Assembly: GCA_003971905.1 (NCBI GenBank)
Contig: RSEE01000036.1
Location: 434,001-498,000 of the forward strand
Direction: 5' to 3'
Origin: Moniliella sp. 'wahieum'
Lineage: Eukaryota > Basidiomycota > Moniliellomycetes > Moniliellales > Moniliellaceae
Length of the DNA stretch: 64,000 bases
The position numbers and the translations under genes are program-made. Shown in pieces: positions 1 through 64,000 of the stretch. How positions within the stretch are numbered: the stretch's first letter is position 1; each line of letters starts with the position of its first letter. The notes below the pieces were generated by a model. That model was given only the letters and a program-made list of their open reading frames with translations. It did not search any database and was not told the DNA's origin.

Positions 1-701
1 TCTTTTTTGACCCGCGCCCTGGCGACCGGGTGGTGCCCTACGCACCCACATCGCCCCCGCCTCAACCTTCGTCCTTACCCATGCCGTGGCCTGGGCACAC
101 CAGCTCTCACCTCCCCGTCAGCTTCTCCGACCCGGCCGACCTGGCGGGCAAGCTGGACCACGTCCCCTCTCTTCGCACATCCATCAGGGCTCCCGCACCG
201 ATTCGGGCAACAGCCATTCCGACCGGACCGGACCCAAAGTGGGGGCAGTGGGTTCGCCACGCTAGATACGGTTCGCCGCCCTTTTCGGCGCTACGGATGC
301 CCACCACCACCGCGCTTCCACACCTCTACCACCGCCACCAACGCCCACCACGCCCTGCTCGGCCGCGTCGCGCAAACCGGGCTGGACCAAGATCAAGATC
401 TTCCATTCGGCCACTGACGAGTTGGTCGCCGTGCGTGTCGATCCGGCTACCATCACTACGCCGACTTGTTGGCCAAAGCGCGCGAACGACTGGGCAGCCA
501 AATTGTGTGCTGCGCTACCCCGAGTCGCTCGGTGCGGGCGATACCGCCGCCGCGGCCATCGCGGGCCGCCGAGGCGGCGTGCCCTACAACGCCAACTCGA
601 CAGGACGCATGGTGATGGTGCGCTTGTTGGACGATGACGATCTGCGCGAATTGGCTCGAACATGGCGGGGTAAGGCAATGCTGTTTGCCGCGGCGCAGTA
701 A
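1..701 (+). CDS. PB1-domain protein, 3' part (Bem1/Scd2-like polarity scaffold)
   Basis: Only the C-terminal part lies in the window. The opening codons read FFDPRPGDRVVPYAP and run into a Pro/Ser-rich linker. From about 385 to 701 a PB1-type domain can be followed across frames: KIKIFHSATDELVAVRV, then YADLLAKARERLGSQIV, then VRLLDDDDLREW and GKAMLFAAAQ followed by TAA. An N-terminal basic strand (KIKIF), a DLL.K.RERLG helix and an acidic DDDDL turn match the PB1 at the C-terminus of Bem1/Scd2 scaffolds, where it binds Cdc24. The frame changes near 450, 510, 650 and 668, so the sequence here is indel-rich. Upstream SH3 and PX domains would be needed to confirm Bem1; NoxR-type PB1 proteins are the alternative. 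Confidence 0.5.
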   Translation, partial: FFDPRPGDRVVPYAPTSPPPQPSSLPMPWPGHTSSHLPVSFSDPADLAGKLDHVPSLRTSIRAPAPIRATAIPTGPDPKWGQWVRHARYGSPPFSALRMPTTTALPHLYHRHQRPPRPARPRRANRAGPRSRSSIRPLTSWSPCVSIRLPSLRRLVGQSARTTGQPNCVLRYPESLGAGDTAAAAIAGRRGGVPYNANSTGRMVMVRLLDDDDLRELARTWRGKAMLFAAAQ

Positions 702-1631
702 CTCCCCCCCCCCCCTTGCCCCTCCAAAGTCTCGAGAGCCCCGCTGCTGTGGCCTTTGAACCAACCTCGTTTTTCGCTTGACTAGGGGGTCCTTGATTGT
801 GTGAACGCCGCGCTTAGCTCGGACCCCGTTTCGCTTTGCCGCTCTCGTTTGGCATGGACTTGACTGCTTTCTTGCCCTTTTTCTTATCTGCCGAGACGGA
901 GGCGGGTTGCAGTGGGCTTAGAGGTATACGACCTGTCGGTCTGTCGGTCTGTGGTTCTGTCAGTTTGTATGTCGGTTTCTCTGTTGATCTGCATGCGGAG
1001 AGGACCTCTTGGCCGCTGTCCCTGCCTTTCCCCTCTCCCCTTCCCCCGCCTGGACGCACACCCCGAGAGACTTTCGTTCGTTGTATACTTGCATACCCTT
1101 CTATTAGCTCGAAGAATATTATAACGAAAGTACAAGCGGTCCAAACAGGGTTTGTTGTAGTGCGAGGGGTCGAAACCTCGACAGGGCTGCCTACACGCCA
1201 AACGGAGAGAGATGTAGGGCGGGTTTCAATCCAAGCGACTAAGGGACTTGGTCGTTGCCTCTTCCAGAGTGGATGTGCATATGCCCTGCCGAGAGGGAAG
1301 AGTCACTGACTGAACTTAGGCGACCCTCTCTGCCTGTGTAGTTATGCCGATTCAGGCAGTGGCTGCTGCTTCGACTATAATACCACAATCAGGGGAGGAG
1401 AGAACCAAAGGAAAACAAAAGAGAATAGACAAGAGTAACAGGCGATGTGGAGATGGCATGAATCAAGAGAGTTGAACCACCCGAACAACATGGTCGGCAG
1501 AGACAAAAGGTCATGTTTGTTGCGGGGAGAGAACGACGAGGAAGGATGGGCCGGCTCCCAAGTACTTCAATCCTTTTGCCGATCGAAACAAAAGGAACCC
1601 AAGGTCCGGCAGGGGGGGGCGGGGTGCACTT
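702..1631. other. Convergent intergenic region
   Basis: This lies between two 3' ends, the PB1 gene (+) and the GH63 gene (-). It contains a C12 run at 704-715 and a degenerate CTGTCGGT-type simple repeat around 935-990. No conserved protein, tRNA or other RNA was recognised. Confidence 0.6.
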
Positions 1632-4600
1632 TTAGTAGGGGGGAGGGCTGTACGGCCGCTGCGCGTCGTCGGGCATGTTGCCTTCAGGAGGGAGGGAGAG
1701 GTGCAAGCCAAGGGCGCGGTTGAGGATCGAGTAGGCCACCAAACCGGTCCATCCGGTCTGGTGGGACGCGCCCAAACCGCGGCCCGTGTCCCCATCAAAG
1801 TACTCTGGCACCGAAACGAGGGGGGAAAAGTACGGGTTAAAGTCCAAGAGGTCGGTGCCGCCATTGAGCGGACGTCGGCCCTGGGCGTCAGGAGCAAACA
1901 GGCTTATCAGCCGCCGCTCCAACTCGGACGCTACCTCGGCGAGGGTAAGGTACTTGCCCGATCCGGTGGGCAACTCAATGGTAAAGGAAGAACCATAGTA
2001 GGCATGGAACTTGAATAACGACTCGATCAACAAAAAGTTGGTCGCAATCCAAATCGGACCGCGCCAGTTCGAGTTGCCACCAAACATGCCCGATTTGGAG
2101 TCGGCCGGCCAGTACTGCACACCAAAGGACTGGCCATCGATCCAGACTTGCCACGGATGGTCCAGGTGGTACTTGGACAGGGACCGAATGCCATGATCCG
2201 ACAAGAACTCGGTCTCGTCCAGCATGCGGCGCAAGATGCGCTCCAGCCGCTCGCGCGACACGAGCGCCAACAGCCGCTTGTCGCCTTGGCCTACTACACG
2301 CATGTTGGCCATATTGCGCTGGCTGAGCGCAGGACGGTTGTCGACAAACCATTGGAAGCGCTTGGCAAACGAGGGGAAGCGTTCGAGCGCAGAAGGTTCG
2401 ATGGTCAACACGGAAAAGATGGGGATCAAACCGACCAGAGAACGGACATTGACGCGGCGGTATCCAGCCTCGGGCGTCGCGCCGAGTTGAACGGCATCGT
2501 AGTAAAAGCCTTCCTCTTCGTCCCAGAGCGTCAGACCTTGGTTGTCGGCGCCCGGGTAGGTAAGCGCATCGGAAATGAAAAGTGCTCAAAGAACTTGGAT
2601 GCAATGTCCTCGTAGTTGGGGTTGAAGCGAGCCAGCCTAGGGGGAAAGTGAGCCGCGAGGAGAAAGAGAGAAAGAATGATGTTAGAGGAGGCTTTTCTTC
2701 TCCTTGATGGAAACAGAAAAAAAGGGGGGAAAGGACAACGTACTCCAATGCAATGGTAAGCATCGTCAGTGCATAAAACGCCATCCATGCGGTCCCGTCC
2801 GACTGGCGAAGAGTGCCTCCGCCCGGCAACGGCTCGGAGCGGTTGAAAGGTCCAATGTTGTCCAGACCAAGGAAGCCACCTTCAAATACGTTCATGCCTG
2901 AAGCGTCCTTGCGGTTTCTGGGAGAAGAGAGGTCATGTCAGAGTCAAGACAAGAGAGAGTCCCACTCAACTTGTTGGTAAGACGAACGAGGGAAAGATAC
3001 GTACACCCACCACGTAAAGTTGATGAGCAACTTTTGGAACACGCGTTCTAAAAAGTCCACGTCGCGAGTGCCATAGATTTTCTCTTCGATACGATAGACG
3101 GAAGGTGGCCCAAGCGTGTACGGGGGGATTGACATCGTCAAAGTTCCACTCGTAGGCAGGCATAGCCCCATCGGGTTTCATGTACCATTCTCGCGTATAC
3201 ACGTCCAGCTGCGACTTGGCAAACGCTGGATCGACCAAAGCGAGCGGAATGGTATGGAAGGCCAAATCCCACAGCGCTGGGTACGGGTACTCAAACTTGT
3301 CTGGGACCGAGATGACATCGTACATGTACAGGTTGGTCCAGGACGCATTACGGTTGTTGGCCCGATGGGGCGGCGGCGGCGGCTGGCCTGGGTCGCCGGT
3401 AATCCAAGGACGTTGGACAAAGTAGTAAAACTGCTTGCTCCACAACATGCCTGCCAACAATTGACGAAGCACATTGGCCGAGTCGCCGGTCACTTGCTTG
3501 CCCGACAAGCGATCGTAAAATTCGTCCGCCTCGGCCCGGCGCTCATCCATCGTCGCATCCAACGCATCGTCATCGTCAATTGACTTGTCCGTTGCAATCG
3601 TGTGCGGGGTCAACTTGAGCCGCATCACGACACAACCGCCTCGAGCGGGCACTTGTTTGAAAAAGTAGTGAGCGCCCACTTTTGTTCCTGTTAGGTTGGG
3701 ATTGACATAGTTCGTGTCCGGTGCTGCGCCTTCGGGACGGTGGGAGGGGATGAGGTGGTCATGAAAGGCGTCCTTGGAATAAATGTGGGGGTTTTCACCC
3801 TGATACAGACGGGCATAGTTGGTGTCGTTCTCGGTAACAAAAATGTCGGTTTCACCTCTTCCTCCGACACAAGCTTGGGGTAGGACTGGCCGTCCCATGG
3901 TTCCGCCGGGGCCGGGGACGAGTGCGCATACCAAAAGTAGCGGCCCAACGTGGGGTGATCCAGCTGCACGGCTCCCTCGGCAGCTAGGATGAGCGAGGGC
4001 TTGTCCTCTGGCTCGTGGACCGACCAGGCCCACGTGTTGCGAAACGTGGCCTGAGGCACCAAGTGCAGGTCGGCAGGTTCGGGCCCACGGTTGAAGGCGG
4101 TGATGCGCATTGAGATGGCATTCTCCTCATCGGCATCCTTGGCATACTCGACCAGAATGTCCCAGTACTTGTTATCCTCAAACGCGTCCGTGTCGGTGAT
4201 CTCAAACTCGGGTACCTCGCGCGAGCGCTGGCCATTCTCACGGAGCAACTCGTCGTACGGGTACGCGCACTGCGGGTATTTGTACATGTACTTCATGTAC
4301 GAGTGACTCGGCACATTGTCAAGGTAATAATACAGCTCCTTGACATCTTCACCATGATTGCCCTCTTGATTGGCAAGGCCAAACGCACGTTCCTTGAGGA
4401 TCGGGTCCTTGCCGTTCCACAGTGCGAGGGTGATGGCAAGTCGACCATGGTTGTCAGAAAGTCCACCCAAGCCATCCTCCACTCCCCAGCGGTAGGCACG
4501 CGAGCGTGCATGTTCGTGAGGGAAGTAGGCCCAGGCATTTCCGTCTTCCGAGTAATCCTCGCGCACCGTGGCCCACTGGCGCTCCGGAGTATAGGGCCCC

Positions 4601-5109
4601 CAACGACGCCAGTAGCGCTCTTTGGCGGCTTCTTCGCCCATGCGCAGTTCTTCCACCGTCTTGTCTTGAGCATCCTTGGGTAGTGGCTTTCGGAAGACAT
4701 GGGGAGGCTCGGTGGCGGACAGGGTGGCATCCGCTAGCGCATCTACCATGCTAGCCTCCTTGGTGTCTTGCACCTCATCGGATGTGGGGCCGAGCTGAGG
4801 CTCGGCGTACGAGTAGCGGCGACGCGGGCGCGCCGAAGCCCCCGAGCTGGCGCGCTGAGCACGTGTGCGGACGGCAGCTTCGGATCGATGGGCCGCTTCA
4901 GACAAGCTGCCGGGCGACTGGCTGCGAAGGCGACGGAGGGCAGCGAGCCTGTGGCTGGCGGCAGCACTGAAGGAGGAGGTGATGCGTTCGGCAGGCTTGG
5001 CGGGCTGAAGCGCGGCGAGCTGCTGCAGGCGGGCCGAGTTGGGGCTGGGCCGAGAGGCGCGCGTGGGGAGGTCGTCGAGCTTGCTGGCGTGCGTCTCGCG
5101 AGCGGACAT
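1632..5109 (-). CDS. Glycoside hydrolase family 63-like protein (mannosyl-oligosaccharide glucosidase superfamily)
   Basis: A large (alpha/alpha)6-barrel hydrolase. The N-terminal ~130 residues are low-complexity Ser/Ala/Arg. The conserved part then starts with [45 protein letters not shown] and [15 protein letters not shown]. The C-terminal half has [18 protein letters not shown] and [12 protein letters not shown], the barrel signature of GH63-like enzymes that trim or hydrolyse alpha-glucosides. No N-terminal membrane anchor is visible, so this is the soluble fungal/bacterial type rather than the ER glucosidase I. Two introns fit: 2918-3004 (GTACGT...CAG) and 2637-2743 (GTACGT...TAG). Frameshifts occur near 3855, 3105, 2580 and 2435. 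The start ATG at 5107-5109 opens MSARETHAS; the stop is at 1632-1634. Substrate is not predictable. Confidence 0.88.
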
Positions 5110-6018
5110 GACGGCGGCCTACTGCAGTCGAGGGGGGGAGGCACAGGCGAGCCGGGCCAAGGGAAGCGAGACGGATGGTATTTGTAGGAATGAATGGCGT
5201 GGGCAGAGCTGAGCCGCTGGGCTGCGCCAGGCTGAGCCTGGCACGGAGCGAGTCGGGGCCAGACGGGCCCCATCTCGGGGCAACGCAGGTGGAAGCAGGC
5301 CCAGCAGGCCCAAGCGCAGGCAGTCTCATCAGCAGGCTCAGCTGGCAGCCTAGCCCATACCCCAGCATCACCCATGGCCCATGCGACACGGGAGCCCCCA
5401 GCGGCTCTTCGCGAGCTCACGAGGCTGACGTCACATGTCGCAGTGCCACCCATACCATAAGCGCGTGTTGCGTTAAGTGGCCTCGTGAGTTACTCCGGGT
5501 TTCCTCTGCCGATCCTCCTTTTGCCCGTCCAGCCGGGAGTGGCGGGGCGCTGGGCACTGGCGGCCCTTCACGCTTCTCACCCCCGCACTCACGCACAAGA
5601 CGCTTGGCGGGCTGGCGCTGAAGATTGGCTTTGGGGAGTGCATATGGAGGCCAGCCCGAGGCGCCGTGGCCTACAGCAGGTGTTAATCCTGCGATTGATT
5701 GGGTCTGCGCGGCTGCAATAGTCGATAGGCGAAGACGGGCCTGTGGAGGGTATGAAATGCTGACATCACGTACCCACTCTCCCCCGCCTGGGTCCGATGG
5801 GCGATGCATGAGCGCATAGCGCTGTGCGACGCATATTCCCCGCGGGGCCAGGCGAGCGGTGACGGTGGCCGGTGACTCTCGACTGGCGCTGTGTACGCCC
5901 CGCGCACAGCCGAAATTGAAAGAGGCAAGTCGTTGCCCTGGGTGACGTCACCCTCAGCAGGCACATCTGCATCCTGCTTGATCTCATCCCATCCCATCCC
6001 ACCCCCACCCCACCCGCC
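5110..6018. promoter_or_regulatory. Divergent promoter between GH63 and Whi5-like genes
   Basis: About 900 bp separate two divergent start codons. It holds two full CRE/ATF palindromes, TGACGTCA at 5426-5433 and the 12-nt GGTGACGTCACC at 5941-5952. The second lies 67 bp upstream of the Whi5-like ATG. Family knowledge links this site to bZIP factors of the ATF/CREB type; occupancy is inferred only from the sequence. Confidence 0.5.
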
Positions 6019-7035
6019 ATGCCGACCAGCAAGCGCATCCCCGCCACGCCCCATTCGCCTCCGCCTTCCCGAAAGCGCCCCCGCCCCGCCCCCGTCCCGC
6101 CCCCAGCACCGCCACCGTGCCTCCGCCACTCCCTCGCCTGCGGCTGCGCCGCCCTCGACGCATCGGCCTCAGCAGACGTCCTTGGCGTCTGCCGGCCCAT
6201 CCACCGACGCCCAGCGGCTAGATGCTGCAGCACGGATCCTTGCTCTCCGCCTTTCCCTTGCTGCTTACAAGGTGCAACGTGGGATGGCGCCTTACCCATG
6301 GGAATCAGTTGCTGCCCTTGTCCGTCTGCCCGGGTACGATGACGAGCGCACACTGGCCAAAGCTGCTGCTACTGCTGCTGCTGCTGCTGCCGCCACCGCT
6401 CCTTCTGCTCAGGGCGCCGCACATGCTTCTCAACCCTATGCTCGATCCCAACGCCGAGAACTCCCTCGCTGTCGGCATCGTGCAATCATCCCCCTACTTC
6501 GCTCCCCACCCCGCATACAGCCAAGTCCTCCATCCTCACAGCTCCCCTTGGCTCGACCCTGCGTTGGTAGTTGCCGGTCTTGTTACGCCTCCCGCATCAC
6601 CAAGTTACCGGGTAGAGACCACGAGACGCAGAGTGAGCTTTCCTCAGCGATCGCCCTCCCCTCTTCCGCCTGGGATGAAGCGTGCGGCATCGCCCCCGAC
6701 CCCCACTCCAATTGGGTTGGCTCACCATGGGGACGATTGCCGAACCCTAGTCCCCCATTCCACCGCTTCACTCAATGCTACAGCCAGAGGAGAGTCCGCG
6801 GCCACCTCGGCTGTCCGCTGACTGCCTCGAACCTGCCCGATGGACCTACCACATTCAGCTCTGCTTCGGCGGCACCCGCCTTGCCCTCGCTTCAAACGGT
6901 GGGCCGCCGGGACCCAAGTCATACGAGGACTTTTGGCACCGCCTCTCCTCTACCACGCTCCGTGCCAACTCAGCGCTCCCACGCTTACCGGCCTCGTTGG
7001 ACTGGCAAGACCCAAATCCCCCTCGACCCGCTTAG
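6019..7035 (+). CDS. Whi5/Nrm1-like transcriptional repressor
   Basis: The key motif is ILALRLSLAAYKVQRGMAP, around 6236-6293, which matches the short GTB motif of Whi5/Nrm1 (Pfam Whi5: LRxRLxxAxYKVxxG). In yeasts such proteins bind SBF/MBF complexes and repress G1/S genes; the rest of the chain is disordered, as here (Pro, Ser, Ala-rich with many TP/SP sites such as VTPPASPSY and SFPQRSPSPLPP). The chosen ATG at 6019 opens MPTSKRIPATPHSPPPSRKR, a basic N-terminus. The frame switches near 6100, 6420 and 6780. A GCT repeat encodes poly-Ala or poly-Leu. The 3' end is uncertain, between 6821 and 7035. The gene is divergent from the GH63 gene. Confidence 0.6.
6362..6391. repeat. (GCT)n trinucleotide repeat
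   Basis: A GCT-rich run, interrupted once by ACT, lies directly downstream of the Whi5-motif coding sequence. It encodes a homopolymeric tract (Ala or Leu depending on frame) and is a likely site of length polymorphism or sequencing slippage. Confidence 0.85.
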
Positions 7036-7356
7036 CTTTTTTTCTTTTTTTTTTTTCTCGTCCCACCTCTGCCACACTTTTTCCTGGCGGCCCATCCCCA
7101 CTCGCACTCCCCCCCCGACCTTCCCCCCCCATTCCCCTGGTTGTTGTTGTCATATACCCCTCCTTCCCCCTTTTCCGTCGACTACGTCGGACGGCGTTGC
7201 CCATTGTAAACTGAACATCAATTGGATTGGTCACGAGCGTCGGTCCCATTGACCAGCTGGCTCATCGATTGCCGCCAACGCACACACCCGCCGCATACAG
7301 GGTCCCGCCCTTGTTCGAATCCACTGCATAGTCGTACCGAGTGACCACTTGTGTTC
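7036..7356. other. Convergent 3' region with pyrimidine tract
   Basis: A T/C tract (7036-7058) and later C-rich stretches follow the Whi5-like gene. The CENP-T stop codon lies at 7357. No gene was seen here. Confidence 0.5.
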
Positions 7357-9916
7357 TTATCGTCGGCCTGCCGCCTTGGTAGCCTTGGTAGCCTTGGCAC
7401 GCGGCCGCGACCCGGCCGCCAACGGGTTGGCGGGCACACCGCGAGCTCGTTTAGCCTGGCTTGGACCAGGAGCCGAGGAAGCGGCGGCCGGTCGTTTGCC
7501 TGGAGCGGTCAAACGGGTTCGAGCGCGGGGTGCGGACGTGGACATGTCCCCTACCCCTGGGGCGGCAACAGCACCTGTCATGTCCGCTTCCGTCCTGGCC
7601 AGTCTCGGTGGTGGCAGCACTCTGGGCCTCGGCGGCCTGGTTGGTAGCCCGGGCAGCTTGCATCGCCCTGCGCACAGTAGCGCGTTGGGGCTCGACGCGC
7701 GCCACGTCGATCCAATCGGACAGTTCACGCGGGAGGAGGGTGAGAGCGGTGGTGTACACGTCGTGGCGGGCATCCACATGACCATGCGCGACCAACGCGG
7801 CCAACAAGTCCGTCTCGGTAATCGTCACGGCCCTTGTTGAGCTCGTTTCGTTCGGGCGACGCAACCGAGCCCGAGCTGCCGCCGACACGTCACGCGCTAA
7901 CGCACCAAAAAACGCATCGGACGCATCCTGCACCGCTGTCAAGGCTGCCGGGTCCAAGCGATAGTTGTTTCCGGCCACGGCGGAAAAGAGACGCGTGACC
8001 AGCGTCGCTGGCACCCGATCTCGATCTCGTCGGGTAGGACGACGGGTCGGATTGCGGCGCGCAAGTCGTTGCCTCAACACCCCTCCCACCGATTGATCCG
8101 ACGCCCACGAGCCGTCCGAATCGACTTCGGCTTCGGCTTCCGCTCCTGCTTCCCCTTGCTCTCGTGACTCGCCTTCGGGTGGGTAAAGCGTGGTTGCCCC
8201 AGGCGCTTCGTCTTCATCGACTTGGTCAAATTGACCCGGTTCCTCCTCCCCTAGCTCTCCTTCCACCTCTTCAGCCCCCACCCCAGCGGAGAGATCAAGC
8301 ATCCGAGTGGCGGATGCAGCCGTCGCATCTCCCTCGCCCACCGACCTTTCGCCTGAGGTGGCACCTACCCCAGTCAACTGATCGTGGGTGAGGGAGACTT
8401 CCTGTCTGGGATACAGCATTGATGGGTCCTCTGCTTCGCCAAATAGATCCGGAGCATCTTCCAACGCGGGCATTTCGTCTCCCAGTCCATAGAGGTCCGC
8501 CTCGGTAGGTTGGCCTGCCAAACTGGCACCGAGACTGGTGCGTGGCGGAGCGGCGCGGCGGGCCATCTCACTCCCGTCTGCCGTATAGTCGGATTGGGCA
8601 GGGGTTTGTGCCCCTGCACGGGCCGGCACGGCATCTGAGCTGGAAGAGAGGGTGGGAAGAAAGAGGGGGGTGCGGGGCGACCCGACTGGCATCGCCGCCT
8701 CCCAACCGGACTTGCATGGAAAGACGCCGGGAGAGAGCAGCGGACATGGTGCTCAAGTCGGTAGGATCGACGGCCAAGAGACGGGTAAGTTCCTCTTCGG
8801 CCAGACGGTCCCTCTCTCGTTCAGCCTGCTCAGTTGCCTCTTCCTCCTCCCCTTGCTCCCTCGTCTACCCAGCGCACCACGCGGCGAAGTGGACGCCAAC
8901 ACGCGTTCCAGCGCTTGGCGAGCCAGGAGGGAGAGGGCAGATTGAGTTGATCCAACTCCGCCGCCCAGTCGTCCTCGTCCTCGTCCTCGTCTTCGTCTCG
9001 TCCTGGTTGGTGCCCCTCCTACCGGTTCGGCTCCGGTCCAAGCTGAGCCCGGGCCGAGCGGTATGAGTCAAGTCACCGGGCACAGGTGGGCCGGGTGGAG
9101 AAGCGGTGGTCCAGGCTGGATCAACGTTCCGCCAAAGGTCGTGTCCAGCTCGGTTTCCAGCCCCGGCTGCTCGGTGGTTGTTTCCAAGAGACTCAGGTCT
9201 GGCCGCGGAGGAGCTGGAGGCGGAAGAGCAGAGTGTTGGTTAGCCAACCACTGGTAGCAACGAGCAAAAGGTAGGTACGATACGCACGATGGGCCAAGCG
9301 CCACAGTAGGTCAAATGGACTCTCCACTCTGCCTGCGCCGGCACGGAGGGTAGACCGACGGGCGCGCGGCCGCCGTGACTCGGATGCACGACGGATCGCA
9401 GAGCGGGTCAGGGGCGTACGCGCCGTGCCGGGCGTGCGGGCAGCAGGAGTACGGTGTGGGGTGCGGGCGTGGAGGGGCAGGACGCATCGATCTGCAGGGA
9501 AGGATCGGCTGGCTGGCCTTCAGGCGCTGCGGATGGCGGGAAAATATCGCCAAGGGTGCTATCAATCGACAAACGGCTGGCACGCGGACCCAGACGGGCA
9601 GCGGTGGCGAGAGAAGCGGCCGGTTGCGCTGACGCGCGAAGGGGGGTGCCTCCCACGGCGGCGGTAGGTCGCGACGGATGCCCCCCTCGGCGGGCGGAGG
9701 CGCTGCAGCGCCTCCGCCCGCCGGGGGGGCGCGCGCGCGGGGGCTGCGGTGTGGCGCTCGAGGCGCGCACCGAGGGGGTTCGTGCGGTGGAGGGCGGGGG
9801 CGCGGATGCACGGCCATCGGCTCCGTCGGGGCGGACAAGGCTCTGGCGAGTGCGGCGGCGGGCGTGGCCGGGTTGGAGGCGGGGTGGTCGCGGTTGTCGT
9901 TGGCTCGGCCAGCCAT
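7357..9916 (-). CDS. Centromere protein T-like kinetochore protein (histone fold)
   Basis: The C-terminal third is a CENP-T/Cnn1 histone fold: VPATLVTRLFSAVAGNNYRL, LTAVQDASDAFFGALARDV, VTITETDLLAALVAHGHV, ending in the hallmark LLPRELSDWI after the last helix. CENP-T pairs with CENP-W at centromeres and recruits Ndc80/Mis12 through its disordered N-terminus. The middle is acidic and Glu-rich. The tail after the fold is Lys/Arg/Ala-rich, read after a frameshift near 7600, and ends at the TAA at 7357. An upstream helix-rich block (LPSPSWLAKRWNACWRPLRR) lies around 8890-8940. The N-terminal part up to the ATG at 9916 (MAGRANDNRDHP) is Pro/Arg-rich and less certain, with probable frameshifts and an intron near 9250-9290. 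The symbol is left empty because fungal naming varies. Confidence 0.72.
9688..9723. repeat. 36-nt perfect GC-rich palindrome
   Basis: The two 18-nt arms, 9688-9705 and 9706-9723, are exact reverse complements with no loop and centre on CTGCAG. With one wobble the pairing extends to about 9682-9729. It lies in the putative N-terminal coding part of the CENP-T gene and is followed by GC alternation. Confidence 0.95.
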
Positions 9917-10349
9917 GGCAGCGGTGTGGGGTGAGCGCAGCGAGGCGTGCTGCGGCCAGCCCACGCGTCGGCGAACGCGACACGACCAGCGCCCTGAAAT
10001 ATTGCACCCATTCGGGGGCTGACGTCAGCGCGGCCTGGGGTGTGCGCTGGTGCCCACTGGGCGCCTCGGAGGCGCTCATCGGCGGTCGATCCTGAGCCCT
10101 GAGCGGTGAATAGGAATGGAACATTGAAACCACGCTCTCCGGCCAAGTCGCGAGCCGAAGACAAAACAAAGTACCCGCGTCACGCGCAGTGTATCGACAC
10201 GCCGTAGCCGGATTAATGATTGGTGCGCCACGCGCTGATGGGGCGGCCACCACCGCTCCGCTTCGTGTGCGTCGCCACCAGCTGCCTGCTCTGCCCCCCG
10301 GCCGGCGTCCTGTCCGCAGCCCCCCGGCCAGCCCCTCCCCACGACGGCC
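9917..10349. promoter_or_regulatory. Divergent promoter between CENP-T and SET1
   Basis: This contains the 12-nt palindrome GCTGACGTCAGC at 10018-10029 (CRE core TGACGTCA at 10020-10027) and the 12-mer GATTAATGATTG at 10211-10222, which recurs upstream of THG1. Both flanking genes are chromatin proteins. Coordinated control is an inference. Confidence 0.45.
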
Positions 10350-13300
10350 ATGATCCGCGCACGCCCGCCAGCCACGCCGCCCTCCTGCACGTCAGCCCCG
10401 CCTTCCGCGACACGTCCTCCCGACCCTGCGTCGCTGCCTCCGCCGCGCTCCTCCACCCCCGTCTCCCGCCCACATCCGCCCCGCCCGACGCCCCTCCTCC
10501 TCCACCGTCCCGAGCACCCAGCTCCTTCCCAGCCCTCTTGCAGCCGGGGCGCCAGCATCCCCCTCTCCCCCTCTCCCCGCCGCAGCTCCCATCGAGCCCG
10601 GCGCCCTCCCCCCCTCTAGCCCGCACGACCGCCCCTACCGACACGAGCACCCACCACTCCTGCTCCCTCATCATGCGGTAGCAGAGATGGACGCCGGAAC
10701 CATGCTCCTGGCTTCCGCGCCCGCCGCGAGTCCAGCCCGCCAGACCACCATGCCTCCAAGCAGGATATGGAGGCGTACCGGCGGCGCCGTTCCCGATCAC
10801 CCCCGCATCGTCGCGCGGAGAACTCCTCCCTCCGGATTTGGGTAGAACGGACGCAAACAAGCACGCATCCACCCCACCCATTCGCGGCTGGCGTACGCGC
10901 TCTCGCTCGCCAGATCGCTACTCACATCGTCGGGAACGAGAGTTGCGCTGCAGGCGCGAGGAGCGTCCCGACTCTCTCAAGGATGCCGGACATGATCCGG
11001 AGCAGCGAGCCAGGGCGCGCACGCCGGAGGGGAGGTGGGTGGAGCGAACCCGTTGTCGCTACGCCTTCTGGTGTTTCCAAGGCTCCCAGTCCTCCTCTTC
11101 GTGACCTGGGAGGGGACAGAGTCAGCGAAAGGGAAATGGGAAGGGAGGGGAAACGAGATGGAGAGGAAAAGGAAAGGGGCAGGGAAAGCGAAAGGGAAAG
11201 GACCGAGAGAGGGACAGGCGGGATCGCCGACTCGGGGACTGGGATTCGGGCGGGGGCGACGATTGTCCCGCCTAATCACGAACTAATATCGCCCACAGTC
11301 GGGACCCCAGCTGAAGAACGAAGCAGCCGTTACTCTCAAGCGAACTGCCTCTGACGATGATCTCGATTGTGCTCGACCTCAAACCCGACCCCGTCTTGCC
11401 AGTGACGCAATGGAGCCCGCTATGACACGCCATCGCTCTTCACGCCCTGGCCGTTTGGACAAGGACAATGGCTGGTCACCCTTCCCTGCAGATGATCATT
11501 CTTCTGTCCCCCCCCCCCTGCCTCGCTTAGTGGCTCGGTAAACCGCGTTGTTTCTCCCTCAGTTCGCTCGGGAGAATTTCTTCTTCCGAAGACCTATCTA
11601 ATGGAGGCATACCCATCCGCCGATCTGACCTTTCTCCCACCTTGACCCAGGTCAAGAAGTCAGAACTACCCCTGGTGAGTACCTTTTTTCTGTGTATTGC
11701 ATGCCAACCCCCCTAACGGTTTGATGTCTCAACAGAATAAGCCGCATGAACGACCTGCTGCGTCGTATCCCCCATCTCCTTGCTCGGCTTCTCCCTCGAC
11801 TCCCTATCCAAAACACACGAGCTGGACCCTCTCAGATTTAGTTGATGAGGCCTCTGCCCGATTGTATCGCAGCTAAAGCAACGTTTCGTGGCCGACATTG
11901 GCCTGCGCTTCTGCCGACCCGAGCTGGCTGTGGCGTTGAAAAACAGACAAGAGTTGTCTCTTCATCCGTTCGTGTCAGAGACTGTACTGGCGTCGTCGTC
12001 CGCGCCTTCCCCGGCGGGAGAAGCAATTTCGACTGCTGGCACGTCTCCTGTCACAGCTGCGTTGACACCCACCGTGCCCACTCTTGGTGATGGGGACAAT
12101 CCCGATTCGTTCCCCCCTCTGATCACCATGGACCGTCCCCAATCCCAATCCCAGTCCGAGTCCCAGTCCCACTGCCCCAATACCATTAAAACGGGGATTG
12201 TCTGCGTTTGGGGGCAAGTTGCCCTCGATTCCGAGGGTGCCCAAGATCCCCACGCCTCTGCCCCAGCTGGAATGCCCGAACACAAGGTGGGCCCACTACC
12301 CTGTTACCCAAGGAGGAGAGGCGGACGACTCTCCCCCCCAAGCAAGGCTGCTGAGAGAGTTGCTCCAAGCGGGTCAGGCATCAAGAGCAAGGACGTTGAG
12401 AGCGTGCGGTTTCGGACGAAGCGCATTTCCTTGTCGGAAGGGGAAAAGAACGAAGATGAAAGTGAAGGTGAAAATGGAGCGTCTGTCGCACGCAAACAGT
12501 CATCACCAAAGTCTACTATCAAAACGGATGTCATTCCCCACGCCCCTTCCCTGGGCTCTGGCATGGACTTGCACGGTGGCGAGCATGATACATCGCGGTC
12601 GATCAAGATGCGTTTCCAGGGTATGGCTCGTAAGCCTTATCCCCAGCATATTCCCGAGCGCACCGACTCGGAACCTAGACTGGATGAGAAGCTGGCCAAG
12701 GCCGGATCTGCCTCAAGGTCTCATCGTCGCCGCCCTTTACCTGACTTTAGCGACTCCGACTCCGATTCCGAACCCCCAAAGCCCCAAGAAAACGTCCAGG
12801 AAGTGCGCCCTGCCTCAGCCGCAACTGCTGCGGATGATGAAGCACTGCTTCAACGTTTGGCCGCAGTTGCCGAACCTATGAACGCGGCGTTGGATCCATT
12901 GTTGCCTGGATGCAGTGGCGCTGAAGCTACAGTCGATATGGAAGAGGCGGCGACCGTGAAGAATGTCCCTGGTCCTTCCGATGTTGTTTCCACGCTCACC
13001 GTGGTGCCCCGTACAAAGAAGACGGGGCGCGCCTCCAATAAGAACAAGGAGACAACAACCGTTCCATCAGGCGCATCCAAGAGTGGGCTCTCTGCCTTAC
13101 CTCCTGTGAACTCGTCCAAATCGCACATGGATCAAGTCCCGACCCCCCTCCATCGTGCCTCGGCCTGCCAAGAAGACTGCACGCCGACGCGTATCGCGAA
13201 CAAACAATGCAGCGACTGACCTGTACGCCCACGGCATCATCGAGGACGATGACGACCTGTATTTTGCCAAGCGGGCCTTGGAGCAACTCAGGTCCGTTGA

Positions 13301-14068
13301 CCTCGGCACTTCCTGGGGTAGTGCTGAGGCCGTGAGGGAGGACGGGGAAGAGGATGGAACAAAGATGAAGAATGAGGAGGAAGAAGATGAGTTGCCTCCT
13401 CTGAGGTCCGGTCGGCTCGGTCGGAAGGCATGTTCCGTTGGCACCCACGACATAAAGCTCTGCACGAACCCGACCTCCATCACGATTCTCCTGACGGGGC
13501 CAAGGTTGCTGCTGGTGTACTGGCGAGCGCGCGGGAGGCTCGTGCGGACGGCCGTCGTTGGGTGGCCAACCTGGAGCTTCAAAAGCGGGGCTCGACAATT
13601 GATCCGGACCTCTTGACATCAATCAGCTTGGCACACGCAAAAAGCACTTCGGTTTGCGCGCTCGCCAATTCACGACTGGGGGCTGTATGCGCTCGAGTCG
13701 ATTGGCCCGGGAGATATGGTGATTGAGTATGTTGGCGAGGTGGTGCGGCACCAAGTGGCCGATGAGCGGGAGAAGGCGTACGAGCGCTCGGGTCAGTTCT
13801 CAACGTATCTATTCCGCGTCGACAATGACCTGGTCGTCGATGCGACGCGCAAGGGCAACATTGCTCGGTTGATGAACCATTGCTGCACACCCAACTGCAA
13901 CGCCAAGATCTTGACTGTCAATGGGGACAAGCGGATTGTGTTGTTTGCCAAGGATTGGATCGAGCCAGGGGACGAGATCACGTACGACTACAAGTTAGCT
14001 GCCAATGCCAATGACGAGGACGCGATTCCGTGTCTGTGTGGTCGGAAGGATGCCGTCACTTCCTATGA
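10350..14068 (+). CDS. SET1: SET1-type histone H3 lysine-4 methyltransferase (COMPASS catalytic subunit)
   Basis: The C-terminus is a complete SET domain: RFARSPIHDWGLYALE, MVIEYVGEVVRHQVADERE, FSTYLFRVDNDLVVDA, the cofactor-binding ARLMNHCCTPNCNAKI, and ITYDYK. It ends with a post-SET CLCG plus GCRHFL read after one base shift near 14043. The N-SET block (RTNNAATDLYAHGIIEDDDD; then REARADGRRWVANLE) precedes it, as in Set1. The N-terminal half is Arg/Ser/Pro-rich and charged; an RRM was not recognised. One clear intron is 11675-11735 (GTGAGT...CTAAC...CAG). The start at 10350 (MIRARPPATPP) is provisional. Several frameshifts break the chain (about 13160, 13490, 13650, 14043). The stop TGA at 14066-14068 is the one that preserves the family C-terminus. 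Confidence 0.9.
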
Positions 14069-14840
14069 GATGCGATGATCCTTTCCCCCAGCCCACATGC
14101 TCCCGTTCCCTGTCCACTGCTCTGTTGGGTGTACACCCGACGGCCTGGTGCATGTAAGCAGGCCTCTGTCCTACACCCATGTACGACCCTCGGTTATCTT
14201 ATTACTGCTACTCTTCCCCTGCCCAGTTTCGGAATCAACATTGTGTGGCGCTGCGACTGGCATCAGGCAGCACGAGACGCGTGACGGGCCGTGGGAACCA
14301 TAACCACTGCGCCTCCTGCGCACCAACCTGCCCCACCGCCCCGTAGCTGTAGCCGAAGTGGCAAGTCTCTTTGGCCCGGCGGAGGTCTTCCAGTGTGGTA
14401 CAGTACTAGGGTGGTATGGCAATATAGAGGTGCCCTCAACTCGGATGCTGCCTCGGGAGTTTTCCTCGTTGAACGATGAGTCCTGCGTACGTTTGGCCAC
14501 GAGTTGGTCTGATGCGTCTGGTACGATCGCGTGTCCTGTGAACATGTCTGCCGAGTTGTAGCTGGTCGAGACGGCAGCAGATGCAGGGACGCGTGCGACG
14601 CCATCGTCCCAGGGAGTCACGTAAGGCCTAAGGCTTAGGTCGAAATACAACAGGAAGGCGTAGTAGGTGTGAAAGATTCAATTGGGATCGGTACAACTTA
14701 TTGGCCAGCCTCCGCAACTTTTTTTGCTGCAGTGACGCGTGACGCGTGACGAGACGAGGGTTGGAAGGAGCAAGAGCCAGGGAGCAACAGTAAGAAGGCA
14801 GGGACCGTCTCTCTTGCCTTCGACATCGACCAGGACCATC
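14069..14840. other. Intergenic region with an unassigned antisense open frame
   Basis: A 159-codon frame is open on the minus strand (14171-14650) but has no ATG at its head and no family resemblance that I can name. Neighbouring frames on the same strand also read protein-like (for example GQVGAQEAQWLWFPRPV). A 12-nt palindrome GGGTGTACACCC lies at 14127-14138, just past SET1. A small gene cannot be excluded. Confidence 0.3.
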
Positions 14841-16620
14841 ATGACGAGCATCATCTCGTCTGTCGCCTGGATTGCCCAGGGCAAATCTGCCCAACACCCG
14901 CACCGCAACCAACCTCACCGACGATGATGAGATTGCGCGTATCTCGGCCCTGACTGGCATGCACTTCCAAGACGCCCAGGCGCAGGTAGGGAGATGAAGA
15001 AGGCGGCGGAAGGCATGGGCCAAGACGATGATGGGTGGAAGATGCGGATGGCAGCGCGACGAGGCGATGAGTGAAGAGGGATCGGCTCTGAAGGTCCTGC
15101 CAAGCCCTCTGGGGGGGAGAGGTCCAGATGGAGGACCCGGATGATTTGTGCCCGGTACCATCTCGACACGTACGACGACGAGCAGCCGCAGGCACGCTGG
15201 GTGCCTTGGGCAACATCAAGGGTCTCACCTTTTACCGTCAACAACGATGAGGACCCCTACGTGACTCTCAAGGACGATGAAGATGCTAACTCGGAGGCGT
15301 CGCGGGAGGAACTGGAATTTACCCTTCGGACAATTTGATTGTCGTGGCCAAGGCCGAAGATGAGGTGCCGCAATTGGATGCGTATGTGTATGCGCCCGAG
15401 GATGCCAATCTGTATGTTCATCACGACCTCATGCTCCCCTCCTTCCCGCTCTGTCTCGAGTGGCTCGACTTTAAGCCGGCCATTTTCTCCGACGATGGGG
15501 AGGAGCCCCAACTGTTGCCCAACGGGCAGCCGGGCGCCCAAGGGAGCTACATGGCGGTAGGCACATGGACCCAGAGATTGAAATTTGGTCCATGGATGTG
15601 GTGGAGGCGGCCTTTCCCGACGCCATTTTGGGAAGGAGGGATTTGACCAAAAACTTGGACATGCCCCTCGGTACGGGCAAGAAAAAGCGTCGTCAAAAGG
15701 CGCAGCGGGTGGCCACCGCGACCCACCATGTGGACGCTGTGCTGGGCCTGTCGTGGAACCGGGTGGCTAGGTCCATCCTTGCCTCGGTCAGTGCGGATAA
15801 GACGGTCAAGCTCTGGGATCTGACTCGCCCCACCAGTGGAAAGCATGGTTCGGCGCTGCGTTCCTACGACAATGTGCACTCGGACAAGATCCAAGCGGTG
15901 GCATGGACACCTCGGGCTGCTCGGTAGGATTGATGGGCGCCGAAGCGGCGGCAACGCTCCTGACTGGTTCGTTTGATGGATCGTTGCGAGTGTTTGACAC
16001 GCGTTCGCCAGACGCAGGTGTGTTTGCCAAGGTGGCATCGGACGTGGAGAGCGTACAATGGGACCCCTGGCACCCAACCAATTTTTGGCTTCGATGGAGA
16101 ACGGATTGGTGCAAGCGTTTGACAAGCGCAATCTCCGCACTGGCTCTGCGGCCCAGGCCAAGTCCCTCGCACCAGGCGCTGGGACAGAGGCACTGTGGAC
16201 ATTGTCTGCGCATGAGTCGGCGTGCACGTCGATCCAGATGAACCCGCGTGTGCCTGGATGTCTGTTGACGGGAGGTGCTGACCGACAGACCAAGATCTGG
16301 TCCCTGTCGGACGCTGTGGGCACAGGCAACGCTACTCCCCAGAGCATCAGCATCGTCACAAGCCGCGACTTGGATGCCGGCCCGTCTTTTCAGCCTCCTT
16401 CTCTCCCAATGACCCCATGACGATCGCCTGTGCTGGGTCCAAGGGGGTTCTACGGATTTGGGATGCACTCTCCAACGTTGGTGTGCGCAAGACGTTTGGC
16501 GATCGGTTGCAGCAAGTGCTCACTCCCCAGCAGCGTCAACGTCTCGAACAAGGCGGGGCCCAAGGCGAGATTATTAAGGTTGCGGACGAAGGCGTAGACG
16601 AGGAGGAGGACGAGGAGTAA
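14841..16620 (+). CDS. PWP1: Periodic tryptophan protein 1 (WD40, ribosome biogenesis)
   Basis: The N-terminus MTSIISSVAWIAQGKSAQHP followed by LTDDDEIARISAL is typical of Pwp1, a nucleolar WD40 protein required for 25S rRNA maturation and linked to chromatin at rDNA. After an intron (14986-15127) come YHLDTYDDE, GNIKGLTFYR, EDPYVTLKDDEDANSE and the beta-propeller repeats: HHVDAVLGLSWN, ADKTVKLWDLT, TGSFDGSLRVFDTR, GADRQTKIWSL, GSKGVLRIWDALS. The acidic C-terminus ends EGVDEEEDEE and TAA at 16618-16620. Frame changes near 15180, 15310, 15560, 15920, 16090 and 16390 interrupt the propeller, but each repeat is recognisable, so a sequencing cause is likely. The length (~490 aa) fits the family. 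Confidence 0.9.
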
Positions 16621-16763
16621 GCTTGGGATAGCTTGCTATATGGATGTTCTCCTTGTATACTAGGAGGGTGGTGTAGTAAAAATGACTAGGATAGATGCAG
16701 CGCCAATGCGTACATGACATGAGCAGGAGGAAGCATGCGGATGACTAGAAAGAAAATGTTTGT

Positions 16764-18220
16764 TCATGGGTAGCCCTTCTGCGTACCGTTGGCGCCCAGG
16801 CTGGCGAGGGAGGAGCGGCGATTGACCGTTGCACCGCCCCGTCCTGACCCGAAACGGGCTGGATGGCCATTCAGTGCCCGTCCCATTTGGGCGCCCAAAA
16901 CGCAGACGAACTGGCTGGCCCTGCTCGGCCACGGAGCGCATGAGCAATGAGGGTGCGGTACTGAAGCAGATCGTGCGAACGGGACACAAATGCCGCCGAC
17001 TGGGGACGGGCAGCCAAGGGCATACACGTCGCCCGTGGAGCCTGGGCGGAGCGACGCAATGCAGTCAAAACAGCCGATAATTCTGCGTCCACCTCGGCAT
17101 CTTTGGCCCCGAGGCAAACATGTCGGCATCAGGATCATTAGGGTCGCGTGAGCCAGGACCAAACGAGGCATTGTTCGCGCCATGTTCTCGTTCCCAAGCG
17201 TCGGCGTCAGCCTGGACCTGGGCGGCTGCTTTGGCTGCTGCTGCCGCTGCCGCTTGTTTCTGCCTTCTTCTGCTTTTTCTTCAACGCCTTCTCTGCCGCC
17301 GCGGCAGCACGGGCTGCAGTGGCAGCGCGCTGCAGCACGCTCCTTCTCCTCCTGCTTGGCCGCAAATGCGGGGTTGGTGGCTTTTTGCCAATTGAGCAAG
17401 AGTTCGTCATAAGGCGCACTTCGCCCCGGTACAGCTCGTTTGGCCCCATGCTATGCGACTTGCACGTCAAGCTGCGCAAACAGGGGCCCTTGTCTCCAAT
17501 CACACCACAATGCCGGTCCACGTCCACAGGCCTGAGCGTAAACAGAGCGAGGTAAGTTTATACTGAATACTGAGCAATTGGGGAGAAAGCCACGCACCCT
17601 TGTGGGCTCGGACAGGGAGCGCTTTGGTTTTCTTAGAAGATTTGTCATCTCCGTTTGCCTCTAGCTTGCGCTTCTTGGTTGGCGTACCGGAGAAGAGAGG
17701 CTTGTCGTCCTCGTCCTCGTCCGTGGCAACGTCGGCTGCATCGAAGAGGTCAGCCTATACCACAAAAGATCATGGGGAAGCAACCTACGGAGTTCGACTT
17801 TGGGAACGATTGCTTCAAGCACTGAACTGGGCGTCTTGGCTTCCTTGATGTCCAGTACAAGGCGGCAGTTTTCTGTGCGAACAAGGTGGGTCAGGCATGC
17901 TGGGCACAGGCATCGAGGAAGACAAGATACGAACTCTGATGAAAAGAAGTGGCTTCAGGCAGCATAAGACGGGAGCAGGTTGGACATCGGAGCACGGCCG
18001 TCTCGTCGTCCAACGCCGTCGGCCCAAAGTCGGCTACGTCTTGTTCATGCGTGTCCCAGCCAGGCAGTTCGGGAGGGCTGGGGGAGGCGTCTGGGGCACA
18101 AACGGGGGGGGAGGGAAAGGGGGAACACAGGGCCAGCCGTCAGTGGAGCAGCGCAGACCAAGGGAAACACACACCATACTGGACAGCGTCAAAGATATCC
18201 GACCAGGACGGCAGCGACAT
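16764..18220 (-). CDS. SGF73: SAGA deubiquitination-module subunit Sgf73 / ataxin-7-like
   Basis: The diagnostic SCA7 domain is present: HCGVIGDKGPCLRSLTCKSH, then GAKRAVPGRSAPYDELL (about 17370-17510), giving the Cys...Cys...Cys-x2-His zinc ligands. An N-terminal C2HC-like finger (CPTCSRLMLPEATSFHQ followed by CLTHL) fits the Sgf73 ZnF that anchors Ubp8-Sgf11. The ATG at 18220 opens MSLPSWSDIFDAVQ. Introns: 18078-18179, a short candidate at 17900-17934, one near 17750-17790, and 17532-17597. Between the fingers is an acidic then basic stretch (DEDEDDKPLFSG, PTKKRKLEANGDDKSSKK) that may be a nuclear localisation signal. The C-terminus has DLLQYRTLIAHALRGR and ends KGYP-stop at 16764. Frameshifts lie near 17430 and 17340. 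Shares a 1.1-kb upstream region with the SERF gene. Confidence 0.85.
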
Positions 18221-18601
18221 GGCGGAGGCGTGGCGCGAACGAGGTCGGATCGGGACAGACGGCGATTGGGTAACGAACTCATTAGTGGCGACGAGCAAGG
18301 CGTCTGGGATGCTAGGCCTTAGGTAAGACGATCCCAGATTGCAGGCTCCAGCAGCTGCCGCGTGCAGATTGCAACATTGCAATTCCTGTTTATCGCGCAG
18401 GCTCACTAGCGCTCATTAGCCTCCTCTGCCACCACCACCTACTAGGTGGGCACCGTCGGTCGGTGTAAGTCACTACCACAGCAAATCTGCTGGTAGGTCG
18501 GTCTGGCGCTCCATCGTTGAGAAGGGTCCTCCCGCCCCCAGTGCCTCCCTCAACCGTCGATCCTTCTTCCATTTCTACCCACTCCCGCATGGACGACAGA
18601 C

Positions 18602-18967
18602 ATGTTTCCCTCGCAAAAAGACTCGAGCCTGGACCAGAGCCAGATCCATCTGTTGTAAGCGGCCGAGGTCATTGGCCCCAGTATAGCGGTATTGGCATTT
18701 TAGTCAGTCTCGCACCTGTATTATCAAGGAGTGCAATCTGTTCCCACCCCCATTGCCGCCCGTACGTTGTATCTTTCTTTCATCAAGCACTTCCTACTAG
18801 GATTCTTGCCGCTTCATCCAACCAGCAGCTGAGCCACAAATCAGACATCGACCTGCGTACGTGCCAAGACTGCATTCGTCGCAGGTATGCGCGGCATCCG
18901 AGGGGCGAACCAACAAATGGCAAAATGGGGCACCTGCCGTCGCACTTTTTCGTACAACCGCGCCTAA
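18602..18967 (+). CDS. Possible small membrane protein gene (unrecognised)
   Basis: A tentative model. Exon 1 begins MFPSQKDSSLDQSQIHLL at 18602 and meets a good donor (GTAAGC, 18655). A TTTTAG acceptor ends at 18713. The next exon has a frame reading YYQGVQSVPTPIAARTLYLS then FIKHFLLGFLPLHP, which could hold a short membrane segment. A second GTACGT...GCAG intron (about 18857-18880) would lead to an exon ending TCRRTFSYNRA-stop at 18965-18967. Splice phase does not close perfectly, so either an indel or a wrong model is involved. No family was recognised. Confidence 0.3.
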
Positions 18968-19342
18968 TTGATACCGCGGCCATCTTGCGTCACATGACCA
19001 GGTCGGGATTGTGTCTGCCGTGCAGAAACCGGATCACTATACAGCTGGGCCAGGAGTACACAATGAAGAGGCCCGTACTTGAACATGGCGCGGAATGAGT
19101 GCGATAGAGTCGGCGACGGAGTAAATCCAGTGAAGCAATAAATGCCCCCTTCGACGTATATACTCTTGGCCAAACGTAAATGATGCAGCTGGCGCATGCA
19201 TTAAAGTGACAGGACAATTCCGCGGGCGGAACAGGTGCCGCCGTCGCTGCCATTCCACAGAAGGGCTCCCTTGCGCCATTCAACCTTTTTACATCTACCA
19301 TCGCTTCGCCTTTTCTTCGCGTGAGCAGCACCACTTGCAGGC

Positions 19343-19619
19343 ATGTCGCGGGGGAACCAGCGTGAGAAGGACCGTGCCAAGGCCCAAAAGAAGGCAGCAG
19401 ATGCCAACAAGGGCAAGCCGAAGCAATCTGCTACCTCGCTTGCCCAGCGCCGCGAACAGGATGCCGAAATTGTTCGCCAAAAGATGGCGGTATGTGCATC
19501 CGTTGCTCCTCTGCCCTTCTGGTTTTCGTTCTGACTCGTGCTTTCTTTGTAATCAGGCGAAGGCTGCACGACTTGCGGAGGGCGGAGACGACTCGCAAAA
19601 CAAAAAGAAGGGCAAGTAA
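19343..19619 (+). CDS. SERF / 4F5 family small basic protein
   Basis: Spliced product of 69 aa. Exon 1 (19343-19489) starts MSRGNQREKDRAKAQKKAAD, the 4F5/SERF N-terminal signature. Intron 19490-19556 (GTATGT...CTGAC...CAG) is phase 0. Exon 2 (19557-19619) ends DDSQNKKKGK-stop. SERF proteins are highly charged, disordered peptides that bind nucleic acid and modify amyloid aggregation in animals; in fungi their role is poorly known. The reading frame is intact and the length matches the family (60-80 aa). Confidence 0.93.
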
Positions 19620-20932
19620 AGGCGGACGCGTGGGGCCTGCGCTAGCTATCTGGCGGGCTCCATTACACCTCTTTTCGGTCAAGCTATGGTGGCGGCACAT
19701 CACAATGCACCTGTGCCAGCTCCCTTTACGTTTAGAGCTTTTGAGCTTTGTTAACGGAATCCATGATTCGCAACGGGGGATCTGCAGTAAGCTGCAAGAC
19801 GGCATGACTGGCGACCTGGTAGGCACGTTCAACTCGGAGATTCAACTCGGATTTATAGACGCCTCTGCATCCGCATGTGGACACCAACTCCTCAAACACA
19901 TGCCACATACCTCTTGACGTTTGAATATTGACGAGAATGCATCCGCATCCTTTGGGCAGGGCGGCGGGATAGGCGGCGGGATAGACGGCGGGATTGGGGA
20001 GCCGGCGGTGCTGATCTGAAGCCTGGCATGTCTCCTAGGACAGTGGCAGGACAGCTTGTTCCATCGCCTATTGTTCGCTCAAGCTTCGAGCTTCAAGCGG
20101 GAAACAAAGGGGGAAGGCAGGGGAGCCGCGGGAAGCCGCAGGGTTGCGACACCATCATGCAGCGTGGATCAGAGGATGGATGACATGATCGGTGTGCTCA
20201 AATTGCTCCAAGCTGCTGAGCCTCAGCGCTGAGCCGCTGAGGCTGGAAGGCCAGGAGTGGATTTCAATATTGAAGCAGCAGCATGATTCGTTGTCACGTG
20301 TCGGTCTTTGAAATCGGAAAACAAAGGCTCGCCGCCTCCGAAGGGCAGGCGTGGCCGGTGGGGGGGGGGAATGCTCGCATAATCGACAGGTGGGACGTTG
20401 GATGTTCGTGCGTGGGCTTCTGCATAGTGTACCCTCCGGGAATGCTGGCGGGGGGCGAGACGCCGAGAAGCCGCTGGGCGTAGTAGGGGCACTGGGAGGG
20501 AGGCTGGGCGTACATACAGGTGTTTGGATGGCTGTGTTATAGGTGGGTGTCTCTGCCAGGAGGCTGATCCCGCCGATCAGCGATCCATTGTCACCGACCA
20601 GCAGGGTCCACCCAGGGTGCTGCTGCAGCGGGCAGGCGCAGAGAGGCAGGAACGCAAGCCTGAAAGACATGATGCACAGACGATCTACCTACGCAGACGT
20701 CGCTGGGGCTGGCATATATCTGTCCGCATCAGCCCCTCTTCCGCCCCACGCCAACCCCCCCACTTGCATCCCTCGCGCCGCTCCGTCCGAGCGCTGGCCG
20801 CCTGCACCTTCTCGTGCTTCACCCCTTTCGACACCACACCTTCTTTGCCCCCCCACACTCTCTTTCTATTGCCAACAGCAGCACACACCTGTTGTGGCCA
20901 ACAGCGGCTTGTTTTGCAGCGCCACATACAAA
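19620..20932. other. Intergenic region with short repeats and a hairpin
   Basis: No gene was recognised. Visible structure: the element TTCAACTCGGA twice near 19829-19855; three GGCGGGAT-type units at about 19961-19996; and a hairpin around 20219-20242 with arms GCCTCAGC / GCTGAGGC containing the 12-nt palindrome CTCAGCGCTGAG. A TCACGTG E-box lies near 20295. The 3' part is presumably the tannase promoter. Confidence 0.5.
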
Positions 20933-23525
20933 ATGCGCACATTCGCCATCATGACCCCCGCCATTGGTGGTGGCCTTCACCATCCTCTTCGCCCCTGGCC
21001 CAGCCCATAGCGCTGCCTTGCCCCATCACGTCCCACATTCCTCCGTGGCTGCCTCCTCATCAGCCTCTCGCCTCAACCCAATCCGCCCCACCACCGCCTT
21101 CGCCGCACGCGCCCTCTGTGAAATGCTGCCCCTCCAGCTCCAAGCTGCGGCCTCACCTGCTTCGTTGAATGTTGAGTCGGCCTTTTCCCACTGGTACGAT
21201 GCTGGCTCGCATCCATCCCTCGAGCTCCTCACCAGTACCTACCCCAGTGGATGGATCCCAGACGACGTGGACCCCAACACCATTCTCCCAGGCGTGGGTC
21301 CCGACATTGACCTTACCGCCGAGGCTGGGTATGGTCGCAACGGCCAAAACCTCAACGTGACTAACCATGGTCCTCTGGGTGGTCTGCCTTCGTTCTGTCG
21401 GTACGTACATGATATGGACGAGAAAAAATGTGTTGTTATTACTTTGCGGCTCTCAACTGACGATCCTTTCTGCTCTATAGGTTGGGCGCCAACATTCGCA
21501 CTTCTCAGTCGACCACGGTACTGTCGGAAGTATGGCTCCCCCTGGCCGACGGTTTTGCCTATGGCCATTCCAGTGGGAATCAAGGCTTCTACCCCTTGGC
21601 TCCCATCAACACGTCTGACTACCCCACCGACTCTACGCCCATCGAGTTTGCCGTGGATAAGGCGACATTTTTGCGTCCGAATTGGGAAAGTCTGTATGGG
21701 AATCGCACCGTGTACGACCAAGATGACCCCGCAACCACGTTTCAGTACAACAAGAGCCCGCCCAACCAAGAATCCATTCCCAGCAGCCTGGTCCGTGGCA
21801 GCATTAAGAACGCGTGGGCGAACATTGAGCAACTAATGAACGGACAAGCGGAACGGAAGAGGAACGTGCATGCTCGCCACTCTACCTCTCGCTCCCCCTC
21901 GCGACCCCCAGTTTGACTGGAGACAAGGTGTTGGCAACGGCGAATCGACGGCTTGGAATGGGAGGATCCTGTTCTTGGCCAATGGCGGACAACGGGGGTG
22001 GGTGCCATGGCCCGATATGGCCCAAACTCTCTCGTCACCGCTTTGTTACCGCCGGTACGACCACCGGGCACTTTTCCAACACCAATGGCGTTACTTGGAT
22101 GACTGGCTCCTCTCAGCATCGGGAAGAATTGGCAAAGGACTGGACTTCTCGTGCTTCGCACGTCACCATCGAATTGGCTCGGGCCAGTGTAGATTACTTT
22201 TACGGGTCACGGGCTGGTGTAAGGGGCGGGACTTCCCCCTCGAAGCCGGCACACCCCAAAGTCAACGTGTACGCACCTATTTTGCCGATGCAGTGTGGGA
22301 GGTCGCAACGCGCTTGCTTCGGCCCAGGTGTACCCAGGAGACGTGGATGGCATCTATGCTGGATCACCCGCCTATTCATTCAATCGGATGAACGCCGGTC
22401 AGATTCATGTGAAATCTGTGTTTCATCAAGCGTTTGCCGGCCAGGCAACCATTCATATGCCTAAGGTTTGGGCCGCGCTGCACGCTACAGTACTCAAGCA
22501 ATGCGGAAACGACGAGGGCATAGTCGTTGATGAGCTTTGCGCTCAACACACCCTGACCTTAAGAAGGATCTGCTGTGCGCTTCCAACGGTACCTCTTACC
22601 CCTCATCGCTGTTTGGACAAGACCCCGACCAGTGCCTCACCTTGGCCCAGGTGACCAATCTTGAACGCCTCTTTCAGCCAGCTGTGGTACCATCTATCAG
22701 CCAGGGTAAAAACGTGACAGTCTATCCGGCCTATCTGCCTGGGAGTGAGCGTGCTGTGGCCACAGCGACGGGCTCAGCAGCCAAGGCCATCCATTGGTTC
22801 GAACTCGCCGTGTTTGAGTGGGCCAAGCAGGATCAGTATCCCTGGGACGCCTACGCCAATCTGACGTGGGAAGACGTGGAGATGGGTCAGAAGAAAAATG
22901 TGGGAGGAAGCAATGCGGATGTTCAAGTAAGTGTCCCTCTGGTCGGACCCTCTCCTGTTTGTTTGGCGATGCTCGAATCTTAACACCTTTGGCGTTGAAC
23001 GTGTCTCATCAGGACTTGACCCCTTTCTTTGCGGACAAACATCGCAAGTTGATTATGACTCACGGTCTTGCCGATCTAACCATCTCCCCGCTCGCGTCGC
23101 GCGAGTACTTTGAGGGCGTCCATGCCCATTCAACCCACCCATCCGGCGACGTTTCCAAAAGCTACCGGTACTTTGAGGTGCCTGGTATGTTACACTGTCG
23201 CGATGGCGATGGTGCTTGGCACTTTGGCTCGCCCACCCAGAACGATCCGGGCAACCGTCCACTACGGTGGGACACAGAGCACGACGTGCTCCTTCGGCTT
23301 GTGGCGTGGGCGGAAAAGGGCAGCAAGTACTTGCCGCACTATCAAGTGGCGGCGGGCTATGCCACGCTCGCTGGTCAGACGGCAGGATCCCCGCCGACGT
23401 GGTACGAGCGCTACTCGTGGGGGGTGCGCCTGACGCGCAAACTGTGCCCCTATCCACAACGGGCCACGCACCATAGCGGCCCCACAACGGGCAAGCATTC
23501 CCACCAGAGCTACTCCTGCGCTTGA
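20933..23525 (+). CDS. Tannase / feruloyl esterase family secreted hydrolase
   Basis: An alpha/beta hydrolase of the tannase family, which splits ester bonds of gallate or ferulate polymers outside the cell. A hydrophobic leader (MRTFAIMTPAI, then VVAFTILFAPGPAHS after a frame shift near 20960) fits a signal peptide. Conserved blocks: STTVLSEVWLPL, WNGRILFLANGG, the nucleophile segment YFAGCSVGGRNALASAQVYP (Ser in GCSxGG, read across a one-base loss near 22293), DGIYAGSPAY, and the C-terminal HGLADLTISPLASREYFE and GMLHCRDGDGAWHFG carrying the acid Asp and His. Paired Cys residues near Ser and His fit the family disulfide. Introns: 21401-21480 and 22927-23012. Stop TGA at 23523-23525. Tannase and feruloyl esterase activity cannot be told apart. 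Confidence 0.87.
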
Positions 23526-23874
23526 GAAACGGTCGGTTTGGTGTATCTCGCCGCTCTCGGGGGCTGTTGGGCAATGGGCCTCACTTGAATTTCCTTGGTT
23601 TCATCGCTGCGTCACCTCAACCCTCAACAGTTAACTTAACCTCCGGGGAACGATACATTCTGGATCACTAGGTTCACTCTCTTCTTTGGGCTCCCTTCCC
23701 CCCCCCTGGCCCACACCACACGGTGTTTAGACTATCGTTTGATATATCCTGCCTGAGCTCCTCGTCGTTACGGTCCCGTAGTTCTCGCACGCTTCACGCA
23801 AAACAAGATACGTCCTTCTCATTCATTGACAGTAAGTACAGTAAGTGTTATATGGCTGGTGACGTCACCCATAA

Positions 23875-23968
23875 GGCCTCTTGGCGCGGGTAGCGCGTGA
23901 GATTCCAGTGTGCCGTCATGACCGGCAAGGTATCCTCAAGGTCATCCGTTCAAATCGGGTAGGGGTCA
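23875..23968 (+). tRNA. tRNA-Trp (CCA) with 24-nt intron
   Basis: The acceptor stem GGCCTCT pairs with AGGGGTC (two G-U pairs) and the discriminator is A at 23968. The D stem GCGC/GCGC is at 23884-23887 and 23893-23896. The T arm is ATCCG-TTCAAAT-CGGGT. The anticodon CCA is at 23905-23907, followed by G37 and an intron at about 23909-23932 with an internal GCCG/CGGC pairing. The anticodon stem has one A-C mismatch, and the D loop is only 5 nt, about 2-3 nt shorter than normal Trp tRNAs, so one or two bases may be missing. The T7 run after the gene supports Pol III transcription. Confidence 0.8.
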
Positions 23969-23973
23969 TTAAG

Positions 23974-23980
23974 TTTTTTT
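23974..23980 (+). terminator. Pol III terminator of tRNA-Trp
   Basis: A run of seven T starts 6 nt after the tRNA 3' end. Confidence 0.85.
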
Positions 23981-25937
23981 AGGAAAGTGGTCGATTGGGG
24001 CACCCTCTGCTGCCAACACGCTGAAATCCCCATGGGTAGTACTTTTAGCAAGGCATTTGGGGCGTTGTCCGGTCCAGTTTCGTGAAGTAAGTGGGGAAAA
24101 AAGGAGGGTGATGAGAAGAGAAAACCCCACACATAGACGAAGCGTCCGTCTGGAAAACGTAGTATTGCGCCTCATAATAGAAGCAACACGAACACCAAAC
24201 CGTTCCAGCCCAAGTTGTGGGCCCATCACCTGCTTTTTGGAAGGAACATGCCAAAGTCACTTGTGTCCCAGAGGGACTCGCGCCTCGTCTGGTAAAGGTA
24301 TAGGTACACTACCGACCCCTTTCTGACATCCATGACTATCATGACGATCATGACTGTCATAGTTTGAGGACCTTTACTTTGATGTCATAGACATCAAGTA
24401 AATAACGCAGGTGTTCTCGAAGACGGGGACGGTAGTGATGTCCATGATGTCAGATACGAAATGGATGTTAGTTAACACGGACGAGACGCAGCTGTTGTCA
24501 TATATATCCAGGGTGGCACGTTCTAGGATCCAATCGCGCTTTGACCGTGTGGTAAAGAGAGAGATTACACGTAGTGGTGCCCGGCACAGGGCGTTACTGG
24601 ACGACACCTGGTCGACCACAGTAACTCTGCAACCCACCGGCGCCAGGGGAAGGAGTAAATAAAGTCCGTGACTGTCATAGTTTGGCTGATCTCGCTCCTA
24701 TTTCCAATTTTTCGTCTCGAGCGTCTCGCTCCTTCCCTGTTCCTTCCACTTCGCACCACTGGGGTCACGGGGGTTGTCGTGGGTCGAGGACATCTCTGGT
24801 CGGGCTCGCCTGTTGACGGTTAGAAGAACGATAGTGTCACAGTGACGGCAACCTATAATCGCAGTCCCAACCTGGAGGGAAAATGATGTGGCCCGCGACG
24901 GGCTTCAATGAGGGAGCATATTGCTGACCAGAAGACCGGCCACACAAGCGGATCCTGGTGTGTGTTCGGTCACAGTTTTGGACCTTCCTCCTTTGCATGA
25001 GGGAAGCGACGTTTAGGGCAGGGGGGTGTTAATGCTGTTGCTGGCAAAGAGAGAGTCTCACCGGCAGGACGCGAGATAGCTCCCCAAGCAAAGGTGACCG
25101 AGAGTCCCTGGCATAGGACAAAGGAAGCAGCGCTAACGAGTCGAAAGTGCAAGAGCATCAGCCAACAGCGATGTGCGACGAGCTCAGGCAGGTATATGCA
25201 TCCCATGCGCAAGTATCGAGAGAAATCAAAAGGAGCTGGTAGGAAAGCAAAAAGGCACGGTGGGTGATCAACACTTCTTTTGGTCGGGAGAGAGTCTCAG
25301 TGTTTTGGGTGTGGTCCTGTTGGGCGTGCAGAGGTAGCCGCGGAGGAGAGCGCAAACAACGGGGGTTACCACTGATGGTAGTTGGAACGTCATACCTGAT
25401 TGCCAGAATATGAGTGGTGGCGCTGGCTAGAAGAGCCAGGTGGTTGGTAAGCGATGCTGGATGCTGGATGGCCTCCTCGATGCTCGAAGCGCTCGGGGGA
25501 TGGATGGACGAGTGGAGATGGCATGTCGAGGGCGCTGACGAAACCAGATGAACGGGACACAGCGCAGGCGGGATGATCGATGATCAGCATCATGCATCTT
25601 GCGGCGGCGGCCGAGCAACGCACGCGGGAAGCGGCGTGGGGCGGCAGGGGGGGCATGTCACCTTGTCAGAGCGCAGCTTCAGATCCCAATCCCAGAGACG
25701 CAATCAGCATGACAGCCATGAAGATGACGGATGCAGTGATTAGTGACGCACACCGCCGCGCTCCGCCGTGCTCAGCCGGGCTGGCCCCCGTGTCGCCCAT
25801 CCAGCCGCCGCTTCAAACCACCCCGACACACCCCTGCCTTGTCATCGTCATCGCTCCTCGCGGTCTTGTCGTGTTCCTGTCCTTGCATCCCCGCCCCCGC
25901 CCCCGCGCGCGCCTCGCCCGCCTCCCTCTCCCCACCA
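23981..25937. other. Long intergenic region, no gene recognised
   Basis: Nearly 2 kb without a supported gene. It contains a 19-nt hairpin TTGATGTC-ATA-GACATCAA at 24379-24397, the 16-mer TGACTGTCATAGTTTG twice (24351-24366 and 24669-24684), and the 14-mer GATGATCGATGATC at 25572-25585, about 350 bp upstream of the next coding region. A non-coding RNA or an old solo repeat could lie within 24350-24685, but nothing proves it. Confidence 0.45.
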
Positions 25938-26458
25938 CCACATGCCCTCTGCGCCATACCCCCCCTCCCAACGCCCGCCCAGTGCCCCCCCTCCCGCCTC
26001 CCGCCCAGCGGCCCCCCCCACGCCGCCCGCACCTCCTTCACTCTGCGACCAGCTCTCACTCCTTCGCCGCCGAACGCTCACACAGCCCGCCGTCTCCTTC
26101 TCCACCTCCAATGGCCGCCCAGCGGCAGTATCCGCCCCAGCGGCGAAGCCATCTCTGCCATTTCCGTTGGCGGCGACTTCCTCTCGGCCCTCGTGCACCC
26201 CCCAAACCCCATACTGCCCGTCTGCGCCAGCCCGACGCCGAGTCCATCCCCTCGCCCGAACCCCATCTCGCTCCACCGCCGGTACGCCCAGCGCCGTCTC
26301 TCCCACCTCATCGAATCTTTCCGCCACCTTCATTCCCCGCGCACGTACCCGCAGGACTCTCCCGAGCCCAGCAACAGACCCTCCGCTTCACTACCCCTGT
26401 TCCTAATTCCGTTGCCACAACCGGGCCCAGGCCATCCTTAGACTCAGCACCGACCTAA
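25938..26458 (+). CDS. Proline/serine-rich coding-like region, unrecognised
   Basis: Three overlapping frames are open. The best ATG (25938) opens MPSAPYPPSQRPPSAPPPAS; other frames give SGEAISAISVGGDFLSALVH and SPEPHLAPPPVRPAPSLPPH before a stop at 26456-26458. The composition (Pro, Ser, Ala) is that of a disordered fungal protein or N-terminus. It may be the 5' part of the OTU gene that follows. No domain was seen. Confidence 0.3.
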
Positions 26459-26460
26459 GC

Positions 26461-27424
26461 TTGATAAGGCAGACCAGCTCGAACAGAAGAACAGTGCGCG
26501 CAAGTCCTGGACCCGGGCATGTCGGCCGCGTCCCGCAAGGCTCGCTCTCCCTGCGCCATTTGTCTCTGCGCGCTCCTGCCAGCTTCAACGTTCCGCCTCC
26601 CAACCATGTGGCTGCCAACCACACGCATCCAGTCGAGACGATTGCAGAACGAGTGGCGCCCCCCCGTGCTTCGCAAGGTCCCACTCGAGCGGCCACCACC
26701 GGAGGGGCATTTCATCGCCGCTCACGGTCCAGGCAACAAGGCGAGAGGCCATCCACCCGCGCTTCGTCCGCCCGGCCCTCGGGCGAGAAGACCCGCCCCC
26801 ACAGCCAGCAAACTGACCGTGCCCATAGCGAGCAAGTTGGAAAGGAGCGGGGGAGATCGATCAGGCATGTAAGGATCTGCAAGTCGAGGTGGTGGAGATG
26901 GATGCGGATGGGCACTGCTTGTACGCGGCTGTGGCGGACCAGCTGAATGTGCTCGCCGCCTTATCGGGCGAAGAAACGGAAGGCAAGAGCCTATTAACCT
27001 TCAAGGACACACGCAAAGCTGCCGCGGACACTATGCGTGCCGATCCCGAGACCTACATGCCTTTATTTCGGATTCGGACGAGAAGATGGCGGGGATCACG
27101 AACAATCTTGCTGGCTCGACGGCGGGCGGCGACCAGAGCAAATTTTTTCTATCCTATTGTGATGCGGTGCAGAACACGGCGTTGTGGGGGGGGCAGCCGG
27201 AACTCTTGGCCTTGGCGCGCGCGTACCATACCCCTGTGTTCGTCATCCAGGCCGGCACCTCGCCCCTCAAGTTTGGCGAGGAGTTTGCCCCCAAGTCAGC
27301 GGCCCAGCTTGCGTATTATCGCGTATCCTACGGCCTGGGAGAACACTACAATTCGCTGCGACCCTACCAGTCCACGCTGCCTTTACCCGCTGGTGCTAGG
27401 CGGGCCCGCAAAGGGGCCCATTGA
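26461..27424 (+). CDS. OTU-domain cysteine deubiquitinase (OTUD6/Otu2-like)
   Basis: The OTU domain reads VEVVEMDADGHCLYAAVADQ (catalytic Asp-Gly-His-Cys), TRKAAADTMRADPETYMP, YCDAVQNTALWGGQPELLAL, FVIQAG and finally YGLGEHYNSLRP, whose His completes the catalytic site. This matches the OTUD6/Otu2 group, which removes ubiquitin from ribosomal and other substrates. The upstream part (RSRSRQQGERPSTRASSARP, then DRAHSEQVGKERG) joins the domain after a frame change near 26850 and lacks the long coiled coil usual in OTUD6. The start is not resolved. Another frame change lies near 27070. Stop TGA is at 27422-27424. Confidence 0.8.
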
Positions 27425-27768
27425 CCAGCTCGATCACATCCCATCTCTTCGGCGCCTCTTCATGCAGCGTGCTGCGCCTCCATGGTACCCATTGACCCTT
27501 ATTTGACACGGTGCTGGTTCCTTTCCAATGGACATATTTCCTCACTTGCGACTCGATACCGGCGTCTTGCATCTGATAGTTACCCCGGACGGCGGGCATT
27601 GGGAGATTGAACGACAGGCCAGGTGGAGGAGAAGGAGGCTAGATCGGAGGTTCGCTAAGGGACAGCGAAATACAGTTACGGTGTGTGCCTGTGCACCACT
27701 ATGCGGCGAGTTAAATTAATTATGGGCGCAGTAGTAGCTGTAGTCGAGGTAAATATTTCAGGCGGGCA
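27425..27768. other. Intergenic region
   Basis: This lies between the OTU stop and the first PAC3-like codons. No gene or RNA was recognised. Confidence 0.5.
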
Positions 27769-28711
27769 GTGCGTCCAGCGTCCGACGTCCGACCACTTCA
27801 GGAAGTCCTAAGCTTGTTAACCGCTGACCACCACCGCGCTTGGCGCCCCCCTTCCTCCCTCCCTTGCGTACGAAGTGAAGCAGCACGAGTTGCTGGAGCA
27901 GGGACTGCCGCATCCACTCTTCCTCCCGCATTGCCCACGGCTGAGACCAGTCTCCCTGCTTCCGCCCCGCTCGCCATCCCTACACGTCACGTCCAGGCCC
28001 AGGTGGCTGGGGTGGAGACGCATGTCCTCTGCCAGCTTTTTACCGACCGTTTGGTCGTGCTCATCTCTCAAGTAGGCAAAGTGGGCACATTGGTACGTGT
28101 CTGCCTCTACGGGAGCAAACGTAATTGGACTGACGTACCCCCCTCCCTCGGCAGATGCAAGCTTCGCTTGGCAGCTCCTCCACCTCCAGCTGGGGCAGGA
28201 ACAAGTGCTGGCCATGTTGAGTGATGCGGTGGCAAGTGAGACCGAGGCGGGGCTGGACGACGACCCCGATGCTCCCGAACCTAGCGGCGCGGATGAACCT
28301 CCATCTCCATCACCCTTGCCCGAATGGCTGCCGCCGCCATTGGTGTCGGCAGTCAATGCGCGGCACGCTGTGTTGGTCGGCACGCCACCGCCCGGACAAG
28401 GTATGCTGTACAATTTGATTTGCAGCCAAGTTTGAGCTTGATCCTGTACGAAGCGAATGGGTATGCTCCGGCACCCCCCGGCTCGGTCCGGGCGGGTCGG
28501 TGGGTGCGGAGGGGCGGGGCGGGAGGCTCTGGCGTGGTGCCCCCCCGTGGTGGTCGGGTTGGGCCTGCGTTCGCTGCCGGCGGCCGCTGCCCCATCTACC
28601 GAAGAGGCCGAGGTGGCCGAGATGGATTTCTTTGCATCGGACGAGGCGGAAAAAGAACAGGCCCGCCTCTGTGGGATCTTACGGTTGGTAAGCCAGGCTA
28701 GGGTATGGTGA
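27769..28711 (+). CDS. Proteasome assembly chaperone 3-like protein (Pba3/PSMG3)
   Basis: The core resembles PAC3/Pba3, which with Pba4 helps assemble the 20S alpha ring: VETHVLCQLFTDRLVVLISQ and VGKVGTLV form the first strands, NARHAVLVGTPPPGQGMLYN follows, and VVVGLGLRSLP is the C-terminal strand, the equivalent of the PxxxGLAL motif. A shifted frame gives LSLILYEANGYAPAPPGS between them. An acidic insert (DDDPDAPEPSGADEPPSPSP) and an acidic tail (EEAEVAEMDFFASDEAEKEQ) are fungal additions. No in-frame ATG is visible at the 5' side (the open stretch starts at a GTG), so an intron or indel hides the start. The fold-level match is from memory of the family and should be tested by profile search. 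Confidence 0.55.
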
Positions 28712-30219
28712 GCGTGAGTCCTTCCCGAGCCCGAGGAAATTGATTCTTTTGCTTCGGCCAAACACCCGGTAGGAATGACGCAGAAAGCCAAATGTAAGAG
28801 GGAGATTGCTTCGGATGCCGACAGGTATTCATTCAGGCTGCATGGAATGGCGCCTTATATACCAGAGGAGAAGGAGAAGCTATCACACGGTAGACCACGC
28901 GTGATGAGGGGAAGAGACACAAAGGGGTCAAGGAAGATCTAGAACAAGGATCATACCCACATCCTTTGGGAATGTGTGTGTGATCCGTCACCAAAGACAA
29001 TGCCGAAGGGAGAAACAGGCCGGGATGGGAGAGATGGGCATGAAAGCTGCCGTCACCCCTTGATGGTCCACATTTGATTCGACGTGAAGATGGAAAACGA
29101 GGAGTGGGGAGGTGGGACAGAGGGTCAAAAGCAAATTGGACTCCCGAGTTCCTCTCAAACAATTCCTCTACGACTGCGAAGGTAGTACTGAAATTCAGGG
29201 TGGCGCTGACGGGAACGTCAATGGGCGGTTCGTCACACTGGCGATGTTTGGCGGGACGTGAAGGATTCTTTTGGTGGACCTGGAGCACCTAATAGCTTGG
29301 CTCGTAGTCCTTTTGTTTCATCAGAAGTTAGCCCCTATCCTGAGTCATTTGCCCACTTGAACGTGGATTCCCAATCCAAGTTACGAAAAGCCTTCAAAGG
29401 GAAGATCGGATGAAAAAAACAAGGACGAGAGGGGACATACAGCGAGCTTCAACGGCCACCATATGGTAGGAGGGAATCGGGACGAAAACAGCTGGCTCAA
29501 ACGGTCATAACATACCACGTTGATCGCCTCAGGCTCTCCAAGTCAACGACGGTAGGAAAGCGTGGCCCAAACACGCTTGTTCAGACGCCAACTCAAAAAC
29601 GATTGCCTTGCTGATGAGTTCGAATTGCTGGCCATCATCAGCTTGATCGGAGTGAACAGACCTTCTCATTCCGTCCTTCTCACACGCAGGCCCTTTGGGC
29701 TACACAGCTAACCGTTCCCTACCTTGGCGTTGGTGCTCTTGATCGATCATAATCTGAAATCTCTGGATCTCTCATGCTGGCTCATGTTAGGCAAAAGCTG
29801 CCTGAAAGGTGAGGGGATGCCTTCAGTCCAGCCCGCCTATTCCATCTTGCCCCAGCCTGGTGAAGTCAACTACGTTATATACTGTAACGCAGTTCTTCTA
29901 TGAAGGCACCACAAATGCTCGTCGCACTAGCGATTCGAATTACAACGCCCCAACAACAAAGGCACAAGGGCTTTGAGCAGGGCGCTCACCATGCACGACC
30001 AGACTGGAGAGGGAATCTACCGGGCCAGGCCACAAAGCAGGGTAGTTTTGTGCAGGGGTGCAGCAGGAGGGGCCATAACCGCAGAATGCAGAGGCCAGTA
30101 CACGAGCGAAATAGGTTCGACTCAGGGAAGTAAGGAAGGAGTAGATGTCCGAGCGCAAGGAGCAGCGAGAACAAATGACAACGCATGACGAAACATGAAG
30201 CGCATCGCTGCGGGCACGT
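28712..30219. other. Intergenic region, no gene recognised
   Basis: About 1.5 kb between two 3' ends (PAC3-like and RPP1). Short frames on both strands show no conserved motif. No tRNA T-loop with valid stems was found. Confidence 0.5.
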
Positions 30220-30655
30220 TTAGTCAAACAGACCGAAGCCCATGTCGTCGTCCGACTCCTCCTCCACCTTCTCCTCCTTCTTCTCCTCCTTCTTCTCCTC
30301 GGCCGGGGCGTCACCAGCGGCGGCGGGGCCAGCAGCGGCAACGGCGCCACCAGCGGCACCACCACCAACCGAAGTCAGCAAGTCCTGCACGTCCTTGCCG
30401 GCAAGGGCCTTGGCGAGGAGGTTGGCCCAGATGGGCTCAAGGTCAACGTGGGCAGCCGAGGTGAGAGTGTGAATCTTCTCCCCCTGCAACAATCATGGAA
30501 AGAAGTCAGATTGCCAGAATGTCAATAGGCGAGGCAGATTGGCGCGCTGAACGCGCATCAACCACGGTTAAGGGTGGGGTACGCACAGTGATCTCGACCG
30601 ACTCGTCCGCGAGGATGAGGGCGGCGTAGGTGGCAGCAAGCTCAGTAGAGGCCAT
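30220..30655 (-). CDS. RPP1: 60S acidic ribosomal protein P1
   Basis: A 110-aa stalk protein. Exon 1 (30587-30655) encodes [23 protein letters not shown]; the intron at 30484-30586 has GTGCGT...CAG; exon 2 (30220-30483) encodes [20 protein letters not shown] through a Gly/Ala hinge and [15 protein letters not shown] to the universal C-terminal [11 protein letters not shown]. That tail binds elongation factors at the ribosomal GTPase centre. P1 rather than P2 is chosen from the N-terminal helix ([12 protein letters not shown]). The frame is intact and the start has a good context. Confidence 0.96.
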
Positions 30656-30900
30656 CGTGACGATGAGTTGACTTGACAGGTAGGTGGTTTGCGTGGACGT
30701 GGGCGCCATGCCGAAGCACGAGCTGGAGCATACAACCCTAGTCAGACAACCCTACTAAAAGACGGGTACGGGAGGCACAAGGCCAGTGGTGCCTTGGCGC
30801 AAGTAATAATTATTCGAGCTACCGTCAATCTACCCTATTGACGTAAGTGCTGCTGAATTAGCCGGGAAGGAATATCCAGGGTCTTACAAATTGTCACACG

Positions 30901-30998
30901 GGCGAGATAGCGAAGTGGTCTAACGCGCTGTGTTAAGGCAATTCGTTCTTGTCTAACCGCAGTCCTCCGGGGCGTGGGTTCGAATCCCACTCTCGTCA
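30901..30998 (+). tRNA. tRNA-Leu (AAG) with 18-nt intron
   Basis: Acceptor stem GGCGAGA/TCTCGTC with discriminator A at 30998. The T arm is GTGGG-TTCGAAT-CCCAC. A class II variable arm (TCCTCCGGGGCG) identifies Leu. The anticodon stem CTGTG/CGCAG encloses TT-AAG-G, with anticodon AAG at 30935-30937. The intron is about 30939-30956. All stems pair well. Confidence 0.92.
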
Positions 30999-31000
30999 CA

Positions 31001-31005
31001 TTTTT
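31001..31005 (+). terminator. Pol III terminator of tRNA-Leu
   Basis: A T5 run three bases after the tRNA end. Confidence 0.8.
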
Positions 31006-31592
31006 GGGTCAACCGTCACAGGTTACCAAGAAGTTACCAAGGTGCCCGCGAAGTGGGAAGTTTTCAGCGGGCCCAAATAATCAAGTTGGGCCTGAGCACC
31101 ATGGAGAGGAGGCCAAGATCCGGTAGAGAGTAGGGTAGTACTAAGAAGATGAGACCTGGAGTCTGGTGGTCCACCAGGATGATTCAATAGCACTAGTGTT
31201 GGTGGTGGTCTACGCCTACGCCATCAGCAAAACACCTACTACAGAGGAACATCAGGCAGCCATCCACCACATTCACGGCCTTGGGGCTTATGGCCATGGA
31301 GTTAACATTTAACGCTTAACCAATGCACTAGGTCCGTGGAATCTTTGGTTGAACACGGAACTCCACTGACGTTCAACGATCTCAATTGCTTACCAAAAGC
31401 GGCCCAGAAGCTCTCGAATATCGCACCTCCTACTGGTTCAGACTCCTCCTTATCTCCACTCACAGCCGCTCCTCGCCTAAGCTATATAAGGCCCTGCCCG
31501 CTGTACGCCTTCGCAGAACCGCCTCCGCCAGTCACGCCTTCACCCCACATTGCTAGTTCGACCGTCCTGCTATCAAACCCACCACCAAAGCT
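31006..31592. promoter_or_regulatory. Upstream region of the DUF1348 gene with TATA box
   Basis: TATATAAG at 31483-31490 lies about 105 bp before the ATG at 31593, in a pyrimidine-rich leader. The rest of the stretch shows no gene. Confidence 0.5.
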
Positions 31593-32150
31593 ATGTCTCT
31601 ACTACCTCCCTTCACCGTCCTTTCGCCATCCAAAAGGTTAAATTCAACCCGTCTTCTGAGCTTGGGAGGGACACTTTTCACCATGCTGACTCTACTTGTT
31701 GCGGGTTGTCCAGGTCAAAGCAGCGCAGCGGTTGTGGAACACCCGTGATCCCAGCAAGGTCCCAGGCGTACACGCAAGCAGCATCTGGCGCAACCGAGAC
31801 CAGTTTCTCGTTGGGCACAAGCAGATTGAAGCTTTCTTACATGCAAATGGGCAAGAGAGACATCTTACATCCTGAAGAAACAGTTGTTTGCCTACGACAC
31901 ACACAAGATCGCTGTGCAATTTTGGTATGAATACGCCCGTCCTTCTGGCCAGATTACAAGAGGGACGGAGGAGGTTGAGTGGTGGCGTTGTTACGGGTTG
32001 GAACACTGGACGTTTGCTCCCGACGGCCGCATGTGCAAGCGTCACATGAGCGGGAATGACGTGCGCATTAGCCTGGAAGAACGTTGGTTCTCCTCTGCCA
32101 TGTCTGACGACGAGCTGGATGCAGTCGAGATTAGCGATAAACACGGGTGA
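31593..32150 (+). CDS. DUF1348 / SnoaL-like NTF2-fold protein
   Basis: A small NTF2-like protein of the DUF1348 family, function unknown. After MSLLPPFTVLS the frame changes and reads PFAIQK, then an intron (31637-31713, branch CTGAC) leads to VKAAQRLWNTRDPSKV. The family blocks follow: SIWRNRDQFLVGHKQIEAFL, QLFAYDTHKIAVQFWYEYA, RCYGLEHWTFAPDGRMCKRH, and NDVRISLEERWF near the end. Frameshifts near 31760, 31855 and 31940 split the chain. Stop TGA at 32148-32150. Bacterial homologues are often found in stress or detoxification contexts, but no substrate is known. Confidence 0.82.
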
Positions 32151-32255
32151 AGCCAACCAGACCAGAACAAAATGAGAGAGGCAACCCATGTGGCAGCTCA
32201 AAGCTGGTGTGCTTCAAAGTAGTCCCATAACAAGTAAAAGAGGAAAGGGGAAGCA

Positions 32256-34327
32256 TTACAGCATCCGCTCAGTTCCTGACAAGCGTTCTCCCGACGCCCT
32301 CTCCTGCTGGTACACATCCTCGGGGGTCTGAGTGGGTGGAGAGGAGGACCGATAAAACCCAAACGCGACCAAGATCGTACCCACCAGCACCCAGAGAGCG
32401 GTTCGGCTGGAACGCGATTTCGGCGTAAACTCGTCTGTCTCAATGGGGCCCGCATCGGGAAGACGCCTTGGCGTTTGAGATCTTCGAACATGGTGGCCAT
32501 TGGGCTGGAGGGATTGTCAACCTTGCGGAATGTCTCCTTGCCATCAGGGCCAACGACTCGCTCGTACGCACGCGCCTTGCCATTCTCGTATACGTAAGCC
32601 CGCTCAACAGTTGTAAATCCGTCTAAATCAGAAAAGGGCGGGGAGGGGAGAGGGGTGGTTAGTAGAGTGGAGATGGAGCTATGGCATGGTAGGACGTACC
32701 AGACGAAGTTTCCTTGCGGAACGCGGTCGCCCCAGGAGGAGGACCTCTGGAGGAGTTGGGCTTAGATGCGCCATCCGACCTGGCCGACTGACTGGATTCG
32801 GAGCTTGGCCGGGACGAAGAAAAGGATGGAGGAGCTCGGCCCCTTCCTTCATACTCGTTGGCCATATTTTCCAACACCTCCTTTGTTTCGGTCAGGTCTC
32901 GAGGTGTACCAACCTTGAAGATAACCTTGAGATCACCCTTGGCTCGGATAAGGTAGAGCCGACGTGGCCACTAAAATCGAGGATGGGATCCCACGACCGG
33001 GAACAATAACTTCGTCCGAGGCCTGGGTTCCTGCAGGAACACGAACATCGACATCCCATCCAGGACGGGGACCTTAACGGTCCACCCAACACGGCCGTGT
33101 AAAAGGGGAGAGTGGTTTCGTACACTAGTGTGTCCCCCTCCCGACGCCAGGTCTTTGACGGAAGTACCTCAATGTCGACCAGCAGGTCACCCCGTTGCCC
33201 TTCGCCATCGCTCGGCTCATGGCCCCATCCTTCCAACCGCATCGTTATCCCGTCCTCTACCCCGGCCGGGATGGGACCGCCTGGGTCACCTTCTCGCGCA
33301 ACCGGCCCGTTCCATGGCATACGATGCACATATCGTTAGGGCGGACAACGCGACCGACGCCATTGCAGCTGGTGCACACGGTAGCCACACGGGTCCGGCG
33401 ATGGATGGCCCAAAAGGTGGTACCAGTGCCACTGCAATCCGGACAGACGAGCGAGTCGCGACCGGGACGGACACCAGATCCGTAACACTCCCAACAAGAT
33501 ACCGAGATGGACAGCGGTGCATCTTTGGTGGTACCCAGCGCCGCCTCTTCAAAGGTCAAGGTCACTTTGGTATGGATGCTTTCGCCAGGAGCGGAGGCTT
33601 TACGAAAGGGAGTGGCGCGAGGCCCCATTGCTCCATACATCTCCTCGAACAATGCGTCCGAATCAAAGCTGCTTCCCAATGGATCCACATACCCTTGGCA
33701 GCGCCGGGTGGGCCCTTGGGCCCGCCAAAGGACGAAGCCTGCGTCACTGTATCCGACGCAGAGGGGCGGTGCCGTCCAGCGTGCCAAAACGGTCGTAGGC
33801 AGCACGTTTTCGTGTGTCCGACAGAACCTAGGAGCAGTGACATCAAGTTAGTTTACTACTAGAGCAACAAAAACAAAGATAGGCCAACGTACATCGTATG
33901 CCTTTTGGATTTGAATAAAGCGCTCCTTGGCCGATTCGTCCGGGTTGGTATCGGGATGGTACTTCTTTGCCAGACTATAGTAGGCCATCTTGATGTTGCT
34001 GGCGGAAGCAGTGGGATCGACGCCGAGCAAGTCGTACAGCTCCAGATGCACCCAACCAGAACCGGGCGGGCGGCGTGGGGGCTCAGAAGCCCACAGATGG
34101 GCAGAGGAAGAGAAAGGCCGGGTGGATGGGACACCAAAGTGCTTCAAAGTTCTGCCAACTGCGCCAACTTGGCAAAAGGAACGTGCATCACCAGCCCTGG
34201 CCATCGGCCGAGACGCGTATGCTGCCGCCCAGGGAACCCCCCAGCGCACGCCCACAGCTGAGCGCGCTGCTGTGCTGGAGCCGGCCAGGAGACGGTGTGC
34301 AGAAGCCGGAAGTGGTGAGGGAAACAT
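32256..34327 (-). CDS. MDJ1: Mitochondrial type I DnaJ (Mdj1-like)
   Basis: A full type I J-protein that stimulates matrix Hsp70. The start at 34327 ([20 protein letters not shown]) gives an Arg/Ser/Ala-rich mitochondrial presequence. The J domain [20 protein letters not shown] has AKKYHPDTN (HPD), interrupted by a phase-0 intron at 33828-33892 before [15 protein letters not shown]. The zinc domain has four CxxCxGxG-like repeats: [32 protein letters not shown]. The C-terminal substrate domains follow ([20 protein letters not shown]) with a frameshift near 33080. After an intron (32623-32699) comes an extension with [15 protein letters not shown], a likely membrane helix, ending GTERML-stop at 32256. 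A terminal membrane helix is unusual for Mdj1. Confidence 0.88.
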
Positions 34328-34849
34328 GGCACCAATCTGGGCCTGAAGCAGACAGCAGGCAGTGCGGGGGCGGGGGAGGAACGGGGTGGCGGCCCAGTGG
34401 GCAAACGAGAGATGGTTGGGGAAGGACCGTGGCTGCCGCCACAACGGCGAGGAAGTACGCACTTTGGATTGGCAATCAATATTCACTGGCCAACAAACTG
34501 GGTCGCCGTGGCCGGCGGAAACCGGAGGAGCTCAACACCACTGGCCCAGTGCCTTTCTTCGCACCGGCGGAACTAGCCGCCATTTTATAACTTTCACCGC
34601 CCGCATCGTGGAAACCCCCCAGTGTGGCGCACCTTCGGGACCGTTCCCAACGGCTACTTGGAAGCAAGTTCTCGTTACTGCTGGATACTTGTCGATGCTC
34701 CCGTCCTGGCACCCTCTCTACCTACCCCATTCGTACCAAGCTACTGACGAAAACGCAGGTATCACAAGAGCATCATGTAAATTATGCGGACACAGCAAAT
34801 GTAAGGTGCGTGGGAGACGAAGCGAGGGCAACTCAACACGGATTGAAGC
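34328..34849. other. Intergenic region between tail of lipase gene and MDJ1 promoter
   Basis: Both neighbours are on the minus strand. No conserved coding signal was seen. Confidence 0.4.
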
Positions 34850-37070
34850 TCAATAGCCACGTTCCCACAAGTGACGGCAGATGGCCGCCCAAAATCGTTC
34901 CAAACGCTCCTCTTCGCTCAGTGTAGACAACGGGACATCCGGGTGATGTCCGCCGGGCTCATCAAAGGGCGATAACGGGAGCGACTTCTCGGGTACGGTG
35001 GGAGACGCAGAAGGTGCCCCCGTCCCCCATGTCGGAGCGGAAGAAAGGACGGTGTGCACCGCAGCCGATGTCTGTTCGTCTTTCCCCCCTGCCTCAGTAG
35101 GAGCAGGGTGCAAGGGTGCAAATGCAGAGTGGGCCCGTCCAGGTGCAGGTGCTGCAGTGTCGGGTAGACGGTCTGAGATCCAGTTGGCGACCTGGGCGGC
35201 AGCGGGGGCGGGGGATGTTGGCTGTAGTGATGCGGATGGAGGAGTGCGAGTCTAGGCGCTGGGAGGAGAGGGATGATGTAGACGCTTCCGAAGATGGAGG
35301 GGAAGGTAAAGGAGAGAAGAAAGCCGACTGGGTTGCTGGTCTAGTCCGAGATTGCTCTTGGGGGTGCTTGAATCTGAAGGGGAAGAGCGTCGTAAGGCGC
35401 GCAAGATGCGATTGATACCCAACCATCCTTGGTCGGCGCCAGTGTCAGGTTTATCTGACTTTGGACGAGCATGTGGGGCTTCGGCATTTGTTTCAGCCTT
35501 TGTCTTGGCCTTGGAAGAGGTGGGGAGCGGGCGTCCTGTGATAGGGTCTTTCTTCGGAGCACGGAAACGGGGGGCCCCTCCCCCTCGCAGGTCCCAATGA
35601 TCCGCCTGCTCCACCACGCCCAGAAAATGACCCCAGATGGCCGAATGAACAGCAACAATGCCATCGTTTCCGCGCTCGGCCTGCTCGGCCTGAGCCGAGC
35701 CGTCGCGAACACTTGCTGCCGTCCCACTTGCAGCGGATGCATCGAGCACCAGCTTGGGTAGCCAAAGCGGGTGCCACATGGGCAACCGATCAATCCGTGC
35801 CGCCACACTAAAGTAGCTTACTCCGCGTACATTGGGCACCGTAGGGTTGAAGAGGAGTGTCATGTAGCGAGTTGACAACATTGCGTACGCTGGCTGGTCC
35901 AGTAACCCCAGCATCCATTCGCTAAATCCGCCACCAACCGAGTCGAGGGCGCGGGTAAATAAGGAAGTGTCCCAACCGCTCGTAGCTCGAGGCGACTCGC
36001 GTGGCGAACTGCTCTTGTCCTTCGGATTATCATTATTGTCTGCCGGAGGAGGAGACGTAGGTCGATGTCGGGGAAGTAGTGTTGAGCTTGGCATCTGCTC
36101 GAGAAGCCAAATTGCCTTCTGCTGGCTCCCTCCTGACAAAAAGAGGCGATTTGAGTGAATAAGGTAGGCTGGGTATTGGATCTTCCAGCGCGGGCACTGA
36201 AGAGTCGGGATCATGGTGGGGATGGCGGTGCCGCGAACGAGTGTGGGCGGGTGGAATGATGCCTTGTCTTCGTGCCGTAGCAATCTCAGACTCAACCAAG
36301 TCGCGGCCGATGCCAATATTGGCATTGCACCAGTCCATAAAAGGGGAGCCGCGATGGGGAGTGCTGATCGTCGTCAGGGTTAAGGGGGTGTACTGGTCTG
36401 GGGTAGGACGAATTCGAGTAATGAGATAGCGAGCATCCAGACCGCCCATGGAATGGCCACAAAGTGCACTTTTCGTCCGCGGATCCCAGCTTGCGGAGAG
36501 CAGAGGTATGCATGCAATGCCTCGGCTCGCTCCTGGATCGAGCCCATGGGGGGCACGCCTTTCATTATAACCTCAACGCCGAGGCGCTCGCGCAGCACAT
36601 CCATAATGCCAGCCCAGTAGTGCATCTCGACACCCAAGATGGCACGCACATCGTACCCGTACAAGCCGTGGCAGAGAACGATGGGGTCCCGCGGCAAGCG
36701 AGGCGGGGTGAGCAGGTCGGGGAGGGCCATGAGCTCGGTGATGGAGCGGATGCGGCTCACCCGCGGGACTGGTGGCTCGGGCGGGGGGGGGGGAGTTTGG
36801 GCCAGCTGTCGACGGCCGCATGGGAAGCAGTCCAGAGCGACCGGGGCCGTGTGGGAGATGGGGAGCGGGGGGCGCGGGAGCGGGAGCGGGGGCGGGAGGC
36901 ACGAGGAGGAGGGTGCCATAGTAGCCGCACACAGCACGGGCAGCCCGTCCTGCACGCATGAACGGGCGGCCCAGGTGGGGCGGCATGCCGGGCAGCGGCA
37001 GAGGAGAAGTGGGTGTGGTGGTGGCGGCAGTGGCGGGGCGAGGCGGCGTGCTGCCCAGCACGGCAAGCAT
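34850..37070 (-). CDS. Triacylglycerol lipase-like alpha/beta hydrolase (Tgl2 type)
   Basis: The lipase core begins DPIVLCHGLYGYDVRAILGV with the oxyanion HG, continues HYWAGIMDVLRERLGVEV, and has the nucleophile elbow GHSMGGLDARYLITR around 36420-36465, read after a one-base shift. LTTISTPHRGSPFMDW follows. This pattern is that of the mitochondrial/lipid-body lipases related to Tgl2. The C-terminal half (PAYAMLSTRYMTLLFNPTVP, VSYFSVAARIDRLPMWHPLW, AVHSAIWGHFLGVVEQADHW, giving the likely catalytic His) is followed by long low-complexity stretches and ends RHLWERGY-stop at 34850. The start at 37070 (MLAVLGSTPPRPATAAT) is provisional; its Arg/Ala-rich leader could be a targeting sequence. Frameshifts occur near 36850, 36455 and 35250. 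Confidence 0.8.
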
Positions 37071-37630
37071 TGCCTGAGAACGGGCTGGTTGAGTTGGGGA
37101 GCCTGTTTCATGCACACAGTGCTCACCCATGGCGTGCGGGTGATGCATGATGCATGATGTGTGCTGGGTGCTGGGTGCTACGTTCAGCCACCTGCGGCTG
37201 GGGCAGACGGGTGACATCACACGTGGCAGCACAGGGGAGGGCTGCGATCCAGCAGCCATGCCACCGTCCTCCGCCATCGGCCGTGTGAGAGTGGGCAGAC
37301 TGGGGGCACCCCCACCCTCCGCCCCCACCATCCGTGCGAGAGCGAGTTGTGCCCACGGGGCGCATCGTCATCGGCCAGCGCCAGCTGCATGCATTCGTTG
37401 CTCAGTCTGAGCACTCAGTATGTGGATCTGGACTGATTAATGATTGATGATTGCATTCAGGCCGAATGGAAGCGTCCGATCGTCTGATCGCCCCCGGATC
37501 GGCTGGGGGGCTTGGGCGTGCTGAGGTAAGCAGCCTCTTTTTTTTCGTGCGTGCCCCTTCGAGGAGCGCGCAGGCCGCGTGCGCAATGCCGTCCAGGATG
37601 CTTGCCAGCACCATCCGCGCACGCACCGCC
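37071..37630. promoter_or_regulatory. Divergent promoter between lipase and THG1
   Basis: This holds an ATGCATGATGCATGATG-type run at about 37140-37160 and the 12-mer GATTAATGATTG at 37435-37446, shared with the SET1 promoter. An alternative upstream ATG (37586, MPSRMLASTIRARTA) would add a basic leader to Thg1. Confidence 0.4.
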
Positions 37631-38598
37631 ATGGCAGGCACGCGCTGGGCCTATGTGCGTGCGTTTGAGCAGCCCGACCCTGTCCTTCCGCACGCCTACA
37701 TGGTCGTTCGCCTCGACGGCAACGGCTTCCACCGCTTTGCCAAGCGCCACCACTTTGCCAAGCCCAATGACCCGCGCGCCCTCGAGCTGATGAACGCCGC
37801 GGCGGGGCGGGTGATGACGGCCCTGCGCGGCGATGCGCTGCTCGCGTATGGCGAGAGCGACGAGTACTCCTTCCTCCTCGACAAGCACTCCCAGCTCTAC
37901 TCACGTCGCCAAGCCAAGATCACGACCCACATTGTATCCATGTTTACCGCGGCCTATGTCCACCTCTGGCCTCGTTTCTTTTCCCACCCGCTCGACAGCC
38001 TTGACGCGCTGCCTTCCTTTGACGGACGGCTGGTCGTCTATCCCACTGCGCGCGAGGTGCGGGACTACTTTGCCTGGCGCCAGGCCGATACACATATCAA
38101 CAACTTGTACAACACTACGTTTTGGTCCTTGATCCAGCACGATGGCCTGTCGGAGCCCGAGGCGCACAAGGCACTGGAAAAATCCGTTAGTGCCAACAAG
38201 CACGATATGCTTTTTCAACGTGGCATCAATTACAATACTGAGCCAGCAATGTTCCGCAAAGGATCCATCCTGTTTTGGTATACCCCGCCGCCGCCCACCC
38301 TCACCCCGACCGACGCGGCTCCGGCACCAGGGTCCACCCCTGTTGCCCCGGTGCAAGGACGGAAGAAATTGACCAAGGCCGAAAAGAAGGCGTTGGAACC
38401 TCGGAGGGCAAAAGAGTTGCGCACGATGCACGTCGATCTGATTGGGGAAGAATTTTGGTCTGCCCCCCCCACGGCTATTTCCCGCTCCCGCTCCCGCTGA
38501 CAGAGACAGCACCTGTCGGTGCTGAGGGTGCTGCGGAGCCGTGGTTGGATGCGAGGCGAGTGGACCCGTTGGTAACGGCCTATGATATTTTCGAGTAA
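37631..38598 (+). CDS. THG1: tRNA(His) guanylyltransferase
   Basis: Thg1 adds G-1 to tRNA-His in a reverse 3'-5' polymerase reaction. The chain starts MAGTRWAYVRAFEQPDPVLP; the metal-binding motif VVRLDGNGFHRFAKRHHF carries the first Asp, and YGESDEYSFLL the second carboxylates. KITTHIVSMFTAAYVHLW, FDGRLVVYPTAREVRDYF, INNLYNTTFWSLI and LFQRGINYNTEPAMFRKGS follow, in family order. The frame is open to a C8 run at 38463-38470, where a one-base change replaces an implausible RSRSR end by a tail finishing VDPLVTAYDIFE-stop at 38598. The start at 37631 matches the family; the earlier ATG at 37586 is possible. Confidence 0.95.
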
Positions 38599-38871
38599 AC
38601 AAGTGCGATATGAGAGCAGTAGATAGGTAAAAAAGAGTGAAGGCTTGAAGTGCCAATAGAGCCCAATCGGACGCGCTGTGCCCGCGCGGGTATCAGACGT
38701 ACACAGTGGAGGGCCCTCCCCACACAAGGACACTTGAGCGAAGCAACAACGAGCTCCCCGCATCGGTCGTAACAGAGATCTGTGGTTAAAACCACACCCC
38801 TCCCACCACGAGGCGCAGTAACAAGAGACCAGAGATGGACAAGGAGAGAAGGAAGGAGAAGTGGTATTTCC

Positions 38872-40400
38872 CTAGGAGAGCATTACCGACACCCTCTGTG
38901 TTCCCGCCGAGGTGCCATGGGTGAGTGCCCAGGCAGTCCAGTGGACAGGACAGAGACGCTGGCCCTGCACTTGGTAGAATGTATCCATGGCCTGCCCAAA
39001 CGAGACGGCATCAGTAATCATGAATCAGTACCAGCAGTAGTCATGCGTGGTCAGGGGTGGGGAGCCAAAGGAGCACATACTGCCTTGCATCCGGGGGACT
39101 GACAAGTAAAACAGGTCGGATGGAAGAGAGAACCATCAACAACGGAGCGAGCCGGGCCCTCGATTCCCTCCCCACATTCACCACACACCGTGCCTGCCAG
39201 ACGGTGGTAGTGCTGCACACAGACAAGCTGGCCACGAAAGACACAGTGCGGTGCATTGACCAGCCTCACGCCACAACCAGGCGAGGAACAGGCAAAGCAC
39301 ATACGGTGCCAGATACCTGGCAATCCTGGATCTTTGCTTCGCACCCCGCGTTCCAACGCCTCCCCACATCCTTTGCACCGCGTGCACTGCGAACACTTAC
39401 CGTGCCGGTCCAGCCCGGTCCGGCAAACTGCACAGGTACGCCCCATGGGCGCAGTCTGTGCCCGCGCCAACTCCCCGCGCGGCTTGTCCAAATGAAGCGT
39501 TGGCTCTGTCCCACGACGCTGGGGCTGGGGCCATGTGTCGGAACCAAAGCGAATTTCACGGTTGTCCTCTTGATCTTTCGGAGACAAAGCCAGTCGAGCT
39601 GCTCGACGTTGCTCCTCGATCCGCGCCCGACGAGATGCAGCAACTGCATCCTGCCCCGACAAGGGGGGAGTGGGAGTGGCGTGTGACCGTGGGCTAGGAG
39701 ACCGATGCTGAACTGGCCTCGGCCAAGGATGGGGCGAAGGGTGCAAAGTGTGGGGGGTGGGCAGGGTAGAGCATGAATGTGGGTATTGAGCCGGTGTTGG
39801 CGTTGGCGTTGACGTTGGCGTTGGCGTTGGCTTCGGAGACGGTCTCGGGTTCTGGGTCGGTCTCGACACGCAAGGTAGTCGACCAACACGTCCCAGATTG
39901 TCTAACGGGGATTCGGTAAACCGCCAGTCATCCGCGTCCCCCTGAGAGGTGCTGCAACGGTGTGCCTCGAGCTGATCCAGGGTGACCAGCTCACCACAAT
40001 CGGCACATTTAGCCCGATGTTCCGGAGCGTGGGAGGGCGTAGTAAGGGCTGTCTGGGCCCGCATGCGCGAGTGAGGTGGCGGCGGGTGGGGCACTGATGA
40101 AGCAGAAATGTACGGAGCGGCGGGGGTAGGTTGGGACGCAGTAGAGGCATTGTAATGCAGACGGAGGAGATGCTGCTGATGCGCAAACTTGCGAGCGCCA
40201 AAACCAGCCATGTTGACGTCTTGGTGTGACAGCGCCTTAAACTCCACATGTGGCGGAGGCGGAGCAAAAAAGGACGGTTCTTGAGGCACGGCAGAAGGGA
40301 GCAAGCTGCCAATGCGTAGGGGGCGTGTGCGGGCACCGTGGGCCGATGCATAGGCAACGTCGGCAGGTGTGGGGGCGGGAGGGAGGCGGAGGTCGTGCAT
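38872..40400 (-). CDS. LIM-domain protein with N-terminal zinc finger
   Basis: From the ATG at 40400 (MHDLRLPPAPTPADVAYASA) the protein has a Pro-rich leader, MAGFGARKFAHQQHL, a C2HC-type finger CADCGELVTLDQLEAHRC, and a Pro/Thr hexanucleotide-repeat linker. Two LIM domains follow: one with CKGCGEALERG, HRMCFACSSPGC and VCVQHYHRLAGTVC, the second with CGECGEGIEGPA, FHPTCFTCQSPGC and, after an intron (38992-39080), QVQGQRLCPVHW. Stop TAG at 38872-38874. LIM domains are protein-docking modules of actin or polarity complexes (paxillin/Pxl1-like). No GAP or kinase domain is present, so the partner is unknown. The main frame is intact for about 1.3 kb. Confidence 0.82.
39791..39836. repeat. GTTGGC-type hexanucleotide repeat
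   Basis: About seven imperfect GTTGGC units on the plus strand. In the LIM gene they encode an alternating Pro-Thr linker. Confidence 0.85.
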
Positions 40401-41007
40401 GGGGTGATGGGCAGGGATGGCGCAGAAGGAAAACGAAGGCACGTGGTGGAGGTCGAGTGGGAAAGGCAGGGAGCGACAGAGGCAGATGGATGGCCCCGCG
40501 ACGAACGGCGTGAGGCACCAATGGAAGAGGGGTGGTACACAATCCCTGTTGGGGGTGGGCGACACTGCACTCGTGCTGCTGTCTGGGCGCCACACGCGGC
40601 AAAAACGAGAAGCGGGGCAAAGCGCTGTTTGCGCCGCTTGGGCGTGCGGGACAGGTGGCAGCGTTGGGTGGGTGCCAGTGCGGCCGGACCAGAGCTCCAT
40701 ACGCCTCCGGGACGAGCAGCAACCTCAGCCACTCTGGCCTCTTACATCGTATTGGCCGTAGGCCCCAGGATGCAAAACGACGCCTCGCCGACACTCGCAC
40801 CCACGTCGATGCAAACATGTCACCACCGGCGGCTTTGGAGATGGCTAATAGAAGACGGGGCTGCCATTGAGATCTGTGATGCACTGGTGCCGCTGCGCTT
40901 CCAGTTGCCCTGTCTGCATTGCTATCACTGATGTTCCGTTTCTGTCGCTCGTGTGGACACGATGGATACAAACGAGGTATACGTGGGCTTCAAGCAAAAA
41001 CAGAAGT

Positions 41008-41012
41008 AAAAA
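41008..41012 (-). terminator. Pol III terminator of tRNA-Val(UAC)
   Basis: An A5 run on the plus strand, i.e. T5 just downstream of the minus-strand tRNA. Confidence 0.75.
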
Positions 41013-41014
41013 TT

Positions 41015-41093
41015 TGGCGCGACGCGGGTTCGAACCGCGGACCTTCTCCGTTCACATGTAAAGGAGACGTGATAACCACTACACCATAGCACC
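41015..41093 (-). tRNA. tRNA-Val (UAC) with ~5-nt loop insertion
   Basis: Read on the minus strand, it starts GGTGCTATGGTGTAGTGG and has a perfect T arm (CGCGG-TTCGAAC-CCGCG). The anticodon stem TCTCC/GGAGA encloses a 12-nt loop instead of 7; TAC at 41058-41060 takes the anticodon position (TT-TAC-A), so a very short intron of about 5 nt follows. The acceptor stem GGTGCTA/TCGCGCC has one T-C mismatch. The D-arm sequence is that of eukaryotic tRNA-Val. Confidence 0.75.
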
Positions 41094-41239
41094 TTGATGT
41101 GAAGTTCATAACCGAAAATGTCACCATTGGATGCATGCGCGCCTTTAGCACGATGTTCTCTGCCGGCCTGAGCCTCCGAAGTGTTATAAAAGTGCTACCA
41201 CCTGCCGAGCCAACAGGTTGCCTTGGATGCGTGCATTCT

Positions 41240-43641
41240 CTACGTCTCCTCCCGCACCAACGCCAGCTCCACAGACACCCCCCACATACACAGCAGATCG
41301 ATCCACCGTCGCTGGTTCTCCCGCAATTGATCCCCGGGGCCCTTGACTTCCACCAGCTTGATGCGCGGTCGAGCCACGCCGTCCTGGGCAGGATGCTGCC
41401 AGACAAGCAGGTCTGGCAGACCGGAACTGCTGATGCTCCAATCCTCGGCAAACGCGCGGCACAAGTGGGCCAGCGCCTCGCCCCCCAAGGCCTCGGCCAC
41501 TTGACCACGTCATCGTGGGAATAGGTGTCCCACTGGCACCCCACCACCGCAGCACTTCGGGGTCGTTCGCGTTCGTCGGTTGTGCTTACCAGTTCGGGCC
41601 CCCGCAGCTCGACCTGCTCCAGCACTGCAGCCAGCATCTCGGACCGCGAACGGGCAAAGTCGGGCGTACGCAAGTCCAATGGCGCGGCCTGGAACGGCAT
41701 CTGTAGCACCCCTGCTACCGGCGCAAACAGTAGATCCCAGAGTAATAGACTTACCACCATCTGGATCAGCCCGCCTTCACAGTGGTAGCCACGATAGCCT
41801 CGGCGAACATAGTGCTGCAGCACCAGTTCCTCCACCCGACATGCCTTTCCATCCAATCCGCGCCAGACTGTGCCCATGGAAAGACGGGTTTGGGTGTGGT
41901 ACGTTTCCGGTTGCTGGTCGGTGAGGGTGCGCTCGAGCCGGACGCGTTTTTGGGGTGGCGGCCGGTCTTCTGGGGTAGAAACAGGTTGGCTCGCGGCCGG
42001 GTCCCAGACCCCACGACTGGTAGGCGCAGCCATGCGGTCCAGTCGAACAGCAGTAAAGTGGACAGGCGTAGCTTCGCGCACCACCAGGTAGGAAAAATCG
42101 TGCTTGTCCCCAAAGGGGATGCGGAGCAGGCTTTCTAACCGTGTCACCCTGCGTTGAAGGGCGGGGAGAACGAGGGGGTGGGTACGCGGGTCCTCGATTG
42201 TCTCGACGCACAGTCGCAGCGCTTTTTCCCGACAAACCTGAATCGCTTTGGACGAGCGAGCGGGATAGGGGCAGGAGGAAAGTGGGTGGGAGCATATTGC
42301 ATCCAGATCAGCGCCAAACGTTCCGCCCATTCCCCGCGTTTGGTCTGTCGAAAATGACGCTGAGAGAGGAGTGCCTGCCACACTTGCGCTTCTTGCTCGT
42401 ACCGCTTCAAGCGGCCGAGACACGCAGCCGCTTTGTACAGCACCCGCGTCTGGACATGAGCCGGGATAAAGCGGGTGTACCATCCCGGCACGGTGGGAAG
42501 TCCCTCGACTGCCTCTACTGTGGCTTTCCAGGTAGGAAGCAAAGCCAACCCCATCTCGGCGCCGCGTTCCCATTCACCCACTTCGAACCGGTAGCTAATC
42601 TCGCGCTCCATCTCCGATGCATGGTGGTAGGCCACCACTTCTTCCCGCGAAGTCCACAGTGGGGTCCGCTCCACAGTATACCCCACAAACTTGGTTCGTC
42701 CACTTCGAGCCAAGATGGCAGTTGTCAGGGCATCTTCGCCTCTCCCGCTCAAGTTAGGACGCGACCACGGCCCCGCGCTGAGAGGTTCGGGCAATTCACG
42801 ATAAAATAGGAGGGCCACCCGGTCAACCAGCTCCCGTACCGAGTCGGGTACCTTGACACTTGGGCCCACTAGCGCGCTCGACTCGCGGGCGCAGATGGCT
42901 GCGAGCCAGAGACGGGGTTGGGCAAGTTGGGGCTGAGGAAGCCAGAGCAGAGAATGTGCTGGTGGGAGATAGGTGTGAAGGTACAGGAGATGCAGTGGGA
43001 GATGCAGTAGGAGATGCCAATTTGGGAGAGGGAGTTGGTGGAGCAACTCGCGGGTTGAAATGGAAAAGTGTGAGCTGACGAGCCTTGGGCTGAGCTTCCT
43101 TGGGTTGGGGGTTGGGGCGTGTGGGGGGTTGGAGCGTGGACGAGCCTTGGCGGGATCGTTCTTTTCGACAAGGGCTTGAATTATGGCCGCCTTGGAAAGA
43201 GAGTTGCTGTTGGGCACCAAGGTGCGCAGGTCATTGAGCGATAGTCGGTTGAGCAACTCGGGCCAATCGAGAGCCGAGCGGGCTGAATGGAAATAAGATT
43301 AGCGAGTGCAAGCAGGCAGCTGCAGCTTGTGGGTCGAGAACATCCTTGTAGGATAATAAGCCGGAAGAAAGCCATCGGTCTTGCGCTGGAGTAGATGAGC
43401 CAGCAGGGCACGAGCAGGACGTGGTACCGCGAGAATGGCTTGCAGTAACTCTATCTCGGATGGAAGAAAGATAAGCCTCATCAGCCAGCACGGTGGAGAC
43501 GATGTCAGACAAGATGGATGAGTAAAAGTTGCCCGAACTGTGGGGGCTGTTGGTGCCGGGGTCGGGAGCGAGGGTGGGCCCAAAGTCGACGCTCTGCTCC
43601 GCCCGTGCTTCCGGCAGCGTTTCGAGTGGGGCGGGAGGCAT
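41240..43641 (-). CDS. FAN1: FAN1-type structure-specific nuclease
   Basis: FAN1 unhooks interstrand crosslinks. From the ATG at 43641 (MPPAPLETLPEARAEQSVDF) the N-terminal helical part reads FYSSILSDIVSTVLADEAYL and ILAVPRPARALLAHLLQRK. A SAP-like segment follows (LLNRLSLNDLRTLVPNSNSL), then the TPR-like middle (YEQEAQVWQALLSQRHFRQT; ERLALIWMQY). The VRR-NUC nuclease has VEELVLQHY, YHCEGGLIQMVVSLLLWD, and after a shift near 41500 SGLPDLLVW and KLVEVKGPGDQLRENQRRWI, supplying the PD...EVK catalytic residues. The stop is at 41240. An intron ends at about 43282. It shares a 500-bp promoter with the CBS-PB1 gene, which contains GGTCACGTG near 43855. Confidence 0.88.
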
Positions 43642-44140
43642 GTGAGCAGCAGAAACGCCGGCTGGATGGAACTGGTCGCTGTAGCTCCACCGCTCTCCCG
43701 CGTGGTGGGGTTGGGCTGGCGTGCAGGGGGGGGGGGGCAAGGCCAAGCTGACGCTGGCGACGCGCAATGCTAATGATGGCCGTCGAGGCAGGGCCCAGGA
43801 TCGGGACCGGGACGAGGCCGAGGGCGTGCCGGGAGCAGGGGGCCCCGCCGGGTGCACGTGACCCGACTTGAAATGTTGCGGGCTTGTCGCAGAGCGGGTG
43901 GGGGCCCGCCGGGCGGCGCGGACACTGCCCCTGCGGCGGGCCTCGACAACCGGCCCACTTTCTGCTGGCCGACACCATGGCGCCGTCCAGGGCCAAGACG
44001 TGGTCCGTTGCTCAGGCATCGACTCATACTCATCCCCCCTGGCTAGTGGCTCCGGCCGCCGCCGAGAGGCCTCCGAGCAAGGGGGTTCTCTCGTCTCAGA
44101 TGACATGGCACGCCCGCTCTTTCTTCCCCTCCACCACCCC
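43642..44140. promoter_or_regulatory. Divergent promoter between FAN1 and CBS-PB1 genes
   Basis: About 500 bp with an E-box GTGCACGTGACC around 43853-43864 (TCACGTG on the minus strand). Cbf1/USF-type bHLH factors bind this core; the link is inference. No separate gene was recognised. Confidence 0.4.
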
Positions 44141-46629
44141 ATGTCTTCCTCGCTCAGCGGCCGTGCTGGCGCTGTGTCCGACGCCGCCGACCCGCGCTCC
44201 AAGACCAGCCGCCGCGACGAGGCCATCCGTCGTCGTGTCGAAGCCGACCTGCTCCGCAAGCGCGCCGCCTCCGACACCCCACCCAGCCCCACCCCCGGCC
44301 GTGGCTCGCCCCACCACCACCACCACCGGCGCTCCTCTCGTCGCCGTGGCTCTTCGGCGTTGGGAGCTGCCCAGGCTGCCGCCGACGGCCGTGCGCAGGT
44401 CGGCACGGTGCAAAACCTGCGTCCGTTGCCTGCGCTCACTGTGCCCCAGAGCATCAGTGTGGCCGATGCCAGCCAGTTGTGCGCAGCCAAGCGGACGGAC
44501 TGTGTTCTCGTCGTCGACGATGATGAGCACTTGGCCGGTATCTTTACCGCCAAGGACCTGGCCTTTCGCGTCGTAGCCGCCGGATGGGACCCGCGCATGA
44601 CCCCTGTCAGTGCCATCATGTCGCGCAGCCCCGTGGTTACCCGTGACACAACCAGTGCCACCGAAGCGCTCAATCTCATGGTTACCCGCGGCTTTCGCCA
44701 TCTGCCCGTGTGCAACGAGGAAGGGGACGTGGTGGGCCTCCTGGACATTGCGCGTGTCTTTTACGGGGCGCTTACCAAGCTCGAGCGGGCCCATACTTCC
44801 TCCCAAAAGCTCTATGCTGCCCTGGAGGGTATGCAGACCGAGTGGAACGCACCTTCGTCTCAACAGGCTCAGCTGATCGAGTACATTGGAGCCTTGCGCG
44901 AACGCTTGGCTCTGCCCGATTTGGCTTCCATCCTCGACAGTCGGACCACTCCCACGACGGTCAGTGTACGCACCACAGTGCGTGATGCAGCGCGGTTGAT
45001 GAAGCAGCACCGCGTCACGGCGGTCTGCGTGATGGATACCAACAATAACTACCAAAGCCATGGTGCCACGTCGGCCAAAATCGCCGGCATCTTCACCTCG
45101 AAAGATGTGGTTTTGCGTGTGATTGCCGCAGGCCTGGACCCACGGACGTGCAGCGTGGTCAGGGTCATGACTCCCCATCCCGACACGGCGCTGCCCGAAC
45201 TCTCCATCCAGGAGGCCCTGCGCAAGATGCACGACGGTCACTACCTGAACCTCCCTGTTGTGGAAGACGGCCAGCTGCTCTCGCGTGGTCGACGTGCTCC
45301 GTCTGACTTGGAAGACGCTCGAGCAGATTAACAGTATGAACGAAGACGCCTCTGTTGATGGTGATGACAGCATGGCTCTCTCGGCGGATGGAGACGTAGC
45401 TGGGCCGATGTGGAACCGGTTCTGGAACTCGTTTGCCCATACCGGCTCTTACATTGGCGACGAAGCGGACGACGCCGACGAGACCAGGAGCATGTCGGCC
45501 TCTGGGATCAGCAATTCTCTTTCTCAACGAGGAACTCCTAGCCGGTCGGGCGATGCAATCCCAAGCCGCATCCCTCGCCCCATCAGTCGCACCAGCGGCG
45601 GATCCGCTTCCCGCTCCATCCAGGCTGCTGGCAGCGGGCCCCGGTCATCCTCTGGTGTCGCTCTAGGAGGTGCTTCTCTCCCAGTGGGTACGTCGGGAAC
45701 CAATCTTAGCACGGATCTGTTCCCGGGAGACAGCGCGAGCTCTGCAGGATCTCGACGCGAAACCTTCGACGCCCCTGGGACCAAGGGGGCACAAGGCTGG
45801 ACCGCGGTGCAACGTTGGACCCCGTTGCGGCGGTGACGCAAGCGGCAGGATTCGCACCCATGTCTACCAACTCGGTTGAGACGTTTCAATTCAAGTTTAC
45901 CACGCCGAGTCGACGCACGCACCGGTTTGCTGCGCCGGTTAATGACTTGGGTTCGTTGCGCAAGGCGATTGTGCAAAAACTCAAGGCAGATGAGTTTTGC
46001 CATCCCGTTGGTGGTGAGGATGATGGGAGCAAGGGCGAGGTGCCGGATCCAGCCGACTTTACCATTGCCTACGAAGATGATGAAAAGGATGTGGTCGTGA
46101 TCATGTCCGATGAGGACTTGCAAGAGGCTGTGCGCATCGCTCGGAAGATTGGGGGGGCGGGTGATGCTCCTACTCAGGGGGGCTTCCTGGGAATCATACT
46201 TGGCCACAGCTCATGCCGCACGCTCCCGGAGACGCGACACACTCTCCAAGAGGCAGCTCTCACCGCTGTGGCAGAAGAAGACGAGGCCCGGTCTCCTTCC
46301 TCCACTGGCCCTGCCCGCTCCCTTTCCCCAGCTTCAGTCGGCGCTCGGAATCGAACCCCAGTGTGGCAGCACCGGTACACGTTCACGTCGGTACAAGCGA
46401 TTTGCGACCGAGCCTGCGCAGGATCCCCGTTTCGCTTCCGAATCCGAGTCCGAGTCGGAAGACGATGACGAAGAAGAAGAGCAGTTGCACCGTCACCGCA
46501 AGCGCGCCAGCCTCGTCGCTCCCGTCGGCCCGGGCGCAAGGCGAGCAACGACGATGGCCTCCTGATGGGCATTCTTCCCAGAGATTTAGCCTTGCCGGCC
46601 GCTATCGGATTTTGGGTGTGTTCTACTAA
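44141..46629 (+). CDS. CBS- and PB1-domain protein (Mug70-like), C-terminal membrane segment
   Basis: Four CBS motifs in two pairs: ISVADASQLCAAKRTDCVLV and LAGIFTAKDLAFRVVAAGWD; VTRDTTSATEALNLMVTRGF and VVGLLDIARVFYGAL; then VSVRTTVRDAARLMKQHRVT with IAGIFTSKDVVLRVIAAGLD, and ELSIQEALRKMHDGHYLNLP. CBS pairs usually bind adenine nucleotides. A Ser-rich linker leads to a PB1 domain (FQFKFTTPSRRTHRF; FTIAYEDDEKDVVVIMSDED). The tail reads GLLMGILPRDLALPAAIGF, a probable membrane helix. Frameshifts lie near 45280, 45830 and 46160. The start at 44141 (MSSSLSGRAGAVSD) is preferred; an in-frame ATG at 44105 is possible. A (CAC)5 run encodes His. The combination is known from fungal Mug70-like proteins, molecular role unknown. 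Confidence 0.83.
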
Positions 46630-47316
46630 CTGCTGTCGTCGCCGCTCGACCCCAGCAGTAAGTCTCTTCCCAACTCACCACATTCTCTCCTCCATCGCGG
46701 TGATCATCGTCTCATGAAACGGTCCCCCTCCGCTCTCTGTTCTTCCTCTGTTGAACAGAGGCGAGGGTCGGTCCAGCAACGGCCCTGTTTCATTGCGCTC
46801 CACAGTTCACTTGCGTTTTCTACTTTTCTCCTTTTTCTATCGTCTCTTTCTCTACTTTTTGTAGCCCCCCATGCCTTGCTCGCTCTGCTTGCTCTGCTTG
46901 CCGTGCTTGCTCACTTTACGAAACATTTATTACTCCTCTCTCGCCCCCCCTTCCCCCCCCAGGCCCCAGGCTCATCATGCGTCTGGCTGTGGGCTCATCT
47001 ATATGTTCTGTTCTGTCGTGTTGCTGCAAGCGGGAAGACCGAGTCCGTTTATCATTGAAAGGTATGCTGGTGTGCATTGTCCAGACGATGATCTCGAGGT
47101 TGAGAAAAAGACCCAGCTGGCAGATAGTACTACTGCATCCTCGCGATGTAGGTGCACGATCCTTCGGTCCGAGCGAGGAGGCTACTCGCGAGGATGCTGC
47201 TCGCGAGGTGACTGCTGCGGACTGAAATGTTCAGGTGCCAATGCCGGCGTCGCGGTGGCCAGAGGGCCAGAGTGGGGCGGCCATGGCTTGGGGGCTCCGA
47301 CCACCTTCTGCTCGCT
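46630..47316. other. Intergenic region with T-rich tracts
   Basis: Pyrimidine-rich stretches (46790-46965) suggest a promoter for the downstream gene. Short open frames here show no family features, though the DHHC gene could start earlier through an intron. Confidence 0.4.
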
Positions 47317-49262
47317 ATGGATGCCTGGGGATTGGACCCCGACGGCCATCCCCCGGGCTCTGGGAGCGACAGCTCCACTGACGATGGATGCTCCGACGCT
47401 AGCCTCGACGTCCCGGTGCGGAGTGCCTTTTGGCCCCCTCCTATGCATTTACCCAGTTCTCAACCCCCCGCCGCGCTCCTGGGCCATTTGTGGGCCGCCG
47501 TCGCCGTCTGACCTTTACGCAGCGCATTTGGGTCGGAGGCGTCCTGCTCCTCATCAGCTCTCTCTGCGGGAGCCTCGAAGCCCTCGTCGTTCACTACTTT
47601 TACACTGCCCATCGCAGGGTCTTTACCCCCTGCGTCGCGCCTTAGTGCATTCCATCGGTCCCCTCACCATCAGCATTGTCGCCCTGTATGCCAGCTACCT
47701 CAGCTGTGTCCTGAGCGATCCGGGACGAATCGATGCGCGCGGATGGACGCCCCGGTGACTGCCTTCCCCGAGGTGGTCTCGCCCTCAACGCGCTGCCGAG
47801 CACAGATCAAATGCCTCCCCCCGCCGAGACTAGTGTTGACCCAGGCGAGGAGTCGGACACGTCCAACGGGGACAGCTCCGCTTCCCACCCTTTGCCCCAT
47901 TCGATTGCCCTAGCCCAGCGCGTCAGCTCTACCGCCTATTGCGAGAAGGCGGGGCAAGGTGGTGCACGCGCTGTCGCTGGTTCCAGCCTCCGCGTGCGCA
48001 TCACTGTCGTGTGTGCGGGGTGTGCATTGCGCGGATGGATCACCACTGTCCTTGGCTGGGCAATTGTGTTGGTGCGCGCAATTACGGGATTTTCTCCGGT
48101 TCCTGGTGGCGGTGGATGTGTCTGTTGGGGATCTGTATTTATTGACCAAGGTGGCACTTGACGCGTGGCATTCGCCATGGTTCTCCCACCTCCTTTGTCA
48201 TGGGGGTCCTTTTTACCAACATGGCCGTTTCCTCCTTGGTCCTTCTCCTGGTGGGAGGGTTTTCGTTGTACATGTTTACCTCACCATGGTCAATCAAACC
48301 TCGATTGAGTCGGCCGAGACCGGTCGGGCGGCCACCATGGCGCGCCGGGGGCGCATCCCAGCGCCGACGCACAGTACCCTTTCTCGCTGGGCATTGCACC
48401 AATCTGCTCGTCACCCTCGGCTCTCGCCCATGGCTCTGGTTCTTGCCTACCTTGACCACCTACCCAGCTGCATGCCCACCCCGCCCCCGCCCCCACGCCA
48501 TGTACCACATGTCTTGCGTGCTGTTTTGCCCCATACCCAGGAACAAGCTACGTTGGCCGCTGCGGCAACCCAGTCGGGATGGTCCTACCCTACTGCCTTG
48601 GATCCTCTCGCGCAATACCGTTGGCCCCCGCGCGATCCTCTGCGCGTGATGGAGCGACAGTATCGCCGCGAACACTTGGCACGAGAAGCACAAGCTGGAA
48701 ACGTACCCCCATCCCGGCCTGTGCGCTTGGTGCGTTGCCCCCATCGGCCGAAAATGGCCTTACGTCCGATAGCAGCGATGCCGATGAGGATGTCCCCCTT
48801 GCGCAGCTGCACAGGGGGGCGTTTCTCTCCGTCGTCGCAAGCCCGCCACCTCGATCGGTCCAGCGTCGGCACCGGCCCGGCGAACGGCTCAACCTGGCGC
48901 GCCCAAGGTACCCTACCTCACCACGGCATCCTGCACCCTCCTTCTCCGGCCATGGGCCATGTACGAACGCGACGTGGTTCCGAGGGGTTGGAAGTACGTC
49001 CGGTTCACCAGGCCACCCAGCTGGCTACGACGCCGTGGGCCAACTCGGATCCGATGGCAGGCGAACCAGGGCGCGCCAGGGCTCCTCCGCTGCTTCCTTC
49101 CCAGGTGTTGGCGCGGCGCGCCGCCGCAACCTGATGCGCGACATTGACATGATGATGCATGATGGCAAGCTTTCAAGCGAATCAAGGTCGCCAACAAGGG
49201 AAGGCCATTTTTCTAGCTGCCGGCTTTGGTGGTGTGCATGTTCGTGTGCCCTAGTCTGTTAG
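47317..49262 (+). CDS. DHHC palmitoyltransferase (Pfa3/Pfa4-like)
   Basis: A four-helix membrane S-acyltransferase. The ATG at 47317 opens MDAWGLDPDGHPPGSG. TM1 is VGGVLLLISSLCGSLEALVV, TM2 IGPLTISIVALYASYLSCVL. The Cys-rich domain RWCTRCRWFQPPRAHHCRVC runs into RMDHHCPWLGNCVGARNYG, with the catalytic DHHC Cys at about 48035-48047. TM3 and TM4 follow (SFVMGVLFTNMAVSSLVLLL). After TM4 the TIES-type motif (VNQTSIES) and a NLLVTLG..PWLWFLP segment fit vacuolar/ER fungal PATs. The long tail (RDPLRVMERQYRREHLAREA; NGLTSDSSDADEDVPLAQLH) has several frame changes, so its end lies between about 49134 and 49262. Confidence 0.82.
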
Positions 49263-51140
49263 GATATAGGTACAGTGGTCGTTTGTGCCAGTGGCGCCTC
49301 CTCTGTCTCCTGTCCTCTCGAAGGACGCGTCATGCTTTCGTCGTCGTTGCACTGGCACACGGGGTAGACGCCGATCTGTAGTAGTAGAGTGGGAGTCGGA
49401 TGAGCGGGTGCATGTTTTGTCGGCGCGCGTGCATGACTGATGGTGGATTGCTGACCTACTGTGTGCGGGGACCCCCTTTTCGGGCAACACACCCTTCACC
49501 CAACATGCGTTCATTACTCTCGCCTCGGAGGATTACGCAGATCCTTGTTCGCTGCTGGCTCGGTGGAGAGGAGGGGTTGCTGGGGGGGAGAGGGTGGTGG
49601 GGCAGCTGACATGGTGATAAGGAAGAGAGAGCTGTCATGCAATCATTAAAAGCTGTTGCGCGGCGGATGCATCGTGAATTCCACAACCAGACCGACGTGG
49701 TCACGTGGGCCTAGCCCAGAGCTGGACAGAGGATGGAGGGGATGCGGGTGTGCGTACTCGGCATGCGGCCAGGTGATGATCGGTGGTGCAGCTGACTCTA
49801 CCGAGTTGTGGATTCTGCACCCCAACAAGGGCCAAGGTGGGAAGGAGGACTGATTGGTGGCTGTCGAAGGCGAAGCATCTGGGAGCTTCAAGTTGAAGCT
49901 TGAAGCTTGAAGGCCAGGTTGAAATGTTGAACAAGCCAGAGGCGCGAAGAATGGTGGCGAGGTCCCAATGTCCAGCAGCAGTACCACCGGGTAAGCTAGC
50001 GTCGGGTATTCCCCAGGGCACCTGCACTGCGAGTGGGACCTGTGACCTGTGGCACGTGACTGGCACTACGCCCGCGGCGACACAAATGGCCGAGGGGTAG
50101 CGGGTGTAGCGGTGTACCATGTACACCCAGCTGACTCAAGGGCTGTGCTAGTGGGCATGATGCATATGCATGATGCATGATGCTTGTCCGTGGAATTTGA
50201 AAGGGGCCGCGGCCCCTGGCGACGGCGCAGGGTCAGTGAGTGTGGTGTCGGCTTCAACCCTCAGATCGTCGATCGGCCATCTTGCCTTCCTCGCTGGAAA
50301 GCGGGCACCTGGGACGGTGGACGTGGGTGGTGGACAGTGGGAGAACTGAAGGATGATCGATGATCGATGGTGTGAGGCATGCTATGCACGGTGCGTTATG
50401 TGATGTGTGACGTGTGATGCGTGACGTATGCCGTGGTTTTCAACCAAATGGAAAACAAAAAAAATCCCCGTGCCACACCCCACACGTGCGCATTGCCCCT
50501 TTCAAATTTTGCTGATCACCGGTCATCGGTCACCACTCATCGATCATCAATCATCCAAGCCACCGCCGGGCATCGGCCACCGCTCCAAGACGGCACTCAC
50601 ACGTCACACGTCACGTCACGCGCAATCATAATCACCTAACCTTCTCGTGCTCCGCCATCCGCATCATCGACATCATCCGTAAGCGGAACACACCTTGCGC
50701 TCTCTTCGCGAGTGCATGGCTGCCCGCGCCTGCGCCCTCCTCCCTCGTGCCCTTCCCTTGCCGTCCCGGCTCTTCTCCTGCTGGCTCACGTCACGCGGTC
50801 ACCGAAGGACGCCGCTCCCGCGCTCGCACTCCCGCGGTGCTCCTCGAGGTGGCAGTTGCCGGCGTGTATCCATTCAGTCCGACCCGCGCACTAGTACCCA
50901 CCCAGCCAGACTCAGTTTGTCAGTGCCGGTCACAGGTACAATCGCTCGCGCCCCACACTCGCCACCTGCTGCCCCCGCAATTTTTTCTGCATCTTGCCCG
51001 TGTACCATCCCAGCCGGGCTCTGCTCTCCTTCGCGTCTGCCATGCCGCCACCGCGCCTTCTTAAGCGCCCGCACTGGCCACCCCTACCCGCTCGTTCTGC
51101 CCACCACCTTTCCCCTTCTCCCGCACCCCTCTTGTTCGCC
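49263..51140. other. Long intergenic region upstream of the GDPD gene
   Basis: No gene was recognised in 1.9 kb. It holds a GCTTCAA-G-TTGAAGC inverted repeat (about 49885-49900) next to further AAGCTTGAAG units, the 17-nt inverted repeat GGTGTAC-CAT-GTACACC at 50111-50127, ATGCATATGCATGATGCATG repeats at about 50158-50182, the 14-mer GATGATCGATGATC at 50352-50365, and TCACGTG/CACGTGAC sites near 49699 and 50055. The density of short palindromes suggests an extended regulatory region. Confidence 0.45.
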
Positions 51141-52281
51141 ATGGCCGCCCCCCCAACAAGCGCCTCTTCCAACCTGTCAGCCCGACCCCGGTCCTGCGCC
51201 ATGCTGCCTCCGACAGTCTGCTAACGGTGGGCACCACCACACTGTCCAGGCCCTCCGCGTTGCCCGAGTGCTGGGGCCACCGCGGTGCCTCGGGTGCCTT
51301 CCCCGAAAACACCATGGCTTCGTTTGATGCCGCTGTGCGGGATGGTGCGGATGGGATCGAGACGGATGTGCACATTACCAAGGACGATGTGATTGTCATG
51401 TTCCACGACTCGGTCCTTGGCCGCACGACGAACGGGTCGGGCAAAATCTCGGCGCAAAACTATGTCGACGGCATTGACCAAGTGCGCACGGTGGAGGAAC
51501 CGGTACAAAAGATTCCCACGTTCAATGAGCTGTGCAATTTCCTCATGCTCCCCGAAAACCGGCACGTCAAGGCCAACATTGATGTCAAGCCCGACAACCA
51601 ACCGGACCGGCTCTTTCGTCTGATGAAGGGCGTGGTGAGCCAGCATGAGGGTATGAGACGGAGCTGGCGCCTCGGTTGGTGTTGGGTCTGTGGCATCCCA
51701 AGTTCATTGCAGCTGCCATTGAGCACGTCCCCACCCTGCGCCGCATCCACATTGGTGGCAGCCCTTCCAAAGCGCGCAAATACTTCTGGGGAAGGATGTG
51801 ACGGCTTTAGCATGTCTTTTGCCTCGCTCGTCGGAGCGGAGGGCCAGCGTTTCCTTCGCGACGCTCAGGCCGAAGGGAAGGACGTGTATGTCTGGACGGT
51901 CAACCGGCCCGACGAGATGGTCGAGGCGACTCGGTGGGGCGTCAGAGCCGTCTTGACCGACAACACAGACCTGTTCCAGCGCTTGCGCCATGAGATGCGG
52001 CAAGACTTTAAGAAAATTTACAAGCGGGATGTGTCTGCTCTCTTCCGCTGGACCACCTGGCAGTACTATGGGTGTGCCCCAGTTCCTTATTCAGCGCAAC
52101 TGGCATGCGGACGCCGAGCAGCGGGCCGGGAGACGTTTGACGAGGCCCAAGCTCGCGATCATCAACGCTCTACCAATGCGTCCCCCGTTCCTTCCGAGGA
52201 TACATGCATTGGCACTCCCCCACCAAGGCCATGGCCGAAACCAACTTGCCTATGCCCTCGGCAGTGCCGTTGGCGGCCTAA
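51141..52281 (+). CDS. GDPD-family lipase (Pgc1-like phosphatidylglycerol phospholipase C)
   Basis: A glycerophosphodiester phosphodiesterase barrel. The chain MAAPP..KRLFQPVSPTPVLRHA leads to the catalytic CWGHRGASGAFPENTMASFD (HRGA...PEN), then DGADGIETDVHITKDDVIVM with the ExD metal site and MFHDSVLGRTTNGSG with the second His. VKANIDVKPDNQPDRLFRLM and KDVYVWTVNRPDEMVEATRW follow, with ending RAVLTDNTDLFQRL. The arrangement resembles yeast Pgc1, which degrades phosphatidylglycerol. A C7 run (51148-51154) just after the ATG shifts the frame, and further shifts occur near 51650, 51800 and 52070. The last frame, ending NLPMPSAVPLAA-stop at 52281, is preferred. Pgc1 is tail-anchored; no clear anchor is seen here. 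Confidence 0.82.
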
Positions 52282-52605
52282 TAGAGCCCCATCCCCTTCC
52301 TTGTACCCCCAAACCCCAGCCTCGTTATTTTTCCTTGACCCTATACCATAACCCTCCCTAATTCTCGATCCCCTCCTCAAGGAAACCGCATGTACTTCAA
52401 GCCCACTGTCCGTCAAAAGTCGTGAACATACCGTACCGTCTTTCCTCTCATTCTGTCCACACCTCTTCAAGGCCATATAAGCTGTCAGGCAACTGCATAG
52501 CAGCGAGGGAGCCCCTTGGCCTGCGACAAAAAAATATAGTGTACAGTACATTCTGCACAGCAGTCTGCTTGGCACCGTGAGGTTGCAGAAGGAAGACGAG
52601 GCGAA

Positions 52606-53404
52606 TTATGATCCTCTGCGAGCGAGCGCTTGGCCCCCAGATGGATTTGTCGGGCTTCCAGCGCGGGCCACGACCTTCTTTTTGCGTGGCGGTGCGCCCT
52701 CCTCGCCAGCGGCAGCTGAAGGGGGGCGACGCTTCTTGGGGTTGGTTGCGCCTTCTGGTTGGCCAGGCCGTTTGGGGTCGAGGTCGAAGGTGCGGGGGAA
52801 GATCGAGCGGAAGTGGTAGGGCTGCCAGCTCGAGGGGAGCCACGAGAAATGGTGAGCTTTGTCCCCGATCGTTCGCGCACCGATTCGTGCGGCGAGCCAG
52901 CTCGAGAGGCAGTGAGGGAGGCACGGGCGGCGCGTCGTCGGCCAACCGAGCCTCCTTTTCTTTCTCTTTCGCCGCCTCGGCATCCGCTTTGCGCTGCGCC
53001 ACGCTCGCCTCGGCGGTAGAAGAAGAATTGGAAAAGACACGCTGAACCAGGTCGGGATCTTCCTCGTCCCCGCCGGACACGGTACGATCCCCACCACGGC
53101 GGTCGCGGCGTCCATGCGCATGCACGGGCGCCGGCTTGAGATAGGCATCGAACCCGCGCACCACAGATCCTGTTCCGCCATGAGCAGCCGAGGTGGAACT
53201 GAGATACGCACCCTCGGCGTCCCACAGCTCGCACTCTAATGCCAACAAGGCGGTTTCCAGCTGTTTCTTGCGGGCCACGCTAGCTGCCAGCTTGTTGCGC
53301 GCAGTGAGATACTCCTCGCGCGCCAGAGGCGGAACGTCGGCCGCAATCGGGACAGCTGGCATGTTGAGGCTCAAAGGCAAACGCGGCTTGGAGTTGGCTG
53401 CCAT
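52606..53404 (-). CDS. EAF6: NuA4 complex subunit Eaf6
   Basis: Eaf6 is a small coiled-coil subunit of NuA4/NuA3 and MOZ-type acetyltransferases. The ATG at 53404 opens MAANSKPRLPLSLNMPAVPI. The conserved core is YLTARNKLAASVARKKQLET, LLALECELWDAEGAYLSST and the signature GSVVRGFDAYLKP. RVFSNSSSTAEASVAQRKAD and a Lys/Glu helix follow. The C-terminus, after frame changes near 52880 and 52810, reads NPKKRRPPSAAAGEEGAPPR and ends GGQALARRGS-stop at 52606. This basic tail is longer than in yeast. The core match is strong, while the exact C-terminal frame is inferred from its basic composition. Confidence 0.85.
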
Positions 53405-54015
53405 CGTCGACAGCACCTGCAAGATGGTGGTTGAGATGCCGAAAGCGGTGCGCCTGGCAGGTGCGATGTTCAAGAGGAGGCGTCGGGTTTGAAATGTTAC
53501 ATCGACGCCTAACGACGCTTATGCAATGGCTGGGTTTCAAATTTCATGCATCGTGCATCGCCGACATATCGATCTCCTCATCAACGTGGCGCATATCAAT
53601 ACCAACCAGGCCAAAACCGCCGCAAGCTCAGGTTCAACCGCCATTCCACAGCGCTCTTCACCGCCGCCACCCTTTTCTGTGGGCTGCCTGACGCACCAAC
53701 AGGGCAGCCATACGTTATCGACCATGGATCATCGACGTGCATCGCTCTCTTCTGAGACGCTATTCCTCGCCGTCCTTAACCTCATTCTCCCCCGCCCCCA
53801 ATCAGGACGTATTTATCTTGTGTAGAAATACTATAGTTCCTGTGAGCCTGAGCCCAATCTCAATCACTGTGAGGCTTCTCAGGGGCCTCAGGTACGGAAG
53901 TGATGGAGACCGCCACAGTGTGGGCCTCGACCACATCGACCGTGTCATACGACACGTAGGGTGGCTTTGCAGGGGTATAAGCACTGTTCCATTGGGTTAG
54001 GGTGCCCCTGTGGTT
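53405..54015. other. Intergenic region
   Basis: This lies between the EAF6 start and the SDR stop. A plus-strand short frame (MDHRRASLSSETLFLAVLNL at 53724) and a minus-strand 42-codon frame (PPYVSYDTVDVVEAHTV near 53900-53990) are open but match nothing I know. Confidence 0.35.
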
Positions 54016-54827
54016 TCAATCCATTACCAGACCACCGTCAACCACCAAGTTTTGGCCCGTCACGCCCCGAGACCAGGGGTGAGCGAAAAAGAGGCAGGCG
54101 TCGGCCATTTCCTCTGGCGTCGTCACCTGGCCCAGGGGCTGCTGGCTGCAATGGCATCAAACACAGCTGCGGGGGTAGCTGAGGAGGCATCGGTAGTACG
54201 AAGCAAGCCGCCACTGACCATGTTGACGGTGATGTGGTCTGGGCCCAGGTCCTTGGCCATGGTACGTGTCAGGGCAAGCAACGCGCCCTTGGCCAGGACA
54301 TAGTCGTGGTACGGTACGACCGGGTTTTGCAGCAGGTTGGTGCCAATGTTGATGATGCGTCCGTACCCGGCTTGTCGCATGCCCGGTAAGGCAGCCTGCA
54401 CCACATTCAGTGCCCCCTGCACCGTTCCGTCCAGTTGCAATTGCACCTGGTCCCACTTCAACTCGTCGATGCGAGGGCGAGCGTCGCCATTGAACGTAAA
54501 GCGGGGCAGAGCACTGTTGACGACCGTTGTGATGGGCCGGCCGAGGTGCTGCTCGACACGAGCAAAGAGTGCCTCCACCTCGTTCTTTTTCGACACGTCG
54601 GCTCGCTGGATTAAAGGCGGACCTGTCTCGCCCGCTTGATGCGCTTGGTGCATCTGTTCATACAAGCCAAAGGCCATTTCACTGTTGTGAGCAAAGTTGA
54701 TCACCACCGTCGCACCCTGAGCCAAGAAGGCCTTGGCAATCGCGCGTCCCAGACCGCGAGAGGAACCGGTGACGAGCACCACTTGCTCTGCCAGTGCAGG
54801 CGAGGTGGAGGGGGCGGGGTGTGTCAT
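54016..54827 (-). CDS. Short-chain dehydrogenase/reductase, FabG-like
   Basis: A classical SDR of ~270 aa that reduces a carbonyl with NAD(P)H. From the ATG at 54827: VVLVTGSSRGLGRAIAKAFL (cofactor TGxxxGxG), ADVSKKNEVEALFARVEQHL, VVNSALPRFTF in place of the usual NNAG, RIINIGTNLLQNPVVPYHDY and YVLAKGALLALTRTMAKDLG (YxxxK). The usual catalytic Ser position reads IGTNL, which bacterial members of this subgroup also show. After one base shift in a C run near 54135 the C-terminus LGQVTTPEEMADACLFFAHP and GVTGQNLVVDGGLVMD-stop completes the fold. The blocks recall bacterial 3-oxoacyl reductase-like SDRs, which raises possible horizontal transfer. The start codon lies 2 bp from a repeat flanking the gag unit. 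Confidence 0.88.
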
Positions 54828-54828
54828 G

Positions 54829-54869
54829 CCTATGAAAGGGAGCAGGGATGATGGTGGTTGCTTCCAGAA
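54829..54869. repeat. Left direct repeat of the gag unit
   Basis: 24 identical bases plus a diverged GGTGGTTGCTTCCAGAA; it abuts the SDR start codon. Confidence 0.75.
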
Positions 54870-55052
54870 TATTCGGCAGCTTTTGCACGGCGGTTTTTAA
54901 GGGTGCGGCAATCATTAATCAGCTGTGGCGTGTCCCGGCCGGTTGTGGAAATTGCAGTATTCCGAGCCCTCGGCTTTGGGCACTCGCACGCGCTTATGGG
55001 GCTTGGCTGCCGGGGGCGCGGGTGCGAGTACCTTGTCATCGTAGCACAGGTT

Positions 55053-55057
55053 GTCCA
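55053..55057. repeat. Target site duplication, left copy (GTCCA)
   Basis: Directly precedes the 5' LTR and is identical to 59666-59670. Confidence 0.9.
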
Positions 55058-55202
55058 TGTTAGAGGGTACTGCTAGGGTTCTCCTGCACGGCCCTCAATG
55101 GATCGGTGACGCTCGCCTAGCCGAGCGGAAGCGTTCCGCTCGCAGGCCGCGCACGCCCTGCTCGCTCCATCTCCCTTCTCTCTCTCCTTTCTCCTTCCCT
55201 TC

Positions 55203-55258
55203 AGACGTTGCTTGAAGACTTGTGGCTCACCACTTTGCCTTCACGCCTTGTCTGAAGG
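55203..55258 (+). repeat. 56-bp internal LTR direct repeat, copy 1
   Basis: The unit starts AGACGTTGCTTGAAGACTTG and ends CTTGTCTGAAGG. It is repeated at 55301-55356 and in the 3' LTR, where the second copy lacks one G. The spacing of about 98 bp suggests a promoter or R-region duplication. Confidence 0.93.
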
Positions 55259-55300
55259 TACGCCTCTGCTTCCTTTCTTGACCTGTTGCTCCTCACAATG

Positions 55301-55356
55301 AGACGTTGCTTGAAGACTTGTGGCTCACCACTTTGCCTTCACGCCTTGTCTGAAGG
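55301..55356 (+). repeat. 56-bp internal LTR direct repeat, copy 2
   Basis: Identical to copy 1 in this LTR. Confidence 0.93.
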
Positions 55357-55410
55357 CTGCTTTGCAGCTGATCCATAGGATCGCGAGTGCTCTCAAGTCG
55401 CACTCTAGCA

Positions 55411-55417
55411 GGTTATG
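55411..55417 (+). promoter_or_regulatory. Putative primer-binding site GGTTATG
   Basis: It immediately follows the LTR. GGTTATG is complementary to CATAACC of the initiator tRNA-Met anticodon loop, the priming mode known for copia and Ty5. Only 7 nt match, and the ORF1 ATG is contained within it. Confidence 0.6.
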
Positions 55418-57808
55418 TCGCCCTTATCTTCTGCCTCTGCGCATTCTGCGCACCCGGTTTCCTCGCCTCGCGACATTGTGGAAGCGTATGTTCGTCGTGG
55501 CGAGTTTGACCCCAACTCCCAAGTCGAGATAGCCCCTGGCACGACAGCGAAGTGGCCGGCTTTTCGCATCAAGGGCACGACTTATGCTTGGGCTCAACTG
55601 AGCGTCGTTCTTTCGGACGTTGACGAGGACGTCGCTGCCAAGTTCATCCTGGAAGTCATTCCTACCATTCGCCACTGGGGTATGCCGATGAGTGGCATCG
55701 CCTCCCCGCTCCCTGGTTCTGCAGTGGCAGACAAGGACTCTATTGTGGCTGATATCATTACCGACTACAATAAGGGCCATGGTGGCGAAAACTTCTTGCT
55801 CACACCGACCGACTTCTATGTTGCCTACGTCTTTTATACCAAGTCTCATCGCTTCTCCACTTTTGAGGACTTGCAGAAGGCAATCTTTCGCCATATCAAG
55901 GCAGTGCGTAATGCTTGGAAACTGTACGAGGACAATCAGGCTTCCAAACACCGTGTCGATCTGAAGCGTCGTGCCATGCGTGACATGCTCCTCGACCCAG
56001 CGGACTGTATCAGAGAGCCCCAAGGTGTGGTCGTGTCTGGCCCCAAGGATGTGGATTGCTCTCGTGATTGCACTGGTGGAGAGGGTAAACCTCTGGTTGC
56101 AGCACCACTCGTTGACGAGCCTTTCCCGGCTCGTGGTGCCAGCGAGCCAGCGGAACACCTTGCTTCGCCCGCGTGTGAGCCAGTTGCTGTCGCCCATGAG
56201 CCTCTGGGCAAGATGCCACGCGTTGGTCCTGATTTACTGACGATGCATTCCGCTAGTCCCAAGTCCGGGGCTGAGTTAGCTGCTGTTGGGTATGACCCTG
56301 TTGCAGCAATGGCATCTGTCGGCCCGGACTTACCCCCAGCGGGTGGTGACTATGTGTCACGGGAGGTGCATTCCCCCAGGTCCACGCCAGCTGCTATCGC
56401 CAAGCTGGATCCTGTGGCTGCGATGGCATCTGTCGGCCCGGGCTTACCCCCAGCGGGTGGTGACTATGTGTCACGGGAGGTGCATTCCCCCAGGTCCACG
56501 CCAGCTGCTATCGCCAAGCCGGATCCTGTGGCTGCGATGGCATCTGTCGGCCCGGGCTTACCCCCAGCGGGTGACTATGCGTCACGGGAGGTGCATTCCC
56601 CCAGGTCCATGTCAGTTGCTATCGTGGCTCAGGATCAGACAACCGATCAGGCGCTTGGTGGCCCGGTACCCGTTGCAGTCCCGGCGCCTCGTAAAGGGGG
56701 GCTGATTACGCTCGGTGCCTTTGCACCCGATGAAGGGGAAACAATGGCTGACTTGGCACCCGATCAAGGGGGGCCGGTGGCTGGCCTGGCGCCTGATACA
56801 GTGGGGACGGTGGATGGCATGGCACCTGATCAGGCGCTCGGTGGCCTGGTACCTGTTAAAGTCCAGGCGCCTGGCCAAGGGGGGCCGATGGCGCTTGGTG
56901 CCTCTTCACCCGATGAAGAGGAAACGATGGCTGGCCCGGTACCCGATGAAGGGGGGCCGGTGGTTGGCCTAGCGTCTGACAAAGGGGGGCCGGTGGTTGG
57001 CTTGGCACCCTATCAAGGGGGGTCGGTGGTTGGCCTAGCGTCTGACAAAGGGGGGCCGGTGGATGGCATGGCGTCCGACCAGGCGCTTGGTGGCCCGGTT
57101 CCCATTGACGTCCATCAGGCACCCGACCAAGGGGGGCCGATAGCGTGTGGCACTATTGGCCAGGCGCCCGACAAAGGGGGGCCGACCGCGTGTGGTGCCA
57201 TTGGCCAAGCGCCTGACGAAGGGGGGCCGATAGCGTGTGGTGCTATTGGCCAGGCGCCCGACAAAGGGGGGCCGACCGCGTGTGGTGCCATTGGCCAAGC
57301 GCCTGACGAAGGGGGGCCGATAGCGTGTGGTGCTATTGGCCAGGCGCCCGACAAAGGGGGGCCGATGGCGTGTGGACGTGTCGGCCTGGTGCCTGACCAA
57401 GGGGGACCGATGTCGCGCGCTGCTATTGGCCGAGCGTCCGATCAAGGGGGGCCGATGGCGTGTGGCGGTGTCGACCTGGCGGCTGGACATGGAGAATTAA
57501 CGGTCGCCGAGCTTGCGGACAAGCTTTGCACGGTCGGCCTAGCACCATACGCAGGGAAGGCGATTGCCGCTGTGTCAGAGCTTGCGGCCATCGACGGGAT
57601 GCGGGAAAAAGGGGGGCTGCCCCCGTCCTTCCGCACATGCATTTACGCGCCCGGACCACCTTGCCTTACTGTTCCCTCCCCCACCCACCCTTTTCAGCGA
57701 TACTCACCATGTGTTGGCAGGCCTGCCTGTTCCAAATTGCGTATGGGCACGGTACCGATCCTCAGGCACACATTGTCATGTCGGGAGAGAATATCGATAC
57801 TGACCTGA
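55415..57808 (+). CDS. ORF1 of the LTR element, 797-aa repeat protein of unknown function
   Basis: The uninterrupted frame starts at the ATG inside the primer-binding site (MSPLSSASAHSAHPVSSP). Residues 1-190 are globular-looking: DIVEAYVRRGEFDPNSQVEI, YAWAQLSVVLSDVDEDVAAK, FLLTPTDFYVAYVFYTKSHR, DLQKAIFRHIKAVRNAWKLY, ending in a basic helix, which could be a Gag-like or captured domain. Residues ~290-410 contain three 38-aa repeats (DPVAAMASVGPGLPPAGGDY...). Residues ~420-690 are degenerate PDxGGPxxxxxA units, with 15-aa copies (GQAPDKGGPTACGAI) toward the end. No protease, RT, integrase or zinc knuckle is visible. Its intactness contrasts with the frameshifted host genes around it. Function unknown. 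Confidence 0.8.
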   Translation: MSPLSSASAHSAHPVSSPRDIVEAYVRRGEFDPNSQVEIAPGTTAKWPAFRIKGTTYAWAQLSVVLSDVDEDVAAKFILEVIPTIRHWGMPMSGIASPLPGSAVADKDSIVADIITDYNKGHGGENFLLTPTDFYVAYVFYTKSHRFSTFEDLQKAIFRHIKAVRNAWKLYEDNQASKHRVDLKRRAMRDMLLDPADCIREPQGVVVSGPKDVDCSRDCTGGEGKPLVAAPLVDEPFPARGASEPAEHLASPACEPVAVAHEPLGKMPRVGPDLLTMHSASPKSGAELAAVGYDPVAAMASVGPDLPPAGGDYVSREVHSPRSTPAAIAKLDPVAAMASVGPGLPPAGGDYVSREVHSPRSTPAAIAKPDPVAAMASVGPGLPPAGDYASREVHSPRSMSVAIVAQDQTTDQALGGPVPVAVPAPRKGGLITLGAFAPDEGETMADLAPDQGGPVAGLAPDTVGTVDGMAPDQALGGLVPVKVQAPGQGGPMALGASSPDEEETMAGPVPDEGGPVVGLASDKGGPVVGLAPYQGGSVVGLASDKGGPVDGMASDQALGGPVPIDVHQAPDQGGPIACGTIGQAPDKGGPTACGAIGQAPDEGGPIACGAIGQAPDKGGPTACGAIGQAPDEGGPIACGAIGQAPDKGGPMACGRVGLVPDQGGPMSRAAIGRASDQGGPMACGGVDLAAGHGELTVAELADKLCTVGLAPYAGKAIAAVSELAAIDGMREKGGLPPSFRTCIYAPGPPCLTVPSPTHPFQRYSPCVGRPACSKLRMGTVPILRHTLSCRERISILT
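56285..56629 (+). repeat. Three 114-bp tandem repeats in ORF1
   Basis: Units of 38 codons (the third lacks one codon) beginning near GACCCTGTTGC / GATCCTGTGGC. Nearly identical between copies 2 and 3, so recent expansion is likely. Confidence 0.9.
57113..57475 (+). repeat. 45-bp tandem repeats in ORF1
   Basis: About eight 15-codon units reading [ND]xGGPxACGxIGQAP, alternating K/E and T/I variants (AAAGGGGGGCC / GAAGGGGGGCC). The alternation suggests a 90-bp higher-order unit. Confidence 0.9.
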
Positions 57809-58665
57809 GGTCCCAAGGCCGGGGCCCACCGACGCAAGCCACCCTAGCTGCCCTTCTTACTTGGTTAGCTAGGGAGGTAATGTGCGGACTCGTTGGCCCT
57901 CTTGTGTGCTCTGCTTTAACGTCTCGCTCTCCCATTGCATCCAACATGATGGGCGGTTCTGACGGTTTCCTATCTGACCCGGGCGGGTGGTATTTTGATC
58001 GTTCCAAGACCACAGGCACCGTTTACGATTGGGGCTACACGGGCGGCTGTGGCAGTTTCTTACATGACTCGGACCAGTGGTACTTTGACCGATCCATGAT
58101 GGGGGACACCGTTTATGTTTTGGGCTACACGGGCAGCGGTGGCACTTTCCTATCTGACCTGGGCGGGGGGTCCTTTGATCGTCCCAAGACAAGTGCTGCT
58201 GTTGACAGTTTCGGTTACACTACTCGATGTGGTAGTTTCCTACTTGACCCGGGCGGGGGGTACTTTGACCGTCTCAAGAGCAGTGGTGCGGTTGACGGTT
58301 TAGGTTACGCTAATGGTTGTAGCCGTTTCCTGTCTGACCCGGGCGGGGGGTACTTTGACCGTCTCAAGAGCAGTGGTGCTGTTGACGGTTTAGGCTACAC
58401 TAATGGTTGTGGCCGTTTCCTACCTGACCCGGGCGCGGGGTACCTTGACCGTTCCAAGATTGGCGGTGCTGTTAACTATGTGGGCTGCATGGGCGGCTAT
58501 GGTTTCCTTTCTGGCCCAAATGGGAGTTTCTTTGGCTGTCTCAAGACGGGAGGCACTGTCTCTAGTGTACGCTACATGGGCAGCCGTTGCACTTTCATCC
58601 CTGACCCGGGCCCGGAAGACTTTGGTCGCTCCTTTGCCAGCGGTGCTGCTTGCGAAGTGTACTGA
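57709..58665 (+). CDS. ORF2 of the LTR element, 318-aa glycine-aromatic repeat protein
   Basis: The frame is -1 relative to ORF1 and overlaps its end by 100 nt. The ATG at 57709 opens MCWQACLFQIAYGHGTDPQA; GGSDGFLSDPGGWYFDRSKT starts a run of about eight 30-aa units of the form GSFLxDPGGGYFDRxKSSGA then VDGLGYTNGC. The regular Gly, Tyr/Phe and Asp spacing suggests a repeated beta structure or adhesive protein; nothing matches known retroelement enzymes. It may be a separate protein or be joined to ORF1 by frameshifting or splicing. The region upstream of 57709 in this frame is also open, but only as a shadow of ORF1. Function unknown. Confidence 0.7.
   Translation: MCWQACLFQIAYGHGTDPQAHIVMSGENIDTDLRSQGRGPPTQATLAALLTWLAREVMCGLVGPLVCSALTSRSPIASNMMGGSDGFLSDPGGWYFDRSKTTGTVYDWGYTGGCGSFLHDSDQWYFDRSMMGDTVYVLGYTGSGGTFLSDLGGGSFDRPKTSAAVDSFGYTTRCGSFLLDPGGGYFDRLKSSGAVDGLGYANGCSRFLSDPGGGYFDRLKSSGAVDGLGYTNGCGRFLPDPGAGYLDRSKIGGAVNYVGCMGGYGFLSGPNGSFFGCLKTGGTVSSVRYMGSRCTFIPDPGPEDFGRSFASGAACEVY
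57950..58660 (+). repeat. 90-bp tandem repeats in ORF2
   Basis: About eight 30-codon units; copies near 58236 and 58326 are almost identical, others diverged. Confidence 0.9.
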
Positions 58666-58881
58666 TCACCTACAAGGTACTTTCGAACCATCGTTGACGC
58701 TGGTCCTCGTGACGGTTGGACCAGTCGTCATCCTTTTTCTGTCCTGAATTTGGTCCTTTTCTCCTTTTCATGGCTGTGCCAAATTTGACTTGTTGGTTTC
58801 TTTTCAAGTTGAATTGCCTTCTATGGTTCTACTCGACTCGACCTCCAACTCTACGTTTTTACTGTTCGACTTTGGCTTCGG

Positions 58882-59160
58882 TTCGACTTGGCATATGTTG
58901 TCTATATCTCCAAGTTGCATCGATCTCTATGACTTTCACAGCTTCCTTACCTGCACACGTTCAACATCCTCTTTCGGCTTGGAACATGTTGTTTCTACCT
59001 CCAAGTTGAATCGACCTCTATGATTTCTTACGCTTCCTCCCTCATCCGTTGAACATCCTGTTTCGACTTGGAACATGTTGTTTATACTTCCAAGTTGAAT
59101 TGACCTCTGTGACTTTCTACGCTTCCTCCTTACCTCCATGCGTTGAATATACTGTTTCTC
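58882..59160 (+). repeat. ~90-bp non-coding tandem repeats before the 3' LTR
   Basis: Three units starting TTCGACTTGG / TTCGGCTTGG at 58882, 58973 and 59062, each containing CATGTTGT...CCAAGTTG(A/C)AT; a partial fourth begins near 59155. They are T/C-rich and contain no long frame. Confidence 0.9.
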
Positions 59161-59304
59161 TTCCCTTGACTTGGCAACATCGCTTGCCAATTATGTTTTC
59201 CTTTCACTTTTTGACCAGAGGCGTTGGAGACATCCTTTCTTCTTTCATCCATGCCTTGGCCCTTGGCCGAGGACCACCACCACCTGTGGTCTGGCGAGCT
59301 CACC

Positions 59305-59312
59305 GAGGGGGG
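59305..59312 (+). promoter_or_regulatory. Polypurine tract
   Basis: GAGGGGGG ends two bases before the 3' LTR, the position expected for plus-strand priming. Confidence 0.75.
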
Positions 59313-59313
59313 C

Positions 59314-59665
59314 TGTTAGAGGGTACTGCTAGGGTTCTCCTGCACGGCCCTCAATGGATCGGTGACGCTCGCCTAGCCGAGCGGAAGCGTTCCGCTCGCA
59401 GGCCGCGCACGCCCTGCTCGCTCCATCTCCCTTCTCTCTCTCCTTTCTCCTTCCCTTCAGACGTTGCTTGAAGACTTGTGGCTCACCACTTTGCCTTCAC
59501 GCCTTGTCTGAAGGTACGCCTCTGCTTCCTTTCTTGACCTGTTGCTCCTCACAATGAGACGTTGCTTGAAGACTTGTGCTCACCACTTTGCCTTCACGCC
59601 TTGTCTGAAGGCTGCTTTGCAGCTGATCCATAGGATCGCGAGTGCTCTCAAGTCGCACTCTAGCA
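59314..59665 (+). repeat. 3' long terminal repeat
   Basis: 352 bp; it differs from the 5' LTR by loss of one G in the second 56-bp unit. Confidence 0.95.
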
Positions 59666-59670
59666 GTCCA
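59666..59670. repeat. Target site duplication, right copy (GTCCA)
   Basis: Follows the 3' LTR directly; identical to the left copy. Confidence 0.9.
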
Positions 59671-60757
59671 GGGCCTCCAGCATGAGCGCACCGTTGCGCT
59701 GCTCTTGGGCCAGGCTCGAACGGTTGCCATCGGTCGGTAGGGCTTCTGCTAAGGTAAGCCACGCGAGCGCCTCGAGATCGACCCCTGCCTGCTCGCCCAT
59801 GGACACGAGCCGATCAATGCGCATGGCATACTCCCGGGCCGTCTCACTGGGCGCAGGGCGCAGCGCTTTCATTCGGGAGGTGACTTCTCTCTGGGCACGA
59901 AGCTTGTTCATACCGAACTTGGTGCGTAAATTCTTGTATACACCGGACGCTGTCCCACACGCAACCGAGCGTATGGTGTCAACGTCACACCGAGCCATCA
60001 AGACGCGCGCAAGGCGCGCGTCGAGTGTGCGCTCAGCCGGCGTGCTGGGTCCCTTCACGACCAAGTCTTCTAGTCCGAAGCCGGTAAGGATGCTCCGCAG
60101 GTCCATGTCGAAATCAATCCACTTGACCTTCTTCGCGTCAAATGCAGGGATGCACCCGCTCTTGGCAAGGGTCTTGACCAACTCCTTGTGTTCGTCCGAA
60201 ATGGGGGTGGGAGATGCAGTGGTCTGCCCCGGCTGGCTGATCATGCTTGGACTGCCAACTTCGGTGGGGGTGACGTGGCACCACTCGGACACCAAGGACA
60301 ACTGGTTGGGGAGGCGGTGTGCCAAAACGAACTCGGCGAAAGTGTCAAGGTGATCAATGCTGTGGAGGTTGGCGCGCAACTGGGCTTCGCCCCATTCGGG
60401 GAGTGCGCGCTTGAGATGCACCGCGAAGAGAAGCTCGACTCGGCTCTGGTCCGTGTCGGCGACACTGGGGGTGCGGCGGACAGTGTCCGTATCGGCCTTG
60501 GTAAGCTCAGTGGCTACGTCGGTGGTGGGGGGGTGGGCGGCGATGTGGGCGGCCGGCTCGGGGGCGGCGGCGGCTTCGGGTGTTTGCGGCATGGTGGGTG
60601 GCTTCTTGGGGGTTTTGGTTTGGGGACGGGGAGGGCGTCTGTGGAGGTACCGCCGCGGGTTTCGACCATGCGCTGGTTGTGGTTGGGGAGTGGCTGGGCT
60701 CAGGCGGGCAGGCGAGGTCGGCAGTCTCGCTTCTGCACAGAGATAAGGTGGGCTCAA

Positions 60758-60811
60758 CCTATGAAAGGGAGCAGGGATGATCGATGATGCAGATGGTAGT
60801 TGCATTCCAGA
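60758..60811. repeat. Right direct repeat of the gag unit
   Basis: This matches the left copy, with about 10 extra bases after GGGATGAT that contain part of a GATGATCGATGAT motif. Confidence 0.75.
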
Positions 60812-60922
60812 AGAGGAGCCCGTAAGGATTAGGCTCTTTCTGTAGTGGATATGGAGGTAGAACTTGGCAGGTCGAAATTAAAAAGGGTGGGGTTGATTAT
60901 CCCATCGGCTACCGGAGACACT

Positions 60923-60927
60923 AAAAA
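60923..60927 (-). terminator. Pol III terminator of tRNA-Val(CAC)
   Basis: An A5 run on the plus strand, i.e. T5 after the minus-strand tRNA. Confidence 0.7.
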
Positions 60928-60929
60928 GA

Positions 60930-61034
60930 TGGTCGAACCCGGGATCAAACCGGGGACCCTTTCGCGTCTCAACGAAACCTGTTGCTTCAGGATGTGAAGC
61001 GTACGTGATAACCAACCAACTACACCACGATGCC
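60930..61034 (-). tRNA. tRNA-Val (CAC)-like gene with ~25-nt intron
   Basis: On the minus strand it begins GGCATCGTGGTGTAGTTGG, a Val-type 5' half, and has a perfect T ar stem (CCCGG-TTTGATC-CCGGG) and discriminator A at 60930. Anticodon CAC is at 60994-60996 (TT-CAC-A) and an intron of about 25 nt follows. The acceptor arms GGCATCG and TTCGACC pair only at the first two positions, and GGTT is duplicated in the D loop. It may be a decayed copy or contain sequence errors. Confidence 0.6.
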
Positions 61035-61262
61035 TTATGATTGCAAGTAGAAAAAGTGTCGTGACCCTATATATTTGCCGGCAAATCGTTCTGACAGGAT
61101 TCCCACCTTCTATGGTTACTGTTGTTGCAAGTGGACGCAGGCCGAGTGAAACGAAGCAGCTCTGGCACCCGAATAGCCGGCCCATCGTTTGGACTATGGC
61201 ATGAATCATGAGATATTTGGTATGGGAATGACGCTGTAGATGGGTAGCTTGTCCGGTAGCAC

Positions 61263-62108
61263 CTAGATCCGGACCGACAGGTTCGCACGGTTGGCAAGTG
61301 CGTTCTTGTGGGCCTCGAGACGTTTCTGCAGCACACTCGAGCGGCCTTCGACAACAGCGAGAAGTTCCTTGGCGATACGGTCTTCGTATCGCTTGTCTGT
61401 CCTGCGGAAGGCGGCTCTGAGAATGGCTTTGATTCCCTTGTGGGCCGAGGCAGATTCCGAGAGCGGACGCGGGGTGTGAATGACTTTGGCACCACGCTTG
61501 GTAGATACTGTATCGACATTGGGACTGGCCTGCTTCACTGCCTCAACAAAGAGCGGAAGAGGAGAATCGTTGGTGGCAATGGCAATCCGTTGCAACGCAG
61601 CGGCCACGACGCGCTCTGCTTTGGTGCGGTCGCCGCGTTTGGTCATCATCCCAATCATCTTATTGATGAGTGGGTGCACATCGGGCGCACGTTGAGCCTT
61701 GTGGTCAAACAACGATGGATCCACCTCGTACACCTCCCATGGCAGCGTCGCGACCGCCGGCTGGCTCGGGCGGGCCCAGGCGCCAAAGTCGGCGGGTGGC
61801 TGGCCCAGGTGGTCAAACGCATCGGGGGCAAGACCATCGGCAAAGCTAAGCGGTGCACTCGGATCTTGCGATGTGCGCAAAATCTCCTGGGCCTGGTCGC
61901 TGGCCTTTCGGTCGACAGGAGGAAGGTGCGGGTCACTGTCGGGGGCAACGCCTGCCTCGGCACGATGGCGGCGCTGCGGGCTGGAGTCGTCCGAGAGCAG
62001 GCGAGCAGGGGCGGAGATGTGCAGCGGGCGGAGAGCAGCAGCGCGAGGGACGGCACGCGCGGACGCGGCACGTGGAAACACTCGCCTCGCAGCAAGGCTG
62101 GCCAGCAT
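61263..62108 (-). CDS. RSM7: Mitochondrial small-subunit ribosomal protein uS7m
   Basis: An intact 281-aa frame. The ATG at 62108 (MLASLAARRVFPRAASARAV) starts a typical Arg/Ala-rich presequence; an in-frame upstream ATG would add 15 residues and was not chosen. The uS7 domain occupies the C-terminal half: VHPLINKMIGMMTKRGDRTK, ERVVAAALQRIA, FVEAVKQASPNVDTVSTKRG, IKAILRAAFRRTDKRYEDRI, AKELLAVVEGRSSVLQKRLE. This protein binds the 3' major domain of the mitochondrial SSU rRNA. Divergent from NPC2 with a 330-bp shared promoter. Confidence 0.93.
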   Translation of the reverse strand: MLASLAARRVFPRAASARAVPRAAALRPLHISAPARLLSDDSSPQRRHRAEAGVAPDSDPHLPPVDRKASDQAQEILRTSQDPSAPLSFADGLAPDAFDHLGQPPADFGAWARPSQPAVATLPWEVYEVDPSLFDHKAQRAPDVHPLINKMIGMMTKRGDRTKAERVVAAALQRIAIATNDSPLPLFVEAVKQASPNVDTVSTKRGAKVIHTPRPLSESASAHKGIKAILRAAFRRTDKRYEDRIAKELLAVVEGRSSVLQKRLEAHKNALANRANLSVRI

Positions 62109-62439
62109 GGTGGGGATGGTGGAGCTAGCAACCACGCGGGTGGTGCCGGACACGGCTTGCTCTGAGATGCAACCGGCGGCCCAGCTAGTCAGCTGCGGTG
62201 ACTGCGTGACTGCTTGCCGCCGCCAAGAAGAAATCGGCGGGGTCCGTTACGTCAGCAGCCACTCTCCGTCCCGTCATGGATCATCGATCATCACGCATCG
62301 CGTCACGTGCGGGGTCTTGGGGGGCGCCAGTGAACATTTCACACCCTGGGCCTCCCTGTCCCCCAAGCGGTGCGGGCGCTGGCTGGGCTGCGGCTGGGCC
62401 GCCCCTGTCGCGCCACCACCTCTCGCCACCAACCGCACC
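62109..62439. promoter_or_regulatory. Divergent promoter between RSM7 and NPC2
   Basis: It contains TTACGTCA near 62247, the 14-mer GATCATCGATCATC (reverse complement of GATGATCGATGATC) at 62279-62292, and GTCACGTG at 62302-62309. The 14-mer also occurs at 25572, 50352 and 60776. Confidence 0.5.
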
Positions 62440-63226
62440 ATGCATCTCCCGCCCTCACCGCCACGCTCACCGTCCTGCTGGCCGCCAGCACGGCCGTCTT
62501 TGCCCTCCCCTCCGCCCAGGACCAGGGACAGGACCAGCTCCGGATCGCTGTCCCCTCCCTCCAGCCAGAGCCGGAGCCAGACTTTGTCGATGTGCTTCAA
62601 GCCGAGGCCGACAAGGCGGGCATCAGCATTGATTGGGGCCTGGACCATGTGGCGCAGAAGGCGAACGAGGCTGCGTTCAAGCTCAACAAGGCGTCCGTTC
62701 TTGCGTCTGATTCTGGCTCCAGCTGGGTTTGGGCCTCGTGCGAGCTCGATGGCGATGCGTTGCGCGTGGACCGGGTGGACGTATTCCCCAACCCCCCTAA
62801 GCCCGGTCAGTCGCTAACTGTCAAGGGCGCCGGCCTGGTGCGGTCCTTGGTAGACGTATGTGTATCTTCTTTCCTCTTCTCTTCTCTTCTCTTCCCTGCC
62901 TGGGTGGTTTGCACTCCTACGAAACTTACCTGGACCTTCTGTCTCACGAAACAAACACACGCTAGGAAGGGACGTATGTCGATGTGGTCGTCAAGCTGGG
63001 CCTTATCAAGTTGCTGAGCAAACGGTTTGACCTCTGCCAGCTGGCTCGAGAAAACAATGCCGAGCTCCAGTGCCCACTTCAGCCCGGATTCTATGAGATT
63101 GAGCACACGGTTCAGCTTCCCCGCGAAATTCCGCCGGCCAAGTTCAACGTCCACGTTGGTGGTACGTCCCAGGCCGAGCAGGACCTGGTCTGCCTCGACT
63201 TGAGCATTGACTTCCTTCGTCGCTAA
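62440..63226 (+). CDS. NPC2: NPC2-like sterol/phospholipid transfer protein (ML domain)
   Basis: A secreted or vacuolar lipid-transfer protein. The ATG at 62440 begins MHLP; after a one-base shift near 62449 the signal peptide reads LTATLTVLLAASTAVFALPS. The ML domain has ASCELDGDALRVDRVDVFPN, PPKPGQSLTVKGAGLVRSLV, then an intron at 62856-62965, then EGTYVDVVVKLGLIKLL, RFDLCQLARE, CPLQPGFYEIEHTVQLPREI, PAKFNVHVGGTSQAEQDLVC and LDLSIDFLRR-stop. The Cys spacing fits the three disulfides of fungal Npc2 proteins, which deliver sterols to Ncr1 in the vacuole. Length ~225 aa fits. Confidence 0.9.
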
Positions 63227-63424
63227 GATACCCGTTATCCTCGTGACGTATGGCAAGCACATCCCTTCCTTTTCTCCAATGTTCATGCACCCCAGTTGTC
63301 TCTCACCTGGTCCTGTCCTCTCTACTCGTTTGTGGCTCTCTTTGGCTCTACATTCTGTTCCCCCGGGGAATGCACAGTGTAAATATGCGCGTTCAGTTGG
63401 ATTCCATAGGGATAATGACAATGA
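63227..63424. other. Convergent 3' region
   Basis: A short tail-to-tail interval without a gene. Confidence 0.5.
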
Positions 63425-64000
63425 CTACCTTCTCCACCCTGCGCAGTACCATATCGGTCGTTAGCAAAGCGCCGCTCCAACGCCAACCGGGGTAACGTAC
63501 CTGAACCATATCCGTTTCGACTTTGGTACCCATTCGTCCCGTACCGCCCCGAGCCCGAAGGCGCCGACCCATACGCATTGCTCGGGCGGCCATCATACCT
63601 CGGACCTCGAGGCGCACGGGGCCCTCCCGCTCGGCCGATTCCCCTTCTGCCCCAATCACCCTGGTCGTAGCCACGGCCATCCCGCCACCCGTCCCGGCCA
63701 TCTCGTCCGTCCCGGGGCCAGGGGGGCCGGTCCCGTGGTCCAGCCACTCCCGGGGGAGCGTGCGCGCGACAAGGAGTGGTCGCCCCGGCCCGGGTCATGC
63801 GCTGGACCAGGCGGTGCCTCGCCAAAGGCTCTTCCAGAAGGAGGGGGGCGAGGGCTTCGCATGCTGGCACGGGGAGGACGAAGGGAATCCGTCCCGGGTG
63901 AACGGCGTTCAGGAATTGGGGAGCGCCTTCGCTCGAGTACCATGTCGGTCCCAGACGGACCAGCAGGCGGGTGCTGAACGGCATCGGATGGGAGAGTAGG
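63425..64000 (-). CDS. Arg/Gly-rich protein, 3' part (possible RNA-binding protein)
   Basis: The gene runs off the window at its 5' side. The visible chain is Arg/Ser/Pro-rich (VLERRRSPIPERRSPG, LRPPRASMRSPRPPPSGRAF) and, after a frame change near 63720, Arg/Gly/Tyr-rich (RDGRDGRDGWRDGRGYDQGD; PSNAYGSAPSGSGRYGTNGY). A GTACGT...CTAAC...GCAG intron (63439-63500) fits and would give the end GSGWRR-stop at 63425; an unspliced frame would continue to 63322. Such RGG/YGS tails are typical of RNA-binding proteins, but no RRM or KH is within view. Confidence 0.5.

What the first reader, a model, noticed from the sequence alone, without database searches (positions are those of the whole stretch)
55058..59665. 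Recent non-autonomous LTR element carrying unknown repeat proteins instead of pol
LTRs of 353/352 bp with a single-base difference, TSD GTCCA, PBS and PPT define a complete element. The internal 3.9 kb has no RT, integrase, protease or RNase H motif that I can find, yet holds intact ORFs of 797 and 318 aa. Known non-autonomous classes (LARD, TRIM, TR-GAG) carry no coding or only gag. An element mobilising long, intact, repeat-rich proteins would be a different cargo type.
Basis: partly seen in the sequence, partly recalled or inferred. Interest (0 to 1): 0.9.

Follow-up and report, generated by a model that had tools for sequence, protein, structure and literature searches.

The report
Hitchhiking Copia element with partial gag
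This is a young, defective copy-and-paste jumping gene that appears to move with proteins made by a complete relative in the same genome; its "unknown" protein begins with a piece of that relative's gag protein, so it belongs to a known kind of parasite of parasites.

Summary
The element is real. It has LTRs of 353/352 bp, a GTCCA target-site duplication, a GAGGGGGG purine tract, ORFs of 797 and 318 aa, and no pol domain that Pfam can see. An empty site for this insertion exists elsewhere in the genome. The interpretation needs correcting. ORF1 residues 1-197 are not unknown: they are the N-terminal leader of the gag of a Copia family in the same genome (zinc knuckle, protease, integrase, RVT_2). 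That partner also shares the LTR ends, the sequence just inside the 5' LTR and the 3' purine-tract end. Its capsid-to-pol region is replaced here by about 2.7 kb of family-specific repeat DNA. I read nine such copies; 7 of 8 tested have perfect 5-bp duplications. Copies are mosaics of gag 5' segments shared with the autonomous family, as expected if both RNAs meet in one particle. I found no purifying selection on ORF1 and no convincing selection on ORF2. Close precedents are wheat RLG_Sabrina_NA variants and RLG_Quinta. New member of a known kind. What the gag leader and repeats do remains open.

The parts
55053..55057 (.). target-site duplication GTCCA, left copy
   Evidence: empty site with one copy at G000:C85:136952-137195
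55058..55410 (+). 5' LTR, 353 bp, TG...CA; holds two copies of a ~54-bp hairpin-forming unit 98 bp apart, one of which is missing in some copies of both the non-autonomous and the autonomous family
   Evidence: folded RNA z -3.19
55411..55423 (+). sequence just inside the 5' LTR (candidate primer-binding site GGTTATG...), overlapping the ORF1 start codon; same letters in the partner L070
   Evidence: host primer tRNA not found
55415..57808 (+). ORF1, 797 aa
55415..56005 (+). ORF1 residues 1-197: N-terminal leader of the gag of the autonomous Copia partner (91% nt to L069; 85% aa at four partner places), upstream of that gag's presumed capsid part and its zinc knuckle
56006..57808 (+). ORF1 repeat part: tandem repeats of 114, 183, 33 and 45 bp; no counterpart in the partner
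57709..58665 (+). ORF2, 318 aa from ATG, 30-aa repeats (90 bp), -1 frame relative to ORF1; no Pfam family over cut-off, no homologue found
58666..59304 (+). 3' non-coding part with ~89-91 bp repeats; the last 36 bp before the 3' LTR (59278-59313, with the purine tract) are shared with the autonomous partner
59305..59312 (+). polypurine tract GAGGGGGG
59314..59665 (+). 3' LTR, 352 bp
59666..59670 (.). target-site duplication GTCCA, right copy

Best explanation
A young, non-autonomous derivative of a Copia (Ty1/copia) retrotransposon, mobilised in trans by a Copia family of the same genome that carries the full set of genes (example: C59 = L070). It is transcribed from its LTR, packaged into particles made of the partner's full-length Gag, reverse-transcribed and integrated by the partner's enzymes using the shared LTR ends, PBS region and polypurine tract (inferred). 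It keeps the first ~590 bp of gag, and I infer this is mainly because that part of the RNA carries packaging or reverse-transcription signals, as in Ty1. The space of capsid-to-pol is filled by self-expanding tandem repeats that happen to be open, or are held open, in the gag frame. Shown: homology, shared ends, duplications, empty site, copy number, mosaic gag segments. Inferred: trans-mobilisation, co-packaging, role of the gag leader.
For: Partner: L070 has LTRs 99% alike, a 644-aa gag with zf-CCHC (E 9.8e-6), Pol_BBD next to an FDSGASH protease motif, and rve (E 9.5e-9); L069 has RVT_2 (E 9.8e-58). The element matches L070 over its positions 1-948 and 4221-4546. Of 18 places with the leader, 9 are the non-autonomous copies read, 6 are followed by RVT_2 on the same strand (by eye) and are near-identical to each other, and 3 (C3, two on C4) are unclassified. 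Five places beside such RVT_2 carry the shared 36-bp 3' end. Insertions: perfect 5-bp TSD in 7 of 8 full copies tested and in the 3 solo LTRs among 5 LTR loci read; an empty site. Mosaics: window 55726-55850 is 125/125 identical to the autonomous copy although the gag part before it is 84.7% and the LTR 62.3%; copy C145 has the window-type LTR (99.6%) but an autonomous-type 55471-55725 (96.9% versus 84.3% to the window). Ty1 cis signals lie in the first 380-580 nt of its RNA (PMC4974528, passages).
Against: The LTR of this subfamily is only ~62-71% like the partner's, and none of the 40 scored window-type LTRs sits in element arrangement with a listed RVT_2 (by eye; 40 of 441 LTR candidates and 150 of 204 RVT_2 candidates scored; one LTR, on C100, has an RVT_2 1 kb away on the other strand), so a closer autonomous partner may be missing. 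Neither of the two autonomous copies read (L069, L070) has an unbroken pol frame in this assembly, though indel errors may explain that. The 400 nt after the 5' LTR does not fold better than shuffles (z -0.29), so a structured packaging signal there has no computational support. The primer tRNA was not found. Expression was not testable.
Confidence: 0.85

Rival explanations
1. ORF1 is a working protein: a Gag-leader fused to a long low-complexity repeat chain that joins or interferes with the partner's particles, so the element carries a useful (selfish or defensive) cargo.
For: ORF1 is open over 797 codons, longer than in 300 of 300 shuffles. Main repeat periods inside the ORFs are multiples of 3 (33, 45, 90, 114, 183) while those in the 3' non-coding part are 89-91. 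In ORF1, 9 of 11 distinct indels of 3 bp or more between copies are multiples of 3 (my count). A wheat precedent encodes Gag plus an unknown domain (PMC11302176, passages).
Against: No purifying selection: gag leader 24 silent of 108 changes against 25.5 expected, repeat part 12 of 51 against 16.2. A wrong frame scored better (24 of 51 against 15.8). Indels of 3 bp or more are multiples of 3 in 5 of 7 distinct events outside the ORFs, and in only 2 of 5 in ORF2 (my count). Other copies have frame breaks, which may be sequencing error.
Confidence: 0.1
2. The gag mosaics arose by gene conversion between integrated copies, not by template switching between co-packaged RNAs.
For: Copies are numerous and similar, and template switching was not observed directly. 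Either process gives the tract pattern.
Against: Nothing found here decides it; PMC11302176 reads the same pattern in RLG_Quinta as template switching (passages).
Confidence: 0.3
3. Two LTRs and a host gene lie together by chance or rearrangement: a single-copy gene, not an element.
Against: Nine copies read, 5-bp duplications in 7 of 8, an empty site, and the internal sequence found only at places of this family.
Confidence: 0.01

Closest known systems
RLG_Sabrina_NA variants of wheat (PMC9744471; passages read)
   Same: Non-autonomous LTR elements in which gag-pro is replaced by unrelated sequence encoding short proteins, four of them without homology to other wheat proteins; mobilised by a partner that shares little sequence.
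   Different: Gypsy superfamily, plant, several hundred copies each. Here Copia, an unnamed 69.5-Mb genome, about ten copies, and the gag leader is kept in frame with the repeats.
RLG_Quinta with partner RLG_Cereba (PMC11302176; passages read)
   Same: Same PBS and LTR ends as the autonomous partner; one ORF encoding gag plus a domain of unknown function; gag variants exchanged by recombination.
   Different: Quinta keeps gag and is a centromeric retrotransposon of wheat (Gypsy, from its RLG code); here only the first ~197 of 644 residues are kept, without the presumed capsid part and the zinc knuckle.
mini-Ty1 donor elements of yeast (PMC4974528; passages read)
   Same: Works like: a Copia-type element without functional proteins moves when a helper supplies them, if it keeps 5' and 3' terminal cis sequences.
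   Different: A laboratory construct; the cis function of the leader here is inferred, not shown.
L070/L069 autonomous Copia family of the same genome
   Same: LTR ends, sequence after the 5' LTR, gag leader, 36-bp 3' end with purine tract.
   Different: Carries the rest of gag with zinc knuckle, protease, integrase and RVT_2; lacks the repeat ORFs.

Membership tests
LTR retrotransposon | two near-identical TG...CA LTRs, TSD, PPT | tested here: met
   empty site
LTR retrotransposon | PBS complementary to a host tRNA | tested here: inconclusive
   GGTTATG present at 55411; no cognate tRNA found; anticodons of the tRNAs not read
Copia superfamily (through the partner) | RVT_2-type RT with integrase upstream of RT | tested here: met
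   partner only: rve in L070 3267-4067, RVT_2 in L069 4101-6158. The window element has no pol
Non-autonomous partner of L070 | shared LTR ends, sequence after 5' LTR and PPT end, with internal coding lost | tested here: met
   LTR body only 62-71% alike
Non-autonomous partner of L070 | movement depends on the partner's proteins | not testable with these tools
   needs expression or particle data
TR-GAG | complete gag retained | tested here: not met
   only residues 1-197 of the 644-aa partner gag; no zinc knuckle; class name from PMC10552921 (passages), definition recalled
LARD | large internal region without coding capacity | tested here: inconclusive
   3.9-kb interior is stop-free over 797 codons, yet no purifying selection on ORF1; definition recalled
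TRIM | miniature size, no coding | tested here: not met
   4.6 kb with long ORFs; definition recalled
BARE-2 type | pol intact, gag disrupted | tested here: not met
   no pol domain; definition as told in PMC9744471 (passages)

The most novel reading that the evidence does not exclude
The element's ORF1 is a Gag-leader fused to an expanding low-complexity scaffold that co-assembles with, or poisons, the autonomous partner's particles, with the leader itself evolving fast in an arms race (N/S ratio 0.92-1.46 in all 8 pairs with changes, including two copies with autonomous-type LTRs; none clearly above neutral). A Copia parasite would then be competing for the particle through a chimeric capsid protein.
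Probability: 0.07. Interest if true: 0.65.

Novelty: new member of a known kind. Interest (0 to 1): 0.3.

Why it matters
It gives a compact, young autonomous/non-autonomous Copia pair outside the cereal systems where such partnerships have been described, with visible recombination between partners. The sharp boundary between what is kept (LTR ends, first ~590 bp of gag, last 36 bp) and what is lost is a natural map of the cis-acting sequence a Copia element may need. It also shows that long open repeat proteins inside an LTR element need not be cargo.

Tried and rejected
Captured host gene: internal DNA and ORF2 were searched in the whole genome and found only at places that carry this family's other parts (C39, C112, C135 and C78 were not read). 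Database homologues: none for the ORF1 leader, the partner's gag or ORF2 (in one search only the 7998 candidates sharing most words were scored). Folds: AlphaFold without an alignment gave mean pLDDT 49.5 (leader) and 33.8 (ORF2), too poor for a fold search, so none was run. Primer tRNA: one exact hit on C79 is not a tRNA; two further patterns gave 4 hits against 17 in the control and 0 hits. Multiples-of-3 indels as proof of coding: rejected, as the non-coding parts behave much alike. Structured packaging RNA in the 400 nt after the LTR: not supported. Host name: not determined (no relatives held).
Full report
Observation. The window is G000:C36:434001-498000 of a 69.5-Mb genome in 223 contigs. 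The element at 55058-59665 is as described: LTRs of 353 and 352 bp that differ by one 1-bp indel, TG...CA ends, GTCCA on both sides, a GAGGGGGG purine tract before the 3' LTR, a 797-aa ORF whose ATG lies 5 bases inside the 5' LTR border, and a second, overlapping ORF of 318 aa. The base missing from the 3' LTR is present in the other 7 copies aligned. Joining the two flanks gives a 247-bp site that occurs uninterrupted, 94% identical, at C85:136952-137195, so this is a clean insertion. Pfam finds no family in ORF1 at E<=1 and one sub-threshold hit in the ORF2 frame.

Other copies. The LTR search listed 40 places at 95-100% identity, 40 of 441 candidates being scored. The 3' non-coding part matches 11 places at 90% or more over most of its length, the window included, and some decayed ones. 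I read nine copies: window, C145, C71, C15, C24 twice, C49, C62 and C18; C112 and C139 were not read. Of the first eight, 7 have perfect 5-bp duplications, each different; C15 has none. For C18 none was established. Of five LTR loci looked at, two belong to full copies and three (L003, L004, L008) are solo LTRs with duplications ACTAG, GTTAC and ATGGG.

What ORF1 begins with. A protein search of the genome with ORF1 residues 1-212 gave 33 matches in 18 places by my count: the nine copies read, six others (C59, C84, C42, C76, and two on C14) and three unclassified (C3, two on C4). The six are followed by RVT_2 matches on the same strand, about 4 kb downstream, 9 kb at C76, where another RVT_2 lies between on the opposite strand (by eye). 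Two were fetched. L070 (C59) has LTRs of about 350 bp, 99% alike, an open gag frame of 646 codons (644 from the ATG) with a zinc knuckle (E 9.8e-6), an FDSGASH protease motif with Pol_BBD (E 3.6e-7), and integrase core (E 9.5e-9); L069 (C84) has RVT_2 (E 9.8e-58). The window element matches L070 only over its first 948 bp (LTR, then gag to ORF1 residue 197) and its last stretch (36 bp with the purine tract, then LTR). The leader, the whole partner gag and ORF2 have no match in the large protein collection.

What replaces capsid and pol. From 56006 to 58665 the element is largely tandem repeats (33, 45, 90, 114 and 183 bp) open in the ORF1 and then the ORF2 frame. In the genome this DNA occurs only at places of this family, so it is not a detectable captured host gene. 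ORF1 is longer than in any of 300 shuffles, but the repeat structure makes that null weak. Substitutions between copies show no purifying selection on ORF1: leader 24 silent of 108 (25.5 expected), repeat part 12 of 51 (16.2 expected); ORF2 has 26 of 70 (19.8 expected; 5.5% of simulations reach it). A wrong frame of the repeat part had a stronger excess (24 of 51, 15.8 expected). The leader's ratio is near neutral in each of the 8 pairs with changes, 0.92 to 1.46, the highest between L070 and a copy on C4 (L023) with an autonomous-type LTR but no RVT_2 listed nearby; the ninth pair, L070 against a C14 copy, had no change. Distinct indels of 3 bp or more are multiples of 3 in 9 of 11 cases in ORF1, 2 of 5 in ORF2 and 5 of 7 outside (my count), so they decide nothing. 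C71 and C15 differ from the window mainly by 1-2 bp indels, and autonomous copies C59 and C84 by 31 substitutions but 55 indels of 1-2 bp: either sequencing error or real decay, so ORF integrity cannot be judged from this assembly. Structure predictions were too poor to use.

Partnership. The gag leader is a mosaic. In the window, 55726-55850 is 125/125 identical to the autonomous copy, 55851-56008 is 92.4%, 55471-55725 is 84.7% and the LTR 62.3%. C145 carries the window-type LTR (99.6%) but the autonomous-type 55471-55725 (96.9%; 84.3% to the window). C24, C49 and C18 share the window's type up to 55725 (about 97%) and have a third type (about 80%) after it. Such exchange needs both RNAs, or both DNAs, to meet; template switching in shared particles is the reading I prefer, gene conversion the rival. 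Against a tight pairing: the LTR body is much diverged, and no window-type LTR among the 40 scored lies in element arrangement with one of the 150 RVT_2 listed (by eye; one on C100 is 1 kb from an RVT_2 on the other strand).

Mechanism. I conclude that the partner supplies capsid, reverse transcriptase and integrase, and that this element supplies only terminal cis sequences. Ty1 offers the model: its minimal mobile RNA keeps 380 nt at the 5' end and 357 nt at the 3' end, and packaging sequences lie within 580 nt of the 5' end (PMC4974528, passages). A structured signal in the 400 nt after the LTR is not supported by folding (z -0.29); most of the LTR, folded alone, is more stable than 100 of 100 shuffles (z -3.19). 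The primer tRNA was not identified (anticodons of the 63 tRNA matches not read).

Comparison. Wheat RLG_Sabrina has at least seven shorter variants in which gag-pro is replaced by different sequences coding for short proteins, four without homology (PMC9744471, passages). RLG_Quinta encodes gag plus a domain of unknown function and recombines its gag (PMC11302176, passages). The present element is the same kind of thing in Copia, with a partial gag. It is not a TR-GAG (gag incomplete), TRIM or BARE-2 type; LARD is undecided. One search of the paper library for a fungal Copia case of this kind listed 10 of 12 papers, none with a matching title (passages of one, PMC3248453), which does not show absence from print; whether the host is a fungus is not known.

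Noticed in passing
L070:2471-2500 and the matching places in L011, L012, L013, L014, L028, L030, L069 (six genomic copies): In the autonomous Copia family gag ends in TAG followed by G in all six copies seen, and in L070 the protease frame follows in the same frame, so pol may be made by stop read-through. The copies are near-identical, so conservation alone proves little.
   Followed up: partly
G000:C14:943965-957600 (L012, L021): Two autonomous copies lie head to tail and appear to share an LTR, a tandem that could come from unequal recombination.
   Followed up: no
window 59660-60805 (-) and 54920-55057: The element sits in a low-copy sequence with an open frame of 381 aa on the other strand and no Pfam family at E<=0.01; the only other place found for the joined flanks is the empty site on C85.
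   Followed up: partly
window 7451-8692 (-): Open frame with a match to the CENP-T histone-fold domain just under Pfam's cut-off (E 4.9e-6), which hints at a kinetochore gene.
   Followed up: no
window 55198-55356: The LTR holds two ~54-bp hairpin units 98 bp apart; copies with one unit occur in both the non-autonomous and the autonomous family.
   Followed up: partly
window 61263-62153 (-), 51227-52351 (+), 54123-54827 (-): Ordinary genes nearby: ribosomal protein S7/S5, glycerophosphodiester phosphodiesterase, short-chain dehydrogenase.
   Followed up: no
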